A stretch of 58,040 nucleotides of DNA, taken from Gluconacetobacter sacchari (lineage in GTDB: Bacteria > Pseudomonadota > Alphaproteobacteria > Acetobacterales > Acetobacteraceae). Shown here piece after piece: positions 1-58,040 of this stretch; the stretch's first letter is position 1; every line of letters starts with the position of its first letter. The translations under genes were made by a program, and so were the position numbers. The stretch is from assembly GCF_014174255.1 (NCBI RefSeq), contig NZ_JABEQJ010000029.1, forward strand, positions 1 through 58,040, written 5' to 3'. The notes below the pieces were generated by a model. It made no database searches, was not told the origin of the DNA, and saw nothing but the letters and a program-made list of their open reading frames with translations.

Positions 1-547
1 ATCTTCTAATCTCATCCACCCCCAACAGGGCCAAAGAAACTAGCAGAGCCAGGCCACCAGGTCAAGAACAGCAGCCCCGGCGGTGAACAGCGATCTACAC
101 CCCACCCCAAATACCGTCAACTCAAGAGTTCAGAAAAAATCAAAAAACTTTGCCGCGCGCGCAAAATACCCCGGAAAACGGCCATTGCTGACCATCTCCG
201 TTCCGACAGATCAAGGCAGCCTCCAACGCCAGCGAGCGATTTTTTACCCTCGCCACCTTTCATGTTTCTACCCTGCCACCCTATCTGTTCGACGCTGACG
301 CTTCGCCGCGGCTCTTTTCTGAACCGACAAGCAGGCTCCTTTCTTCTCGCGCCCTCCGCCTCACCAATCCATGAAACCACGAACGAACCACCCGGATCCC
401 AGCCTTCAGCCATGCCACCTTGCTGACCGGCAACGCGACACGCCCGTTGATCGCGTCACCAGCCAGCCGTCTCAACCCAGCCTAGCCCCCGATACGGCCG
501 GTGGATTTCACTCTCCCGACACTCAATCCGGACCCGGCCCGATCCCG
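1..547. other. Gene-free left edge
   Basis: I see no convincing coding region here. The short open frames on either strand have no recognisable domain and no good ribosome binding site. The first 300 bases are visibly less GC-rich than the rest of the window. The stretch probably contains the promoter and leader of the transferase gene that begins at 548, but no clear -35/-10 pair or terminator could be picked out by eye. Confidence 0.5.
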
Positions 548-1681
548 ATGCGCATCGTCTTTCCCTTCATCGCCCAGCCTCATCAGGTCGCGCACTCGCT
601 GCCGATCGCCCTGGAAATCGCGCGCCGCCATCCGGATATCGCGATCCATATCGCCTCCCTGACGGAGGAGCAGGAAGCCTATATAAGGCGTCTGGCCGAC
701 CTGTATCCCGACTCGCGGGTCACCTATGAACGCCTGACCCTACCCGGACCATTACAGCGGCAACTGACTCGCCGCGGGCCGAGCGTTCTGACAAAGATCG
801 CAGCGCTTCTTTTTAACAAGAATTATTTCAAGACATTTCAGGCCATTGTCGTTCCTGAACGTACATCACTCTATCTCCGCAGACTGGGCGTACGCGGCCC
901 GCGCCTGATCTGGACCCGCCACGGCGCCGGAGACCGGGCGATCGGCTTCGCCCGGGATGTCCGACATTTCGATTTTATCCTGATGGCAGGAAGGAAGCTG
1001 GAGAATCGCCTGCTGGCGGAGGGCACACTGCAACCTGGGCACTACGTCATAGGGGTCTATGCCAAATTCGATCTCGTGCGACTGATGCATCGCAACGCTC
1101 CGCCACTGTTCGGCAACGGACGCCCAACTGTTCTCTACAATCCGCATTTCAACCGGCGGCTGACATCGTGGTATAAGTCAGGCACTCAAATACTGGATTA
1201 TTTTGCCAATCAGGATCGATACAATCTTGTTTTCGCCCCGCACTACCGCCTGTTCGACGCAGATCGCGACGAAGCCGCGCGCATCCAGCGGGCCTATGAG
1301 GGAATACCACATATGCTGATCGATCCGGGCAGCCCCCGCAGCGTCGACATGACTTATACAATGGGTGCCGACTTCTATCTGGGCGACGTCAGCAGCCAGG
1401 TCGCCGAATTTCTGATCAAACCGCGTCCCTGCCTGTTTCTTGACGCGCATGGGACGAAATGGCAGGACAATCCAGACTACTTATTTTGGTCTCTGGGGCC
1501 GGTGATCGATACGGTAGCCGGCCTTGGCGAGGCCTTGGAGGGTGCCATCGCCGGCCACCCGGATTTCCTTGACCGGCAGAAAACATATATACGCGAGACA
1601 TTCGGTCTTGCGGATGACGGGCCGACTGCGCCGATCGGCGCGGATGCCATCGTAGAATTCCTTCGCAAGGCGCATTCGTGA
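548..1681 (+). CDS. CDP-glycerol glycerophosphotransferase-like / GT-B transferase
   Basis: The 377-residue product resembles CDP-glycerol:poly(glycerophosphate) glycerophosphotransferases and related GT-B envelope transferases. Visible features are an RHGAGDR segment near residue 125, NPHFNRR near residue 198, an APHYRLF segment, and a DVSSQVAEFLI stretch near residue 280 that matches the SDxSS region of TagF-type enzymes. The frame is open further upstream to 371, but those 59 residues are Pro/Ser-rich and unlike the family. The ATG at 548 (MRIVFPFIAQ) is therefore preferred. No signal peptide or membrane segment is evident, so the enzyme is probably cytoplasmic or peripheral. It lies directly before a sphingolipid acyl-AMP ligase, ACP and serine palmitoyltransferase, so it may transfer a polar head group to a ceramide; that role is inference. 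Its DNA is less GC-rich than the genes downstream. Confidence 0.6.
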   Translation: MRIVFPFIAQPHQVAHSLPIALEIARRHPDIAIHIASLTEEQEAYIRRLADLYPDSRVTYERLTLPGPLQRQLTRRGPSVLTKIAALLFNKNYFKTFQAIVVPERTSLYLRRLGVRGPRLIWTRHGAGDRAIGFARDVRHFDFILMAGRKLENRLLAEGTLQPGHYVIGVYAKFDLVRLMHRNAPPLFGNGRPTVLYNPHFNRRLTSWYKSGTQILDYFANQDRYNLVFAPHYRLFDADRDEAARIQRAYEGIPHMLIDPGSPRSVDMTYTMGADFYLGDVSSQVAEFLIKPRPCLFLDAHGTKWQDNPDYLFWSLGPVIDTVAGLGEALEGAIAGHPDFLDRQKTYIRETFGLADDGPTAPIGADAIVEFLRKAHS

Positions 1682-1717
1682 ACGCCTTCGCCATCGCTTT
1701 AAACCTGCCTTGATTAC

Positions 1718-3484
1718 ATGCTCCAGGTGGAAGATTCGTTGCCTGAAATGACACTCGATCCGACTCCGACAGATTCTGGTCAGGCGCGACGCCTGGGCGA
1801 TTTTGCAACGTTTCCGGAAGCTCTGGATTACGCGGCCCTTGGGGAAGCGGGATTCAACGTCTATTCGGGACGTGGCCAACTGCTGGAATGCATCCCCTAC
1901 CGAACGTTGCGCGAACAGGCCCTCGATGTCGCACGACGGCTGCTGACATTGGGCCTGCGCCCGGGTGAGCGGGTTGCCATCGTCGCGGAAAGCGATGGTG
2001 ATTTCGCCCGCATCTTCTTCGGCTGCCAATATGCGGGTCTGGTGCCGGCCCCGCTGCCGCTGCCGGTCGCCTTCGGCGGCCGCGAAGGCTACGTGACGAC
2101 CCTGCGCGGCATGATCGAGAGCGCCGGCGCCGCCGCCGTGATCGTGCCCGACATCATCGCCGGCTGGACGAGCGAGATCGTCGCGGGCTTCGATCTGCGC
2201 TTCGGCGGCGGTCCGTCGGACCTGATGGCCCTGCCGGTCGGTCCGGTCACCCTGCCGCGCGTCTCGCCGGACGATCTGTCCTACCTGCAATTCTCCTCGG
2301 GCAGCACCCGCTTCCCGATGGGGGTCGCCGTCACCCAGCAATCGGGCATGGCCAACGCCCGCGCGATCGCGCGCGACGGGCTGAAAGTCCGCGAAACCGG
2401 CGATCGATGCGTATCGTGGCTTCCGCTGTATCATGACATGGGCCTCGTCGGCTTCTTCCTGACGCCGGTCACCTGTCAGTTGACCGTCGATATGCTGCCA
2501 ACGCGCGAGTTCGCCCGTCGTCCCCACGTCTGGCTGGACCTGATCAGCCGCAATCGCGGCACCATTTCCTACAGCCCGTCCTTCGGCTTCGAATTGTGCG
2601 CCCGCCGCGCCTCGACGGTCACGCTCGAACTGTCCTGCTGGCGCGTCGCGGGGATCGGCGGCGACATGATCCGCCACCATATCCTGGAGGAATTCGCCGA
2701 ACGCTTCGCGGCTTCGGGCTTCGATGCCCGCGCCTTCACCGCCAGCTACGGCATGGCGGAAGCGACTCTGGCCATCAGCTTCGTGCCCCTGCATACCGGC
2801 ATACAGACCGATACGGTCGATCTGCGGTTCCTGGAAACACAGGGGGTCGCGCGCCCGTCGAACGATCCGTCCCACGCGCTCAGAACGTTCATCCTGTGCG
2901 GCAAGGTTCTGCCCGAGCACGAACTGGAAGTGCGTGATCCCGCCGGTCGTTCCCAACCGGACCGCAAGGTCGGCACCATTTTCGTCCGTGGTCCCAGCCT
3001 GATGCGCGGCTATTTCAACCAGCCCCAGGAAACCCAGCGCGTGCTGGATGCCCATGGCTGGCTGAATACCGGCGACCTTGGTTACATGATCGACGGGCAG
3101 GTGGTCGTGACCGGCCGCGCCAAGGACCTGATCATCATCAATGGTCGCAATATCTGGCCGCAGGACCTGGAATGGTCGGCCGAGACCGAAATCGGCGCGC
3201 TGCGCAGCCGCGATGTCGCGGTCTTTTCGATCGACCAGGAAAAGGGGGAGAAGGTCGTGGCCCTGATCCAGTGCCGCGCCTCCACGCCCGAGGCCCGCGA
3301 AACGCTGCGCAACGAAGCCGCCAACCTGTTCCGCCGCCAGCATGGGGTCGATGTCTCGGTCATTCTGATCCCGCCTCACACGCTGCCGCAAACCTCGTCG
3401 GGCAAGCTCACGCGTGCGCGGGCCAAGGCCATGCTGCTGTCCGGTGCCTTCGACTCGGTCAGCGAAACCGCCTCAGTCGCATGA
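1718..3484 (+). CDS. Fatty acyl-AMP ligase (FAAL)
   Basis: This 588-residue adenylating enzyme activates a fatty acid as acyl-AMP and most likely loads it onto the ACP encoded next. The family signatures are clear: LPLYHDMG near residue 236, the P-loop SSGST at 193-197, SYGMAEA at 343-349, TGDLG at 451-455, GRNIWPQDLE near 476 and a C-terminal SSGKLTRAR containing the A10 lysine. The LYHDMG and NIWPQDLE forms are typical of FAALs rather than acyl-CoA ligases. An in-frame ATG at 1748 is an alternative start; neither has a strong ribosome binding site. In characterised alphaproteobacterial ceramide loci an acyl-CoA-synthetase-family gene sits beside the ACP and serine palmitoyltransferase, which is the arrangement here. 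The enzyme class is firm; the assignment to sphingolipid synthesis is from context. Confidence 0.88.
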   Translation: MLQVEDSLPEMTLDPTPTDSGQARRLGDFATFPEALDYAALGEAGFNVYSGRGQLLECIPYRTLREQALDVARRLLTLGLRPGERVAIVAESDGDFARIFFGCQYAGLVPAPLPLPVAFGGREGYVTTLRGMIESAGAAAVIVPDIIAGWTSEIVAGFDLRFGGGPSDLMALPVGPVTLPRVSPDDLSYLQFSSGSTRFPMGVAVTQQSGMANARAIARDGLKVRETGDRCVSWLPLYHDMGLVGFFLTPVTCQLTVDMLPTREFARRPHVWLDLISRNRGTISYSPSFGFELCARRASTVTLELSCWRVAGIGGDMIRHHILEEFAERFAASGFDARAFTASYGMAEATLAISFVPLHTGIQTDTVDLRFLETQGVARPSNDPSHALRTFILCGKVLPEHELEVRDPAGRSQPDRKVGTIFVRGPSLMRGYFNQPQETQRVLDAHGWLNTGDLGYMIDGQVVVTGRAKDLIIINGRNIWPQDLEWSAETEIGALRSRDVAVFSIDQEKGEKVVALIQCRASTPEARETLRNEAANLFRRQHGVDVSVILIPPHTLPQTSSGKLTRARAKAMLLSGAFDSVSETASVA

Positions 3485-3582
3485 TCCACGCGGGTCTGCC
3501 CCACGACAGGCCCCCGCTTCGATACTGGCCATCCGACCGGATTTCGATATAAGAGCATCCTCTTTTGTTGGAAGGGGCCGCA

Positions 3583-3601
3583 GGCAGTCCGCCAGACTGC
3601 C
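3583..3601 (+). other. Hairpin in the FAAL-ACP intergenic region
   Basis: A perfect 7-bp stem (GGCAGTC, 5-nt loop, GACTGCC), extendable with one bulge, lies in the 187-bp gap between the acyl-AMP ligase and the ACP gene. No T-run follows, so it is not a classical intrinsic terminator. It could stabilise an mRNA end or tune readthrough so that ACP and SPT are expressed at a different level from the ligase. Confidence 0.35.
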
Positions 3602-3671
3602 CTGCCCCGACATGGCAGGCGGGGTCCGTGCGCGTCATACGGGAACGGCCGCGCAATAAGGATGCTTTATA

Positions 3672-3923
3672 ATGAGTGAAACGGTCGCGGACGTCTCTGC
3701 CCTCATCATCCAGACGCTACTGGCGAACCCCAAGGTTCCCCGCGACATCAGCGGCAGCAGCAAGATCGTCGAAGACCTGGCCTTCGATTCACTCGCGGTC
3801 ATGAATTTCGTGATGGAAATCGAGGATTCCCTCGACGTCTCCGTTCCGCTCGACCGGCTTGCCGACATCCGCACCATCGACGACCTGGCCAACTGCATCG
3901 TATCCCTGAAGCAGGGCGACTGA
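3672..3923 (+). CDS. Acyl carrier protein, sphingolipid-locus type
   Basis: This 83-residue ACP carries the phosphopantetheine attachment motif FDSLA, with the modified serine near residue 39. It is followed by the acidic helix II typical of carrier proteins (MEIEDSLDVSVPL). It is distinct from the housekeeping AcpP encoded at 19001-19240, whose motif is [10 protein letters not shown]. The position between a FAAL and serine palmitoyltransferase indicates that it supplies the acyl chain for long-chain-base synthesis, as the specialised ACP does in Caulobacter-type ceramide loci. An AAGGA sequence at 3657-3661 is a plausible ribosome binding site. The stop codon is only 4 bases before the SPT start, so the two are very likely co-translated. 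Confidence 0.88.
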   Translation: MSETVADVSALIIQTLLANPKVPRDISGSSKIVEDLAFDSLAVMNFVMEIEDSLDVSVPLDRLADIRTIDDLANCIVSLKQGD

Positions 3924-3927
3924 CTCG

Positions 3928-5124
3928 ATGTCGATCTTCACCAAATACGAGCCGCTGGCCCGTTCGCTGGCGGCCGTGACCCATGGCGGAGGCCGCAACC
4001 CGTTTTCCGTCGTCATCGACCGCCCTCTATCCTCGACTTTGGGCATGATCGAGGGACGCGAGACCCTGCTGTTCGGCACCAATAATTATCTGGGCCTCAG
4101 CCAGAGCGAAGCGGCGATCGAAGCGGCGATCGACACGCTGCGCACCCACGGCGTCGGCACGACCGGCTCGCGCATCGCCAACGGCACCCAGAGCCTGCAC
4201 CGCCAACTGGAAGCACGCATCGCCACGTTCTTCCGCCGCCGGCATTGCATGGTCTTCTCGACCGGCTACCAGGCGAATCTGGGCATGATCTCGGCCCTCG
4301 CCGGCAAGGATGATTACCTGCTGCTGGATGCCGACAGCCATGCCAGCATCTATGACGGCAGCCGGCTCAGCCAGGCGCAGGTCATCCGTTTCCGCCATAA
4401 CGACCCCGAGGATCTGCATAAGCGCCTGCGCCGCCTGGATGGCACGCCGGGTGCGAAGCTCATCGTCGTCGAAGGCATCTACTCGATGATGGGCGATGTA
4501 GTGCCGATGGCCGAATTCGCCGCGGTGAAGCGCGAATCCGGCGCCTGGCTGCTGGCGGACGAAGCGCACTCCGTCGGTGTCATGGGCGAGCATGGACGCG
4601 GCGTCGCCGAAGCCAGCGGGGTCGAGGCCGATGTCGATTTCGTCGTCGGCACCTTCTCCAAGAGCCTGGGCACCGTTGGCGGCTATTGCGTCTCGGACCA
4701 GGACGGGCTGGACCTGATCCGGCTGTGTTCGCGGCCCTATATGTTCACCGCGTCGCTTCCGCCGGACGTGATCGCGGCCACCATGGCGGCATTGGGTGAA
4801 CTGGAACGCCGGCCGGAGCTTCGGCATAGGCTGATGGACAATGCCCGGCGTCTGCATGCCGGCCTGAACGCCATCGGCCTGCGCACCGGCCCACAGGCCA
4901 GCCCCATCGTATCGGTCGTGCTGGACGAGGTCGATCAGGCGGTACGGTTCTGGAACCGGCTTCTGGACCTGGGCGTGTACGTCAATCTCAGCCTGCCGCC
5001 CGCCACCCCCGACCAGCACCCGCTGCTGCGCACATCGGTGATGGCGACGCATACCGCCGGGCAGATCGACCACGCGATCGAAATCTTCGCCACCGTGGCC
5101 CGCGAAATGGGAGTCGGTCGGTAA
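3928..5124 (+). CDS. spt: Serine palmitoyltransferase
   Basis: This 398-residue alpha-oxoamine synthase of fold-type I PLP enzymes condenses serine with an acyl thioester to 3-ketosphinganine, the first committed step of sphingolipid synthesis. The PLP-binding lysine is K245 in GTFSKSLGTVGG. DEAHSVG at 211-217 supplies the ring-nitrogen aspartate and a conserved histidine, and H138 in DSHASIYDG is the ring-stacking histidine. Length and lack of a membrane anchor match soluble bacterial SPTs such as that of Sphingomonas. The close relatives 2-amino-3-ketobutyrate ligase, 8-amino-7-oxononanoate synthase and 5-aminolevulinate synthase are less likely because of the adjacent dedicated ACP and acyl-AMP ligase. 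A strong hairpin follows the stop codon. Confidence 0.88.
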   Translation: MSIFTKYEPLARSLAAVTHGGGRNPFSVVIDRPLSSTLGMIEGRETLLFGTNNYLGLSQSEAAIEAAIDTLRTHGVGTTGSRIANGTQSLHRQLEARIATFFRRRHCMVFSTGYQANLGMISALAGKDDYLLLDADSHASIYDGSRLSQAQVIRFRHNDPEDLHKRLRRLDGTPGAKLIVVEGIYSMMGDVVPMAEFAAVKRESGAWLLADEAHSVGVMGEHGRGVAEASGVEADVDFVVGTFSKSLGTVGGYCVSDQDGLDLIRLCSRPYMFTASLPPDVIAATMAALGELERRPELRHRLMDNARRLHAGLNAIGLRTGPQASPIVSVVLDEVDQAVRFWNRLLDLGVYVNLSLPPATPDQHPLLRTSVMATHTAGQIDHAIEIFATVAREMGVGR

Positions 5125-5133
5125 GGTCACTCC

Positions 5134-5159
5134 CCGCTCCTGCCATCTGACAGGAGCGG
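5134..5159. terminator. Bidirectional hairpin between convergent genes
   Basis: A perfect 9-bp inverted repeat (CCGCTCCTG, 8-nt loop, CAGGAGCGG) fills the 52-bp gap between the serine palmitoyltransferase gene and the convergent TAM41-like gene. There is no T-run, but its place and perfect stem suggest that it ends transcripts from both sides. Confidence 0.7.
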
Positions 5160-5176
5160 TCGAGAGCCTCATACCG

Positions 5177-6136
5177 TTACCGCCGGAACATCCCGCTCCC
5201 CTTCAGCCGCCAGAGCAGCCACGGCAGGCAAACCAGGGGATGCCGAGCTTCGAACGGGGTCAGCGCAAGGTCGAAGCCACGATGGCGGCGTATTTTCCAG
5301 GCGATGTAACGCGCGCCGCCGACGAAGGTGAAGGCGGCCTTGAACAGCCGCGCGACATTCAGCGGGCGCCCCAGTTCAGCGCGCATCCGCCATTGGCGGC
5401 CCGCCCGCGCGCGTGTTTCCGCCGAAACCGCCGGGCACAGCCGGTCGCCCTCCTGCACGAAGCGCAGGCCCGACGCGGCCCAGGCCGCCGGCAGCAACGC
5501 ATCAAACCGCCCTCCGGGATTCCCGGCCAGCAGGGCAATCGACCGATCCCCCCCCTCGACTCGCAATTCCGCCGCATAGGTGCGGCGGAACAAGGCCTCC
5601 CAGAAATCCCGCGCCATCCCGCTGTCCGGCCCCAGAACGGCCGCCCACCACGCAGCGACCGCCACGGCGCGGATCAGGCACCCCAGGATCGCATCGGCCG
5701 CCGCCGCATCCCGTACCCAGACCAGCCGCGCCGGCTGGCAGAACCGGGCCCAGACCGTGGTATCCAGACTGCCGCGCGCGGTCAGCGCCCGGAATTGCGC
5801 GATGGTCAGGATAGCGACCTTGGCACGCACGCCGCGGCCATCGATCATGCGCTCATGATATTCGACATTCGGCGGCAACAGCGCGTTCGCCTCGCGCGCC
5901 ACCCCGCCACGCGGCCAGTCGGCCTGCCGATCCAGCACGATGTAGAAATCGAGAACCCCCTCCGGATCCACCTGCCGCAGGCCCGAGCCGTAGAACAGAA
6001 CCCCCAGTACCCGCGTCCCCCGGACCAATTCGGCGACGAACGCCGTCACCTCCGGAACCACCGGCCGAATCAGTTCTTCCGCCAGGATGCGGGCAACCCG
6101 CCCGGCGGCGAAAGAATCACGTCCCACATCATCCAT
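5177..6136 (-). CDS. TAM41-like cytidylyltransferase
   Basis: This 319-residue protein resembles TAM41, the mitochondrial-type CDP-diacylglycerol synthase with a nucleotidyltransferase fold. The match runs in order: a FYGSGLRQ motif at 48-55, then LDFYIVLD at 62-69 with two acidic residues, a Trp at 74, a DGRGVRAKVAIL segment near 99-110 equivalent to the GR-x-IKYGV block, and W129 followed by a QPARLVWV stretch equivalent to the AGRLQKPV block. It begins 5 bases after the lipid kinase gene upstream, so the two form one operon. Kinase product plus CTP giving a CDP-lipid would mirror phosphatidate to CDP-diacylglycerol. In this locus the natural substrate could be ceramide-1-phosphate or a similar phospholipid. 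The homology was recognised by eye and the substrate is inference. Confidence 0.65.
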   Translation of the reverse strand: MDDVGRDSFAAGRVARILAEELIRPVVPEVTAFVAELVRGTRVLGVLFYGSGLRQVDPEGVLDFYIVLDRQADWPRGGVAREANALLPPNVEYHERMIDGRGVRAKVAILTIAQFRALTARGSLDTTVWARFCQPARLVWVRDAAAADAILGCLIRAVAVAAWWAAVLGPDSGMARDFWEALFRRTYAAELRVEGGDRSIALLAGNPGGRFDALLPAAWAASGLRFVQEGDRLCPAVSAETRARAGRQWRMRAELGRPLNVARLFKAAFTFVGGARYIAWKIRRHRGFDLALTPFEARHPLVCLPWLLWRLKGSGMFRR

Positions 6137-6141
6137 GGCGA

Positions 6142-7113
6142 TCAGATGTTCCGAATGAAATCGAAGGCCGGCCCGGCCGAGAGATAGGTGCGCCCATCCG
6201 GACCGGAATCCAGAATTTCGCCATCCAGCACGAATTCACCCCCCAGCCGCAGGGCCAGATGACCGGTCCGGCCACGCCGGTAGGATGGCGAATTGTCCAG
6301 CCACGCGGTGGACCGCCCCCGCAGCAGCGACCAGGTCGCGGAGAGCAGATGTTCGGGAAAGGCATCCACACTCAGATAGGACAACCCGCCCCCCCCGCAC
6401 CGGGCGAACGGCCACATCCCGCCAGGCAGGCGATCCAGCGTGGTGGCCATGAACAGGAAATAATCCGCCGTCCGCGGCGCCTCGTCCCCGACGGCAAGCG
6501 TCATGGGATCGCCGCCCAGCCATTGGCGTCGGGTCGAACGGAAAACCAGCCGTCCCAGCGAGGACGCGATCGCGACCCCAACCGCCAGATCGTGCGAAAA
6601 GCGATTGAGAATGGCCGGTCGATGAGCGATGCGGATTCCGCGGGTAAAAGCGGCGGCACCATGAAACATTCCCAGCACCGCCGGACGCGCCGGATCTGAC
6701 CAGCAAACCGCCAGCACGTCACGCCGCACGACCTGCCGGCGCAACCCGCCCACGCTGGCCAGGACGCTCAACCGTTCCAGCGCCGCCTCGCCACGCAGGC
6801 CGAATCCCACATCGGCGGCGATCAGGTTGGTATTGCCCGACGGCAGCACGGCGAGCGCCGGCAGGGCATCGGCCGGATAGCATTGATGAATGGCGGACAT
6901 CACATCGCTGACGGTGCCGTCGCCGCCGTCGATCGCCACCACCCCGATTTCCCGCCGCGCCAACTCGGCCACGATCGCGACCAGGCCCGATCCGGCGGCC
7001 GAATGGAAGAACAGCGGCCCCAGCGCCTGGGACGCACACCGACGGAACGAGCCGTCTTCGCGGCGATTCCGACGGCTGCGCGGATTGTGGATCAGGGCGA
7101 ATCGCTCGCTCAC
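6142..7113 (-). CDS. Diacylglycerol/ceramide kinase-family lipid kinase
   Basis: This 323-residue member of the DAGK catalytic family (diacylglycerol kinase, sphingosine kinase, ceramide kinase, YegS) phosphorylates a lipid hydroxyl with ATP. The N-terminus holds NPRSRRN at 10-16 and the nucleotide-binding GGDGTVSDV at 63-71. PSGNTNLIA at 91-99 takes the place of the usual PxGTxNDxA, and a beta-sandwich lipid-binding C-terminal domain follows. Bacterial ceramide kinases of this fold are known from Caulobacter (CpgB). Position beside the SPT operon and directly upstream of the TAM41-like gene favours ceramide or a long-chain base as substrate over diacylglycerol, although the sequence alone cannot decide. 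The gene is transcribed divergently from the phosphoesterase-LptFG operon. Confidence 0.75.
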   Translation of the reverse strand: MSERFALIHNPRSRRNRREDGSFRRCASQALGPLFFHSAAGSGLVAIVAELARREIGVVAIDGGDGTVSDVMSAIHQCYPADALPALAVLPSGNTNLIAADVGFGLRGEAALERLSVLASVGGLRRQVVRRDVLAVCWSDPARPAVLGMFHGAAAFTRGIRIAHRPAILNRFSHDLAVGVAIASSLGRLVFRSTRRQWLGGDPMTLAVGDEAPRTADYFLFMATTLDRLPGGMWPFARCGGGGLSYLSVDAFPEHLLSATWSLLRGRSTAWLDNSPSYRRGRTGHLALRLGGEFVLDGEILDSGPDGRTYLSAGPAFDFIRNI

Positions 7114-7204
7114 TCCCTATCGACCTCTTTCGTTACCGACACCCCGAGGCCAGCCCGGACATGCATGCTGATGAGGATCCGACGTTCGGCAAAACATGCC
7201 GGCC

Positions 7205-7221
7205 GTGCCGCCCCGCGGCAC
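7205..7221. promoter_or_regulatory. Hairpin in the divergent intergenic region
   Basis: The region between the divergent kinase and phosphoesterase genes contains a perfect inverted repeat (GTGCCGC, 3-nt loop, GCGGCAC). Promoters for both operons must lie in this stretch, but I cannot identify -35/-10 boxes with confidence. The repeat could be an operator or an untranslated-region hairpin. Confidence 0.3.
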
Positions 7222-7340
7222 CGTCGCCCGGCTGGCCGAGTTCGCAACAGCCTCTCAGGCCATAAGCCGCGTTCCCGACGTTATTGCAAGATCGTGAACC
7301 GGTATGGGACATGGAACCTGACGACAATGCGGAGCAAGCC

Positions 7341-8237
7341 GTGACTGCCATCACCCTGGCCCATCTGTCCGACCTGCACCTGGCGCATGACGGACTGCGC
7401 TTTCCGGCATGGGGCCTGCTGAACAAACGCATGACCAGCCAGTTTTCCTGGCGGCACCGGCGACGGTTCCTGCATGTGGACACGGTCCTCGAAGCCCTCG
7501 TCGCCGATCTCCGCGCCATGACGCCGGATGCCGTGGCCCTGACCGGCGACCTGACCAATCTGGGCCTTCCCGTGGAATACCGGCGCGCGGCGGCCTGGGT
7601 CGCGACGCGCCTGCCCGAGCAGACCGCGATCGTCCCCGGCAACCACGACATGCTGGTGTCCGAGCCCTGGGACGCCACGCTGGGCCTATGGAAACCCTGG
7701 ATGGCGGCCCGCCCCCAGGATTTTCCCTTTGTCCGGCGCGTCGGCATGGTCGCGCTGATCGGCGTCAATTCGGCCTGCCCCACCCCATGGTTTTCCGCCG
7801 CCGGCCGGATCGGCCCGGCGCAGGCCGCCCACCTGGCCGACCTGCTGCACGAAACCGGCCGCGAGGGCGCCTTCCGTGTGGTCATGATCCACCATCCGCC
7901 GGTGCCCGGCATCGTGTCCCGCCGCAAGGCGCTGCGGGATGCCGGATTGTTCGCGGCCGCGATCGCCCGCTCGGGGGCGGAACTGGTCCTGCATGGCCAC
8001 AGCCATCGTTCCGGCCTGTCGTCCCTGCCCGGCCCGACGGCGACGGTGCCCGTGCTCGGAATCGCGTCTGCCTCGATGCTGGCGCCGGAACAGCAGCGCA
8101 CGGCCGCCTGGCACCATATCCGCATCACCTGCACCAAGCGCGGATATGCGGCCGAATTCCACCGCCGCCTGGTCGCACCGGGCCGGCCGGTCCGTCAGCT
8201 TCCCCCCTGGCGCTTCGATGTCTATCGCCTCCCCTAG
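7341..8237 (+). CDS. Metallophosphoesterase (calcineurin-like)
   Basis: This is a class III calcineurin-like phosphoesterase. In order it has LSDLHL (metal-binding D and H), LTGDLTN, the VPGNHDM motif, VMIHHPP and LHGHSH, so the whole two-metal active site is present. A GTG at 7341 preceded by GGAG at 7331-7334 gives a product starting just before the first motif; an ATG at 7311 is an alternative. No signal peptide is seen, so it is probably cytoplasmic. It is the first gene of the operon with LptF/LptG-like proteins, the hydroxylase, the nucleotidyltransferase and the GT4 enzyme. It could remove a phosphate from a lipid or nucleotide-linked intermediate; LpxH and LpxG of lipid A synthesis belong to the same superfamily. 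The exact substrate is unknown. Confidence 0.75.
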   Translation: MTAITLAHLSDLHLAHDGLRFPAWGLLNKRMTSQFSWRHRRRFLHVDTVLEALVADLRAMTPDAVALTGDLTNLGLPVEYRRAAAWVATRLPEQTAIVPGNHDMLVSEPWDATLGLWKPWMAARPQDFPFVRRVGMVALIGVNSACPTPWFSAAGRIGPAQAAHLADLLHETGREGAFRVVMIHHPPVPGIVSRRKALRDAGLFAAAIARSGAELVLHGHSHRSGLSSLPGPTATVPVLGIASASMLAPEQQRTAAWHHIRITCTKRGYAAEFHRRLVAPGRPVRQLPPWRFDVYRLP

Positions 8238-8262
8238 GCGATGGCTGTATGAGTTGGCCGAC

Positions 8263-9471
8263 ATGATGCGCGCGCCCCGCCCTTCCGTCTTGCTGCAAAG
8301 GATCACGCCGGGCACCCTGGACCGCTATCTCGTCCGGCAGATGGCGCCGCCATTCCTGATTTCGCTGGCCGTGGTGATGACCGCGCTGCTGCTGGAACGG
8401 CTGCTGGTCCTGCTGAACGTGCTGGCGGCGGATGGCGGCACGCTCAAGATCTTCGCCGGACTGCTGGCCGACCTGGTCCCCCATTACCTGGGCCTGGCCC
8501 TGCCGGCCGCGATCTGCGTCAGCGTCTTTTCTGTCGTGCGCCGGATGAGCGATAACAACGAGATCGACGCCCTGATGGCCAGCGGCGTCTCGCTGCTGCG
8601 CATAACGCGCCCTTTCGTCGTGGTCGGTGCGGCCCTGGGCCTGGTCGGATTCAGCCTCTACGGCTTCATCCAGCCCTACGCCCGCTACGATTTCCGGCAG
8701 GCGATGTATTTCGCCGCCCACGCGGGCTGGACCCCCCACCTCCAGAGCGGCATGTTCGCGACCCCCACCGGCACGCTGATGCTGACGGCGGATCGGGTCG
8801 ACGGCGCCGGCACCCGGCTGCACCACGTCTTCATCCGCGACCGAAGCGACGGGCTGGAGCGCGACATCTCCGCCGAAAGCGGCACCCTGCACATCGCCGA
8901 TGACCGGTCGTCGGTCCGGCTGGACCTGGCACACGGCATCATCGTCACCGACCGGCGGGACGCGGCGCCCACGCTGACCCTGTTCGACACCTCCACCCGC
9001 ATCTTCCAGACCGTCTCCCAGGCCCGCGCCTTCCGCAGCCGCGGTACCGACGAACGCGAACTGACCCTGTTCGAACTGCTGCGAAAGGTGCATTCCGCCG
9101 ATCCGACGATCCGCCGGCCCCACCTGGTGGCGGAGCTTCATTTCCGGATCGCCCGCGCCCTGGCCATTCCCTTCATCCCGGTCCTGGCCTGCGCGCTGGC
9201 AGGCATGGCCAAGCGCCAGCGCCGCAATCCGGGGCTCGCGATCGCCGCCATCAGCCTGGTCGGGTTCGACCATGCGCTGCAACTGGGGCTCAGCCTGGTC
9301 GCCAGTCGCGCGATGTCGCCCTGGCTGGTCATCTGGGGGCCGCTCCTGCTGTTCTGCGGGTCATGCATTTGGCTGATCGTCCACCGCGCCGGATCGGCCG
9401 GCAGCGGCCGGACCTGGCACGGTCCCTTCGCCCGCCTGCCCACCCGCGCGTCGGCCAGCCCGTCATCATGA
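8263..9471 (+). CDS. LptF-like permease (YjgP/YjgQ family)
   Basis: This 402-residue YjgP/YjgQ-family protein has three N-terminal membrane segments (DRYLVRQMAPPFLISLAVVM and onward), a periplasmic jellyroll domain in the middle, and three C-terminal membrane segments. LptF and LptG form the inner-membrane channel that extracts lipopolysaccharide and passes it to LptC/LptA, powered by the ATPase LptB. The start is ATG at 8263 or the adjacent ATG at 8266; an open frame further upstream overlaps the phosphoesterase gene and is not used. The gene overlaps the next one by ATGA. No lptD, lptA, lptB or lptC is nearby, whereas the usual alphaproteobacterial lptFG lies next to lptD. This pair may therefore be a second set serving the lipid made by this locus. 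Confidence 0.8.
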   Translation: MMRAPRPSVLLQRITPGTLDRYLVRQMAPPFLISLAVVMTALLLERLLVLLNVLAADGGTLKIFAGLLADLVPHYLGLALPAAICVSVFSVVRRMSDNNEIDALMASGVSLLRITRPFVVVGAALGLVGFSLYGFIQPYARYDFRQAMYFAAHAGWTPHLQSGMFATPTGTLMLTADRVDGAGTRLHHVFIRDRSDGLERDISAESGTLHIADDRSSVRLDLAHGIIVTDRRDAAPTLTLFDTSTRIFQTVSQARAFRSRGTDERELTLFELLRKVHSADPTIRRPHLVAELHFRIARALAIPFIPVLACALAGMAKRQRRNPGLAIAAISLVGFDHALQLGLSLVASRAMSPWLVIWGPLLLFCGSCIWLIVHRAGSAGSGRTWHGPFARLPTRASASPSS

Positions 9472-10574
9472 ACCCCCCATCCCCCTCGCCCGCGCGCAAC
9501 GTGCTGATCGGCTACCTAACGCGCGAACTGGTCGGGCGCGTCCTGACGACAGCGGCGATCCTGCTGGCCCTGATGGAAATCCTGGCGCTGCTGGAACAAT
9601 TGACGCCGATCCTGGAACGGCATCAGGGCGCGGCCGGCATCGCCTATTTCATGGTGCTGCACGCGCCGATGCTGGTCGGCAGCGCGTTGCCGCTGGCGGT
9701 GCTGATCGGCGCGCTGCTCCTGCTGGTGCAGATGACGACGGGCAGCGAGATCGCGATTCTTCGGGCCGCCGGCCTCACCACCCCCGGCCTCGCACGCCTG
9801 ATGCTGCCGGCCGTCCTGGCGCTGGGCGTGGCCGGCGCACTGGTCGACGACCAGCTCACGCCGCGCGCGGAACTGGCGCTGGCACGCTGGTGGAACCGCA
9901 CCGATCCCCACCCCGAAGGCGGGCGGAGCTTCTGGTTCCGCTCGGGCAGGACGCTGATCGATGTCGGCTACGTCGCAGGGGGCGGCACGACCCTCTCGCG
10001 CGTCGACCTCTATCAGCGCGACCCGGACGGCCGCCTGCGCCGCACCCTGCACCTCGCCACGCTGCGCTATGCGAACGGCGCCTGGAGCGACGAGGGAGGA
10101 CGCAGCCTGGAACCCACCGGGGCCATCGTCCGCACGACGGTCCTGCCGCCCGCGCCTGCGCTGGAGCATGGCTGGCCGGCCGGGCTGCGCCCCGCCGACA
10201 TGATCCGGCTGTCGATGGACACTCCCCCCCTTTCTGCCGCTGCCATCATCGCCGCCCTGCGCGGCCGCGCTCCCGCGTCCCAACCGGCGGCGGCCCTGCG
10301 CACCGCGCTGCTCGCACGCCTGCTCACCCCCTTCAGCTTTGCGGTTATGCTGTTATTGGCCCTGCCGGTGGTCTATATCCCACCACGGAGCGGAACGCGA
10401 AGCTGGCTACCGGTCTGGTGCCTGGGGGCTGGCCTGCTGTTCATGGTCTTCCAGGGCATGCTGCGGGCATTGGGCAATGCCGGCACGCTGCCCGCCCCGG
10501 CGGCGACCCTGCCCGGCATCGTGATCTTCACGCTCGCCGTCTGTGCCCTGGTGTTGAGGATTGAAGAGAGATGA
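9468..10574 (+). CDS. LptG-like permease (YjgP/YjgQ family)
   Basis: This 368-residue partner of the preceding LptF-like protein has the same three-plus-three membrane layout around a periplasmic jellyroll. It starts with GYLTRELVGRVLTTAAILLA and includes the conserved SEIAILRAAGLTT coupling-helix region that would contact LptB. The ATG at 9468 overlaps the upstream TGA as ATGA, and its own stop overlaps the hydroxylase start in the same way, so production of the three proteins is coupled. No ATPase gene is in the operon. The pair would have to use the housekeeping LptB or an ATPase encoded elsewhere. Export of a glycosylated or phosphorylated sphingolipid is the inferred role; duplication of the lipopolysaccharide exporter is the alternative. 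Confidence 0.8.
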   Translation: MNPPSPSPARNVLIGYLTRELVGRVLTTAAILLALMEILALLEQLTPILERHQGAAGIAYFMVLHAPMLVGSALPLAVLIGALLLLVQMTTGSEIAILRAAGLTTPGLARLMLPAVLALGVAGALVDDQLTPRAELALARWWNRTDPHPEGGRSFWFRSGRTLIDVGYVAGGGTTLSRVDLYQRDPDGRLRRTLHLATLRYANGAWSDEGGRSLEPTGAIVRTTVLPPAPALEHGWPAGLRPADMIRLSMDTPPLSAAAIIAALRGRAPASQPAAALRTALLARLLTPFSFAVMLLLALPVVYIPPRSGTRSWLPVWCLGAGLLFMVFQGMLRALGNAGTLPAPAATLPGIVIFTLAVCALVLRIEER

Positions 10575-11353
10575 TCGGCACGACCCTACGCAACACGAGC
10601 CTTCGTACCGGCCGAAGCTTCGACCTGGGGAAAATGGATCTCCGTCAGTTGTGGATCGCCTACCTGACCTATCCGACGATCCTGCTCTATGTCGTGCTGG
10701 CCGCGATCAGCTTCGTCGTGCTGGCACGGAATTTCCCCGGCATCGGGCCGACCCTGATCGCCGCCGGTGCCGTCGTCGCGGTCTATCCGCTGGCATGGTA
10801 CATGATTCACCGCTTCATCCTGCACGGCCGCTTCCTCTATCGGATGAAATGGACCGCGACGCTGTGGAAGCGCATCCATTTCGACCATCATCAGGACCCG
10901 CATCTACTGGACGTCCTGTTCGGCTCGCCGCTGAACACCATCCCCACCATCGCCATCATCACCCTGCCGATCGGCTACCTGATCGGGCATGTGGGCGGTG
11001 CCGCCGCGGCGATGGGCACCGGGCTGGTCATCACCTGCATCTATGAATTCTTCCACTGCATCCAGCACCTCAACTACAAGCCGCGGATGCGCTGGATCCA
11101 GAAGATGAAGCAGCGCCACGTCCTGCATCATTTCCACGACGAGGACGGCAATTACGGCATCACCAGCTTCGTCGTCGACCGGGCGTTCGGCACCTATTAC
11201 GTCGATGCCCGCGCCCGGCCCCGCAGCCCGCACGTCTTCAATCTGGGCTACGATATCGAGGAAGCCACCCGCTACCCCTGGGTGATGGAACAGACCGGCG
11301 CCCCCCCGCGCGACCGGCCCGACGGCGCCACCCCCCAGCGGAACGCGGCGTGA
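10571..11353 (+). CDS. Fatty acid hydroxylase / sterol desaturase-family protein
   Basis: This 260-residue integral membrane di-iron enzyme carries the histidine boxes of the fatty acid hydroxylase superfamily: HRFILH at 80-85, HFDHH at 103-107, HCIQH at 162-166 and RHVLHHFH at 182-189. Membrane segments lie around residues 33-52, 60-80, 123-140 and 145-162. Family members hydroxylate lipid chains using oxygen and two irons. Acetic acid bacteria are known to contain hydroxylated ceramides and 2-hydroxy fatty acids. A ceramide or long-chain-base hydroxylase is therefore the best-supported role here, although the hydroxylated carbon cannot be read from sequence. The start overlaps the LptG-like stop and the end overlaps the next start (GTGA). 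Confidence 0.82.
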   Translation: MIGTTLRNTSLRTGRSFDLGKMDLRQLWIAYLTYPTILLYVVLAAISFVVLARNFPGIGPTLIAAGAVVAVYPLAWYMIHRFILHGRFLYRMKWTATLWKRIHFDHHQDPHLLDVLFGSPLNTIPTIAIITLPIGYLIGHVGGAAAAMGTGLVITCIYEFFHCIQHLNYKPRMRWIQKMKQRHVLHHFHDEDGNYGITSFVVDRAFGTYYVDARARPRSPHVFNLGYDIEEATRYPWVMEQTGAPPRDRPDGATPQRNAA

Positions 11354-12138
11354 CGGCAGGCATCCCGGCGCCCGCACCGCTGACCGTCCTGGTCCTGGCC
11401 GGCACCCGCGCCGGCATCGAGGACCCGATGGCCAGCGCCGCCAACGTCTCGCACAAGGCGATCCTGCCCGTGGCCGGCCGGCCGATGATCGCGCGGGTGC
11501 TCGACGCGCTCGCCGCCAATCCCCGCATCGGCCGGATCGTCATCAGTATCGAAACCCCCGGCATCCTGGCCGGCCTGGTGCTGGAGCACGCGGTCGATTT
11601 CCTGCCCCCGGCCGCCGGTCCCAGCGCCAGCGTGATGCAGGCCCTGCGCACGCTCGGCACTCCGCTGCTGGTCACCACCGCCGACCATGCGCTGCTGCGC
11701 CCGGAATGGATCGACACCTTCCTCGATTCGGTCGACGCGGATTGCGACATGGCCGCCGCCATCGCCATGGAGGCCGACATCGCGCGCGATGTTCCCGGCA
11801 CCAGACGCACGATGATCCGCCTCGCCGACGGCGCCTTTTCCGGCTGCAACCTGTTCCTGTTCCGCACCCCGGCGGCGATCGGCGTGGTGGAGCTGTGGCA
11901 GCGACTCGAAAAGGAACGCAAACGGCCGATCCGCATGGCGCGCCTGCTCGGAATCGGCACCTTGCTGCGCTACCTGACCGGCGGCCTGACCCGCGCGGCC
12001 CTGTGCGCCCGGGTGGGCAGCCTCAGCCGGGCCTCCGTCGGACTCGTCGCCCTGCCCGACGGCCGCGCCGCCGTGGATGTCGACAAACCCGCCGATCTGG
12101 CTCTGGTGGAATCCCTGCTGCGGACATCCCCCGCATGA
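11350..12138 (+). CDS. MobA-like nucleotidyltransferase
   Basis: This 262-residue protein has the NTP-transferase-3 (MobA-like) fold. LTVLVLAGTRAG opens the nucleotide-binding loop, HKAILPVAGRPMIARVL carries the conserved lysine, and TTADHALL is the metal-binding loop. Relatives transfer CMP, GMP or UMP to a phosphorylated alcohol or sugar, for example LicC-type CTP:phosphocholine cytidylyltransferases. A GTG start overlaps the hydroxylase stop as GTGA, placing it firmly in the lipid operon. It probably activates a polar head group as its CDP derivative. The CDP-glycerol-transferase-like protein at the left end of the island would be a logical user of that donor. Molybdopterin guanylylation is unlikely because no molybdenum cofactor genes are nearby. 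Confidence 0.7.
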   Translation: MTAGIPAPAPLTVLVLAGTRAGIEDPMASAANVSHKAILPVAGRPMIARVLDALAANPRIGRIVISIETPGILAGLVLEHAVDFLPPAAGPSASVMQALRTLGTPLLVTTADHALLRPEWIDTFLDSVDADCDMAAAIAMEADIARDVPGTRRTMIRLADGAFSGCNLFLFRTPAAIGVVELWQRLEKERKRPIRMARLLGIGTLLRYLTGGLTRAALCARVGSLSRASVGLVALPDGRAAVDVDKPADLALVESLLRTSPA

Positions 12139-12161
12139 CGCGGGTTTCCCGCGCCTGACCC

Positions 12162-13247
12162 ATGCGCATTGCCTATATCATCAACTCGGTCGAAGGCGGC
12201 GGCGCCGCCTTCCCCGTGCCCGACATCACGAACGTCCTGCGCCGCGCGGGGCACGAGGTCGCGATCTTCGCGCTGCAACGCCGCGACGGCCGTGCCCTGC
12301 CGGCACTCCAGGCGGCGGGCCTGGCGGTCGACATCCACCCCGGCGCCCAGCGCGGCCACCTGGGCACCCTCCGCTGGCTGGACCGCCGGATGACGCAGTG
12401 GCGCCCCGACCTGCTCTGGACCTCCCTGACCCGGGCAACCGTGCTGGGGCAACTGGTGGGGCTGATCCGCCGCATCCCGGTCGTCAGTTGGCAGCATTCC
12501 GCCGGGCTGAGTCCCGCCAATACCCGCCTGCTCCGTGGCCTGCGGTCACTGAGCCGCGTCTGGGTCGCCGATTCCACCTGCGTGCTGCATGTCATGCGCG
12601 ACCGGCTGCATATCCCGGCCGACCGCGCGGCCCTCTGGCCGATCTTCCGCGCCGACCCCGGCTGCCCGGCGGCCCGCCCGTGGCAACCCGGCGAGACGGT
12701 ACGCCTCGGCTCGCTGGGCCGCCTGCATCCGGTCAAGGGCTACGACATCCTGTGCCAGGCCCTGGCATTGCTGAAGACCGATCCCACCCTACCCCCCTTC
12801 CAGGTGACCATCGCCGGCGAAGGCGACGCCCGGCCGCAGATCGAACGCCTGATCCGCGAGCACGCTCTGACCACGCTGCGCCTGGCCGGCTTCACCAGCG
12901 CGGCGACCGCGTTCCTGTCCACCCAGCACGGTTACATCCAGCCCTCGCGGCACGAGGGGCTGTGCATCGGCGTGCATCAGGCCATGCAGGCCGGCCTGGC
13001 CCCGATCGCCTCCGCGGTCGGCGAAATCCCCTACACGATCCAGGATGGCATCTCCGGACTCCTGGTCCCCCCCGCCGATCCCGCCGCCCTGGCCGAGGCG
13101 CTGGCAAGTGCGCTCCGCCAGCCCCAGGCGCTTTCCACCATGGGCCAGGCCGCGCGAACCCGCGTGCTGGATCTGTTCGCCCCCCAACGGTTCGATGCCG
13201 CCGGGCTGGCGATTCTCGACCGGCTCACGCGCCCTCAGCGCGCCTGA
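12162..13247 (+). CDS. GT4-family glycosyltransferase
   Basis: This 361-residue group 1 (GT4) glycosyltransferase has a GT-B fold. The N-terminal acceptor half starts IAYIINSVEGGGA. The donor half has LGSLGRLHPVKGYD near residues 180-193, TIAGEGDARP, and a PSRHEGLCIGVHQAMQAG segment that corresponds to the EX7E region, although the second glutamate is replaced by Gln. It follows the nucleotidyltransferase by 23 bp and ends the plus-strand operon, overlapping the convergent propeller gene by 13 bp. A sugar transfer to the sphingolipid or to another envelope lipid is likely. Donor and acceptor are unknown. Confidence 0.85.
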   Translation: MRIAYIINSVEGGGAAFPVPDITNVLRRAGHEVAIFALQRRDGRALPALQAAGLAVDIHPGAQRGHLGTLRWLDRRMTQWRPDLLWTSLTRATVLGQLVGLIRRIPVVSWQHSAGLSPANTRLLRGLRSLSRVWVADSTCVLHVMRDRLHIPADRAALWPIFRADPGCPAARPWQPGETVRLGSLGRLHPVKGYDILCQALALLKTDPTLPPFQVTIAGEGDARPQIERLIREHALTTLRLAGFTSAATAFLSTQHGYIQPSRHEGLCIGVHQAMQAGLAPIASAVGEIPYTIQDGISGLLVPPADPAALAEALASALRQPQALSTMGQAARTRVLDLFAPQRFDAAGLAILDRLTRPQRA

Positions 13248-14158
13248 CGCCGGGCCAGCCGCTCCAGCTCGATCGCGATCCGGCGCGGCGACCGGCTGAT
13301 CCGCTTCGCATCCACCAGCGTCACCTCCCCGACGGCGGACAGCGTGTGCAGGCCGTCGGTAGAGGGCGCCCAGTCCGCCGGCGCGACGATCGGCGTCCCG
13401 GCCCGCGCGGCAAACCGCTCCGGCGTCAGTTCGCTAATCGCCAGCGGCACGATCGCGCCGCCATAGGTCGCCGTACAATCCTGGGTCGGCAGCACGACCT
13501 GCCCGCCGGTCGCGACCGGCGTGCCCCCCGGCCGCGCGCTCCGCCGGTCCCGCCGCACCGGATTACCGGGGTGCCGGTGCCACGGGCCGCACAGCCTGTC
13601 GGCCCAGGCGACATGCAGCAGGCTCTGCCTGTCCGCACCCGACCCGCCGGGCGGGCTGTAGAACATCCACCACCTGTCCTCGATCCGCACCGGCGACGCA
13701 TCGATCGCCGCTTCGGGAAAGGCGAAGCCGGAAACCTTCTCCCAGCGATCAGGAAAGGACACGGCGCGATACAGCGTCAGCCGGCCCGACCGATAGGCCT
13801 CGGGCAGCAGATAGATCTCGCCCTCATCGACGATCACCACTGGATAGGAAAGATGCCACGGCTCGGACAGCACCGGCCGCGCATCGAGCAGCCGCAGCGC
13901 CCGATCGAAGACGAAGACATCGATCCGGCCAATCCGGTCGCGATAATCATAGGCCTCGGCAAAGAGATACAGCCGATCGTCCCGCCACAGTCCGAACGGA
14001 TCGGCCAGGAAACGGAACGGACCGGGGTCCGGCAGCCAGGTCACCGGCAGCCCGTCGACCCCGCCCCGCGCCAGGATGTCGGACAGCGGGCAGGACAGGA
14101 TGCCGGTCCGCCAGATATCGGTCCGCAGGATGCCCATGCCCCTCCCCCATGCCGTCAC
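13235..14158 (-). CDS. GINT1 N-terminal-like beta-propeller protein
   Basis: This 307-residue protein resembles the N-terminal five-bladed propeller domain of glucosamine inositolphosphorylceramide transferase 1. Matching blocks occur in order: LADPFGLW near 51-58, LYLFAEAYD, WHLSYPVVI near 101-109, IYLLPEAYR, IDASPVRIEDRWWMF near 152-166, GPWHRHPGNPV near 191-201, SARPGG near 207-212 and TQDCTATYGGAI near 225-236. In many bacteria this domain is fused to a formyltransferase-like or glycosyltransferase domain; here it stands alone. A Met at residue 8 (position 14137) is a possible alternative start. Next to a GT4 gene and an SPT locus it may help glycosylate a sphingolipid. The family resemblance is strong by eye; the activity is unproven. 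Confidence 0.72.
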   Translation of the reverse strand: MTAWGRGMGILRTDIWRTGILSCPLSDILARGGVDGLPVTWLPDPGPFRFLADPFGLWRDDRLYLFAEAYDYRDRIGRIDVFVFDRALRLLDARPVLSEPWHLSYPVVIVDEGEIYLLPEAYRSGRLTLYRAVSFPDRWEKVSGFAFPEAAIDASPVRIEDRWWMFYSPPGGSGADRQSLLHVAWADRLCGPWHRHPGNPVRRDRRSARPGGTPVATGGQVVLPTQDCTATYGGAIVPLAISELTPERFAARAGTPIVAPADWAPSTDGLHTLSAVGEVTLVDAKRISRSPRRIAIELERLARRQAR

Positions 14159-14247
14159 ACCGCTTCCATGACGGCCGCCGAGCGGTCTATCGCATCCGGC
14201 GAGGTTCGGAAACCTCGGCGCCCGTGACGCGCCGCGCGCCCCGTGGC

Positions 14248-14757
14248 ATGGTGCGCCCGATGCCCGTCGATCCCATCCAGACCCAGATCGCCATCCGCCG
14301 CGCGGTCAACCATCTCTGCGGCCAGATGGGCTGGGCGGCGCTGAACGAACTGGTCCTGCCCGATGGACGCCGCGCCGACGTCATGGCCCTGCTGCCCGAC
14401 AACGGATTCGCCTGTATCGAAATCAAGTCCGGCCCCCGCGACTTCCTGGCCGACCGGAAATGGACCTGCTACCGCGCGTGGTGCGACCAGCTTTTTTTCG
14501 CGGTCGATCGCGCCTTTCCCCTCTCCCTGCTGCCCGAGGCGACCGGGATCATGGTTGCCGACACCGACAGCCTGCCCGCCGGGCTGAACGTGATCGCCGA
14601 AACCGCCATCCTGCGCGCTCCGGTCACCAATGCGCTGCCGGCCGCCCGGCGGCGGAAACTGACATGGCTGTTCGCCACCCAGGCGGCCGGGCGACTGGCC
14701 CGCCTGGACGACCCGGCCATCACCACCGCCCTGCGCGCGGCAAGGCGGGTGGAATGA
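14248..14757 (+). CDS. mmcB: MmcB family DNA repair protein
   Basis: The product of about 165-169 residues matches MmcB, a small alphaproteobacterial nuclease-like protein linked to mitomycin C damage repair in Caulobacter. The conserved core LPDGRRADVMALL followed by ACIEIKSGPRDFLADRKW is typical and has the D-x(n)-ExK layout of PD-(D/E)XK nucleases. CDQLFFAVD follows. ATG codons at 14248 and 14260 are both plausible starts; the frame upstream of these is Arg-rich and unlike the family. The gene overlaps the next open frame by ATGA if that gene starts at 14754. It is divergent from the propeller gene. Confidence 0.82.
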   Translation: MVRPMPVDPIQTQIAIRRAVNHLCGQMGWAALNELVLPDGRRADVMALLPDNGFACIEIKSGPRDFLADRKWTCYRAWCDQLFFAVDRAFPLSLLPEATGIMVADTDSLPAGLNVIAETAILRAPVTNALPAARRRKLTWLFATQAAGRLARLDDPAITTALRAARRVE

Positions 14758-14789
14758 CCGCGCGCCCACCACCCATGAAAGGATTCCCG

Positions 14790-15581
14790 ATGTCCGACGC
14801 CGCCATCCTGTGCCGGTTCGAGGCCGCGCGCTCCATCGTCCGCGATGCGGCCGACCTGGCCATGGCGATGCGTCCGCCGCCGGGCGGGCCATCGGGCAGG
14901 CAGAAGAGCGCCCAGGACTGGCTGACCGAAGCCGACGGCGCGGTCGAGGCCCTGATCTCCGAACGGATCGGCGCCCTGTTCCCCGAGGACGGTTTCCAGG
15001 GCGAGGAAGAAGGACGCACCCGCACCGGCCGCCTGCGCTGGGTGGTCGATCCGATCGACGGCACCTCGAACTACGCGCGCGGCCGCGCGCGCTGGTGCGT
15101 CTCGCTGGGCCTGATGGACGGCGACCAGCCCGTCGCCGGCATCATCCAGGCCCCGGCGCTGAACGAAACCTATACCGCCGTGCGCGGCCACGGCGCTTTC
15201 CTCAACGGCCGGCCGATCCAGGCCTCGCCGGTCACGGACACCGGCTCCGCAATGATCGAGATGGGCTGGAGCAACAAGGTATCCGAAGGCGTCTACGCGG
15301 CGAAGATGGCGGCGATCCTGGATCTGGGCGCCATGCCCCGCTCCGGCGGCTCCGGCGCGCTGGCCCTGGCCGATATCGCGTGCGGCCGGCTGGACGGCTA
15401 TCTGGAAATGGCCATCAACCTGTGGGACGTGGCGGCGGCGCTGGTGCTGCTGGAGGAAACCGGGGCCCGTTTCTCGCCGTTCCTGCGAGACGGCGGGCTG
15501 GAGCGCGGCATCACCCTGCTGGCGTCGGCGCCGGGAATCGCCGCCGATCTGTCGAAGGCGCTGGCGGTGACGCTGGACTGA
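14790..15581 (+). CDS. Inositol monophosphatase-family phosphatase
   Basis: This protein of about 263 residues belongs to the Mg-dependent, Li-sensitive phosphatase family (inositol monophosphatase, CysQ, SuhB). The metal-binding residues are visible: EADGAVE and EEEG near the N-terminus, WVVDPIDGTSNY (the DPIDGT signature), and LWDVAAALVLLEETG at the C-terminus. An AAAGGA sequence just upstream of the ATG at 14790 supports this start. An ATG at 14754 overlaps the mmcB stop and cannot be excluded. Substrate could be inositol phosphate, histidinol phosphate or 3'-phosphoadenosine 5'-phosphate; sequence does not decide. Confidence 0.82.
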   Translation: MSDAAILCRFEAARSIVRDAADLAMAMRPPPGGPSGRQKSAQDWLTEADGAVEALISERIGALFPEDGFQGEEEGRTRTGRLRWVVDPIDGTSNYARGRARWCVSLGLMDGDQPVAGIIQAPALNETYTAVRGHGAFLNGRPIQASPVTDTGSAMIEMGWSNKVSEGVYAAKMAAILDLGAMPRSGGSGALALADIACGRLDGYLEMAINLWDVAAALVLLEETGARFSPFLRDGGLERGITLLASAPGIAADLSKALAVTLD

Positions 15582-15638
15582 CCGGCCGCCGCCAGCCATG
15601 GTTACGCCATAAAAATCCGCTAGCGGAGAAGGCTGACG

Positions 15639-16580
15639 GTGGCGCGCCCGGACCCGTTCCGGCGCACGCGAAATTCCTTATTGATCAGGCCGGCACCGCA
15701 ACGCCGGAAACTACGGAGCACGCCCTTGCGAGACGGTTTTTCGCGCATTCCCCCGGCCCGCACCCTCCCGCCCCGCGCGCCCCTGGTCCTGGCGGCCATC
15801 GCGCTGGCGCTTTCGGCCGCGCCGGCCCTGGCGTCGAGCGAACGACAGCAGTCCCTGGTCGACCGCGCGACCCTGACGGTGCGCGACCTGTTCAACGGCG
15901 CGGGCCCGAACAGCAAGATCACCCGCTACATGACCCAGGCCCGCGCGGTGATGGTCTGCCCGTCGATCTTCCGCATGTCGATCGGCTTCGGCGGCGCGGG
16001 CGGCGGCTGCGTCCTGCTGTCGCGCGATGCCCGGGGTTCGTGGTCCGATCCGGCCTTCTACACGCTCAGTTCGGCCAATGTGGGCATCCAGCTCGGCATG
16101 CAGGATTCCGAGATGATGTTCTTCGTCATGACCGACCGTGGCCTCCAGGCGCTGCTGGACAGCCAGTTCCAGTTCGGTGCCAACGCCGCGGCGTCGTTCG
16201 CGACCATGGGAACGGGCATCGAAAGCGGCACGGCGGGCGAGCGCAACACCGATATCATGGCGTTGCAGAAATCCAAGGGCCTGTTCGCCGGCGCGGCGCT
16301 CGGCGGCTCGAAGCTGACGGTCAATAGCGGCGCGAACCGCGCCTATTACAACCAGGTCGTCGGGCCCGAGGATATCGTCGTCTCCATGCGGGTCAACAAT
16401 CCCGGCGCCGATCCCCTGCGCGCCGCATTGAGCGAGGTCCAGGCCAAGGCCACTGCCGGCACGCCCGCCATGGCGCCGCCGGCCTCCGTCCAGCCCGGCG
16501 GGGGCGGCTATGCCGAGCAGTCCCAGGTCAATGTCCCCACCTCCGGCCCGGTCCGCAGCCAGCCCCTGTCGCCTCCCTGA
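15639..16580 (+). CDS. SYLF-domain (Ysc84-like) secreted protein
   Basis: This protein of about 313 residues carries a SYLF/Ysc84 lipid-binding domain (ARAVMVCPS, SIGFGGAGGGCVLLSRD, SDPAFYTLSSANVGIQLG, MALQKSKGLFAGAALGGSKL). It lies behind a hydrophobic signal (APLVLAAIALALSAAPALAS). GTG at 15639 has a good ribosome binding site, GGAGAAGG at 15625-15632, but gives a long n-region. TTG at 15726 would give a more usual signal peptide. SYLF proteins bind phosphoinositides in eukaryotes; bacterial members are secreted and of unclear role. The C-terminus is Pro/Gly-rich. The gene converges on mltG with only 2 bases between the stops. Confidence 0.8.
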   Translation: MARPDPFRRTRNSLLIRPAPQRRKLRSTPLRDGFSRIPPARTLPPRAPLVLAAIALALSAAPALASSERQQSLVDRATLTVRDLFNGAGPNSKITRYMTQARAVMVCPSIFRMSIGFGGAGGGCVLLSRDARGSWSDPAFYTLSSANVGIQLGMQDSEMMFFVMTDRGLQALLDSQFQFGANAAASFATMGTGIESGTAGERNTDIMALQKSKGLFAGAALGGSKLTVNSGANRAYYNQVVGPEDIVVSMRVNNPGADPLRAALSEVQAKATAGTPAMAPPASVQPGGGGYAEQSQVNVPTSGPVRSQPLSPP

Positions 16581-16582
16581 GA

Positions 16583-17575
16583 TTACCGTCCCGGCGCCTG
16601 GCGCGCGCGCCAGGCGCCGACATTGCGGTTGTGGTCCGACAGGCTGCTGGCGAACGCATGCCCCCCGCTGCCATCGGCGACGAAATACAGCGCGTCGCTG
16701 TCGGCGGGATGCGCCACCGCCTCCAGCGCGGCCCGGCCGGGCGCGCAGATCGGCCCGGCCGGCAGCCCCGGCAACGTGTAGGTATTATAAGCCCCGGGCG
16801 CATCCAGTTCGGCCCGCGTCAGCGCATGCCCCAGCGGCCCGGCCCCGCGATTGATCCCATACACCACCGTCGGGTCGGATTGCAGCCGCATGCCAAGGCG
16901 CAGCCGGTTGATGAAGACCCGGGCCACCAGGGGCCGCTCGGCCGCGATCGCGGTCTCGCGCTCGACCATCGACGCCACGATCAGCAACGTCCGACGATCG
17001 GGGATTTCCGCCACCGGCACCCGGTCCCGCCAGACCACGTCCAGCGTCGCCGTCATGGCCGCCCGCATGCGGGCCAGCAGGGTGGCGCGCGGCGTCCCCC
17101 ATTCATAATCATAGGTCTGCGGCAACACCGTCCCTTCGTCCGGCGGTGCCAGCGCCGGCCCCGTCAGCACCGTTACCCGGTCGATCAGCTCGGCCACCTG
17201 GATGGCGGACAACCCCTCGGGCACGGTCAGGCGATGCACCACCGGCCTGGCATGGCGCAGCACGAACAGCACGTCACGCAGCGAACCATGGGCCGGAAAC
17301 TCCAGCTCCGCCGCATGCAGCACACCGTCATGGCGCGTCAGATGAACCGCCACGCGGAACAGCAGGCTGTTCAACGAACCCGGCGCGATCACCCCTGCCC
17401 GTTGCAGGATGGCCGCCGTGCTGGCCAATCCCCCGCGGGCGATCACCACCGCGCGGGCGTCCGGCGCCGGTCCCGGCGCGCCATAGCGCCACCATCCCCA
17501 CACCGCGATACCCCCGCCCGCCGCGCAGACCGCCAGCAGCAGAAACAGGCTGAAAATCAGAAGACGCTTGAGCAT
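16583..17575 (-). CDS. mltG: Endolytic murein transglycosylase MltG
   Basis: The product is MltG (YceG-like), a single-pass inner-membrane lytic transglycosylase that cleaves nascent glycan strands. It has one N-terminal membrane segment (RLLIFSLFLLLAVCAAGG), a LysM-like region with VPEGLSAIQVAELI, and the catalytic block ASMVERETAI with the essential glutamate. Downstream lie LQSDPTVVYGI, the YNTYTLPGLPAGPICAPG stretch and a C-terminal DALYFVADGSGGH. The ATG at 17575 (MLKRLL) is preferred over an upstream one at 17596. It is the last gene of the fabD-fabG-acpP-fabF-mltG block, an order frequent in alphaproteobacteria. Length is normal for the family. Confidence 0.93.
   Translation of the reverse strand: MLKRLLIFSLFLLLAVCAAGGGIAVWGWWRYGAPGPAPDARAVVIARGGLASTAAILQRAGVIAPGSLNSLLFRVAVHLTRHDGVLHAAELEFPAHGSLRDVLFVLRHARPVVHRLTVPEGLSAIQVAELIDRVTVLTGPALAPPDEGTVLPQTYDYEWGTPRATLLARMRAAMTATLDVVWRDRVPVAEIPDRRTLLIVASMVERETAIAAERPLVARVFINRLRLGMRLQSDPTVVYGINRGAGPLGHALTRAELDAPGAYNTYTLPGLPAGPICAPGRAALEAVAHPADSDALYFVADGSGGHAFASSLSDHNRNVGAWRARQAPGR
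16592..16619. terminator. 28-bp perfect palindrome at the end of mltG
   Basis: A perfect, uninterrupted GC palindrome lies inside the last codons of mltG, just past the stop of the convergent SYLF gene. Its left half is CGGCGCCTGGCGCG. As RNA it forms a strong hairpin on either strand and is the only terminator candidate for both genes. Confidence 0.6.
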
Positions 17576-17662
17576 GATGCTCTTTTTCCGCGTCACGATA
17601 CCGAAGGCAAGAGCCCGGGCTTACGGATCAGGCGAACGCCCGATCCGTCCGTCCAGACGGGC

Positions 17663-18970
17663 TCAGACGCCGCGCACGATGATGCTGGCGTTGGTGCCAC
17701 CGAACCCGAAACTGTTCGACAGGGCGACATCGATCCTGCGGCGCTGCGCTTCGTGGGCCACCCGGTCGATCGCGCTTTCGGTGGACGGGTTGTCCAGGTT
17801 CAACGTCGGCGGCGCGACATTGTCGCGGATCGCGAGGATCGAGAAAATCGCCTCGACCGCCCCGGCGGCGCCCAGCAGATGGCCGATGGCCGATTTGGTC
17901 GACGACATCGCAAGCTTCCCCGCGTCATCGCCGAACAGGCGCTCGACCGCCTGCAATTCCAGGTCGTCCGCCATGGTCGAAGTACCATGGGCATTCACGT
18001 ATCCGATATCGGAAACCGCGATGCCGGCGCTGCGCACGGCAGCCTGCATGGCGCGATAGGCACCTTCATGCCCCTCGGCCGGCGCGGTGATATGATAGGC
18101 GTCGCCGGACATGCCGTATCCGACGATCTCGCCATAGATCCGCGCGCCACGCGCCTTGGCGTGCTCATATTCCTCCAGCACCACGATGCCGGCGCCTTCG
18201 CCCATGACGAAGCCGTCGCGATCGCGGTCCCAGGGGCGCGAGGCCTTTTCCGGCGCATCGTTGAACGCGGTGGACAGCGCGCGCGCCGAGCAGAATCCGG
18301 CAATGCCCAGCGGGCACACCGCCGCCTCGGCGCCCCCGGCCACCATCACGTCGGCATCGCCGAGCATGATCAGGCGCGAGGCATCGCCGATCGCATGCAC
18401 GCCGGTGGCGCACGCGGTCACGACCGAATGATTGGGGCCCTTGAAGCCGTATTTGATCGACACATGGCCCGAGACCAGGTTGATCAGCGCCGACGGAATG
18501 AAGAAGGGCGACAGGCGGCGCGCCCGTCCCTCATGCACCGTGATCGACGCGTCATAAATCGTCTGAAGGCCGCCGATGCCCGAACCGATCATCACGCCGG
18601 TGCGGCAGCGGTCCTCCTCGGATTCGGGCTTCCACCCGGAATCCTCGACCGCCTCGGTCGCCGCGACAAGACCCAGATGGATGAAGCGATCCATCTTCTT
18701 CTGGTCCTTGACCGGCACCCAGTCGGACAATGTCAGGCAGCCCGCCTCGGTCGGTCCGACCGGCACCTCGCCGGCGACATGCGCGGCCAGATCGGACGGA
18801 TCGAACGAGGCGATGCGGCCGATCCCGCTTTCGCCGGCGATCAGGCGCGACCAGTTATGTTCGAGCCCGAGCCCGAGCGGGCTGACAATGCCCATACCGG
18901 TAACAACAACGCGCCGATGTCCCGACGCTCCTCCGGCAGATTGTATCAACCCGCACCGCTCCCTGATCAC
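17663..18970 (-). CDS. fabF: 3-oxoacyl-ACP synthase II
   Basis: FabF condenses malonyl-ACP with acyl-ACP in fatty acid elongation. The Cys-His-His triad is visible in VTACATGVHAIG, NAHGTSTMADDLE and KSAIGHLLGAAG; VVVTGMGIVSPLG opens the thiolase fold. The product is 435 residues if the first ATG is used, with about 20 residues ahead of the usual beginning. It follows acpP by 30 bp, as usual, and precedes mltG. Confidence 0.95.
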   Translation of the reverse strand: MIRERCGLIQSAGGASGHRRVVVTGMGIVSPLGLGLEHNWSRLIAGESGIGRIASFDPSDLAAHVAGEVPVGPTEAGCLTLSDWVPVKDQKKMDRFIHLGLVAATEAVEDSGWKPESEEDRCRTGVMIGSGIGGLQTIYDASITVHEGRARRLSPFFIPSALINLVSGHVSIKYGFKGPNHSVVTACATGVHAIGDASRLIMLGDADVMVAGGAEAAVCPLGIAGFCSARALSTAFNDAPEKASRPWDRDRDGFVMGEGAGIVVLEEYEHAKARGARIYGEIVGYGMSGDAYHITAPAEGHEGAYRAMQAAVRSAGIAVSDIGYVNAHGTSTMADDLELQAVERLFGDDAGKLAMSSTKSAIGHLLGAAGAVEAIFSILAIRDNVAPPTLNLDNPSTESAIDRVAHEAQRRRIDVALSNSFGFGGTNASIIVRGV

Positions 18971-19000
18971 AAAATCCGACGTCCCGGCAGAGAAGCAGCC

Positions 19001-19240
19001 TCAGGCGGCTTTCTGCTTCTCGATATAATCGATCGCGTCCTTCACGGTTGCGATCTTCTCGGCCGCATCTTCCGGGATCTCGACGCTGAAAGCCTCTTCG
19101 AAGGCCATCACCAGTTCGACGGTATCCAGGCTGTCCGCGCCCAGATCGTCGATGAAGGAGGCCTCCGGCGTGACCTTGCTTTCCTCGACGCCGAGGTGCT
19201 CGACCACGATCTTCTTAACCTTGTCAGCGATTTCGCTCAT
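19001..19240 (-). CDS. acpP: Acyl carrier protein (housekeeping)
   Basis: This 79-residue AcpP has the canonical phosphopantetheine site [16 protein letters not shown], with the modified serine near residue 37. The start [10 protein letters not shown] matches the family. The open frame continues upstream, but those residues are not ACP-like. The short, acidic, highly conserved protein carries acyl intermediates for the flanking fab enzymes. It differs clearly from the specialised ACP at 3672-3923. Confidence 0.96.
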
Positions 19241-19365
19241 CTGTCTTCGCTTCCTGTCTGCCCCAAGAGATACGGGCGGTTCGAAATTCATTCGTCCTGT
19301 CTGACGTCCCGCGAAACGGAACCGCCGGACCATGTCCAGCCCGCTCCCGGACGAAGCAGCGGCGG

Positions 19366-19393
19366 ATTAGCACGGTTCCCCGGCAATAGCCAA
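19366..19393 (-). promoter_or_regulatory. Possible acpP promoter
   Basis: The 273-bp gap between fabG and acpP contains no convincing gene. On the minus strand it has TTGGCT, a 16-base spacer and GCTAAT, a reasonable -35/-10 pair about 125 bases before the acpP start. A separate strong promoter for acpP is common, which makes this region a good place for one. The assignment is by eye only. Confidence 0.35.
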
Positions 19394-19513
19394 GGCGGCG
19401 GATCTTCTTTCGGTCACAATCCCCCGCCAAACTCCGCCACAGGCCCGACAAATTCGGATTCTTGTCCGCCATATCCCCGCCTGCGTCCAGCGGAATCAGC
19501 GGGGCCGGGGCAA

Positions 19514-20263
19514 TCAGGGCATCGCCATCCCGCCATTGACGTTCAGCGTCGCACCCGTGATCCACCCGGCCTCGTCCGACGCCAGATAGGCGACGGAGGC
19601 GGCGATATCCTCGGGCTTTCCCATCCGGCCCAGCGGAATCCCGGCCAGCAGCTTCTCGCGCTGCGCCTCCGGCAGCACGTCGGTCATCGCGGTCTGGATA
19701 AAGCCCGGCGCCACGACGTTGACGGTCACGCCGCGCGATCCCACCTCCTGCGCCAGGGATTTGGTCATGCCGATCATGCCCGCCTTGGCCGCGGCATAAT
19801 TCGCCTGGCCCGCATTGCCGGTCACGCCGACGATCGAGGCGATGCTGACGATTCGCCCGGCCCGCCGGCGCAGCATGCCCTTCAGCACGGCGCGGCACAG
19901 GCGGAAGGGTGCCGCCAGATCGACCTCCAGCACGCGATTCCAGTCCTCGTCCTTCATGCGAATCGCCAGCCCGTCGCGCGTCAGGCCGGCATTGTTGACC
20001 AGGATGTCCAGCGGCGCGCCGGCCGCAACCTCGGCGGCGGCAACCAGCGCATCGGCGGCCTTGGGGTCGGACAGGTCGGCCGGGCAGACATGAACCCGCG
20101 CGCCATCCGGCGCGATGTCGGCCGCCACCGCGGCCAGCACGGCCTCGCGCGTGCCGGACAGCACCACCCGCGCCCCCTGGGCATGCAGTGTCCGCGCGAT
20201 CGCGGCGCCGATTCCCCCCGATGCGCCCGTCACCAGCGCCGTCTTGCCATCCAACCTGAACAT
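19514..20263 (-). CDS. fabG: 3-oxoacyl-ACP reductase
   Basis: This 249-residue short-chain dehydrogenase reduces 3-ketoacyl-ACP with NADPH. The cofactor loop VTGASGGIGAA, NNAGLTRD, and the catalytic YAAAKAG with upstream serine in SIVGVTGN are all present. The ATG at 20263 has AAGGACGG upstream. An ATG at 20293 overlapping the fabD stop would add ten residues. It lies between fabD and acpP as in most bacteria. Confidence 0.95.
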   Translation of the reverse strand: MFRLDGKTALVTGASGGIGAAIARTLHAQGARVVLSGTREAVLAAVAADIAPDGARVHVCPADLSDPKAADALVAAAEVAAGAPLDILVNNAGLTRDGLAIRMKDEDWNRVLEVDLAAPFRLCRAVLKGMLRRRAGRIVSIASIVGVTGNAGQANYAAAKAGMIGMTKSLAQEVGSRGVTVNVVAPGFIQTAMTDVLPEAQREKLLAGIPLGRMGKPEDIAASVAYLASDEAGWITGATLNVNGGMAMP

Positions 20264-20292
20264 CAACCCGTCCTTGCCTGAAAAATCACCCA

Positions 20293-21264
20293 TCACAGCG
20301 AGGCCAGAAACGCCTCGATATCGGCCGGCGCGCCGACCGACCGCGTGGCCGCGTCGGGCACGATGCGCCGCACCAGCCCAGACAGCACCTTGCCAGCACC
20401 CAGTTCCACGAAACTGTCGACACCCATCGCCGCCATCGCCTCGACGCTCTCGCGCCAGCGCACGGTCCCCGTCACCTGCCGCACCAGCAGGTCGCGAATC
20501 GCCTGCGGGTCCGTGGCCTTGGCCGCCGAGACGTTGGCCACCAGCGGCACCACCGGCGGGGCGATCTCGGTCCGCTCCAGCGCCTCGCCCATCGCCTCGG
20601 CGGCCGGCGCCATCAGCGAGCAATGAAACGGCGCCGACACCGGCAGCACCACCGCCCGCTTCACCCCGCGCGCCTTGGCGACCCCGATCGCCCGCTCGAT
20701 CGCCGTCGCCCGGCCCGAGATCACGATCTGCCCCCCGCCATTATCATTGGCCACCTCAAGGATCTCGGCGCGGTCCGCTTCCCCCTCCACGCGCAGGATC
20801 GCGGCTTCGGCACAGATCGCGCGCGCCTGGTCCAGATCCACGCCGATCAGCGCCGCCATCCCGCCCTCGCCGGCCGGCACCGCCTTCTGCATCGCGGCCC
20901 CGCGCAGCCGCAGCAGGCGCGCGGTCTGGGCAATGCCCAGCGACCCTGCCGCCGCCAGCGCCGAATATTCGCCCAGCGAATGGCCGGCCACCAGCGCCGC
21001 AACGCGCTTCAGCTCCAGCCCGCCTTCCTTCTCCAGCACGCGCAACACCGCCAGCGACACCGCCATCAGGGCGGGTTGGGTATTTTCGGTCCGGGTCAGG
21101 TCCTCCATCGGTCCCTGGAACATCAGGGCCGACAGCTTCTGTTCCAGCGCGTCATCGACCTCCTGGAACACCTCCCGCGCCGGGGCGAAGGCAGCGGCCA
21201 GCTCGGCCCCCATGCCGACGGACTGGCTACCCTGACCAGGGAAGATGAAGGCGTAAACAGGCAT
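20293..21264 (-). CDS. fabD: Malonyl-CoA-ACP transacylase
   Basis: FabD moves malonyl from CoA to ACP. YAFIFPGQGSQSVGMG opens the protein, the nucleophile is in GHSLGEYSA, and the second catalytic histidine lies in SAPFHCSLM. Length (323 residues) is standard. The start MPVYAFIF at 21264 fits the family; an in-frame ATG further upstream is less likely. It leads the fab operon and lies 69 bp after the YdcF gene on the same strand. Confidence 0.95.
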   Translation of the reverse strand: MPVYAFIFPGQGSQSVGMGAELAAAFAPAREVFQEVDDALEQKLSALMFQGPMEDLTRTENTQPALMAVSLAVLRVLEKEGGLELKRVAALVAGHSLGEYSALAAAGSLGIAQTARLLRLRGAAMQKAVPAGEGGMAALIGVDLDQARAICAEAAILRVEGEADRAEILEVANDNGGGQIVISGRATAIERAIGVAKARGVKRAVVLPVSAPFHCSLMAPAAEAMGEALERTEIAPPVVPLVANVSAAKATDPQAIRDLLVRQVTGTVRWRESVEAMAAMGVDSFVELGAGKVLSGLVRRIVPDAATRSVGAPADIEAFLASL

Positions 21265-21333
21265 GCTGTCCTCATGATCCAGAAAGATGTCGCACATTCA
21301 GGCCCGCGAGATGCCGACAGGACGCACCGCCTG

Positions 21334-21864
21334 TCAATCGCGAGGCGCGGCCCCCAGGCGGCGAAGCACCAGCAGCAGAACGTCCCACGGCAGCGCCACC
21401 CCCTCGCGCAGGCGCCAGAACCACCGGCGCGCCAGACGCCGGGCCGCGGGCGCCTGCGGCGGCGGCACCCGCACGACCCGCCACCCCGCCAGCCGCATCA
21501 GTACCAGGCAGCGCGGCAGGTGATAGGCACTGCTCGCGACCGCGACCGGGCCACGATAGCCGCGCGCCCGCAGCAGCGCCGAACAGGCCAGCACGGATTC
21601 CAGCGTGTCGCGCGCCGCGCCCTCGATCACGATCGCCGAATCCGGGATACCGTCCCCCCGCAACAGGTCGGCCATCACCGCCGCCTCGGCCGGGCGTCCA
21701 TCCCGGCTGCCGCCGGTCGGCACGAACAGCGGGGCCGCGCAGGCCCGCCCGAAAGCCGCCGCCGCCGCCACCCGGCGCCGCAATGTCGGGGTGGGCGTGC
21801 CATCGGGGCGCACCGCCGCGCCGAAGATCACGATGGCGAGCGGCGCCTGCGCCCGGCCGCTCAC
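21334..21864 (-). CDS. YdcF family (DUF218) protein
   Basis: This 176-residue YdcF/DUF218 protein has IVIFGAAV at the start, VPTGGSRDGRPAEAAVM, GAARDTLES and VASSAYHLPRCLVLMRLAG, which are the usual blocks of the family. A GTG at 21864 overlaps the upstream stop as GTGA and leaves a product beginning just before the first strand. Some members (SanA, ElyC) act in envelope integrity; others bind S-adenosylmethionine. No membrane anchor is obvious. The biological role is not known. Confidence 0.72.
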   Translation of the reverse strand: MSGRAQAPLAIVIFGAAVRPDGTPTPTLRRRVAAAAAFGRACAAPLFVPTGGSRDGRPAEAAVMADLLRGDGIPDSAIVIEGAARDTLESVLACSALLRARGYRGPVAVASSAYHLPRCLVLMRLAGWRVVRVPPPQAPAARRLARRWFWRLREGVALPWDVLLLVLRRLGAAPRD

Positions 21865-22739
21865 GGCGGCGCCCGGAGCAGCAGCAGGTTCAACCCGGCG
21901 AAACTGGCGAACAGGCTCCGCCACACGTCCGCGAACTGCGCGGCCTCCACCCCCCGCCCATCCAGGATCGCCGCCAGATCCCCGACGCGGCGCCTGCCGT
22001 CGACCAGCGGCAGCATTCCGCGCGATTGCGACGGCACCGGCACCAGGACCACGCCGGAGGGCAAAGGCGCGGGCAGCCGATTGTCGGGCCGCATCCGCAG
22101 CGAGACGGCAATCCCGTCCCCGTCGCGCAGCACGGGCACCGAAGCCGGATCCATCGGGTCCGCCCGCCGCACCGGATCACCCGCGCGACGGGCATAAACC
22201 GCATGGAACGCCCGATTCGCCGCCCGCGTGTCGGCCAGCCGGGCCCGGGCGCGATCGGGCAGGAACGCCAGGTCGGTGCAAACGGCCGGCTCGGCCTCCA
22301 GCAGTGCCGGGTCGTAGTCCAGCGGCGCGATCAGGCAGGCCGCCTCCAGCCCCGCCGCCGCCAGCAGGTCGAACAACCCATCGACATCGCAGCCGCCCCT
22401 GCCGGGGCCGGCGACCACGATCCGCATCCCGCCGCCCGGCGCCAGCAGGCCGGCCAGGGCGCGTAGCCGCGCGCCCGGGTCCGCGTCCGCGCTCAGGTCG
22501 CAATCGATGTAATCATGACCCGCCGGCCCCGGCGGGGCATCGGGCGCAAGAAAGACAACCGCCCCCGGCCGCCCCTCGGCACGGAACGTTTCGGCCAGCC
22601 GCGCCGCCACCCTGTCGTCGGCCCCGGCGACCAGCACGCGCAACGGGCACGAACGGGCGCGCATGGCCCCGAACAGCCAGTAATCGGCCTCGCGCAGGTC
22701 ACCGGCCGATCCGGTGGTCAGGAGGGGCGCCGGCTCCAT
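21861..22739 (-). CDS. Degenerate methyltransferase-like protein
   Basis: This 292-residue protein has a class I methyltransferase-like beginning: READYWLFGAMR and LRVLVAGADD occupy the place of motif I, where GxGxG would be expected. The glycine-rich SAM loop is thus not intact. A later LLAPGGGMRIVV fits motif post-II/III. The C-terminal third has no match I recognise. It starts 4 bases after the OpuAC-like gene and overlaps the YdcF gene, so the three probably form one transcript. Catalytic activity as a methyltransferase is doubtful. Confidence 0.5.
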   Translation of the reverse strand: MEPAPLLTTGSAGDLREADYWLFGAMRARSCPLRVLVAGADDRVAARLAETFRAEGRPGAVVFLAPDAPPGPAGHDYIDCDLSADADPGARLRALAGLLAPGGGMRIVVAGPGRGGCDVDGLFDLLAAAGLEAACLIAPLDYDPALLEAEPAVCTDLAFLPDRARARLADTRAANRAFHAVYARRAGDPVRRADPMDPASVPVLRDGDGIAVSLRMRPDNRLPAPLPSGVVLVPVPSQSRGMLPLVDGRRRVGDLAAILDGRGVEAAQFADVWRSLFASFAGLNLLLLRAPP

Positions 22740-22743
22740 GGCC

Positions 22744-23505
22744 CTAGCGCGGCAGCAGCTTTCCGCGCTGCCAGGCCTCGGCCGCGTCGTCCGTGCTCAT
22801 GCCGTCGCAGCGGACGGCATATTCCAGCGCGCTGACCACCTTGTTGCCCAGCATCAGCTCGTCCAGCTCGTCCAGCAGGTCGGAATCCAGTTCCGCGCGG
22901 GCACTCCGGCGCACCAGCATCCGGGCCGCCTGCTCCCCGGCCAGCACACCCTTGGGGTCGTCCAACTGGCGCAGCCGGGCGCCATGATGCAGGAAATTCG
23001 GCTGCCACAACGGCAGGATCGACGCCTCGCCCGCCTCGATCGCCGCCGCCGCGTGCCGATAGGCCGCGTCGTCGGGACGGGCCTCGATGGTAAAGCCGCG
23101 CTCGGTCAGCCCATAGGCGCCGACACCGCGCCGGACCCGTTCCAGAACCGATTCCGGCGCCACGATCGTGCGGCCGACCACGCCGTCATCGTTCCCGAGA
23201 TCAGAGATCGAGACGACATGCGGCGCGCAGCCTTCGGGAAGAAACCAGCCAAAAACGGGCTTGTACAGTTCGCCCAGCACATCCATGCCCAGCGATGCAT
23301 CCACCCAGGCGGCATCGATATCGGGCAGCCAGGCGGACACGAACAGGTCGACCCCGCCCGCCTTCATCGCGGCCGTCAGCTCGTCCCGCCCCCCGGTAAC
23401 GTATTCGACCTCCAGGTCATAGGCTTCCAGTACCCGCACCACCGCGGCGGCGGCAGCCGCGTGCAGGATGGTCTCCGGATGGCCAAGCGTCACCGTCGTC
23501 ATCAC
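22744..23505 (-). CDS. OpuAC-like substrate-binding domain protein without leader
   Basis: This 253-residue protein matches the glycine betaine/choline-type substrate-binding domain (OpuAC, ProX class). LGHPETILHAAAA opens the fold, and VDLFVSAWLPDIDAAW, GRTIVAPES and PLWQPNFLHHGARLRQLDDPKGVL follow. No signal peptide or lipobox is seen; the domain begins within the first residues. No permease or ATPase gene is next to it. It may be cytoplasmic, or its true start may be miscalled, although no upstream start with a leader is visible. The ligand is unknown. Confidence 0.68.
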   Translation of the reverse strand: MMTTVTLGHPETILHAAAAAAVVRVLEAYDLEVEYVTGGRDELTAAMKAGGVDLFVSAWLPDIDAAWVDASLGMDVLGELYKPVFGWFLPEGCAPHVVSISDLGNDDGVVGRTIVAPESVLERVRRGVGAYGLTERGFTIEARPDDAAYRHAAAAIEAGEASILPLWQPNFLHHGARLRQLDDPKGVLAGEQAARMLVRRSARAELDSDLLDELDELMLGNKVVSALEYAVRCDGMSTDDAAEAWQRGKLLPR

Positions 23506-23619
23506 ACCTCTCCCCGATTACGAGGCGGTTGCAGCAGGTGGCACCCGTTTGCGCAAGGGGCGGAGCGGCAAAAAACCGCTCCCGCATATCCCCCGCGCCC
23601 GGCGTGCGGGCCTGCACGC

Positions 23620-25728
23620 CTACCAGATCTTCACCCGGTCCCCGGGCTTCAGATACAGCGTATCGCCCGAGGTGACGTTCCAGGCCTTGTACCAGGCGTC
23701 GATGTTATGCATCGGGATATTGACCCGGGCCCGCGGCGGCGAATGCGGGTCCGTCATCACCCGCTGGCGCGCGACGTCGTCGCGCAGTTTCTGCCGCCAG
23801 ACCTGCGCCCAGCCCAGGAACACCCGCTGGTCGCCCGTCAGGCCGCCGATCACCGGCGCCGGCTTGCCGTGCAGCGAGGCATGATAGGCATCCAGCGCCA
23901 GCGTCAGCCCGCCGAGGTCGGCGATATTCTCGCCCATCGTCAACCTGCCGTTCACATGCACGCCCGGCAGCACCTGGAAGGCATCGTACTGCTTGCCGAA
24001 ACGGTCGGCCAGCCTGTTGAAGCGGGCCTCGTCGTCCTTGGTCCACCATTCCTTCAGCCGGCCCAGATAATCGAACTTGCGCCCTTCATCGTCGAAGGAA
24101 TGCGTCATCTCATGGCCGATCACACCGCCGATCGCGCCGTAATTGATCGCCGGGTCCGCCTTGGGGTTGAAGAAGGGCGGCTGGAGGATCGCGGCCGGGA
24201 ACACGACCTCGTTGAACAGCGGATTATTGTAGGCATTGACCGTCTGCGGGGTCATGTCCCACTCGTCCCGATCGACCGGGTGGCCCAGATGGCCCAGCCA
24301 GTAGCGCCATTCGAAACCGACAGCCCGCTCGGCATTGCCGTACGCGTCGCCCTGCCTGACGACCAGCGTCGAATAGTCGCGCCAGCGTTTGGGATAGCCG
24401 ATCTGGATGGTGAAATGGTCCAGCTTCTGCACCGCGGCGGCCCGGGTCTGCGGGCCCATCCAGTCATTATGCTGCAACCGCACGCGGAAGGCGGCCTTCA
24501 GTTCGGTGGTCAGCGATTCCATCATCTGCCGGTACGCAGGCGGGAAATAGCGCGCCACATAGGTCTGGCCCAGCGCCATGCCCATCGCGCCACTGGTGGC
24601 GCTCACCGCGCGCTTCCACCGCTCGGGAAGCTGCGGCTGGCCCGAAAGGGTCTTGTCGTTGAAATCGAACGACGCCTGGACATAGGCCCGGGGCAGTTCG
24701 TGCGCCGCATTGTCCACCAGATGAAAGGCCAGCCACGCCCGCAGCGTGTCCAGATCCGTCTCCGAGGCGATATGGGCCTCGCCGATGACGGCATCCGGCT
24801 CGCCGACGACCAGCGTGCCCGATTTCACGACCGTCTCCGGCAGTTCGGCGCCGGTCAGGTAGGCCGCCCAGTCGAACCCGGGCGCCCGCCTGGCCAGGTC
24901 CGTCACCGTGATCGGATTATAGATCCTGTCGGGGTCGCGCATGTCCTGCCGCGCCCAATGAACCTGCGCCAGCCGGGTTTCGAACGCCACGACGGCCGGC
25001 GCCATCCGGGCGGCATCCGGCCAGCCGACCATGGTCAGGATCTGTAGGACATAGGCCTGGTATGCGGTCTTCTTCGCCGCCAGCTCGGGCTTCAGGTAAT
25101 AGTCGCGGTCCGGCAGGCCCAGGCCGGCCTGGTCCAGCATCAGCGCATAGACCGTCGGATCCTTGGCATCCGGCTGGATACCCAGCCCGAACAGCGAATA
25201 CTGGAATCCGGTCTGCGCGCGCCCCAGCAGGGCCGCGAAGGCGGTGCGATCGCGCACCGCGCGCACGGCATCCAGGTCGGCCGCCAGCGGACGGGGCCCC
25301 AGCGCCTCGATCGCCTTCTCGTCCATGAAGGTGGCGTAGAAAGTGCCCAGCTTCTGGTCGATGGTCGCGGGCGCGGCCACCGGATGGGCCGCCAGTTCGG
25401 TCAGGATGCCTTGCACGCGCTTGCGCGACAGTTCGTGCAGCATGTTGAACGGCCCATAGGCCGTCATGTCGGGCGGAATGACGATATCCTGCACGGCACG
25501 GCCATTGGCATAGCCGAAGAAATCGTTGCCTGGGACGATCGCCAGGTCCCGCCCGGCCAGATCGAAGCCCCATGCGCCAAAGGACGGGGCAGCGGTCGCA
25601 TCGGCCGCTTTCGCCTCGGCCACCGTCGCGCCCGCCGCGTGGCCGGCGGCGAGCGCCTCGCCGCTCCCGCTCGCCAGCGCCAGCAGTGCCGCGCCGCACA
25701 GCCACCCGTACCGCCTGATATCCGCCAT
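23620..25728 (-). CDS. M13 family metallopeptidase (neprilysin-like)
   Basis: This 702-residue secreted zinc endopeptidase has the HExxH site in VIGHEMTHSFDD and the third ligand in ENIADLGG. NAYNNPLFNEVVFP is the substrate-backbone motif. A signal peptide (WLCGAALLALASGSGEALA) precedes the mature N-terminal domain. The ATG at 25728 (MADIRRYG) is chosen; one at 25752 is in frame. The length equals that of PepO/neprilysin-type bacterial enzymes. It degrades short peptides in the periplasm. Confidence 0.93.
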   Translation of the reverse strand: MADIRRYGWLCGAALLALASGSGEALAAGHAAGATVAEAKAADATAAPSFGAWGFDLAGRDLAIVPGNDFFGYANGRAVQDIVIPPDMTAYGPFNMLHELSRKRVQGILTELAAHPVAAPATIDQKLGTFYATFMDEKAIEALGPRPLAADLDAVRAVRDRTAFAALLGRAQTGFQYSLFGLGIQPDAKDPTVYALMLDQAGLGLPDRDYYLKPELAAKKTAYQAYVLQILTMVGWPDAARMAPAVVAFETRLAQVHWARQDMRDPDRIYNPITVTDLARRAPGFDWAAYLTGAELPETVVKSGTLVVGEPDAVIGEAHIASETDLDTLRAWLAFHLVDNAAHELPRAYVQASFDFNDKTLSGQPQLPERWKRAVSATSGAMGMALGQTYVARYFPPAYRQMMESLTTELKAAFRVRLQHNDWMGPQTRAAAVQKLDHFTIQIGYPKRWRDYSTLVVRQGDAYGNAERAVGFEWRYWLGHLGHPVDRDEWDMTPQTVNAYNNPLFNEVVFPAAILQPPFFNPKADPAINYGAIGGVIGHEMTHSFDDEGRKFDYLGRLKEWWTKDDEARFNRLADRFGKQYDAFQVLPGVHVNGRLTMGENIADLGGLTLALDAYHASLHGKPAPVIGGLTGDQRVFLGWAQVWRQKLRDDVARQRVMTDPHSPPRARVNIPMHNIDAWYKAWNVTSGDTLYLKPGDRVKIW

Positions 25729-25772
25729 CCCGTTCCCTTTGTTCTCTCGCAAAAAAGGAACGATATAACGGT

Positions 25773-26399
25773 TTATTTGCGATGCCCAGCATGCTTCGCG
25801 GCGACGTTTTCCGGCACCGGCGGCCGCGCGAGCGCCGCGACGCGGTAGTCGAACTCCATCACCCCGGCCAGGTACGGCGCCGCGAACGCCTTGAAGGCGT
25901 CATGCGCGGGGTCGAAATATCCCGGCTGGCTGACGACCGGCCTGCCGACATAATAATTCCGGTCTCCTTCCGAACGGAAGCTGACCAGGAAGCCCATCTG
26001 GTATCCCTCGTCATTTCCCTCGCCGCTGTTCTGGAAGCCGGTCTCGATCGACTCGACCACCGGCCGTCCGTCGGGGCGGCGGGAATCATTCGCCAGTTCC
26101 AGGAAGCGCCGGGCGATCTCGGCCTTCTGGAACGGCGTCACGTCCTTGAGGAAGCGGAACATCACCATGTGCCGGATCAGCCCCAGCCGGAAACCGGGGG
26201 CGGTAAAAGCCGCGACCCCCACCTGGGCCAGGTCCTGCCGCACCGCGACGGCGGCGGCATCGAGCGGCGGCGGCGTCACCGGCGACCGGGCGATCGGCAG
26301 CGAATAGGGGTCGGCCAGCGCCCCCCCGACAGGCACCAGCGCCGCCAAGGTCAGGCCGAGGCCCGCGGCCGCGATCGTTTTGCGAACCAACATCGTCAC
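25773..26399 (-). CDS. Dabb-family secreted protein
   Basis: This 208-residue protein has an N-terminal signal peptide (AAAGLGLTLAALVPVGGALA). A domain starting IRHMVMFRFLKDVTPFQK resembles the stress-responsive alpha/beta-barrel (Dabb) family. ESIETGFQNSGEGNDEGYQMGFLVSF is the usual second half of such a domain. Most Dabb proteins are small and cytoplasmic; an exported one is uncommon. It lies 44 bp upstream of the M13 peptidase on the same strand and may be cotranscribed. Confidence 0.62.
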   Translation of the reverse strand: MTMLVRKTIAAAGLGLTLAALVPVGGALADPYSLPIARSPVTPPPLDAAAVAVRQDLAQVGVAAFTAPGFRLGLIRHMVMFRFLKDVTPFQKAEIARRFLELANDSRRPDGRPVVESIETGFQNSGEGNDEGYQMGFLVSFRSEGDRNYYVGRPVVSQPGYFDPAHDAFKAFAAPYLAGVMEFDYRVAALARPPVPENVAAKHAGHRK

Positions 26400-26420
26400 T
26401 CCCTCCTGGTTACAGTCCCG

Positions 26421-27245
26421 TCAGGCCAAGGCCGCCTGGCGGGCGAATTTCCTCTGCCTGATACGAATCAGATGATAGACGCCCCGCGCGACCAGTTGAT
26501 GAACCCAGCCATGCGGCGCGATGCCGATGGTCTTCAGAATCATGCCACTCACCCGCTGGGTATGCCTGGGCTGATAATAACGCATCGCCCGCGCCATATA
26601 AGCCGCGATGCAGCGGCCATGGTCATAGGGCACGCCGACCGGCTCGTTGGTGGTGTGATAGGCCGACGCCAGCTCGTCGTCCTCGCTTTCCGTCACCCGG
26701 CCCAGCGCGATGCGCGTACGCTGCCACACGCCCAGGTTCTCGCGCTTCAGGTAGCGGTGCATATGGTCGTAGAACAGCTTGAAATGCCTGTATTCATCCG
26801 CCGCGATCTGCCGGCAGATCGCCTTCAGCAGCGGCTCGTCCGTGGCATCGGCCAGCGCGGTATAGAAGGACGAGGTTCCGGTCTCCACCATGCAGCGGGC
26901 GATCAGCTCGCCGGTGCGCGATCCGCGAATGGACCGGTCGACCTCCAGTTCCAGCTTGTACGACGCGCGATAGCGCTCGAACGCCTGCGGATAGTCCCAT
27001 GACGGATCGGCCAGCATCGCCCACCGCCCCAGGGCGTCGCCATGCTGCACCTCCTCGATCGCCCAGTTGTCCGCCGCCTCGCGAAAGGCGGGGTCGTCGA
27101 AGAACACATTGTTCAGATAGAGCGCGTAGTCCACGCCGTTCCGTTCGACCACCGACGCCGCCTTGACCAGCCGGACGATATCGGGGTCGACGCGCGCCGG
27201 ATCGAAACAGTCCCAATCCATCTGTTCAATGCGCCAGTGTTTCAT
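26421..27245 (-). CDS. Ferritin-like diiron protein
   Basis: This 274-residue protein has a four-helix ferritin-like pattern with metal ligands in AIEEVQHGD and AADEYRHFKLF and a further acidic residue in CMVETGTSSFY. Such proteins include acyl-ACP desaturases, rubrerythrin-like and other diiron oxygenases. The ATG at 27245 has GGAG upstream at a good distance; the frame continues upstream but without family-like sequence. It is divergent from sucC across a 206-bp region with an inverted repeat, and 21 bp upstream of the Dabb gene. The substrate is unknown. Confidence 0.62.
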   Translation of the reverse strand: MKHWRIEQMDWDCFDPARVDPDIVRLVKAASVVERNGVDYALYLNNVFFDDPAFREAADNWAIEEVQHGDALGRWAMLADPSWDYPQAFERYRASYKLELEVDRSIRGSRTGELIARCMVETGTSSFYTALADATDEPLLKAICRQIAADEYRHFKLFYDHMHRYLKRENLGVWQRTRIALGRVTESEDDELASAYHTTNEPVGVPYDHGRCIAAYMARAMRYYQPRHTQRVSGMILKTIGIAPHGWVHQLVARGVYHLIRIRQRKFARQAALA

Positions 27246-27340
27246 CGTGCTCCGTCTTTCATGCCATCCCGCCCCAATACCCTCTCTGCCGCCCGAACGC
27301 GCATATACGTAGCCTGAACAAGTCCCTTTCAGCTTCCGAG

Positions 27341-27367
27341 ATGGCATAAACTCTCCGATTATGCCAT
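27341..27367. promoter_or_regulatory. AT-rich inverted repeat between ferritin-like gene and sucC
   Basis: A perfect inverted repeat, ATGGCATAA, 9-nt spacer, TTATGCCAT, lies near the middle of the divergent region, 84 bases before sucC and 95 before the ferritin-like gene. In this GC-rich sequence an AT-rich palindrome of that spacing looks like a transcription-factor operator. A transcribed hairpin is the alternative. Confidence 0.5.
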
Positions 27368-27451
27368 GCAGGCGCTGTCGTGCGGAGGCGACCGGCCCAA
27401 CGTCCGGCGCTGCCCATCGGCGCAATAACAACAAACGCGGATCATAACCGT

Positions 27452-28654
27452 ATGAACATACATGAATATCAGGCAAAAGCCCTGCTGAAGGGATTCGGCA
27501 TGCCCGTGCTGGACGGGCGGGTCGTCCGTTCGCCCGACGAGGCGCTGCTGGCCGCCCGCGCGCTCGGCGGCCCGGTCGTGGTCGTCAAGGCGCAGATCCA
27601 TGCCGGCGGCCGCGGCGCCGGCCATTTCACCGACGATCCCGGCGGCAAGGGCGGCGTCCGCCTGGCCCGCACGCCCGACGACGCGCAGGAGGCCGCGACC
27701 GCGATGCTGGACAGCACGCTGGTCACCCGCCAGACCGGCCCGGCGGGCCGCGTCGTCCGCCGCCTGTATATCGAGGCCGGGTGCGAGATCGCGCGTGAGC
27801 TCTATCTCTCGCTGCTGGTCGATCGCGCCACCGGCCGCATCGTCGTCGTCGCGTCCCAGGACGGCGGCATGGCGATCGAGGATGTCGCCGCCGCCACGCC
27901 CGAACGCATCCTGAAAGAGGCGATCGACCCCGCGACCGGCCTGTCCGACTACCAGTCCCGCACCCTCGCCGCGCGGCTCGACCTGCACGGCCCGTCGATC
28001 CGCGCCTTCACCACCGTCCTGCGCGCGGCCTACGAGGCCTTCGTGGCGCTCGACGCCGCGATCGTCGAGATCAATCCCCTGGTCGTCACCGGCTCGGGCG
28101 ACCTGGTGGCGCTCGACGCCAAGATGAGCTTCGACGACAACGCCCTGTTCCGCCATCCCGAACTGGAGGAACTGCGCGACGAGAACGAGGAGGACCCCCG
28201 CGAGCGCGAGGCCGCGCGCCACGGCCTGGCCTATGTCGGGCTCGACGGCACGATCGGCTGCATGGTCAACGGTGCCGGCCTGGCGATGGCGACCATGGAC
28301 ATCATCAAGATGGAGGGCGAGGAACCGGCCAACTTCCTCGATGTCGGCGGCGGCGCCTCGCGTGAGCGGGTGGCGGCGGCGTTCCGCATCGTCCTGTCCG
28401 ACCAGAAGGTGCGCGGCATCCTGGTGAACATCTTCGGCGGCATCATGCGCTGCGACATCATCGCCGAGGCCATCATCGCCGCCTCCCGCGAAACCGGGCT
28501 GAGCGTGCCGCTGGTGGTCCGGCTGGCCGGCACCAATGTCGAGCAGGGCGAGGACATCCTGTCCCGTTCCGGCCTCAAGATCATCCCGGCCAGCGACCTG
28601 GGCGACGCGGCCCGCAAGATTGTCGCCGCGGTGCGCGCGGAAGGAGACGCCTGA
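27452..28654 (+). CDS. sucC: Succinate-CoA ligase, beta subunit
   Basis: This 400-residue ATP-grasp subunit of succinyl-CoA synthetase begins [12 protein letters not shown] and has [43 protein letters not shown] and [10 protein letters not shown], all standard. Paired with sucD it interconverts succinyl-CoA and succinate with ADP or GDP. Malate-CoA ligase is the closest alternative but nothing nearby supports it. Its stop overlaps the sucD start by one base. Confidence 0.92.
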
Positions 28655-29535
28655 TGTCCATCCTGGTCCATAGCGATACCCGCGTCCTCACCCAGGGCTT
28701 CACCGGCGCCCAGGGCACCTTCCATTCCGAACAGGCCCTGGCCTACGGCACCAAACTGGTCGGCGGCGTCACCCCCGGCCGGGGCGGCGAGACCCATCTC
28801 GGCCTGCCGGTCTTCGACACGGTGGCCCAGGCCTGCGCCGCCACGCGCGTCGATGCCAGCGTCATCTACGTGCCGCCAGCCGGCGCCGCCGATGCGATCC
28901 TGGAGGCCATCGCCGCCCGCGTGCCCCTGATCGTCTGCATCACCGAAGGCATTCCGGTGCTGGACATGGTGCGCGTGCAGCAGGTGCTGCACCGGTCCGA
29001 AAGCCTGCTGATCGGCCCGAACTGCCCCGGCATCATCACCCCCGGCGAATGCAAGATCGGCATCATGCCCGGCGCGATCCACCGCCCCGGCAAGGTCGGA
29101 ATCGTCTCGCGCTCCGGCACCCTGACGTACGAAGCCGTGGCCCAGACCACGGCCGTCGGCCTGGGACAGAGCACCTGCGTCGGCATCGGCGGCGATCCGG
29201 TCAAGGGCCTCGATTTCATCGACGTGCTGGACCGCTTCCTCGCCGACCCCGAAACCGACTCGATCATCATGATCGGCGAGATCGGCGGCACGTCGGAAAT
29301 CGAGGCCGCCGCCCTGATCCGCGACAGCGGCACCAAAAAGCCTGTCGTGGGCTTCATCGCCGGCGCCACCGCTCCGCCGGGGCGCCGCATGGGCCATGCC
29401 GGCGCGGTCATCACCGGCGGCCACGAAACGGCCGCCGCCAAGATCGAGGCCCTGCGCGATGCCGGCATCCACGTCTCCGCCAGCCCCGCCCTGCTGGGCC
29501 GCACCCTGCTGGATGTCCTGACCGGCCGCGCCTGA
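28654..29535 (+). CDS. sucD: Succinate-CoA ligase, alpha subunit
   Basis: This 293-residue subunit binds CoA and carries the transiently phosphorylated histidine in [59 protein letters not shown] and [10 protein letters not shown] are the expected blocks. The start overlaps the sucC stop (TGATG). A clear hairpin follows. sucAB and other citric-acid-cycle genes are not in the window. Confidence 0.94.
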
Positions 29536-29544
29536 TCCTTCACA

Positions 29545-29568
29545 CGGTCCGCCCTCCGGGGCGGACCG
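29545..29568. terminator. Terminator hairpin after sucD
   Basis: CGGTCCGCC and GGCGGACCG form a perfect 9-bp stem with a 6-nt loop just after the sucD stop. There is no T-run. It lies between sucD and the convergent unknown gene, and can serve both. Confidence 0.7.
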
Positions 29569-29594
29569 GATTCAGTGGCTGGCCGTTCGTGCCA

Positions 29595-30152
29595 TCACGA
29601 CTGGGGCAAGCCCACCGATACGAGCCGAATACGGGACGAATCGAGTTCCCCCTTGCGGATCATTTCCTTCACCGCGGTCACGGACACGGCAGGCGGCTTC
29701 ATCTTGCCCCGTTGATGCTTCTCGTTGTCATCCTCGACAAAGCGCTGGGTCGACGGGTCGAGATAGCCGTAGCCGCACAAAGACGGGTTGCGCACATCGG
29801 CCATCACGGCGACGACATGATAGCGCGTCTGGCCGACCCAGTTCTCCGCGATCGATTCCTGATTGACGCTGGGGTAGTTGAACGTCACCCCCCGGGAATG
29901 CAAATAATCGAAAATGCCCTCCATGAGGATGGTTATCAGTTTCTGTTTCTTGGGATTGAATGGAAACCCGTAATAGAAATAATCCTGATAGATCGTCTCT
30001 TCTTTCGGGAGCGATTTTGGATTGACAAGCCCCACAAGGCTCTGCATCGCAGTGGGTCTGGGTTTCACCCTGACCGGCCGGTCACGGAAGATGATCGCCC
30101 CACGATGATTGAAAAAAATCGGAACGATAACGTGTGTCGGCTGGTCGCTCAT
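29595..30152 (-). CDS. Hypothetical protein of unknown family
   Basis: I do not recognise this 185-residue protein. It has no signal peptide, membrane segment or known motif. It is rich in Lys, Tyr and Phe (DYFYYGFPFNPKKQK) and ends with a charged KEMIRKGELDSSRIRLVS segment. The coding sequence is clearly more AT-rich than both neighbours, which suggests recent acquisition. It stands alone between sucD and the GNAT gene, with 135 bp of upstream sequence. Confidence 0.6.
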   Translation of the reverse strand: MSDQPTHVIVPIFFNHRGAIIFRDRPVRVKPRPTAMQSLVGLVNPKSLPKEETIYQDYFYYGFPFNPKKQKLITILMEGIFDYLHSRGVTFNYPSVNQESIAENWVGQTRYHVVAVMADVRNPSLCGYGYLDPSTQRFVEDDNEKHQRGKMKPPAVSVTAVKEMIRKGELDSSRIRLVSVGLPQS

Positions 30153-30287
30153 AGAATCGTCTCCCGGGCTTCGGGATATCAGATTCCTCCGATTCCCGGC
30201 AACGGTCTGATACGAAAGCCATCCGCTGATTCCCCGTGCGGCCGATCAGGAACCCGATGCGTGGACGAGACGGGAGGAACGACCTGA

Positions 30288-30926
30288 ATGCGCGTGACGA
30301 TCGAGACCTTGACGGGCGAGCATATCGTGCCGGTCCTGCCCGACCTCGCCCGCCTGCGCATCGCGGTCTTCCGCGAATGGCCCTATCTGTACGACGGCGA
30401 CGTGGCCTACGAGGAAAGGTACCTCCAGTTCTACGTCCGCAGTCCGGGTGCCGCCATCATCGTCGCCCGCGACGGCGGCACGGTCATCGGGGCCGCGACC
30501 TGCCTGCCGCTGCGCGACGAACAGGCCCCCATCCGCGCGCCGTTCGAGGCACGCGGCCTGGACCTGGACGATTTCTTCTATTTCGGCGAGTCCGTGCTGC
30601 TGGGCGCCTATCGCGGCCAGGGCCTGGGCGTGCGCTTCTTCGCGGAGCGCGAGCACCATGCCCTCGCGACCAGCCCGGCCCGTTTCGCGACCTTCTGCTC
30701 GGTGCGCCGCCCGGACGACCACCCGGCCCGCCCGCCGGGCGCCACCACGCTGCATGGCTTCTGGGCCCGGCGCGGCTTCCGCCCGCTGCCCGGCGTGACC
30801 TGCGTGCTGGACTGGAAGGAGCCGGGCCAGACGGACGAGACTCCCCACCTTCTCGATTTCTTCATCAAGCCGATTCGCGGCGCCCCCATCCCCGCCAGCC
30901 TCGAAACGCAGGAACATGCTCCATGA
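30288..30926 (+). CDS. GNAT family N-acetyltransferase
   Basis: This 212-residue GNAT-fold protein has GAAIIVARDGGTVIGAATC for the central strands and SVLLGAYRGQGLGVRFFAERE for the acetyl-CoA pyrophosphate loop (RGQGLG). Its last four bases are ATGA, overlapping the start of the carbon-nitrogen hydrolase gene. The same two activities occur as one fused protein in other bacteria, so they probably work on the same substrate. Acceptor unknown. Confidence 0.8.
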   Translation: MRVTIETLTGEHIVPVLPDLARLRIAVFREWPYLYDGDVAYEERYLQFYVRSPGAAIIVARDGGTVIGAATCLPLRDEQAPIRAPFEARGLDLDDFFYFGESVLLGAYRGQGLGVRFFAEREHHALATSPARFATFCSVRRPDDHPARPPGATTLHGFWARRGFRPLPGVTCVLDWKEPGQTDETPHLLDFFIKPIRGAPIPASLETQEHAP

Positions 30927-31801
30927 ACGCACCCGTCCGACTGGGCGTGCTGGCCTGGACCGTCGCACGCAACCGCACGATCGACGATTACGCCCACCAT
31001 CTGGATGCCCTGGTCGCCGAAGCCGCGCCGCGCGCCGACCTGCTGCTGATGCCGGAATATGCCTGCATGGAAGCCGCCGCCGCGCTGACCGGCCGTCCCG
31101 ACCCGGCGGCGGAACTGGCGGCCGTCTGCCAACAGAGCGACGCCATCCTGGAGATCATGCGCCAGGCCGCGCAACGCCATCGGGTCTGGCTGATGCCCGG
31201 CACCCTGCCCCGGCCGGAGGCATCCGGCATACGCAACCGCGCCCCCCTGATCGCCCCGGACGGCCGGATCGCGTTCCAGGACAAACATGTCATGACCAGG
31301 TTCGAGACCGAATCCTGGGGCGTGCGCGCCGGCAACCCGCCCGGCGTGTTCGAAACGCCCTGGGGCCGGATCGGCACCTCGGTCTGCTACGATTCGGAAT
31401 TTCCGATGCTGGCGCGCGCCCAGATCGAAGCCGGGGCGTGGCTGGTCCTGGTCCCCACCTGCACCGATTCCCTGCATGGCTTCAACCGGGTGCGGATCTC
31501 GGCACAGGCCCGCGCGCTGGAAAACCAGTGCTTCGTCGCGGTCTCCCCGACGGTGGGCGACGCGCCCTGGCTGGCCACGCTCGACGAAAACCATGGCTGC
31601 GCCGGGGTCTACGGTCCGGTGGATCGCGGCTTCCCCGCCGACGGCATCATGGCGGAAGGCCGGCTGGACGAGGGCGGCTGGATCTTCACCACGCTCGACC
31701 CGGCGACGCTCGACGCGGTGCGCGAACAGGGCGCGGTGCGCAATTGCCGGGACTGGCCGACCACGGTTCCCGCGGCCGGCTCCCTCCCGTTCGACACCTG
31801 A
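30923..31801 (+). CDS. Carbon-nitrogen hydrolase (nitrilase superfamily)
   Basis: This 292-residue enzyme has the Glu-Lys-Cys triad of the nitrilase superfamily in LLMPEYAC, FQDKHVMTRFE and TSVCYDSEFP. The superfamily includes amidases, nitrilases and carbamoylases. The ATG at 30923 overlaps the GNAT stop. A substrate cannot be inferred; the coupled acetyltransferase suggests an acylated amine or amide. A TetR gene on the opposite strand lies 30 bp beyond its end. Confidence 0.87.
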   Translation: MNAPVRLGVLAWTVARNRTIDDYAHHLDALVAEAAPRADLLLMPEYACMEAAAALTGRPDPAAELAAVCQQSDAILEIMRQAAQRHRVWLMPGTLPRPEASGIRNRAPLIAPDGRIAFQDKHVMTRFETESWGVRAGNPPGVFETPWGRIGTSVCYDSEFPMLARAQIEAGAWLVLVPTCTDSLHGFNRVRISAQARALENQCFVAVSPTVGDAPWLATLDENHGCAGVYGPVDRGFPADGIMAEGRLDEGGWIFTTLDPATLDAVREQGAVRNCRDWPTTVPAAGSLPFDT

Positions 31802-31831
31802 CAGCCGCCACCTGCGGCATGGCCGGCGGCG

Positions 31832-32491
31832 TCAGGCCGGCAGCACCATCGGCAGCACATCCGACAGCAGCCGCCGCGACAGATCCGCCTCGTCGCCTGC
31901 CGACAGTCCGCGACGACGCATCATCAGCAGCGGCAGCATGACGGCGCCCATGACCATCATCAGCGTCAGTTCGGGCGATCCGTCATGCCGCAGCAACCCG
32001 TCCGCCCGGGCCTCCCGCAACAGGGGCAGCATCGCGTCCTGATAGGGGTCCCAGATCTCGCGCAGGATATAATCCTGGCGCTCGCCGGGCTGGCTCATCT
32101 CGTCGGAGAGAAATTTCGCCAGTTCGGGAATGTCGCAATTGGCGGTAATGAACCGCCTCAGCCCTTCGCGCACCCGCTCCTCGGTCGACCCGGGCCCCTC
32201 GTGCAGTTCCGCGATCGACTGCCGCGCCGCCGCCAGCCGCAGCGCGATTTCATCGACCACCGCTTTCCACAGCGCGAATTTCGAGCCGAACTGATGCGAA
32301 ATCAGCGCGGGATCGACTCCCGCCTCCTCGGCGATCTGCCGCAGCCCCGTTCCGTCATAGCCCTTCCGCGCGAAGCCGTGCAGGGCCGCGCCCAGCATGG
32401 CATCGCGCGCCGCGGGCGTGCCTTTCGCCGGGCGCCCCCGACGGCGGCTGAGCGGAGCATGATGGATCGGCACAGATCGTCCTCTGTTCAA
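31832..32491 (-). CDS. TetR family regulator
   Basis: This 219-residue one-component repressor has an N-terminal helix-turn-helix ([20 protein letters not shown], then [20 protein letters not shown]) after an Arg/Lys-rich start, and an alpha-helical ligand-binding C-terminal domain. It is divergent from bioB with 156 bp between the starts and convergent with the hydrolase gene. It could control either itself and bioB or the GNAT-hydrolase pair; no operator palindrome stood out. Confidence 0.87.
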
Positions 32492-32647
32492 TATCGCGCC
32501 GACGACCCTAGCACCCCCGGCGCCGGCTTTCTATCAGGCAGGCCGACGGCGATCGCAACCGGACAGACCGGACCGACATGGGTGACATCCCCCCCGGTTC
32601 TGTGGCACAGCGTTCCACCTATCGCCGACAGTCCAGGAACCCGCCCG

Positions 32648-33658
32648 ATGCCCGATGGTCTCATGCCGGCCGCATCGCCCGCCTACGCCGATCCGTCCCT
32701 TCCGCCGGTCCGCACCGACTGGACGCGCGACGAGATCGCGGCGCTGATCGCCCTGCCCTTCCCCGAACTGCTGTTCCGGGCGCAGAGCGTGCATCGCGCC
32801 CGCTTCGACCCGACCCAGGTGCAGATCTCCACCCTGCTCTCGATCAAGACCGGCGGCTGCCCGGAAGACTGCGCCTATTGCCCTCAGAGCGCGATGCACG
32901 AGGATGGCGGCGTCAAGGCCAGCCGCCTGATGGCGGTCGAGGCCGTGCTGAAGGAAGCCCGCGCCGCGCGCGACGCCGGGGCCGCGCGCTTCTGCATGGG
33001 CGCCGCCTGGCGCTCGCCCAAGGATCACGACCTGGAAACCGTCTGCGCCATGGTCGAGGGCGTCAAGGCGCTGGGGCTGGAAAGCTGCGTCACCCTCGGC
33101 ATGCTCGACGCCCGCCAGGCGCAGCGCCTTCGCGATGCGGGGCTCGATTACTACAACCATAACCTCGACACCTCGCCCGAGCATTACGGCAACATCATCA
33201 CCACCCGCACCTATCAGGACCGGCTGGACACGCTGTCCCACGTGCGCGACGCCGGGATCAACGTCTGCTGCGGCGGCATCGTCGGCATGGGCGAGGACGA
33301 AGGCGACCGCGCCGGGCTGATCGCCAGCCTGGCCAGCCTGCCGAAACACCCCGAGAGCGTGCCGATCAACCTGCTGGTGCGCGTGGCCGGCACCCCGCTG
33401 GCCGAGGCCGAGGCAGTCGACCCGATCGATTTCGTGCGCATCATCGCCGCCGCCCGCATCGCCATGCCCGCCAGCCGCGTGCGCCTGGCCGCCGGGCGCG
33501 AGAACATGACGGACGAAGCCCAGACCCTGTGCTTCCTGGCGGGCGCGAACTCGATCTTCTACGGCGAGAAACTGCTGACCACCCCCAACCCCGAAGCCAG
33601 CCGCGACGCCCGCCTGCTGGCGCGCCTGGGCATGCATACCAGCCTCGTCCAGGCCTGA
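32648..33658 (+). CDS. bioB: Biotin synthase
   Basis: This 336-residue radical SAM enzyme inserts sulfur into dethiobiotin. The CPEDCAYC cluster motif, followed by QSAMHEDGG, and [24 protein letters not shown] and AAGRENM are diagnostic. ATG at 32648 is preferred; one at 32663 is in frame. Other biotin genes are absent from the window, so bioB is isolated here. I find no BioR-like operator. Confidence 0.95.
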
Positions 33659-33730
33659 GCGGACCGCGCCGGCCGCATCCGCGCGATTTAAGGCTTGCGT
33701 CCGGGCACGGCCTGTCCGACATCACGCCCC

Positions 33731-34366
33731 ATGGCCTATATGATCAAGGAGATGTTCGCGACCCTCCAGGGTGAGGGCGCGCACGCCGGCCGCGCCGCCG
33801 TGTTCTGCCGTTTCGCCGGATGCAATCTCTGGTCGGGGCGGGAGGCCGATCGCGCGGGCGCGACCTGCCGCTTCTGCGACACCCATTTCGTCGGCACCGA
33901 CGGCGAGGGCGGCGGCCGCTTCCCCGACGCCGCCTCCCTGGCCGACGCCATCGCCGCTACCTGGGCCGCGCCCGGCATGGACCACGCCTTCGTCGTCTTC
34001 ACCGGCGGCGAGCCCCTGCTGCAACTCGACGCGCCCCTGATCGCGGCGGTGCATGCGCGCGGCTTCGAAATCGCCATCGAGACCAACGGCACCCTCCCCG
34101 CCCCCGAGGGCATCGACTGGATCTGCGTCAGCCCCAAGGCCGGCGCGCCGCTGGTCCAGCGCACCGGCCACGAACTCAAGCTGGTCTACCCCCAGCCCGA
34201 CCGGCTGCCCGAAACGGTGGCCGACCTCGATTTCCGCCAATTCTGGCTCCAGCCGATGGACGGCCCCGACCAGGCCCGCAATACCGAACAGGCGGTCGCC
34301 TATTGCCGCGCCCACCCGCGCTGGCGCCTGTCCTTGCAGACCCACAAGCTGATCGGGATTCCCTGA
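33731..34366 (+). CDS. queE: 7-carboxy-7-deazaguanine synthase
   Basis: This 211-residue radical SAM enzyme forms the 7-deazaguanine core of queuosine. It has [20 protein letters not shown] and the modified cluster motif in which the first cysteine is separated from CRFC by a long insert, typical of one QueE subtype. GGEPLLQ and ETNGTLPAP follow. It starts 73 bp after bioB and leads the queE-queC-queD-SulP operon. No preQ1 riboswitch was seen upstream. Confidence 0.92.
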
Positions 34367-34367
34367 G

Positions 34368-35105
34368 ATGGCCGCCTCCCTCACGCCCGCCGACCCGCAA
34401 CGGGAAAGCGCGATCGTCCTGTTCTCCGGCGGCCAGGATTCCGCGACCTGCCTCGCCTGGGCCCTCTCGCGCTTCGGCCGGGTCGAGACGCTCGGCTTCG
34501 CCTACGGCCAGCGCCACGCGGTGGAACTGGCATGCCGCGACACGCTGCGCGCGGGCATGGCGGCGCGCGACCCCGCATGGGCGGCCCGGCTGGGCGAGGA
34601 CCACACACTGGCGCTCGACGCCCTGGGCGCGGTCTCCGACACCGCGCTGACGCGCGACGCCGCCATCACGATGAACGAGAACGGCCTGCCCAGCACCTTC
34701 GTCCCCGGCCGCAACCTCATCTTCCTCACCTTCGCCGCCGCGCTGGCCGCTCGCCGAGGCGCCCGCCATATCGTCGCCGGCATGTGCGAGACCGACTATT
34801 CCGGCTACCCCGACTGCCGCGACGACACGATCAAGGCCATGCAGGTGGCGCTCAATCTCGGCATGGCCAGCCGCCTGGTCCTGCACACGCCGCTGATGTG
34901 GATCGACAAGGCCGACACCTGGCGCCTCGCGGAAACCCTCGGCGGCCCCGACCTGGTCTCGCTGATCAACCGCGAGAGCCATAGCTGCTATCTCGGCACA
35001 CGCGACGTCATGCACCCGTGGGGCCATGGCTGCGGCACCTGCCCGGCCTGCGACCTGCGCCGCGCGGGGTGGGAACGTTACAGGGCGGCCCGCGCCGATG
35101 CTTGA
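34368..35105 (+). CDS. queC: 7-cyano-7-deazaguanine synthase
   Basis: This 245-residue PP-loop ATPase makes preQ0 from carboxydeazaguanine. [15 protein letters not shown] is the ATP-binding loop; [17 protein letters not shown] and the C-terminal zinc site with [13 protein letters not shown] are standard. The start is one base after the queE stop, and the end overlaps queD by 8 bases. Confidence 0.95.
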
Positions 35106-35625
35106 CCTCGTCTTCACCCGCCGCTTCTCGATGGGCCACCGGCTGATCCACGGCGCCAGCGAAAGCTGCGCCCTGCCCCACGGCCACAACGAATTCGTCA
35201 CCGTGCGCCTGCGCCCCACCGCGCCCCGCCCGCTGGACGGCGCGGGCAACATGGTCGTCTCCTTCCAGCGCGCCAAGGCCCGCTGGCATCGTTTCGTGGA
35301 CGACCGGCTGGACCATGCCCTGCAACTGGCCGAGGACGATCCCCTGCTGGCCTGGTTCCGCGCGCACGAGCCCGCGCGCGCCCGTCGCATCGTCGTCACG
35401 CCCGGCGACCCGACCACCGAACTGATGGCCTGCCTGATGATGGCCAAGCTGAACGCGCTGCTGGACGACGACGGCGCCCTGCTGCGCTGCGCCGAGATCA
35501 CGTTGCAGGAAACCCCGACCAACACCGTCCGTTACGAAGGCGATCCGCTGGAGATGCTGCCCATGCCCCGCCCGGCGGCGCAGTGCTGGTGGCTGCGCGC
35601 CGACGACAGCATCGCCGATGCCTGA
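35098..35625 (+). CDS. queD: 6-carboxytetrahydropterin synthase (QueD)
   Basis: This 175-residue T-fold enzyme converts dihydroneopterin triphosphate to carboxytetrahydropterin. The zinc histidines are in SMGHRLIH and HGHN; the catalytic Cys is in SCALPHGHN and a Glu in QETPTNTV. It is longer than the about 120-residue E. coli enzyme, with extra loops. The ATG at 35098 lies inside the queC end; its own end overlaps the transporter start by 8 bases. Confidence 0.92.
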
Positions 35626-37144
35626 CCGGGCCATGTCCGGCCTCGCGCGCTACCGCGCCGAATGGACGGCCGATCCGGTGCGCGAGGTGCTGGCCGGCAT
35701 GGTCGGCACCTTCGCGCTGATCCCCGAGGTCATCGCCTTCTCCTTCGCCGCCGGGGTGGCTCCGGAGGTCGGGCTCTACGCCTCCTTCGTCATCAGCGTC
35801 GTCATCGCCATCGCGGGCGGCCGCCCGGCGATGATCTCCGGTGCCGCCGGCTCGGTCGCGCTGGTCGCGGCGGCGCTGGTGCGCGCCCACGGCATCCATT
35901 ATCTGCTCGCCGCCACCCTGCTGGCCGGACTGTTGCAGATGCTGGCCGGCGCGGCCCGGCTGCATCTGCTGATGCGCTACGTCTCCCGCCCCGTCCGCAC
36001 CGGCTTCGTCAACGCGCTGGCCATCCTGATCTTCTCGGCGCAACTGCCGCACATGGTCCATGTCACCTGGCACACCTACGCCCTGATCGCGCTGGGGCTG
36101 GCCATCATCTACGGCGTGCCGCGCCTGTTCACCGCCATCCCATCGCCGCTGCTCTGCATCCTGGCCCTCACGCTGGTCGCCACGATCTGGCCCATGCCGG
36201 TGCATAGGGTGGCCGATCTGGGCCGCCTGCCCGACAGCCTGCCCCATCTGCTCTGGCCACGGGTGCCGCTGTCCCTGTCCACGCTGGAGACCATCCTGCC
36301 CTTCGCCGCCGCCATGGCGATGGTCGGCCTGCTGGAATCGATGATGACCGCCAGCGTGGTCGACGACCTGACCGAAACCCATGGCCGCAAGCGCACCGAA
36401 TGCGTCGGCCTCGGGCTGGCCAATGTCGCCGCCGGCCTGTTCGGCGGCATCGCCGGCTGCGGCATGATCGGGCAGACGGTGGGCAACCTGCGCTATGGCG
36501 GGCGCGGCCGGCTCTCGACCTTCGTCGCCGGGGCGTTCCTGCTGCTCCTGATGGTGGCGCTGCGGCCGTGGGTCGCCCGCGTGCCGGTCGCCGCCCTGGT
36601 GGCGATCATGATCATGGTCTCGGCCAGCACCTTCTCCTGGGCGTCGCTGCGCGACCTCCGCACCCACCCGCGCGGCGGCAGCGTCGTCATGCTGGTCACG
36701 GTCGCGGTGGTGGTGGCCACCCACAATCTGGCGGCGGGCGTGCTGGCCGGCGTGCTGCTCAGCGGCCTGTTCTTCGCCGCCACCGTCTCCCGCCTGGTCA
36801 CGGTCGAAACGCACTACGACCCCGGCACCGACACCCGCACCTACGGCGTGACGGGCCAGATCTTCTTCGCCTCGGCCGACCTGTTCGCCGAAAGCTTCGA
36901 CACGCGCGACACCGCCCGCCATATCCGCATCGACCTGCGCCACGCCCATTTCTGGGACATCACGGCCGTCGGCACCCTGAGCGATATCGTCGCGCGGATG
37001 GAAAGCCACGGCCTCGCCGTCGACATCGTGGGCCTCAACACCGCCAGCGCCACCCTGATCGACCGCCATTCAGACCTGAACGTCACGCCATCGGATCACG
37101 CGACGCCCACGGCGCGACGCCCCTCGCAGACCGGCGCCGAATGA
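35618..37144 (+). CDS. SulP family anion permease with STAS-like domain
   Basis: This 508-residue SulP-family protein has about 10-12 membrane segments (AGMVGTFALIPEVIAFSFAAG, FVISVVIAIAGG, GLLESMMTASVVDD and others) and a C-terminal STAS-like domain ending with FWDITAVGTLSDIV. SulP members move sulfate, bicarbonate or other anions. The start overlaps queD by 8 bases, so its translation is coupled to the queuosine genes, which is an odd place for a sulfate carrier. It may serve another substrate. Confidence 0.88.
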   Translation: MPDRAMSGLARYRAEWTADPVREVLAGMVGTFALIPEVIAFSFAAGVAPEVGLYASFVISVVIAIAGGRPAMISGAAGSVALVAAALVRAHGIHYLLAATLLAGLLQMLAGAARLHLLMRYVSRPVRTGFVNALAILIFSAQLPHMVHVTWHTYALIALGLAIIYGVPRLFTAIPSPLLCILALTLVATIWPMPVHRVADLGRLPDSLPHLLWPRVPLSLSTLETILPFAAAMAMVGLLESMMTASVVDDLTETHGRKRTECVGLGLANVAAGLFGGIAGCGMIGQTVGNLRYGGRGRLSTFVAGAFLLLLMVALRPWVARVPVAALVAIMIMVSASTFSWASLRDLRTHPRGGSVVMLVTVAVVVATHNLAAGVLAGVLLSGLFFAATVSRLVTVETHYDPGTDTRTYGVTGQIFFASADLFAESFDTRDTARHIRIDLRHAHFWDITAVGTLSDIVARMESHGLAVDIVGLNTASATLIDRHSDLNVTPSDHATPTARRPSQTGAE

Positions 37145-37285
37145 CGATTTTCTCCTGACGGACTCGGTTCTCTCGCGATCCGGCTGAGAATCTTGCCATG
37201 TCCGGCACGGCAAAGCGTCTCGAACGCGCGGTCGTCACCGCCAGCGGGACGCCATCACCGTCATCAGCCGGGTCGGGTATCCGAT

Positions 37286-38167
37286 TCACACCCTGTCACG
37301 ACCCGGCGCGCGATCCCCCGTTTTGCCGCTCTCCGGCGCGGCGAACGGGTCCGGCGCCCCATCGGCGGCCGGCGCGCCAGCCGATTGCGCATGCAGACTC
37401 TGCGCGGCCTGGAGCGAGAGAGCCGCCGCCGCCCCTTCGTCACCCGCCTGCCGCGCCGCGCGGGCCGCCAGGGTCAGTGCCCGCGCCATGCCCCGATAAT
37501 CCACAAGCTGCCGCCGCAGGTCGGCGGCCTCGACCGCCAGTTCGCGCGCCGCCGCCGGCTCCCGCGCCAGCCGCAGCCGGGCGTTCAGCTCATCCTCGTC
37601 CGCCTGCCATTTCGCGGCCACCGGGCGCTTGTGCGCCAGATGCGCCACGGCCCGCGCCAGCATCGCCCGGTCGCCCCGTCCATCGGCGATCAACCCGGTC
37701 AGCAGGCTCGCCTGCTCCGCGATCGCCGGGTCGGCGCTCGCCATGGCGCCGGCGGCCAGCGGCGCGGCCTCGCCATCCCGCGACAGCCGATGCAGGGCGG
37801 CGGCCTGCGCCAGGTCCAATCCGGCATCTCTCCCCGTGCGGCCCCGCACCGCCATCGCGGCCCGCGTGGCCGCGATGGTGGACAGCGCATCGCCCGGCCG
37901 ATCCTGCGCCAGTTGCACCACCGCCAGGTTATAGCCCGCATCGCCGATCGCCCCGGCATCGTCACGCGCCAGCGCGCGCGTGCCGGCCTGCCGGTACTGG
38001 CCCTCCGCGACCGTCAGCCGGTCCAGCCCCGCCGCCTGGTGCCCCGCATCCATCGCCTGGTCCAGCACCGCGTCGCCGGCCGGCCCCGCCTTGCCGCCCC
38101 CGCATCCCGCCAGCACCGGCATGGCCAGCGCCAGCAGCAGCACGCCGCGCGGATATCCCCCGCTCAT
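37286..38167 (-). CDS. Lipoprotein with helical repeats, last gene of the Mla-like operon
   Basis: This 293-residue protein has a lipoprotein signal (GVLLLALAMPVLAGC, acylated Cys at about 22). It is followed by Ala/Arg-rich helices with TPR-like spacing (AEGQYRQAGTRALARDD, DALSTIAATRAAM, EASLLTGLIADG-like units). Its ATG overlaps the MlaD stop. It may play the role of the outer-membrane or periplasmic partner of the transporter. No family name can be given with confidence. Confidence 0.62.
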   Translation of the reverse strand: MSGGYPRGVLLLALAMPVLAGCGGGKAGPAGDAVLDQAMDAGHQAAGLDRLTVAEGQYRQAGTRALARDDAGAIGDAGYNLAVVQLAQDRPGDALSTIAATRAAMAVRGRTGRDAGLDLAQAAALHRLSRDGEAAPLAAGAMASADPAIAEQASLLTGLIADGRGDRAMLARAVAHLAHKRPVAAKWQADEDELNARLRLAREPAAARELAVEAADLRRQLVDYRGMARALTLAARAARQAGDEGAAAALSLQAAQSLHAQSAGAPAADGAPDPFAAPESGKTGDRAPGRDRV

Positions 38168-39120
38168 GGCGCGATCCTCCCGGCGGGCAGACGGTGCGAC
38201 GCCGGAGTCTTCGCGCCCCCGCCACCCAGCAGCCACAGACCGCGCAACTGGTCCGTCAGCTTCTGGAGGCTGGCGGCGGTCGTCTGCGCCTGCGTCAGCA
38301 GCACCGGCAGTTCGGCCGACGTCTCCCGCAGGTTGCGGCTGATCGCGGGCATGTCCGGGCTGGCCTTGCGCAGGTCGGCCGACATGGCGCGGACATTGGC
38401 CATGCTGGCATCGGCCTTCGCCATCACCGACGACAATTGCCGCTCGACCGGCGTCAGCCTGGTCACGGCCTCGTTCAGCGACGCGACCAGGGCTTCCGCC
38501 TGCCGGATCAGCTTGTCGTCGGTCATCAACTGTCCGGCGGTCCCCTTGCCGGCATGCAGGTCCGTCACCGTGGCATCCAGCATCGACATCATATGCTGCG
38601 CGCTGTCGAGCACCGGCAGCACGCGCGCCCGGATATCGGCGAAGGTCTGGGTGATCATGTCGGCCGGGTTGGGCGCCGGGTGCGCGGTCAGCACGGCATA
38701 ATGCCAGTCCATCGCCTCGCCCGCGCCGCGCGTGATGTCGATATAGTTCGCCCCCGCCACCACGAAGCGCCGCCGGATGGTGGCGGTGCTGTCGCGACGG
38801 ATGAAGGGCTCGATATCGGGGTCGATATCGGCGATCGCATACATGCCGCCCGTCGGATTGATGCGGATACGCCGGATGGTGCCGGCATGGATACCCACCA
38901 CCTCGACATCATTGCCCGGCGCCAGCCCGCTGACGCCGCCATCGGGCAACACGATCTGCAATCGCCCCGCCGGGGTCAGCCAGTTATGCAGCACACCCGC
39001 CTCGATCACGGCGGCGAAGCAGATCACCAGCGACACCAGCACCAGCAGCCCGACCCACTCGTCGGCATAGCGCACGCGCACCAGTTGCCGTGTCAGGCCC
39101 TTCACTTGATCCTTGGCCAT
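38164..39120 (-). CDS. MlaD/MCE-domain lipid-binding protein
   Basis: This 318-residue protein has one N-terminal membrane anchor (WVGLLVLVSLVICFAAVIEAG). An MCE domain follows (VSGLAPGNDVEVVGIHAGTIRRIRI, RRDSTATIRRRFVVAGANYIDI), then a long helical C-terminus. MCE rings form a channel for phospholipids between membranes. Both ends overlap neighbours by ATGA: the ABC gene upstream and the lipoprotein downstream. The C-terminal region has repeating helices (ASLNEAVTRLTPVERQLSS) expected for the tube of a hexamer. Confidence 0.85.
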   Translation of the reverse strand: MAKDQVKGLTRQLVRVRYADEWVGLLVLVSLVICFAAVIEAGVLHNWLTPAGRLQIVLPDGGVSGLAPGNDVEVVGIHAGTIRRIRINPTGGMYAIADIDPDIEPFIRRDSTATIRRRFVVAGANYIDITRGAGEAMDWHYAVLTAHPAPNPADMITQTFADIRARVLPVLDSAQHMMSMLDATVTDLHAGKGTAGQLMTDDKLIRQAEALVASLNEAVTRLTPVERQLSSVMAKADASMANVRAMSADLRKASPDMPAISRNLRETSAELPVLLTQAQTTAASLQKLTDQLRGLWLLGGGGAKTPASHRLPAGRIAP

Positions 39121-39815
39121 CAGACCCCCCGCACCGGGAAAAGGCCTTCGTCGAGAAGGCGCAGATGAACATTCACCGCCGGCCGGTACTCGGCCCAGGT
39201 CGCGCCATGGCGCGCGAACCACATCACGGCGGCGCCCCGGTCGCGCGCCGCCGTGATCGCCTCCAGCAACGCCACCGTCGCGTCCGGCGGCAGCATGTCG
39301 GACACGTCCTCCAGCATCAGCAGGTCGGGCCGGCCGAGAAAGGCCCGCACGCACGACGCCCGCGCCAAGTCCGCCGCCGAAAGCCGCCCGGGACTCGTCA
39401 GCGGCAGGCCCGGAAAGCCGAACGCCTGCCCCAGGCTCATCGCCTCCGCCACCACATCGTCGGTCGGGCGCGTGGTATGGTGCAGTTGCTGGAGAATGAT
39501 GTTCTGGTGCGTGCCGAACAGGTCCAGCCAGGACTCGCGCCGGGTGATCCGCCCGATGCGCCCGCGCAGGGCATAAAGCTGGCGGTCTCCCAGCGCGGTC
39601 CAGTCCAGGCCCATGAACCGCACGCTGCCCGAAGCCAGCGCGACCATGCCGCAGCACAGGTCGGCAAACAGCGTGGCCCGCGCATAGTCCCGGCAGTCCA
39701 CGATCGCGCAGTCCCCGGGCATCAACCGCAGGTCGACCGGCACCGGCGCCATGCCGCTTTCGTCGAATGACGGCTGGGCGGCGCGAAGCTCCAGGATCGG
39801 TCCATCAGTCCCCAT
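39120..39815 (-). CDS. MlaF-like ABC ATPase homologue with degenerate motifs
   Basis: This 231-residue protein sits where MlaF belongs and keeps the overall ABC layout, but its motifs are altered. The Walker A position reads VDCRDYARATLF, with no Gly-rich loop, Lys or Ser. The Q-loop position has TRRES. The signature is RLSAADLARAS rather than LSGGQ-type. Walker B is LLMLEDVSD, and the H-loop is WFARHG. The loss of the P-loop lysine makes ATP hydrolysis unlikely. It may be a structural or regulatory subunit, or may pair with an active ATPase elsewhere. It lies 3 bp after mlaE and overlaps mlaD. Confidence 0.72.
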   Translation of the reverse strand: MGTDGPILELRAAQPSFDESGMAPVPVDLRLMPGDCAIVDCRDYARATLFADLCCGMVALASGSVRFMGLDWTALGDRQLYALRGRIGRITRRESWLDLFGTHQNIILQQLHHTTRPTDDVVAEAMSLGQAFGFPGLPLTSPGRLSAADLARASCVRAFLGRPDLLMLEDVSDMLPPDATVALLEAITAARDRGAAVMWFARHGATWAEYRPAVNVHLRLLDEGLFPVRGV

Positions 39816-39818
39816 GGC

Positions 39819-40691
39819 TCACCCCCAGAGGCTGAACAGGATGTTGACGACCATCACCGTCATGATGCCCCGGGCGAAGCCGCGCGGCATCAGGGTGGCG
39901 ATCGTGTCGTCCACATCCGCCAGCAGCCCGGTCATGCAGGCCCCCAGCCCGACGAAGAAGCCGACCAGGATGAATTTCAGCGGAATGACCACGAAATCCC
40001 ACGACGACATCGCCCCCAGCACGTTGGCGAAGAAGGTCCACACCGATGTCGTGATCACGCCCGACGCATGGGTGATGATAAAACCCATCAGCAGCGCGTT
40101 GGTGGCGAACAGGATGCCGAGCGTGAAGCCGCCGAGCATGAACGCGCAGGTGCGGGGCAGCACCAGCAGCAGGAACGGGTCCATCCCCTGCGCCTGCAAG
40201 GCGCGGATCTGCCCGCCCAGCGTCAGCAGGCCGATTTCCGTCAGCACCAGCATGCCGCTGCGCCCCAGCAGGATGATCCCGACCAGCACCGGCGAGATCT
40301 CGCGCACCAGCACCGATACCAGGATCGATCCGGTCATCTGCGCCATTCCGGCGAACCCCAGCCAGTAGACCGCCTGCGACACCACCATCAGCCCCGCCAG
40401 CGTGGCGGTGATCACGGTGCTCAGGAACCCGCCCCCCACGACCTGGCTCAGGCACAGGCGGAATTCGTCGCGCACCGTCCGCCGCCACGCATTGGGGCGC
40501 ATGCTCTCGCGCACCACCCCCCAGGCCGAGCCGATCAGCACCAGCACGAACCGCACCTGGTGCCGGGTCAGCCGGCCCAGCCAGGCCAGCGCCGGCCGGA
40601 CCCGCCCCGGCATCGACGCCAGCCAGCCCGGCCGGCGGCCATCCGCGGCCTCGGTCGGCGTCGGCGTCGGCGCGGCCGCCCCGCCCGTCAT
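39819..40691 (-). CDS. MlaE-like ABC permease
   Basis: This 290-residue permease has the MlaE/Ycf63 arrangement: an amphipathic N-terminus and five to six membrane helices. LVREISPVLVGIILLGRSGMLVLTEIGLL contains the conserved ExG-type coupling loop, followed by QALQAQGMDPFLLLVLPR-like sequence. The N-terminus has a Pro/Thr-rich tail. Its ATG overlaps the stop of the sensor gene. Family members move phospholipids in the inner membrane with MCE proteins. Confidence 0.86.
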   Translation of the reverse strand: MTGGAAAPTPTPTEAADGRRPGWLASMPGRVRPALAWLGRLTRHQVRFVLVLIGSAWGVVRESMRPNAWRRTVRDEFRLCLSQVVGGGFLSTVITATLAGLMVVSQAVYWLGFAGMAQMTGSILVSVLVREISPVLVGIILLGRSGMLVLTEIGLLTLGGQIRALQAQGMDPFLLLVLPRTCAFMLGGFTLGILFATNALLMGFIITHASGVITTSVWTFFANVLGAMSSWDFVVIPLKFILVGFFVGLGACMTGLLADVDDTIATLMPRGFARGIMTVMVVNILFSLWG

Positions 40692-43060
40692 CGCCGCCCC
40701 GCCAGGACATAGGTACGCGTCATGCCCGCATGCGGCACGAAGAAGCGCCCCCGCTCACGGAACAGGAACCGCCCGCGCAGGATCTGGTAGACATCCTCCG
40801 ACACCTGGATGGTGCCGACATCGGGCGCGCCCTGGGCCATCATTTCAGCCATGCCGATGGCATCGCCCCACAGATTGAAGACCTTCGGATCCTCGCCCAG
40901 CAGCCCGCCGAAGACCGGGCCGACATCGATCCCGATGCGAAAGACCGGGTCCAGGTCGGCCCGCGACAGGATCGACAGCGACGCCTCGCGCATCACCAGG
41001 GCCGCATTTGCCATCCGCTCGGCGGCTCCGGGGTCGGGCGTGTGCGAACATCCCGCCACGCAGACCAGCCGGTGGCCCAGCATCTTGATCGAATACAGCC
41101 CGTATTGCCGCGCCACGGTCTGCAACTGCACCGCCAGCGCCTCGACCAGCGCAATGACCCGCGCGGGGTCTGCGCGCGACGAGGTGATGATGTCGGCAAA
41201 GGTAATGACCATCACCGCCACCGCGGGAAACAGCCCCTCCACCGCGCCGCCCTGCCCGTCGGGCCGGGTGCTGCCGGGCGGGACCAGGAACCCGTCGCCG
41301 AAGGCATGTTCCGCCTCCTCCGGCGGCGGCGGCGCCAGTTCGCTCGCGGCGGCGGTCACGGCGCTGTAATGCTGGGCGGCGAAGCGCGCCGCCGCCACGC
41401 CGGCGATCATGTCCACGAAATGCGAGGCCAGCCCGGCCCGCGACGCATCCTCCAGCGTGATCATGCCGATCGGCCCCGATGCCCCAACGATGGGCGCCAG
41501 GAACAGGCTCCGGCTGCCGAAGGTCCGCATGAACAGCCGATGGAAACTGACCGTCCGCTCGTCCGCCCCGGCATCGGCCACGATGGTCGCCTCGCCATGG
41601 GCCACCAGGTCGAAAAAGGCCTGAAGGTCGCCACGCGACAGTTCGAACCCGCCCGAATGGGCATCATGGCGCGAGTCGTAGGAATCGACGCACAGCAACG
41701 TGGCCCCGTCATGCATCAGGCGCCAGATCGAGGCCCGCCGCGCCGACGCCATCTCCGCGAGGCTGCGCGTCAGGATCAGGGCCTCGTCGGTCGGGTCGAA
41801 CAGCGCCGGATAGCTGGCCACCGCGCGCAGCGCCTGGCTTTCACGCCCCGAGACGGCACGCAGCCCCGCCAGTTCCGCCGTCACCCGATCGGTCCGCCGC
41901 CCCTGGCGGAACAGCAGCACCCCCAGCAGCCCGGCCAGGACGACGATCAGCAGCGAGAACATCAGGTTCTGCCGCCCGTCCACCATCGCGAAATTGGCGA
42001 AATCGCTTTCCGGCGCAACCAGGATCAGCACCCATTTCTTCGCCGTCGATGGCAGGGCCGCCGCCATGGTGACGAAATTGCGCTTGCCGTTGCGGATCCC
42101 GTGCGGGCCGTAGCCCTCCACGCGATAGACATCGAACGCCTGCGACAGCACCGGATAGATCCGGGGGTCCAGGACCATTTTCGCCGGGTCCCAGTTGGCC
42201 TGCTTCGCCACGTCCAGCATGTGCCGCCCGGCCAGCAGATGCCCGTCCTGGTCCAGGATCAGCGCATGGCCGCTCTTGCCGATCTGGAGCGAATTCAGGA
42301 AATTCGTCAGTTCGTTCATCGACAGGTTGATGGCGAAGACGAACTTCCGGTCCCCCTGTCCCTGATAGACGATCGAGGCCGTGATGATCATCTGGCCGGT
42401 CTGGGTGATCAGATAAGGCGCCGACCAGTACAGCTTGCCGGTTTCGGCCGCGCCGCGAAACCAGTCGCGGGTGCGCGGGTCGTATCCGCCAGTCGGGTTG
42501 TTCTCGGCGCGCAGCGCGGCACCCTTCTCGTCGAAAAACTGATGGACGAACCGCGCACCCGCGCCCTCGCCGCTCAGATGCGTCGTCTCCAGCCCCTTCC
42601 CCTTGGGGTCGCGCTCGATCAGGTCGAATCCGCCGTCCGAATCGGCCAGATAGAAGGAATGGACCTGCGGCACATGGCGCAACATGCTGCCGCCATAGGA
42701 ATTGAAGATCTTGATGATCGCGGCCTGCGAGCCATGTTCCAGCATATCGCGCGCGATCACCGTCCCGGCCGTCGCCGGGCCCAGGTAATCGCCGACTTCC
42801 TGGGCGATGTAGTTCTGCTGGCTGACCAGCAGGTCATGGGTCAGCGCCAGCGCGCCGGAGCGGATCGAGCGATAGGAATGCAGGCCGATCGCCCCGATGA
42901 CGGCAACCACCAGCACCACGCCGAAGATCGGAACACCGACATGCAGCAGAAAACGCCTGAGCCGATCGGAATGCGCTTCTGCGGGGTCCACGATCTCGTC
43001 AGCGGTCAATGATCTCTTCCCGGTCTGTTGGCCCAGAGCGCACGGCGGCCGCCCCGCCAC
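40688..43060 (-). CDS. dCache-GAF sensor with degenerate class III cyclase domain
   Basis: This protein of about 790 residues has an N-terminal membrane segment (VPIFGVVLVVAVIGAIGLH), a long periplasmic dCache sensor with PRTRDWFRGAAETGKLYWSAPY-like sequence, and a second membrane segment (LMFSLLIVVLAGLLGVLLF). GAF-like and nucleotide-cyclase domains follow. In the cyclase domain the first metal Asp is kept (TFADII), but the second lies in IKMLGHRL, where GD is expected. The transition-state Asn and Arg of NVASRM are GMAEMM. It is therefore likely inactive as a cyclase. Start is probably GTG at 43060. The stop overlaps mlaE, tying a sensor to lipid transport. Confidence 0.75.
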   Translation of the reverse strand: MAGRPPCALGQQTGKRSLTADEIVDPAEAHSDRLRRFLLHVGVPIFGVVLVVAVIGAIGLHSYRSIRSGALALTHDLLVSQQNYIAQEVGDYLGPATAGTVIARDMLEHGSQAAIIKIFNSYGGSMLRHVPQVHSFYLADSDGGFDLIERDPKGKGLETTHLSGEGAGARFVHQFFDEKGAALRAENNPTGGYDPRTRDWFRGAAETGKLYWSAPYLITQTGQMIITASIVYQGQGDRKFVFAINLSMNELTNFLNSLQIGKSGHALILDQDGHLLAGRHMLDVAKQANWDPAKMVLDPRIYPVLSQAFDVYRVEGYGPHGIRNGKRNFVTMAAALPSTAKKWVLILVAPESDFANFAMVDGRQNLMFSLLIVVLAGLLGVLLFRQGRRTDRVTAELAGLRAVSGRESQALRAVASYPALFDPTDEALILTRSLAEMASARRASIWRLMHDGATLLCVDSYDSRHDAHSGGFELSRGDLQAFFDLVAHGEATIVADAGADERTVSFHRLFMRTFGSRSLFLAPIVGASGPIGMITLEDASRAGLASHFVDMIAGVAAARFAAQHYSAVTAAASELAPPPPEEAEHAFGDGFLVPPGSTRPDGQGGAVEGLFPAVAVMVITFADIITSSRADPARVIALVEALAVQLQTVARQYGLYSIKMLGHRLVCVAGCSHTPDPGAAERMANAALVMREASLSILSRADLDPVFRIGIDVGPVFGGLLGEDPKVFNLWGDAIGMAEMMAQGAPDVGTIQVSEDVYQILRGRFLFRERGRFFVPHAGMTRTYVLAGRR

Positions 43061-43121
43061 GATAGGATACCATCAACGCAAAGACCAACCCGCGGGATGC
43101 GTGCCAGCCATCCGGCCGCCG

Positions 43122-43802
43122 TCAGGACGACCAGATCGGCTCCTTCAGCTTCTCCACAAAGCGCGCATGCGCCGCCAGTTCCTCGGGCGACGGCACGATC
43201 GGCCGGGGCGTGCGGCCACTCACGCGCTCATAGCTGTGCGCCACCGGCCCGCCACCGCCATCCTCCACCATCAGCCCCAGCCCGCGCTGCCGGCCGCCCA
43301 TCAGTTCCAGATAGACCTCGGCCAGCAGGCGGCAATCCAGCAGCGCGTTATGGGTGGTGCGGGCCGACAGGTCGATGGAAAAGCGCCGGCACAGCGCGTC
43401 CAGGCTGTTGGGCAGGCCCGGATAGCGCTCACGCGCGATATCCAGCGTATCGACCATCCGGTCCAGCGACAGTTCCGCCCGCCCGGCCCGCTCCAGTTCG
43501 GCGTTCAGGAAGCCGAAATCGAAGCGCGCATTATGGGCGATCATGTCATCCTGGCCGATGAAAGCCAGGAATCCATCGGCAATTTCCTGAAACTTCGGCT
43601 TCCCCTCCAGGTCCGCCAGCGTAAAGCCGTGTACGCGCGTCGCCTCCTCGGGAATGTCGCGCTCCGGATGGATCAGCACATGGAAATGCTGCCCCGTCGG
43701 CAAATCGTCGATCAGTTCCAGGGCCGCGATCTCGATCACCCGGTCCCCCTTCCTGGGGTCCAATCCAGTGGTTTCGGTATCGAACAGGATCGATCGCTTC
43801 AC
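43122..43802 (-). CDS. dnaQ: DNA polymerase III subunit epsilon (proofreading exonuclease)
   Basis: This 226-residue DEDDh exonuclease proofreads replication. ExoI is FDTETTGLD, ExoII HNARFDFGFL and ExoIII HNALLDCRLLAEVYL. A GTG start overlaps the coaE stop as GTGA. The C-terminal tail is where the alpha subunit binds in other bacteria. Confidence 0.93.
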   Translation of the reverse strand: MKRSILFDTETTGLDPRKGDRVIEIAALELIDDLPTGQHFHVLIHPERDIPEEATRVHGFTLADLEGKPKFQEIADGFLAFIGQDDMIAHNARFDFGFLNAELERAGRAELSLDRMVDTLDIARERYPGLPNSLDALCRRFSIDLSARTTHNALLDCRLLAEVYLELMGGRQRGLGLMVEDGGGGPVAHSYERVSGRTPRPIVPSPEELAAHARFVEKLKEPIWSS

Positions 43803-44401
43803 GCTACTTTCCTCTCCGCGCGCAACCGCGCGACCAACCGCCGCACCCGGCGCACGGTATCGTTCCGCGACAGGCCGGTCCGGATCACATCATCCGCCCG
43901 CCGCCGCTTCTCCCGATCGGGCATCTGGCGCGCGATCACCGCCGCCACCTCGGCCGGCGCCATGCCGCGCCGCCGGGCAACCCGATAGGCCTGCACATCC
44001 GGCGGCGCCGACACCACCGCCACCCGGTCGCACAACCGGTCCCCCCCGGTCTCGAACAGCAGCGGCACGTCCAGCACCACCCAGGTCCGCCCCGCCCGCC
44101 GCGCGCGCGCCAGAAAGCGGTCGCGCTCCTGGCGCACCAGCGGGTGGATGATGCGTTCCAGCCCCGTCATCACCGCCCGGTCGGCAACGGCCGCGCGCCG
44201 CAGCACCGCCCGATCCAGCACCCCGTCCCGCACCGCGCCGGGCACCAGCCGCCCGATCGCCGGCAACGCCCGGCCACCGGGCGCCTGCAACGCATGGACC
44301 GCCGCATCGGCATCGAAGACCGGAAAGCCGGCCCGCCTCAGCATCCCGGCCACCGTCGACTTGCCCATACCGATTCCGCCGGTCAGGCCCAGGATCCGCA
44401 T
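43799..44401 (-). CDS. coaE: Dephospho-CoA kinase
   Basis: This 200-residue last enzyme of CoA synthesis begins MRILGLTGGIGMGKSTV, with the P-loop, and has FDADAAVHALQAPGG and VLDVPLLFETGGD. The start at 44401 is 2 bases after the aroE stop. The aroE-coaE-dnaQ order is frequent in alphaproteobacteria. Confidence 0.94.
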   Translation of the reverse strand: MRILGLTGGIGMGKSTVAGMLRRAGFPVFDADAAVHALQAPGGRALPAIGRLVPGAVRDGVLDRAVLRRAAVADRAVMTGLERIIHPLVRQERDRFLARARRAGRTWVVLDVPLLFETGGDRLCDRVAVVSAPPDVQAYRVARRRGMAPAEVAAVIARQMPDREKRRRADDVIRTGLSRNDTVRRVRRLVARLRAERKVA

Positions 44402-44403
44402 CG

Positions 44404-45312
44404 TCACCGCGCGAGGTCGGCGTCGAACAGCGCCTGGATATCGGCATCGACCTCCGGATCGACCCCGAACCAGCACCGAAAGCCCAGCCGCGCCTGATGC
44501 AGCAGCATGCCGGTCCCATCCACGGTCCGCAGCCCCCGCGCCACGGCGGCACGCAGCAGCGGCGTCAGGCGCGGCACATAAACAATGTCCGACACCACCA
44601 TGTCGTCCGGGGCCCGCGACAGGTCGGGCGCGAACACATCGCCCGGCCCGCCATGCATGCCCAGCGACGTGGTGTTCACCAGCAACGCATGGCCCGGCAG
44701 ATGCGCCGTCCAGCCCGCCCAGTCGACGACCGAAATCGGCGCCGGCCCCTCCGCCGACAGCGCCTCGGCCAGCGCCACGGCCCGGGCGGTCGTACGGTTG
44801 GCGACCGAGACCGCCACCCCGCGATCCAGCAGGGTGGCGGCAATCGCCCGCGCGGCGCCCCCGGCCCCCAGCAGCAGCACCGGCCCGCGCATCACATCCA
44901 CGCCCTTCGCCTCCAGGCTGGCAACGAACCCGTCGCCATCGGTCGAATGCGCTTCGATCGTCCCATCCCCGGCGAAGACCAGCGTATTGACCGAACCCGA
45001 CCGCACGGCCGAACGATGCAGCCGGTCGGCGATCGCGAACGCCGCCTCCTTGTGCGGAATGGTCACGTTGGCCCCGCGAAATCCGGCGGCGCGCAAGCCA
45101 TGGACCGCAATGTCGAACGCACCCGGCCGCACCGGCAGCGGCACATAGGCCCCGTCGATGCCATAGCGGGCCAGCCAGAAATTATGCAGCAGGGGCGAGC
45201 GCGAATGGGCCACCGGCCAGCCGATCACGCCCGCCAGCGCGGTCGTCCCCCGAATCGTCAGCCGGCCCGGCGCGACCCGCGCCATCGAAGAATGGTCGCT
45301 CATCCCGGTCAT
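44404..45312 (-). CDS. aroE: Shikimate dehydrogenase
   Basis: This 302-residue enzyme reduces dehydroshikimate with NADPH. VIGWPVAHSRSPLLHN, NVTIPHKEAAF, STDGDGF, LLGAGGAARAIAATLL and NTTSLGMHG are present, with the catalytic Lys in PHKEA. The ATG at 45312 overlaps the upstream stop as ATGA; an ATG at 45303 is possible. Confidence 0.94.
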   Translation of the reverse strand: MTGMSDHSSMARVAPGRLTIRGTTALAGVIGWPVAHSRSPLLHNFWLARYGIDGAYVPLPVRPGAFDIAVHGLRAAGFRGANVTIPHKEAAFAIADRLHRSAVRSGSVNTLVFAGDGTIEAHSTDGDGFVASLEAKGVDVMRGPVLLLGAGGAARAIAATLLDRGVAVSVANRTTARAVALAEALSAEGPAPISVVDWAGWTAHLPGHALLVNTTSLGMHGGPGDVFAPDLSRAPDDMVVSDIVYVPRLTPLLRAAVARGLRTVDGTGMLLHQARLGFRCWFGVDPEVDADIQALFDADLAR

Positions 45313-46100
45313 CGATCCGCATTCATCGCCGTGTACCGCGCCCAAGCCAGCGGCAACAGCCGCGCCAGCCGCCCGGCCCACGCGCTCTGGCCGGCCGCAT
45401 CGGCCACCAGATCCTGCCTTATCTCCAGCTCCACATGCGGCAGGCCACGCGCCTCGCCATGAAACGGCACGGTATGGTCGCTGGTATCGGTCAGCGCATA
45501 GGGCTCGTTGTCGCCGACCAGCAGGCCCGGCTCCCGGTCCAGCAACTCCTTTACGATCAGGCCGAAACGCGGATCGTGATTATGCAGGATTCCCGCGTGC
45601 CAGGGGCGGGCAGCCCCATCCATCTCGGGCGTGAAACTGTGCAGCGCCACCAGCACCGTCGGCAGTCCCGCCTCCCGCCGCGCATCCAGTTCGACGGTGA
45701 TCCGGTCATGATAGGGCCGGAAGATCCGCTCCACCCGCTCCCGCTCCGCCGCCGCGTCCAGCCCCGCATTGCCCGGCACCACGGTCCCGTCGCTGGCCCG
45801 CACGATCGAGGTCGGATGCCCCGGCGCGCGATTGCAATCGATCACCAGCCGCGAATAGACCTGCTCGATCAGGACCGTCTCCAGCGAAGACGCCAGCATC
45901 CGCCCCATGCCGGCCATGCCGATATCCCAGGCGATATGGCGCTCCCACTCGGGCGCCGGCACGCCCAGGTCGCCCAGCCGCGCCGGCACGGCCCGGCCGG
46001 CATGGTCGCTCACCAGAACGAACGGCGAGCGGCCCGTCCGGCCATGCACCCGCACCGGCTGCGGATCGTCCGCGCCCAGCAGCGGTTCGTCCTGTACCAT
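45309..46100 (-). CDS. N-formylglutamate amidohydrolase-family protein
   Basis: This protein of about 263 residues matches the N-formylglutamate amidohydrolase (FGase/HutG) family. FVLVSDHAGRAVP, HIAWDIGMAGM, YSRLVIDCNRAP, VALHSFTPEMDG and LPHVELEIRQDLV are the family blocks with metal-binding His, Asp and Glu. No histidine-utilisation gene is nearby. ATG 46100 (MVQDE) and 46115 are possible starts. Operon with aroE. Confidence 0.85.
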   Translation of the reverse strand: MVQDEPLLGADDPQPVRVHGRTGRSPFVLVSDHAGRAVPARLGDLGVPAPEWERHIAWDIGMAGMGRMLASSLETVLIEQVYSRLVIDCNRAPGHPTSIVRASDGTVVPGNAGLDAAAERERVERIFRPYHDRITVELDARREAGLPTVLVALHSFTPEMDGAARPWHAGILHNHDPRFGLIVKELLDREPGLLVGDNEPYALTDTSDHTVPFHGEARGLPHVELEIRQDLVADAAGQSAWAGRLARLLPLAWARYTAMNADR

Positions 46101-46176
46101 CGTCCCGTCCCTCACCCGATCATCCGGCCCAGCCCGCTTCTACCCCGCGCCCCGGCACCGCGAAAGCCGTCCTGCC

Positions 46177-46764
46177 TCATCCGTTGGCCAAGGAGCGCAA
46201 ACGCGCGGGCGTCGTTGCCGGGTCCCAGCGCACCGGCCCGACAATCCGCGCAACCTCGCGTCCCGCCCGATCGATCACCAGCGTCACCGGCACCCCCTCC
46301 TCGCGCAACGCGGTCGGGATCCGCATGTCCGGGTCGCACAGCACCGGCAGGCCCTCGATCGCATGCGTGCGATAGAACCGCCGCACCAGATCCACCCCCC
46401 CATGGTCGATCGAGACCGGCAGCACCGCGATATCCCCCGCCGGCGCCACCTGCCGCGCCAGCGCCGCCAGCGCCGGCATCTCCGCGACGCAGGGCTGGCA
46501 CCAGGTGGCCCACAGGTTCAGCACCACGATCCGCCCGTGCCAGTCGGCCAGATGCCGCGCCGCCCCGGATCCGTCGACAAAGCCCAGGTCCGGCAACGGA
46601 CGCGGCGCGGCCGTCCGACGCGACGGCAGGTCGGCCGGCACCGCCTCCTGGGCCCGCGCCGACGGTGCAAGGATGGAATTGCACCCGGCCCAAGCGGCCA
46701 GTAGGGTGCCGCCATCGACGAGCAACGCGCGTCGACCGACGGTTTTCGACAGGATCTGGGGCAT
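46177..46764 (-). CDS. TlpA-like thioredoxin-fold protein
   Basis: This 195-residue exported thioredoxin-fold reductase has the [13 protein letters not shown] active site and a cis-Pro in GVPVTLV. The N-terminus has [19 protein letters not shown], a hydrophobic signal that could be a Tat-type or lipoprotein leader. It is divergent from argH, and only 3 bases separate their start codons. TlpA proteins reduce periplasmic thiols, for example for cytochrome maturation. The same neighbour pair is seen in other alphaproteobacteria. Confidence 0.85.
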
Positions 46765-46767
46765 GGC

Positions 46768-48198
46768 ATGTCTGTGAACGATGAACATGCGACCGACAAT
46801 GACTCCGCACGGGCGAATGTCCAATGGGGCGGTCGGTTCGCGGGTGGCCCCTCGGCCATCATGCAGGACATCAATGCCTCGATCGGCTTCGACAAGGCCC
46901 TGTGGCGGCAGGATATCGCAGGTTCGCTGGCCCACGCCGCGATGCTGGCCAAGACCGGCATCATCAGCGCCGGCGACGAGGCCGAGATCCGGCGCGGCCT
47001 GACCGGAATCGGGCAGGAGATCGCCGCCGGCCGGTTCGATTTCAGCCCGCTGCTGGAAGATATCCACATGAATATCGAGGCCCGCCTGTCCGAGCGGATC
47101 GGCGAGGCCGGCAAGCGCCTGCACACCGCCCGCTCGCGCAACGACCAGGTCGCCACCGATTTCCGCCTCTGGGTGCGCGACGCCATCGACGGGCTGGACG
47201 GCCAGGTCGCCGCGCTGATGCGCGCCCTCGCCCGCCGCGCGCGCGAACACGCCGCCGACCCGATGCCGGGCTTCACCCACCTGCAAACCGCCCAGCCCGT
47301 CACCTTCGGCCATCACCTGATGGCCTATGTGGAGATGCTGGCCCGCGATCGCGGCCGCCTGGCCGATACGCGCCGCCGTCTGAACGAGTGCCCGCTGGGT
47401 TCCGCCGCCCTGGCCGGCACCTCCTTCCCGATCGACCGGCGGATGACGGCACGGGCGCTGGACTTCGACCGCCCGACCGCCAATTCGCTCGACGCGGTGT
47501 CCGACCGCGATTTCGCGCTGGAATATCTTTCGGCGCTGTCGATCATGGCCATGCATTTGTCGCGCCTGTCCGAGGAAATCGTGATCTGGTGCTCGGCCCC
47601 CTTCGCCTTCATCCGCCTGTCCGACGCCTTCACTACCGGCTCGTCGATCATGCCGCAGAAGCGCAACCCCGACGCGGCGGAACTGGTGCGCGCCAAGATC
47701 GGCCGCGTCACCGGCGCGCTGGTCGGTCTGCTGACGGTGATGAAGGGCCTGCCGCTGGCCTACGCCAAGGACATGCAGGAGGACAAGGAGCCGGTCTTCG
47801 CCGCCACCGACGCCGCCGCCCTGTCGCTGGCCGCCTGCGACGGCATGATCCGCGACCTGACGGCGGATACCGGGCGCATGCGCGCCTATGCGGGCTCCGG
47901 CTTCTCCACCGCCACCGACCTCGCGGACTGGCTGGTCCGCGTGCTCAAGCTGCCCTTCCGCACCGCCCACCACGTCACCGGCCGCCTGGTGGCGCTGGCC
48001 GAAAGCCGGGGCGTCGATCTGGCCGACCTGTCGCTGGCCGACATGCAGGCCGAGGAACCCGGCATCACGCAGGACATCTTCTCGGTCCTCACCGTCGAGG
48101 CCTCGCTCGCCTCGCGCACCAGCGAGGGCGGCACCGCCCCGGACAATGTCCGCGCCCAGGCCGAACGCTGGCTGGCCGCGCTGGGCGACGCGCCATGA
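46768..48198 (+). CDS. argH: Argininosuccinate lyase
   Basis: This 476-residue fumarase-superfamily lyase gives arginine and fumarate. [13 protein letters not shown] near the start, [15 protein letters not shown], and the signature [15 protein letters not shown] are conserved. No in-frame start nearer to the GGRF block is visible, so the N-terminus is slightly long. The stop overlaps the LptM-like gene. Confidence 0.95.
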
Positions 48199-48347
48199 CG
48201 CGCCGCCCGATGCGCGCCCTCGGTACGATGCTCGGCGTGGCGCTGCTGCTGGCGGGCCTCGCGGCCTGCGGCAAGAAGGGCGCCCCCTCCGCCCCCGGCC
48301 CGGCCTCGCACATGACGTATCCGCGCACCTACCCCAGTCCCGACTAG
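48195..48347 (+). CDS. lptM: LptM-like small lipoprotein (YifL family)
   Basis: This 50-residue lipoprotein has the signal [17 protein letters not shown] and a lipobox LAAC, followed by GKKGAPSAP. Its size, position after argH (ATGA overlap) and Pro-rich short mature part match YifL/LptM, which in E. coli helps LptD mature. In many proteobacteria this gene lies just upstream of lysA; here lysA is inverted and 5 kb away. Confidence 0.75.
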
Positions 48348-48401
48348 GCCCCTGCCCGCTCCGATCCCCGACCCCGCACTTCGGCCGCAACAAGGCACGC
48401 C

Positions 48402-48998
48402 ATGTCCGACATCCCTTCCTCGCATCACCAGACTGTCGCCGCCTATGTCGACCAGGCACAGGCCGTCATCTCCGCGATAACGTCGCTGGCGGCGCCGATC
48501 GGCCAGGCCGCCGATCTCTGGATCGAATCCCTCCGCGCGGGCGGCAAGATTCTTTTCTGCGGCAATGGCGGCTCGGCAGCCGATGCCCAGCATCTCGCGG
48601 CGGAACTGCTGGGGCGGTTCCTGACCGATCGCGAGCCGATGCCCGCGCTTTCGCTGACGGTCGACACCTCTTCCCTGACCGCGATCAGCAACGATTTCGG
48701 CTACGAGACCGTATTTTCCCGCCAGTTGAAGGGAATCGGCCGACAGGGCGATGTCCTGGTCGGGCTTTCGACCAGCGGCAACAGCCGCAACGTCGTCAAC
48801 GCCTTCGCGCTGGCCCGCACGATGGGCGTCCGCACGGTCGGGCTGACGGGGCAGCATGGCGGCGCCATGGCCGAACTCAGCGACATCCTGATCGCGGTGC
48901 CGGACGCGCGCACCAACCATATCCAGGAGGCGCATATCACCATCGGCCACCTGATATGCGCGATCGTGGAAACCACGCTGTACCCGAACAACGCGTAG
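48402..48998 (+). CDS. gmhA: Sedoheptulose 7-phosphate isomerase
   Basis: This 198-residue SIS-domain isomerase makes heptose 7-phosphate for lipopolysaccharide core. FCGNGGSAADAQHLAAELLGRF, LTAISNDFGYETVF, LSTSGNSRNVVNA and HIQEAHITIGHL are the usual blocks, including the catalytic Glu and His. It is alone on the plus strand after lptM and followed by a hairpin. Other SIS proteins are less likely by the ISNDFGYE motif. Confidence 0.9.
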   Translation: MSDIPSSHHQTVAAYVDQAQAVISAITSLAAPIGQAADLWIESLRAGGKILFCGNGGSAADAQHLAAELLGRFLTDREPMPALSLTVDTSSLTAISNDFGYETVFSRQLKGIGRQGDVLVGLSTSGNSRNVVNAFALARTMGVRTVGLTGQHGGAMAELSDILIAVPDARTNHIQEAHITIGHLICAIVETTLYPNNA

Positions 48999-49008
48999 TC
49001 CGTTAATC

Positions 49009-49032
49009 CCGCGCACCGGCCGGCGCGGTCTT
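49009..49032. terminator. Hairpin between gmhA and the TIGR02302 gene
   Basis: CCGCGC, 8-nt loop, GCGCGG, then TCTTT on the plus strand, fills the 34-bp gap between the convergent stops. The T-rich tail suggests an intrinsic terminator for gmhA. Confidence 0.6.
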
Positions 49033-51846
49033 TCAGAAGGTTTTCAGCAGCCGGTCCAGATAGTCCAGTTCCTCGCGCGGCCGGGTGCGGTCGGAGTCGC
49101 GGCGACGCAGTTCCTGCTCGATCTCGCGGGCCCGCTCGCGCGATACGGCGTCGGGGACATGGGTATCGGCATCCATGCCCTCCTTGCCCTCGCCGGTCTG
49201 CCGGCCCAGCGGATCGCGGTCGCCCTTCTGCCCCTCCCGCGCGCTCTCGCCGGAATCGTCGCCCTCACCCGGCTTGCCCCCGCCGGAACTGTTCGAGAAA
49301 CCGGGCAGGAAGCTGGTCATGCCGCCGCCGCCCGATCCCTTCATTGCCTGGCGCATCTGCTGGTCGCCCTTTTGCAGGTCGGCCAACGCCTTGCGCTGCG
49401 CCGCCGCCGCGGCTGAATCGTCGCCGCCGGCCAGCGCGGCGCGCGCATCCCGGATCGCCCGCCCGGCATCGGCAAAGCCGGACGGCGCATCCTTCCCCGT
49501 CAGTCCCTTGAATTCGTGCCCCAGTTCCTCCAGCGCCCGCCCCAACGCGCGCTGCACCGCCCGGTCATCGCCCCGCGCGGCCTCATCCCCCGGCGCCCCA
49601 CCGGCAGGCGACGGCGTGTTCGCCCCCCCGGTCGAGGCACCAGCCGGGGCGCCGCTCCGCGCCGGCGGCGCGCCGCCCGACTGCCCGTCCTGCATGCCCG
49701 GGAGCGGGCGCAGGCCCAGACGGCGCATCAGTTCGGCGGCCGGCATCGTCGCCAGATCATTATCCGTGTCCGGCGCCTCCTCCTCCTGCCGCGCACGGCG
49801 CTCGGCCTCGGCCTTCTCGCGCGCCCGCTGCGCCCGGTCCAGCCGCCCCTGGCTGTGATCGAGCAATCCGGACTGGCGACCGATCAGGTCCTGCAAGGCC
49901 GCCTGCTGCTCGGCCGCCTGCTGGCGCGCCATCATCTGGGCGGCCAGGTTCGCCAGGTCCTGCGGCGAGGCCGTCCGCATATGTTCCAGCATATCCTCCA
50001 TATGCTGCATCATCCGCATCGCATCCGCCGACCGGCCTTCCTTCGCCGCATCCTGCATCTGCTGCATCATCTTCGACAGCGCACGATCGCCGTCCTGCGT
50101 CATCCCCGGCAGGTCCGGGATCGCGGTGTGCGATTGCAGCGCCTGCTGGGCCAGCGCCTGCATCCGGCGCGAAATCGCCTGGCGCAACGCCTCCATCCGC
50201 CGCTGCAATTCACTCTGCTCGGCGGGCGACTGGCCCTGCGCGCCCAGGGCCCGCATGCGGTTCAACTGCGCCGTCACCGCATCCTGCGCCGCGCGCACCT
50301 CCAGTGCCGCCTGCGCCCCGGCCTGCCCACCATGGCGGACATCCTCGATCTCCAGCGCCAGATACCACAGCCGCGCCACCACCTGATCGAGCGCCGCCTG
50401 CGGCGCGACATCCGGGCTTTCCAGCAGGTCGGCGGCCGATGCCAGGTTCAGCAGCATGCCCGCATCGGCCTGGAACGGATCGGGCATCTCCCCCAGCGCC
50501 GCCAGGTCGGCGGCACCATCGGCCGCCCCCTCGCGGCCCAGCGCCAACCGGCGCCGGATATCCAGCACCGCCTTGGCCACCGGGCTGGTGAATTTACGCG
50601 CGCCGAGCCGAAACCGCACCTCCGGGCTGCTGCCCTCCTGCCCGCTGGCGCTGGTCGCCACCAGCCGTCCCACCACCATCTCGCCGGCCCAGGGATCGGC
50701 CGACAGGTCGGGCATGGCGACCCCCTCGGCATCGCGCGGCCGGCCGTCCAGCGGAATCGGCACGCTCAACACCCGCCCGGGCAACACGCCCTTGCCCGGC
50801 GCCAGCCGCAATTCAGCATGCAGCGACGCGATGCCATAAGCCTGCTTCGCGGCATAAGGCAGCCGCGTGCGCCACTCACCGTCCGGCGCGCCCGGCCGCA
50901 CCCCCCACGCCACCACCGGCGCCATGTCGGGCAGAACCGTCACGGTCCAGTCGCTGAAGGTGCGTCCGCGCCCGCGCAGGGCCAGCGACGCGCTGTCCAG
51001 CAGCGTAACCTCCGCCGACCAGCTTCCCGGCCCCAGCGCGCGCACCCGCTCATCCCCCACCGCCGGGCCCGCCCCAGCCCCGGCCACCCGCAGGCTCGGC
51101 CGGCCACGCAGATCCGTGATGCTGACGCTCAGCACCGCCCCCCGCGGCACCGTCGCCCGTCCCGCGCGCTCGTCCAGAAACACCGGCGCCCCCGGCGCGT
51201 AGGCCGGCGGGGTGATCCAGGCCTGGATATGCGGGCGCGGCGCGCCCGGATCATCCAGCCCCGGCCAGAACGCGGCCGCCAGCCGCCCCGGCGCCTCCGG
51301 TCCGGCCCAGCCCAGCGCCGCCAGCAGGGCGAGCGGCAGCACGATACCCAGGCGCCACGGATCGGCCGCCCCGCTCCACACGCGCGGCCAACCGGCCCGC
51401 ATCCGCCCGATCGCATGGCCGGTGCGCCACAGATGCGCCGCCCACAATCCCGCCTGCTCGGCGCCGCCGGCCGCCGGATGATCGGCCAGCGTCTGCAACG
51501 GGCGATGCGCCATCCCCGATGCACGTTCGATCCGCCGGTCGATCGCGTCCGCCGTCGGCGCCGCCACCCGCCGCCCGCGCCACACGACCCACCCCACGCC
51601 GGCACCGGCCAGCCCGACCAGGACCACCCCGCGCAGCAGATCGGGCAGCGCCTGCGGCCCGCCCAGCAGACCCGCGATCAGATAGGCGGTCAGCCCTCCC
51701 AGCACCGGCAGCAGCACCGGCCGGGCCGCCTCGACCCACAGCACGAGTCGTGCCCGATGCCGCGCCGCCGCCAGACGGACCGCGAACGGCACCACGGCCC
51801 CCGCCGACACCCGCCCGTCCCGCAACGTGGAGGACCCGCCCGCCAT
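49033..51846 (-). CDS. TIGR02302 family protein (DUF4175)
   Basis: This 937-residue membrane protein matches the alphaproteobacterial TIGR02302/DUF4175 family. There are two N-terminal hydrophobic segments (VLLPVLGGLTAYLIAGLLGG, GVVLVGLAGAGVGWVVW), beta-rich periplasmic-type sequence, then long coiled-coil Gln/Glu/Met-rich helices (MQQMQDAAKEGRSADAMRMM) and a Gly/Ser/Pro-rich C-terminus. The family function is not known. The gene begins 7 bp after the lysA stop, so it is cotranscribed. Confidence 0.8.
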   Translation of the reverse strand: MAGGSSTLRDGRVSAGAVVPFAVRLAAARHRARLVLWVEAARPVLLPVLGGLTAYLIAGLLGGPQALPDLLRGVVLVGLAGAGVGWVVWRGRRVAAPTADAIDRRIERASGMAHRPLQTLADHPAAGGAEQAGLWAAHLWRTGHAIGRMRAGWPRVWSGAADPWRLGIVLPLALLAALGWAGPEAPGRLAAAFWPGLDDPGAPRPHIQAWITPPAYAPGAPVFLDERAGRATVPRGAVLSVSITDLRGRPSLRVAGAGAGPAVGDERVRALGPGSWSAEVTLLDSASLALRGRGRTFSDWTVTVLPDMAPVVAWGVRPGAPDGEWRTRLPYAAKQAYGIASLHAELRLAPGKGVLPGRVLSVPIPLDGRPRDAEGVAMPDLSADPWAGEMVVGRLVATSASGQEGSSPEVRFRLGARKFTSPVAKAVLDIRRRLALGREGAADGAADLAALGEMPDPFQADAGMLLNLASAADLLESPDVAPQAALDQVVARLWYLALEIEDVRHGGQAGAQAALEVRAAQDAVTAQLNRMRALGAQGQSPAEQSELQRRMEALRQAISRRMQALAQQALQSHTAIPDLPGMTQDGDRALSKMMQQMQDAAKEGRSADAMRMMQHMEDMLEHMRTASPQDLANLAAQMMARQQAAEQQAALQDLIGRQSGLLDHSQGRLDRAQRAREKAEAERRARQEEEAPDTDNDLATMPAAELMRRLGLRPLPGMQDGQSGGAPPARSGAPAGASTGGANTPSPAGGAPGDEAARGDDRAVQRALGRALEELGHEFKGLTGKDAPSGFADAGRAIRDARAALAGGDDSAAAAAQRKALADLQKGDQQMRQAMKGSGGGGMTSFLPGFSNSSGGGKPGEGDDSGESAREGQKGDRDPLGRQTGEGKEGMDADTHVPDAVSRERAREIEQELRRRDSDRTRPREELDYLDRLLKTF

Positions 51847-51853
51847 CCGGCGC

Positions 51854-53212
51854 TCAGACGCCCGCCGGGGCGGGCGTCACCCAATCGGGAATCCGGTCGG
51901 CCGCCCACAGGCCCTCGGCCGGCTGGCGCGCCCGGATCACCGACCAGCGACCGCCATCGACCAGCACCTGGGCCGCCAGCGGCCGGCCGTTATAGGTGGA
52001 ACTCATCACCGCGCCATACGCGCCGGTATCCAGCAGCGCGACCCGCGCCCCCTCTTCCAGACGCGGCAGGACCCGGCCATCCGCGAAGGAATCCGCGCTC
52101 TCGCACACCGGCCCCACCACATTCACCGCCTCCACCGGCCGCGTTGCGTCCCGGGCCGAAACCGGCAGGATGCCATGCCAGGCCTCGTAAAGGCTGGGCC
52201 GCATCAGGTCGTTCATCGCCGCGTCCAGGACCAGGAACGACGGCAATCCATCCGCGCCCGCCTTGCGCAGGATCACCCGCGACAGCAACAGCCCGGCCGG
52301 GCCAGCCAGCCAGCGCCCCGGCTCGATCGCCAGCCGCACGTCCAACGCGCCCAGTTCGGCACGGATCGCCCCGGCCAGCGCCTCCGGCGCCCCCTCGGCC
52401 TCATCGCGATAGCGGATACCCAGCCCGCCGCCGCAATCCACCAGACCGACGGTCAGCCCCCGCGCCCGCACCGCCCGCACCAACTCCGCCACCCGCGCGA
52501 ATGCGGCGCGGTAGGGCGCCATGGCCACGACCTGGCTGCCGATATGCACCGAGAACCCCAGCGGCCTCAGCCCCGGCAGCCCCGCCGCGTGCTCATACAG
52601 CGCGGCGGCGCGGGCATAGGCGACGCCAAATTTGTTGGTCGACAGGCCGGTGGTGATCTTCTCATGCGTCCCCGCGTCCACGTCGGGATTCACCCGCAGC
52701 GTGATCGGCGCCACCCGGCCGGACGACACGGCGACCTCGGACAGGATCGCCAGTTCCTCGGCGCTTTCGACCGCGATGTGGCCGATCTCCTCGGCCAGCG
52801 CCAGCGCCATTTCCTCGCGCGTCTTGCCGACGCCCGAAAAGACGATCCGCGCCGCCGACACCCCGGCCGCGCGGGCCCGGCGCAGTTCGCCGCCGCTGAC
52901 CACATCGGCCCCCGCCCCCTCGGCGGCCAGCACGCGCAGCACGGCCAGATGATCGTTCGCCTTCACCGCGAAATGGATCGACGGCGCCAGCCCCGCGCCC
53001 CGCATCGCATCGTCCAGCCGGCGATAGCGCGCCCGCAGGGTGCCGGCCCCCATGACCCAGGTCGGCGTACCGACCGCGTCGGCGATCGCATTCAGCGGCA
53101 CGTCCTCCAGCACCAGGCCATCGAACGCGTGCATCGACAGATGCGTTCGCGCGGCCAGCAGGTCGGCAACGGTCGGGTCCTGCCCGGCGGGAGAAGAAGG
53201 GAAATCCAGCAT
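51854..53212 (-). CDS. lysA: Diaminopimelate decarboxylase
   Basis: This 452-residue PLP enzyme makes lysine from meso-diaminopimelate. The PLP lysine is in FAVKANDH. GADVVSGGEL, FSVHIGSQV, DCGGGLGIRY, EPGRWLAG and GPVCESADSF (Cys/Glu active site) follow. The start MLDFPSS at 53212 fits; an upstream ATG gives an Arg/Cys-rich tail unlike the family. It is divergent from cdd across 121 bp. Confidence 0.95.
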   Translation of the reverse strand: MLDFPSSPAGQDPTVADLLAARTHLSMHAFDGLVLEDVPLNAIADAVGTPTWVMGAGTLRARYRRLDDAMRGAGLAPSIHFAVKANDHLAVLRVLAAEGAGADVVSGGELRRARAAGVSAARIVFSGVGKTREEMALALAEEIGHIAVESAEELAILSEVAVSSGRVAPITLRVNPDVDAGTHEKITTGLSTNKFGVAYARAAALYEHAAGLPGLRPLGFSVHIGSQVVAMAPYRAAFARVAELVRAVRARGLTVGLVDCGGGLGIRYRDEAEGAPEALAGAIRAELGALDVRLAIEPGRWLAGPAGLLLSRVILRKAGADGLPSFLVLDAAMNDLMRPSLYEAWHGILPVSARDATRPVEAVNVVGPVCESADSFADGRVLPRLEEGARVALLDTGAYGAVMSSTYNGRPLAAQVLVDGGRWSVIRARQPAEGLWAADRIPDWVTPAPAGV

Positions 53213-53333
53213 GCACCCAGAATACCGGCACCGCGCTCCGGTTCCAAGCTCCCGTCGCGGCCCCACGCTGTTCTTTCGCGATCCGATCCGATAGAGGCAT
53301 CACCAGCCAGGCCAGACCGAGGGAGAGACCACG

Positions 53334-53738
53334 ATGCCCGATGACACGCTGATCGACGCCGCGATCGCCGTCCGCATCCATGCCTACGCCCCCTATTCCC
53401 ATTTCCTGGTCGGCGCCGCGCTGCATGACGCCGACGGCCGCCTCTTCGTCGGCTGCAACACCGAAAACGCCGCCTACCCCGAGGGCCTCTGCGCCGAAGG
53501 CGGCGCGATCTCAGCCATGGTGGCGGCCGGCGGCCGGCGCATCGTCGACCTCGTCATCTGCGGCGGCGGCGACCGCGCCTGCGCGCCCTGCGGCGGCTGC
53601 CGCCAGAAAATCCGCGAATTCGGCGCCCCGGACCTGAGAATCCGCATGGTCAACCCGTCCGGCACGGTGCTGCTGGTCCGCACCCTGGCCGAATTGCTGC
53701 CCGACGCCTTCGGTCCCGAAGATCTGGCGACCGGCTGA
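53334..53738 (+). CDS. cdd: Cytidine deaminase
   Basis: This 134-residue homotetrameric-type enzyme deaminates cytidine. The zinc site has CAEGGAISAMVAAG and PCGGCRQKI. YSHFLVGAALHD, GCNTENAAYPEGLCAE and a Phe near the end are typical. A GAGGGAGAG sequence just upstream is a strong ribosome binding site. The neighbouring LytTR gene runs convergently; its open frame continues through the antisense strand of this gene. Confidence 0.94.
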   Translation: MPDDTLIDAAIAVRIHAYAPYSHFLVGAALHDADGRLFVGCNTENAAYPEGLCAEGGAISAMVAAGGRRIVDLVICGGGDRACAPCGGCRQKIREFGAPDLRIRMVNPSGTVLLVRTLAELLPDAFGPEDLATG

Positions 53739-54364
53739 GCCGCTACAGCCAGCCAGCCAGCCGCGCGGCAGGCCGCGACACGTACCCGGCTGACGGGAAT
53801 GCCGAGGCCCGATGGCAGGTCCAGTCGCCAGGACTGCCCCTGCCGCACGGCCCGGGGCGCCGCATCGGCCGCCACCCAGAACGACCGATGCACCTGTAGC
53901 CCCGCCCCCACCCCCAGGCTGCCGATCGCATCGCGCAAGCGAAGCAGCGTCAGCACCTGGCCCTGGTCGGTATGAATCCGCAGGTAATGATCCTCCGCCT
54001 CCAGGGCGAGCAGCGTCGCCCCCGCCAGTTTCGGGGCATGCCGCCGGAGAAAGTCGCGGCACGGCATGCCCGGCGCCGGACCGGCGGAAACGACCTCCCC
54101 CTGCACGGGGCGCTCCCGCCACAGGCCATGGCGAATGACCGACAGGATCACGCCGAGCCCCAGCGCATCGACATAGAACCCGGTAAAGTCGCGGATCGTG
54201 CCGAACGTCCCGTCGCCCACCAGCATGCAGAGCGGCACGGCCGGTATGGATGCCAGCCCCAGAGTCAGGAGACAGGCATGAAAAGGCGGCAGGCCGTTCA
54301 CCCGGGCGCCCGAGCCCCCTCGCACCCGATAGCCCCACGTCCGGTACCGTCGCAACCATCGCAT
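53474..54364 (-). CDS. Membrane-bound LytTR regulator with extended C-terminus
   Basis: Two or more hydrophobic segments (HACLLTLGLASIPAVPLCML, FTGFYVDALGLGVILSVI) precede a LytTR DNA-binding domain (LALEAEDHYLRIHT, LLRLRDAI, QVHRSFWVAADA, IPVSRVRVAACRAAGWL). The domain ends near 53748, but the frame continues for about 90 more residues on the antisense of cdd. A stop codon (TAG) directly after AAGWL would be in frame if one CAGC unit of the adjacent (CAGC)4 tract were missing. The tail is thus probably spurious. The start may be 54388 or 54364. Confidence 0.7.
   Translation of the reverse strand: MRWLRRYRTWGYRVRGGSGARVNGLPPFHACLLTLGLASIPAVPLCMLVGDGTFGTIRDFTGFYVDALGLGVILSVIRHGLWRERPVQGEVVSAGPAPGMPCRDFLRRHAPKLAGATLLALEAEDHYLRIHTDQGQVLTLLRLRDAIGSLGVGAGLQVHRSFWVAADAAPRAVRQGQSWRLDLPSGLGIPVSRVRVAACRAAGWLAVAAQPVARSSGPKASGSNSARVRTSSTVPDGLTMRILRSGAPNSRIFWRQPPQGAQARSPPPQMTRSTMRRPPAATMAEIAPPSAQRPSG
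53746..53761. repeat. (CAGC)4 tetranucleotide tract
   Basis: Four tandem CAGC copies on the plus strand (GCTG on the coding strand) lie at the end of the LytTR domain. Loss of one copy puts a TAG directly after GWL; four copies keep the frame open into the cdd antisense. Slipped-strand changes here would toggle the protein length. Confidence 0.6.
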
Positions 54365-54863
54365 CGGAACATCGCGCTCGTCTCGCATGTCCCGCTCTGG
54401 GCCTGGCTTCTGCTGGCCTATCCGGTCCGGCAGGGGCTACGCGCCCTGTCGGACCGTACGGTCCCGCTCCGCCGCGTCGTGCTCATGCCGGTCATCTTCA
54501 TCGCCTGGGGGGCCTCCGGTCTGCTCGCACGATCAGGTACCAGCCCGGCGCCGTACCTGGCCTGGCTGGCGACCGCGGCCAGCCTGATGCCGGCCGGCTA
54601 CCGGATCGGCCCGCTCCACATGACGATCGACCGCGTCCGCGGGCTGGTGCGTCGCGCGGGCACCCCCTGGCCGCTGGTCAGGAATAGTCAGTCTGTTCGT
54701 CGCGCAATTCACCATCGGCATGGCAACGGCGATGCTTCCGGAGCAACGGCCCGAACTGGCCCTGCTGCGCGGCGCGCTCTCCGGCGCGATGGCCGGCTAT
54801 TTCCTGGGCTGGGCCCTGGCCTTCCGCCGTCGGTGGAAAGACGAAAGCCCCATCATCGCCTGA
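54278..54863 (+). pseudogene. DUF6622-like membrane protein, frameshifted
   Basis: The first part reads HVPLWAWLLLAYPVRQGLRA, VVLMPVIFIAWGASGLLA and PYLAWLATAASLMPAGYRI, as in DUF6622 membrane proteins. The rest continues in the +1 frame from about 54681: GIVSLFVAQFTIGMATAML, then LALLRGALSGAMAGYFLGWA, to a stop at 54861-54863. So one base is extra, or two are missing, just before position 54681. The gene begins inside the divergent LytTR region with no good start close to the first membrane segment. It is a decayed gene or a sequencing error. Confidence 0.65.
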
Positions 54864-54887
54864 AGGCGCCACGAGAGCCCGGCCCGC

Positions 54888-56180
54888 TCACGGGCGGCGG
54901 CTATCGGGCCGGCCCTCCCCCGCGATATCGGCCGAGGCCGCCAGCCCCCACCCAACCATCAGGAAGATCCAGCCCGCCGTGCGCACGGTAAACAGCGCGC
55001 TGCTCGATGCCAGCGGCCACAGCATCACGCAGCTCGTCACACACAGCATCGCCTGCCGCGGCGCTTGCCCCGGCGACAGCGCACGGACCATCCGCCATAG
55101 CCAGCACGCCACCATGGCCACGAAACAGGCCAGTCCCGCCAGCCCCGCCGTCGTCGCGACGTCCAGATAGATATTATGCGGATGAATGTTGCACCCCACC
55201 GCCGCTCCCCGGCTGGCAAGGACATGGCCGAACACCATCAGGTCGCGGACATAGGCCGGATCGGCACAGCCATTCCGAAACCCGTCCACCCCCAACCCCA
55301 GCCACGGATGCCGCATCACCATGTTTCCGGCACGGATATAGATCTGCCCATAGGGGCTGTCGGAAAAATGATGCATCTGGTCCAGGAAGCGGACGACCAG
55401 CTTGGCATAGGCCGGCGGCGACAGCACCGGCAGCAGCGCCAGCCCCGCCCCCCCCGCCAGCGCGGCCGCCAGTACCGGCCAGCGCAACCGGCGGATCAGC
55501 AAGGCCATCACGGCCAGCCCCAGCCCGAACAGCAGCGCGGGCATGCGCTGGCCGATCAGGATCATCGTCAGCGTCAGGAGCATGATCAGGCCCACACCGG
55601 CCAGCCGCGCGCGCCAGGACGATGCCTCCAGCCAGCGGGTGGCATAGACCATCAGGCCGGGAAAGACGACCATCAGCAGCGCCGCCCCGGCGCGCGGCTT
55701 GTAGAACGGCCCGGTCAGCGCCCCGTCCACCCAGCGCGGATAGCCCCACAGGTTGGTCCCCAGCAGATATTGCTGCCAGCATTCCACGACCAGCCACAGG
55801 GCGGCGACCGTCACCGACACCCCCAGCCACCGTCGCGCCGCGCCATCGCGCAGCACCCAGCGCTCCAACGCCACGCAGAACAGCAGGAACCGGCCCAGCA
55901 CCAACGCCTCGGCGACCGCATGGCCGGCGCCATGCATCACCGAGGACAGGATGGCCACGCCCCAGAACGCCAGGGCGAAGACCGGCCAACCCCGCCACCA
56001 GCCGCGATCGCGCGTCCGCACGCAATGCACCAGGAACAGCACGGCGACGCAGGATATGAATCCGTCGCTGATCGCCCGTCCCCGCAGCAGAAAGAACGGT
56101 AACGTCAGCGTCATCGCCAGGGCGATCCATCGCATCATGCTCTCGGACGCACCCGGGCGCCCATTGACGTGCTCAACCAT
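54888..56180 (-). CDS. O-antigen ligase family membrane protein
   Basis: This protein of about 430 residues has 10-12 membrane helices and the Wzy_C/O-antigen ligase loop (GLGVDGFRNGCADPAYVRDL, then HPHNIYLDVATTAGL). It may join polysaccharide to lipid A core or polymerise another surface glycan. Likely starts are 56180 or 56138 (MMRWIALAM). A gene on the other strand begins 12 bp inside its 5' end. Confidence 0.82.
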   Translation of the reverse strand: MVEHVNGRPGASESMMRWIALAMTLTLPFFLLRGRAISDGFISCVAVLFLVHCVRTRDRGWWRGWPVFALAFWGVAILSSVMHGAGHAVAEALVLGRFLLFCVALERWVLRDGAARRWLGVSVTVAALWLVVECWQQYLLGTNLWGYPRWVDGALTGPFYKPRAGAALLMVVFPGLMVYATRWLEASSWRARLAGVGLIMLLTLTMILIGQRMPALLFGLGLAVMALLIRRLRWPVLAAALAGGAGLALLPVLSPPAYAKLVVRFLDQMHHFSDSPYGQIYIRAGNMVMRHPWLGLGVDGFRNGCADPAYVRDLMVFGHVLASRGAAVGCNIHPHNIYLDVATTAGLAGLACFVAMVACWLWRMVRALSPGQAPRQAMLCVTSCVMLWPLASSSALFTVRTAGWIFLMVGWGLAASADIAGEGRPDSRRP

Positions 56181-56741
56181 CGTCCACGCATAACGCCATC
56201 CGGCGATTCGCGCATCCGATCATTCCCCGACCGTTCGGATGAAGCTTTTGAGATCCGCCACGAGCACGAAGGCCCGCCTCCCCCCGACATCGAGCGCCTT
56301 CGGTGCTTCGGCGCCGCCGCCAACAATTTCTCGTCTGTCTATCTCTGGCGACACGACACGACGTTCAGCGACTGGCTGCTGCGCGGCGGGTACGAGATCG
56401 TCACGGATTCATTCGGCCGCGCCGACATTCAGACGTTTTTCACGCTCGGCGCCTTCCGAGGCAACGGCTGCGAAGCCCGCTTCCTCTATCGGGATGACCG
56501 CGCCATTCCACGCGATGCCGACCTGACGGATTCCTTCACCCGCGAGGCCGCATGGGGGCGGGATTACGCGACACGCTCCGAAATCGTCGCAGTCGTCCTG
56601 GGCCTTGATCCGCGAAACTGGACATTCGTGCGTATCCTGTTATCCGAGGCCGAGCCCGAGGCAAGCACACCGGGCATCGCCTGCCAGATCGCCCATCTAT
56701 CGCGTCCGCTGCTCGACACGCTGCCGCGGGAAGGCCCGTGA
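56169..56741 (+). CDS. Hypothetical protein
   Basis: I do not recognise this 190-residue protein. There is no membrane segment or signal peptide. It has a Pro-rich N-terminus and aromatic-rich SSVYLWRHDTTFSDWLLRGG and DPRNWTFVRILL stretches. The ATG overlaps the divergent O-antigen ligase gene by 12 bp if that starts at 56180. No other in-frame start is close, so the first residues are uncertain. Confidence 0.5.
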   Translation: MLNHRPRITPSGDSRIRSFPDRSDEAFEIRHEHEGPPPPDIERLRCFGAAANNFSSVYLWRHDTTFSDWLLRGGYEIVTDSFGRADIQTFFTLGAFRGNGCEARFLYRDDRAIPRDADLTDSFTREAAWGRDYATRSEIVAVVLGLDPRNWTFVRILLSEAEPEASTPGIACQIAHLSRPLLDTLPREGP

Positions 56742-56788
56742 TGAACCGCCTCTTCGCGCCCGCAGGACCGCGCCCCTCGTCAATACGG

Positions 56789-57616
56789 TCAGTCCGCGAT
56801 GGCCGCGTCGAGCGCCGCCGCCAGGCGGTCCATGCCGGCCTGGGTCGGGTGGTACGCCACGGGGCGCGACCATCCGGGATTGCGGGGAGGATGGAAGCCG
56901 GTCACGAACGGCGTCGTCGAGCAGACATCATGGCCCGCTCCGATCAGAGACGACCGCACCACACCGACGTGATTCCGGACGGCGGCCTGCCCGATGACCC
57001 GTGCGAGTCGAATCGACACGCCGCGCAGCCACCCGATGTCGGCCGGGGAAAGCGGCAGTCCCACACAGTCCCGTCCGCCGCTGGCCGGCACGGCGGGAAG
57101 ATAGCCTAAAAGGACGATGCGCGCACCGGCCGCGCGGTGCCGAACCTCTGCGATCACCCGGTCGAGCCTGCCGGGCAGCGCCGCAAGACGCCGCGCGACC
57201 TCGGCCGCGTCGCCGACATGGCAGGCCGTGCCGCCGCTATCGCGACATGACAGGCCAAGCAGGTTGCCGACATAGCCGACGTCGTTGCCACCGATGAGAA
57301 TCGAGACCAGCTTCGTATCCGGCGTCACCGCTTCGATCTGCGCCGGGAAACCGTGCTGGCCATGGACGAGGATGGTATCGACCGTCGCGCCCGAGCACGC
57401 TACATCCACCAGATCGAAGTGATGCCACCCGGCCACCTGCCTTGCATAGTTCGACATCGAGCGTCCGCATGCCCCGCTGGCATGATCGGGCGTTCCGACC
57501 CCGGGACCCGCGGCGTAGGAGCTGCCCATCGACACATAGCGGATGCCGCCCGGCAATTGACCGGAAGCACCACTGACCAGCAACGCGCCGATCGTCATCA
57601 GGAACGGAATCTTCAT
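56789..57616 (-). CDS. Secreted SGNH/GDSL hydrolase
   Basis: This protein of about 275 residues is an exported esterase/lipase. The signal is FLMTIGALLVSGASG. Block I is YVSMGSSYAAGPG, with the Ser nucleophile; block III has LIGGNDVG; block V is VAYHPTQAGMD, with the His. Cysteines (GACGRS, DVACSG, LSCRDSGGTAC, DVCST) fit disulfide-bonded secreted SGNH enzymes of actinobacterial type. The region before the start holds IS debris, so the promoter may be recent. Confidence 0.82.
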   Translation of the reverse strand: MKIPFLMTIGALLVSGASGQLPGGIRYVSMGSSYAAGPGVGTPDHASGACGRSMSNYARQVAGWHHFDLVDVACSGATVDTILVHGQHGFPAQIEAVTPDTKLVSILIGGNDVGYVGNLLGLSCRDSGGTACHVGDAAEVARRLAALPGRLDRVIAEVRHRAAGARIVLLGYLPAVPASGGRDCVGLPLSPADIGWLRGVSIRLARVIGQAAVRNHVGVVRSSLIGAGHDVCSTTPFVTGFHPPRNPGWSRPVAYHPTQAGMDRLAAALDAAIAD

Positions 57617-57631
57617 GCAATCCTCGATATG

Positions 57632-57709
57632 GTTGGGGAGCATCGCGCCGATTCCGGCTCGGAACGGGCAGCGATGACATCGATCGCCGCCAAGATCGGC
57701 TGCACGGCA
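57632..57709 (+). mobile_element. IS3-family orfA fragment
   Basis: In one frame this reads VGEHRADSGSERAAM followed by TSIAAKIGCTA. This matches the part of IS3-family OrfA just after the first helix. Neither start nor end of an element is preserved. It lies immediately upstream of the SGNH hydrolase start on the other strand. Confidence 0.65.
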
Positions 57710-57778
57710 GGACGTCGTGAGATGGGCGATAACCGAGCGAGATTACTCACAGCGGCGCGCCTGCCGCCTGAATCGGTA

Positions 57779-57936
57779 TGAACCGCCCCGGGTTTACCGG
57801 AGAGTAAAACCCTCAAAGGATGAGCCCTATGACGAAGCAAAAATTCACCCCTGCTTATCCTGCTGACCTTCGAGAACGTGGAGTCCGGCTTTTTCGAGAG
57901 TACCGAGGTGACTACGTGTCAGGTTGTGAGACGTGA
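57779..57936 (+). mobile_element. IS3-family left end with truncated orfA
   Basis: TGAACCGCCCCGGGTTTACC at 57779 looks like an IS3-family terminal repeat. The ATG at 57829 starts MTKQKFTPAYPADLRERGVR and continues as an OrfA N-terminus for about 31 residues. It then leaves the family sequence and stops at 57936. The element is cut by a junction to IS21-type sequence. Confidence 0.7.
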
Positions 57937-58040
57937 CGAGCGCCGCATCGCCATGGCGAGCAAGATGGCGCAGTTCCCGTTCGTGCGGGAACTCGACGGC
58001 TTCGAGTTCGACGCCCAGCCGTCCCTCGATCCCCGGCAGA
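57923..58040 (+). mobile_element. IS21-family istB fragment, runs off the window
   Basis: The frame reads RRDERRIAMASKMAQFPFV and then RELDGFEFDAQPSLDPRQ. This resembles the N-terminal region of IstB, the ATP-binding helper of IS21 transposition. The beginning is missing at the junction with the IS3 fragment. It continues beyond the end of the window. Confidence 0.7.

Follow-up and report, generated by a model that had tools for sequence, protein, structure and literature searches.

An Mla-like gene cluster with a degenerate ATPase subunit and an optional sensor in Acetobacteraceae

It is currently asked whether ATP drives lipids through MCE systems or whether these systems merely offer a path, and the title of one paper (PMC10212509) indicates that the direction of transport by Mla is debated as well. 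A subunit that has lost its ATPase motifs, yet is kept and widely conserved, provides a direct way to ask which roles an NBD plays besides ATP hydrolysis, and such a subunit is encoded at 37286-43060 on the minus strand of the window, i.e., the whole 58,040-nucleotide stretch of Gluconacetobacter sacchari DNA analysed here. The locus consists of five genes (g1 to g5), each overlapping the next or lying 3 nt away from it: the sensor and permease genes share a 4-nt overlap (ATGA), the permease and ABC genes are separated by a 3-nt gap, the ABC and MCE genes overlap by 1 nt, and the MCE and lipoprotein genes by 4 nt. A sequence-only reading of the window had described these as five overlapping or abutting genes of Mla-like composition, comprising a Cache-GAF-cyclase sensor, an MlaE permease, an ABC homologue, an MCE protein and a lipoprotein; all five were found as described, and the composition is supported by domain matches.

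The gene g2 (39819..40691, minus strand) encodes an MlaE-family permease of 290 aa, as shown by Pfam (PF02405, 6.8e-32) and by matches to MlaE in the PDB, and its profile scored best against canonical MlaE (38 bits) among six reference proteins of the same genome. The gene g4 (38164..39120, minus strand) encodes a protein of 318 aa with an N-terminal hydrophobic segment, a single MCE domain (MlaD/MCE, PF02470, 6.5e-11, residues 63-132) and a long C-terminal part, in which the region QLRGLWLLGG is conserved. It weakly matches (11 bits) the MCE protein of an Mpc-like operon located at C15 of the same genome. The gene g5 (37286..38167, minus strand) encodes a lipoprotein of 293 aa, for which ATG 38167 is a likelier start than GTG 38236 and places the LAGC lipobox at residues 19-22. 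The window copy of g5 matched no Pfam family; weak TPR matches of its relatives, as well as an AlphaFold2 model of all-helical repeats (pLDDT 82.8), point to a TPR-like protein. No PqiC-type match (PF03886) was found in g5, and its profile gave no hit to the C15 lipoprotein; PqiC is not known to be TPR-like. Pairs of g4 and g5 without permease or pseudo-ATPase occur in four loci, and therefore the MCE protein and the TPR lipoprotein appear to be linked.

Neither MlaA nor MlaC was matched among the five proteins. As well, no STAS match was obtained in g1-g5 with Pfam at E 0.1, leaving no MlaB/STAS partner within the five-gene operon; this test is weak alone, as the C15 permease also gave no STAS match at E 0.001. 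There is little room for a STAS domain in g2, which has 290 aa compared with 261 aa in the plain MlaE of the same genome (+29) and 401 aa in the C15 permease. The STAS domain of a neighbouring SulP protein (35618-37144) is an unlikely stand-in for MlaB, since the SulP gene runs on the other strand and the fetched flanks of four other loci (L046, L047, L049 and L051) contained none; a SulP match lies downstream in the distant locus L050.

The gene g3 (39120..39815, minus strand) encodes an NBD homologue of 231 aa, whose length falls 33-38 residues short of that of the two MlaF proteins in the same genome. It gave no match to Pfam ABC_tran at E 0.1 and matched the FtsE, DevA and MlaF models, each far under the curated cut-off. 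Its descent from the ABC ATPase superfamily is indicated by matches to PDB chains of FtsE (E 3e-7) and MlaF, and canonical MlaF was the best match of its profile among the six reference proteins (72 bits). The best Foldseek matches of a low-confidence model (pLDDT 48) were NBDs, with MlaF 6z5u in third place, and the model is too poor for mapping a docking surface from the conserved residues. The Walker A, signature and Walker B motifs of a catalytic MlaF-type ATPase, as present in Mla and Mpc, are lacking, including the Walker A lysine, LSGG and a standard Walker B. Among 59 homologues, GK[ST] and SGG were absent from all, and K never stood in the column of the Walker A lysine (58 letters and one gap), where A was found in 37, G in 5, S in 5 and R in 4, besides other residues; this bears out the earlier description of a non-canonical ATPase. 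Of 13 members, 12 had a g3 that the Pfam ABC model missed at E 0.001, suggesting that Pfam-based neighbourhood surveys would tend to overlook it.

The distribution of the cluster is wide yet patchy, and not local. Strong g3 matches were found in 110 of 297 sampled Acetobacteraceae genomes (35 of 91 genera) and in two genomes beyond the family; the closest named relatives belong to Gluconacetobacter. All five genes occur in order in 52 of 58 loci examined, three further loci carry g2-g5 without g1, and the remaining three carry g1-g4 and are cut by contig ends. A neighbourhood confined to close relatives had been named beforehand as a refuting outcome, and conservation proved to extend far beyond them, so that this test did not refute the reading; an oddity of one genome is rejected by the same recurrence. 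Because the order recurs in so many loci, some of them with different flanking genes, the arrangement is more than chance. Weaker MCE matches (G302, G725, G731 and G736) were followed up in search of an ancestor whose ATPase was still intact, and only MCE-TPR pairs were found there. No description of the cluster was found in the open-licence literature searched, which is not proof of absence, and mla is unmentioned in the main text of both Gluconobacter knockout studies consulted.

The gene g1 (40688..43060, minus strand) encodes a membrane sensor, 790 aa long if the uncertain start is GTG 43060, with matches to dCache_1 (2.9e-16), GAF (4.4e-7) and, at the C-terminus, Guanylate_cyc (PF00211, 2.3e-22). 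By this last match it resembles the class III adenylate/guanylate cyclases with sensory N-termini, from which it differs in the catalytic columns: what we take to be the second metal Asp, the transition-state Asn and the Arg are never retained together in 55 domains with letters in those columns. Both metal positions are Asp/Glu in six of these domains, and the full set (two metal Asp, Asn and Arg) occurs in none. Both enzymatic domains had been called degenerate, and this holds in every homologue aligned (59 ATPase, 55 cyclase). The same reading had the system built around a sensor, which was not borne out, and its suggestion that an external ligand switches lipid traffic is conjectural. The sensor gene adjoins the cluster in 55 of 58 loci, and three genomes of one genus (G318, G234 and G259; loci L097-L099) retain g2-g5 and gave no sensor match genome-wide at a cut-off of E 1e-30, in a search that included two positive controls; the genes upstream there are of EamA, BrkB and Mfd type. 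The sensor as an obligatory part is thus rejected for these genomes, the core consists of permease, pseudo-ATPase, MCE protein and TPR lipoprotein, and gating by the sensor is no general requirement. The sensor is best read as a usual but optional, accessory regulator.

We tentatively favour the reading that the cluster encodes an Mla/Mpc-type MCE lipid conduit, in which the ATPase subunit has been turned into a non-catalytic docking or regulatory subunit. The MCE ring and helical needle of g4 would be seated on the permease g2, and g5 may be the outer-membrane component that receives or anchors this needle. Docked at the cytoplasmic face of g2, the pseudo-ATPase g3 would lock or gate the permease. 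Where g1 is present, its dCache domain might bind a periplasmic small molecule, and its state could be relayed via the GAF and pseudo-cyclase parts to g3 or g2, so that lipid flow would be opened or closed without ATP hydrolysis by the complex. Directly observed are the gene order, the homologies, the missing catalytic residues, the purifying selection on g3 and its conserved segments, whereas the assembly, the place of g5, the docking of g3 on g2, gating by a ligand, lipid as the substrate and independence of ATP are inferred. The near-fixed segments of g3 are ALRGRIGR (entropy 0.31), FGFPGLP (0.34) and VRAFLGRP (0.70), compared with 1.83 for the mean position, and its fixed residues largely lie beyond the nucleotide motifs. 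A bolder form of this reading is that an ABC-family lipid transporter evolved into a ligand-gated, ATP-free conduit, with dead NBD and dead cyclase forming a cytoplasmic gate read by the periplasmic Cache sensor and kept in a large part of Acetobacteraceae; we regard it as possible and rather doubtful.

The energy source had been called unclear, which is supported and needs a qualifier. A near-full-length canonical MlaE is encoded elsewhere in 46 of 47 chosen cluster-bearing genomes, and Walker A is intact in the adjoining MlaF of the window genome and, as one unbroken match, of six of seven other genomes read. Canonical MlaF is thus available in trans, and ATP independence of the cluster is a hypothesis. 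It could be that g3 pairs with or is displaced by canonical MlaF from another Mla system of the genome, giving an ATP-driven system with one dead site, or that g3 is a negative regulator blocking MlaF docking; mycobacterial Mce systems, which share one ATPase, offer a parallel in principle. We consider this borrowed motor the most serious competitor, at a somewhat lower probability than the conduit with a non-catalytic subunit. The co-occurrence is weak evidence, with only cluster-bearing genomes surveyed for canonical Mla, and g2 is so far from canonical MlaE in its 38-bit score that MlaF need not fit it. In one genome (G148), the reading frames of both the cluster and canonical MlaEF are broken, which would agree with a shared motor; however, it is a single and possibly poor or decaying genome, and it was set aside as evidence of co-loss.

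That one unit combines a Cache-GAF sensor with two enzymes that are both degenerate might also suggest a receptor rather than a transporter, in which g4, g2 and g3 sense lipid and report via the sensor to the cytoplasm, with no net lipid moved. This is unlikely: the output domain is itself degenerate, the core exists without sensor in three genomes, and MCE-TPR pairs occur without permease.

Slightly less probable again is that unorthodox residues still allow g3 to hydrolyse ATP or to serve as an ATP-binding switch. Compared with the mean g3 position (entropy 1.83), conservation is higher in the segments equivalent to Walker B (0.95) and to the signature (1.55); Glu takes the place of the Walker B Asp in 58 of 59 homologues, and 15 of 59 retain Q at the Q-loop position. 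Such conservation tells against a pocket that simply drifts freely, which also weighs against the favoured reading, and nucleotide binding may be compatible with the loss of consensus residues. However, the Walker A position has neither lysine nor any fixed residue, and the Walker A, Q-loop and H-loop equivalents vary above average (2.34, 2.60 and 2.26, respectively). Finally, that g3 and the cyclase domain are incipient pseudogenes without a role, as the lost catalytic motifs might suggest, is rejected as highly improbable, since none of the 110 strong family matches has an internal stop (that of G148 being partial), invariant residues persist across 57 sequences from many genera, and g3 is under purifying selection near that on the neighbouring dnaQ, with dN/dS well below 1 (0.14-0.26 vs 0.10-0.21 for dnaQ in seven within-genus comparisons).

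If the favoured reading is right, two pseudoenzymes, one of them the sensor output, would have been retained in one operon. The hosts include acetic acid bacteria, which live with acetic acid and ethanol, both of them membrane stressors.

Among known systems, Mpc of Brucella abortus is described as an Mla-Pqi chimera (PMC12436622), and the Mpc-like operon at C15 has the same gene order as the Mpc core. The cluster shares with Mpc (PMC12436622) a core of four genes, for a permease, an ABC subunit, a long protein with a single MCE domain and, in last place, a lipoprotein, and both have no MlaA, MlaB or MlaC genes. The Mpc-type MCE protein has about 330 aa and a long helical needle, to be compared with the 318 aa of g4 and its MCE domain at residues 63-132. 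In contrast to the cluster, Brucella Mpc is described with a STAS-bearing permease, an MlaF homologue as its ATPase and a PqiC-like lipoprotein (PMC12436622); in the C15 copy the ATPase is intact and the lipoprotein matches PF03886 at 8.6e-27. A sensor is added in the cluster. The E. coli MlaFEDB likewise combines an MlaE permease, an MCE protein and an MlaF-like NBD (PMC7367683, PMC7790496); MlaF is described as an ATPase that requires MlaB for stable association and its C-terminal tail for assembly (PMC7367683), while g3 is shorter and has no ATP motifs. Pqi and Let are MCE conduits whose inner-membrane partners, PqiA or LetA, are presented as having no ATPase domain, providing a precedent for a non-ATPase conduit, and they differ from the cluster in having no MlaE permease and in the multi-MCE nature of PqiB and LetB (PMC12436622).

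On the minus strand of the window (37286-43060), the genes of a dCache-GAF-pseudo-cyclase sensor (g1), an MlaE permease (g2), an ABC-ATPase homologue (g3), a single-MCE-domain protein (g4) and a TPR-like lipoprotein (g5) follow one another in this order, three of the four junctions being overlaps (4, 1 and 4 nt) and one a gap of 3 nt. The genes aroE, coaE and dnaQ are located immediately upstream of g1 on the same strand, with some 60 nt separating the end of dnaQ from the start of g1. A search of 37000-43900 for sigma-70-like promoters found none, and the cluster transcript may therefore be longer than the five genes. Convergent with the cluster, radical SAM, QueC and PTPS genes (queuosine-type pathway) and then a SulP-STAS transporter occupy 33695-37144 on the plus strand. 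A 760-codon open frame antisense to the sensor gene (40730-43012, plus strand) was judged by eye to be a high-GC artefact.

Besides the window, 58 loci from successive searches (11 + 7 + 40) were read, leaving out a distant generic hit (L045) and a duplicate of L043 (L048), and keeping two other loci of the window genome (L054 and L055) outside the count. All five genes are present in order on one strand in 52 of the 58 loci, including one of broken fragments (L111) and one with g1 split over two frames (L128), while three possess g2-g5 only and three, cut by contig ends (L102, L112 and L118), g1-g4 only. In L050, about 1 kb lies between g1 and g2, with no clear gene there by eye. In L046, L047, L049, L050 and L051, dnaQ, coaE and aroE were not found within the flanks retrieved, which cover about 1-5 kb, so the conserved unit is the five genes.

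The window genome (4.83 Mb, with the window as contig C29) has Gluconacetobacter species, family Acetobacteraceae, as its nearest named relatives, and its g3 shares 91 % identity with that of G. takamatsuzukensis. A g3 profile (set A1, 13 sequences) matched 213 of 297 family genomes at E 1e-12, the weaker matches being mostly ordinary ABC ATPases. A strong group (E 5.3e-41 or better), below which the next match falls at E 1.3e-19, comprises 110 of the 297 genomes and 35 of the 91 sampled genera, and a strong match is absent from 187. The 110 include G148, whose copy is broken and matches only in part, and genera g66, g110 and g117 carry the cluster, by a strong g3 match, in some members only; none was found in G013, a fragmented genome of the window's own genus. 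In G148 (genus g68), the cluster (L111) and the canonical MlaEF (L135) are both frame-broken; its sister G080 has open frames at both loci (L105, L136). A class-wide sample of 387 genomes yielded seven strong g3 matches, two of them outside the family (G601 and G334), and an MCE profile recovered the same seven; two loci from outside the family (L095 and L096) possess all five genes. The MCE profile also matched 141 of 250 genomes of the order.

Compared with seven Gluconacetobacter relatives, the window copy gave dN/dS of 0.15-0.29 for g1, 0.18-0.45 for g2, 0.14-0.26 for g3, 0.09-0.23 for g4 and 0.20-0.33 for g5, and 0.10-0.21 for dnaQ.

Aligned with FtsE, the Walker A region of g3 reads DCRDYARATL. 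No lysine occupies the Walker A lysine column over 59 g3 sequences (one gap), neither GK[ST] nor SGG occurs in any of them, and in 58/59 Glu stands in the Walker B Asp column. Judged from its sequence, the g3 product is almost certainly unable to hydrolyse ATP as ABC proteins normally do. The g3 profile scored 72 bits on the canonical MlaF of contig C7 and 42 bits on the Mpc-like copy of contig C15, both in the window genome, while PDB matches covered many ABC families at similar scores, DppD and BceA ranking above MlaF; the putative descent of g3 from MlaF is thus based on operon context and the scores on the genome's own MlaF rather than on a tree.

By homology, the complex is likely a lipid conduit, and we hypothesize that it would work without ATP. 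Over 57 sequences (L111 and L053 excluded), entropy at the equivalents of Walker A (2.34), Q-loop (2.60) and H-loop (2.26) exceeds that of the mean position (1.83), marking them as less conserved, while ALRGRIGR (0.31), FGFPGLP (0.34) and VRAFLGRP (0.70) are nearly fixed. All 59 sequences share the second His of QLHHT. We tentatively place the ATP-free conduit slightly ahead of its rivals on two grounds: the part of the nucleotide site that binds phosphate has drifted, in contrast to the fixed segments elsewhere, and MCE systems lacking an ATPase exist (PMC12436622).

Alternatively, a canonical MlaF from elsewhere in the genome might serve the cluster, which is possible since a near-full-length canonical MlaE is kept elsewhere in 46 of 47 cluster-bearing genomes chosen from the known ones (the G148 copy is damaged), and since Walker A and signature are intact in both MlaF of the window genome. 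These belong to its two further MlaE loci, a canonical MlaE-MlaF pair (L054 7268-8844, contig C7) and an Mpc-like operon (L055 3932-7684, contig C15) of an MlaE permease (401 aa, with a long N-terminal extension giving no STAS match at E 0.001), MlaF, MCE and a PF03886 (PqiC-type) lipoprotein. The C7 pair lies, by eye, upstream of a radA-like gene, and no adjoining MCE gene was seen. In E. coli, stable association of MlaF requires MlaB and assembly requires its C-terminal tail (PMC7367683). The g3 product has 231 aa versus 264 and 269 aa for the two MlaF, and no STAS domain was detected among the g1-g5 proteins. That g3 is still an ATPase or ATP-binding switch through other residues is improbable, although entropy is below the average at its equivalents of the signature (1.55) and Walker B (0.95); this greater conservation slightly raised the weight of this alternative and slightly lowered that of the ATP-free conduit.

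We further hypothesize that g1 would gate the conduit. All 13 members of the g1 set A3 match Guanylate_cyc and dCache_1, and 10 of the 13 match GAF. The roles of the catalytic columns were presumed from class III cyclase motifs. Letters are present in these columns for 55 of the 56 sequences aligned (the L128 piece has none there); Asp occupies the second metal position in 3/55, Asn the Asn position in 3/55 and Arg the Arg position in 2/55. Asp or Glu is found at both metal positions in six of the 55, and the full set of Asp, Asp, Asn and Arg in none. The sensor is optional: L097-L099, from three genomes of the single genus g110 (G318, G234 and G259), keep g2-g5 without g1, downstream of EamA, BrkB and Mfd-type genes, and a g1 profile at E 1e-30 found no match anywhere in these genomes, while two control genomes matched.

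The MCE domain of g4 spans residues 63-132, and its C-terminus is conserved. The predicted g5 model consists of all-helical repeats (pLDDT 82.8); Foldseek returned TPR proteins, the first being PilF (E 2.2e-3) and none at or below 0.001, and a TPR model matched 3 of 13 g5 relatives (best 2.2e-4). Pairs of g4-like and g5-like genes without permease or pseudo-ATPase occur at four loci (L142 5248-7094, L143 4626-6574, L144 4637-6507 and L145 5313-7411), and such a separate MCE-TPR pair is the sole MCE-profile match in G302, G725 and G731, which have no strong g3 match. Some 2 kb from the pair in L144 there is an ABC ATPase that is unrelated and has intact motifs. Upstream of the pair, L142 and, by eye, L143 carry an AMP-binding gene of the acyl-CoA synthetase type.

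In a survey of MCE-gene neighbourhoods, type I genes adjoin permease, ATP-binding and DUF330 genes, and the accessible portion of that survey makes no mention of the present five-gene arrangement (PMC5561183). Of the systems described, Mpc, the four-gene Mla-Pqi chimera of Brucella abortus, comes closest. The present cluster lacks three features that define Mpc and is thus a new variant, not an Mpc member.
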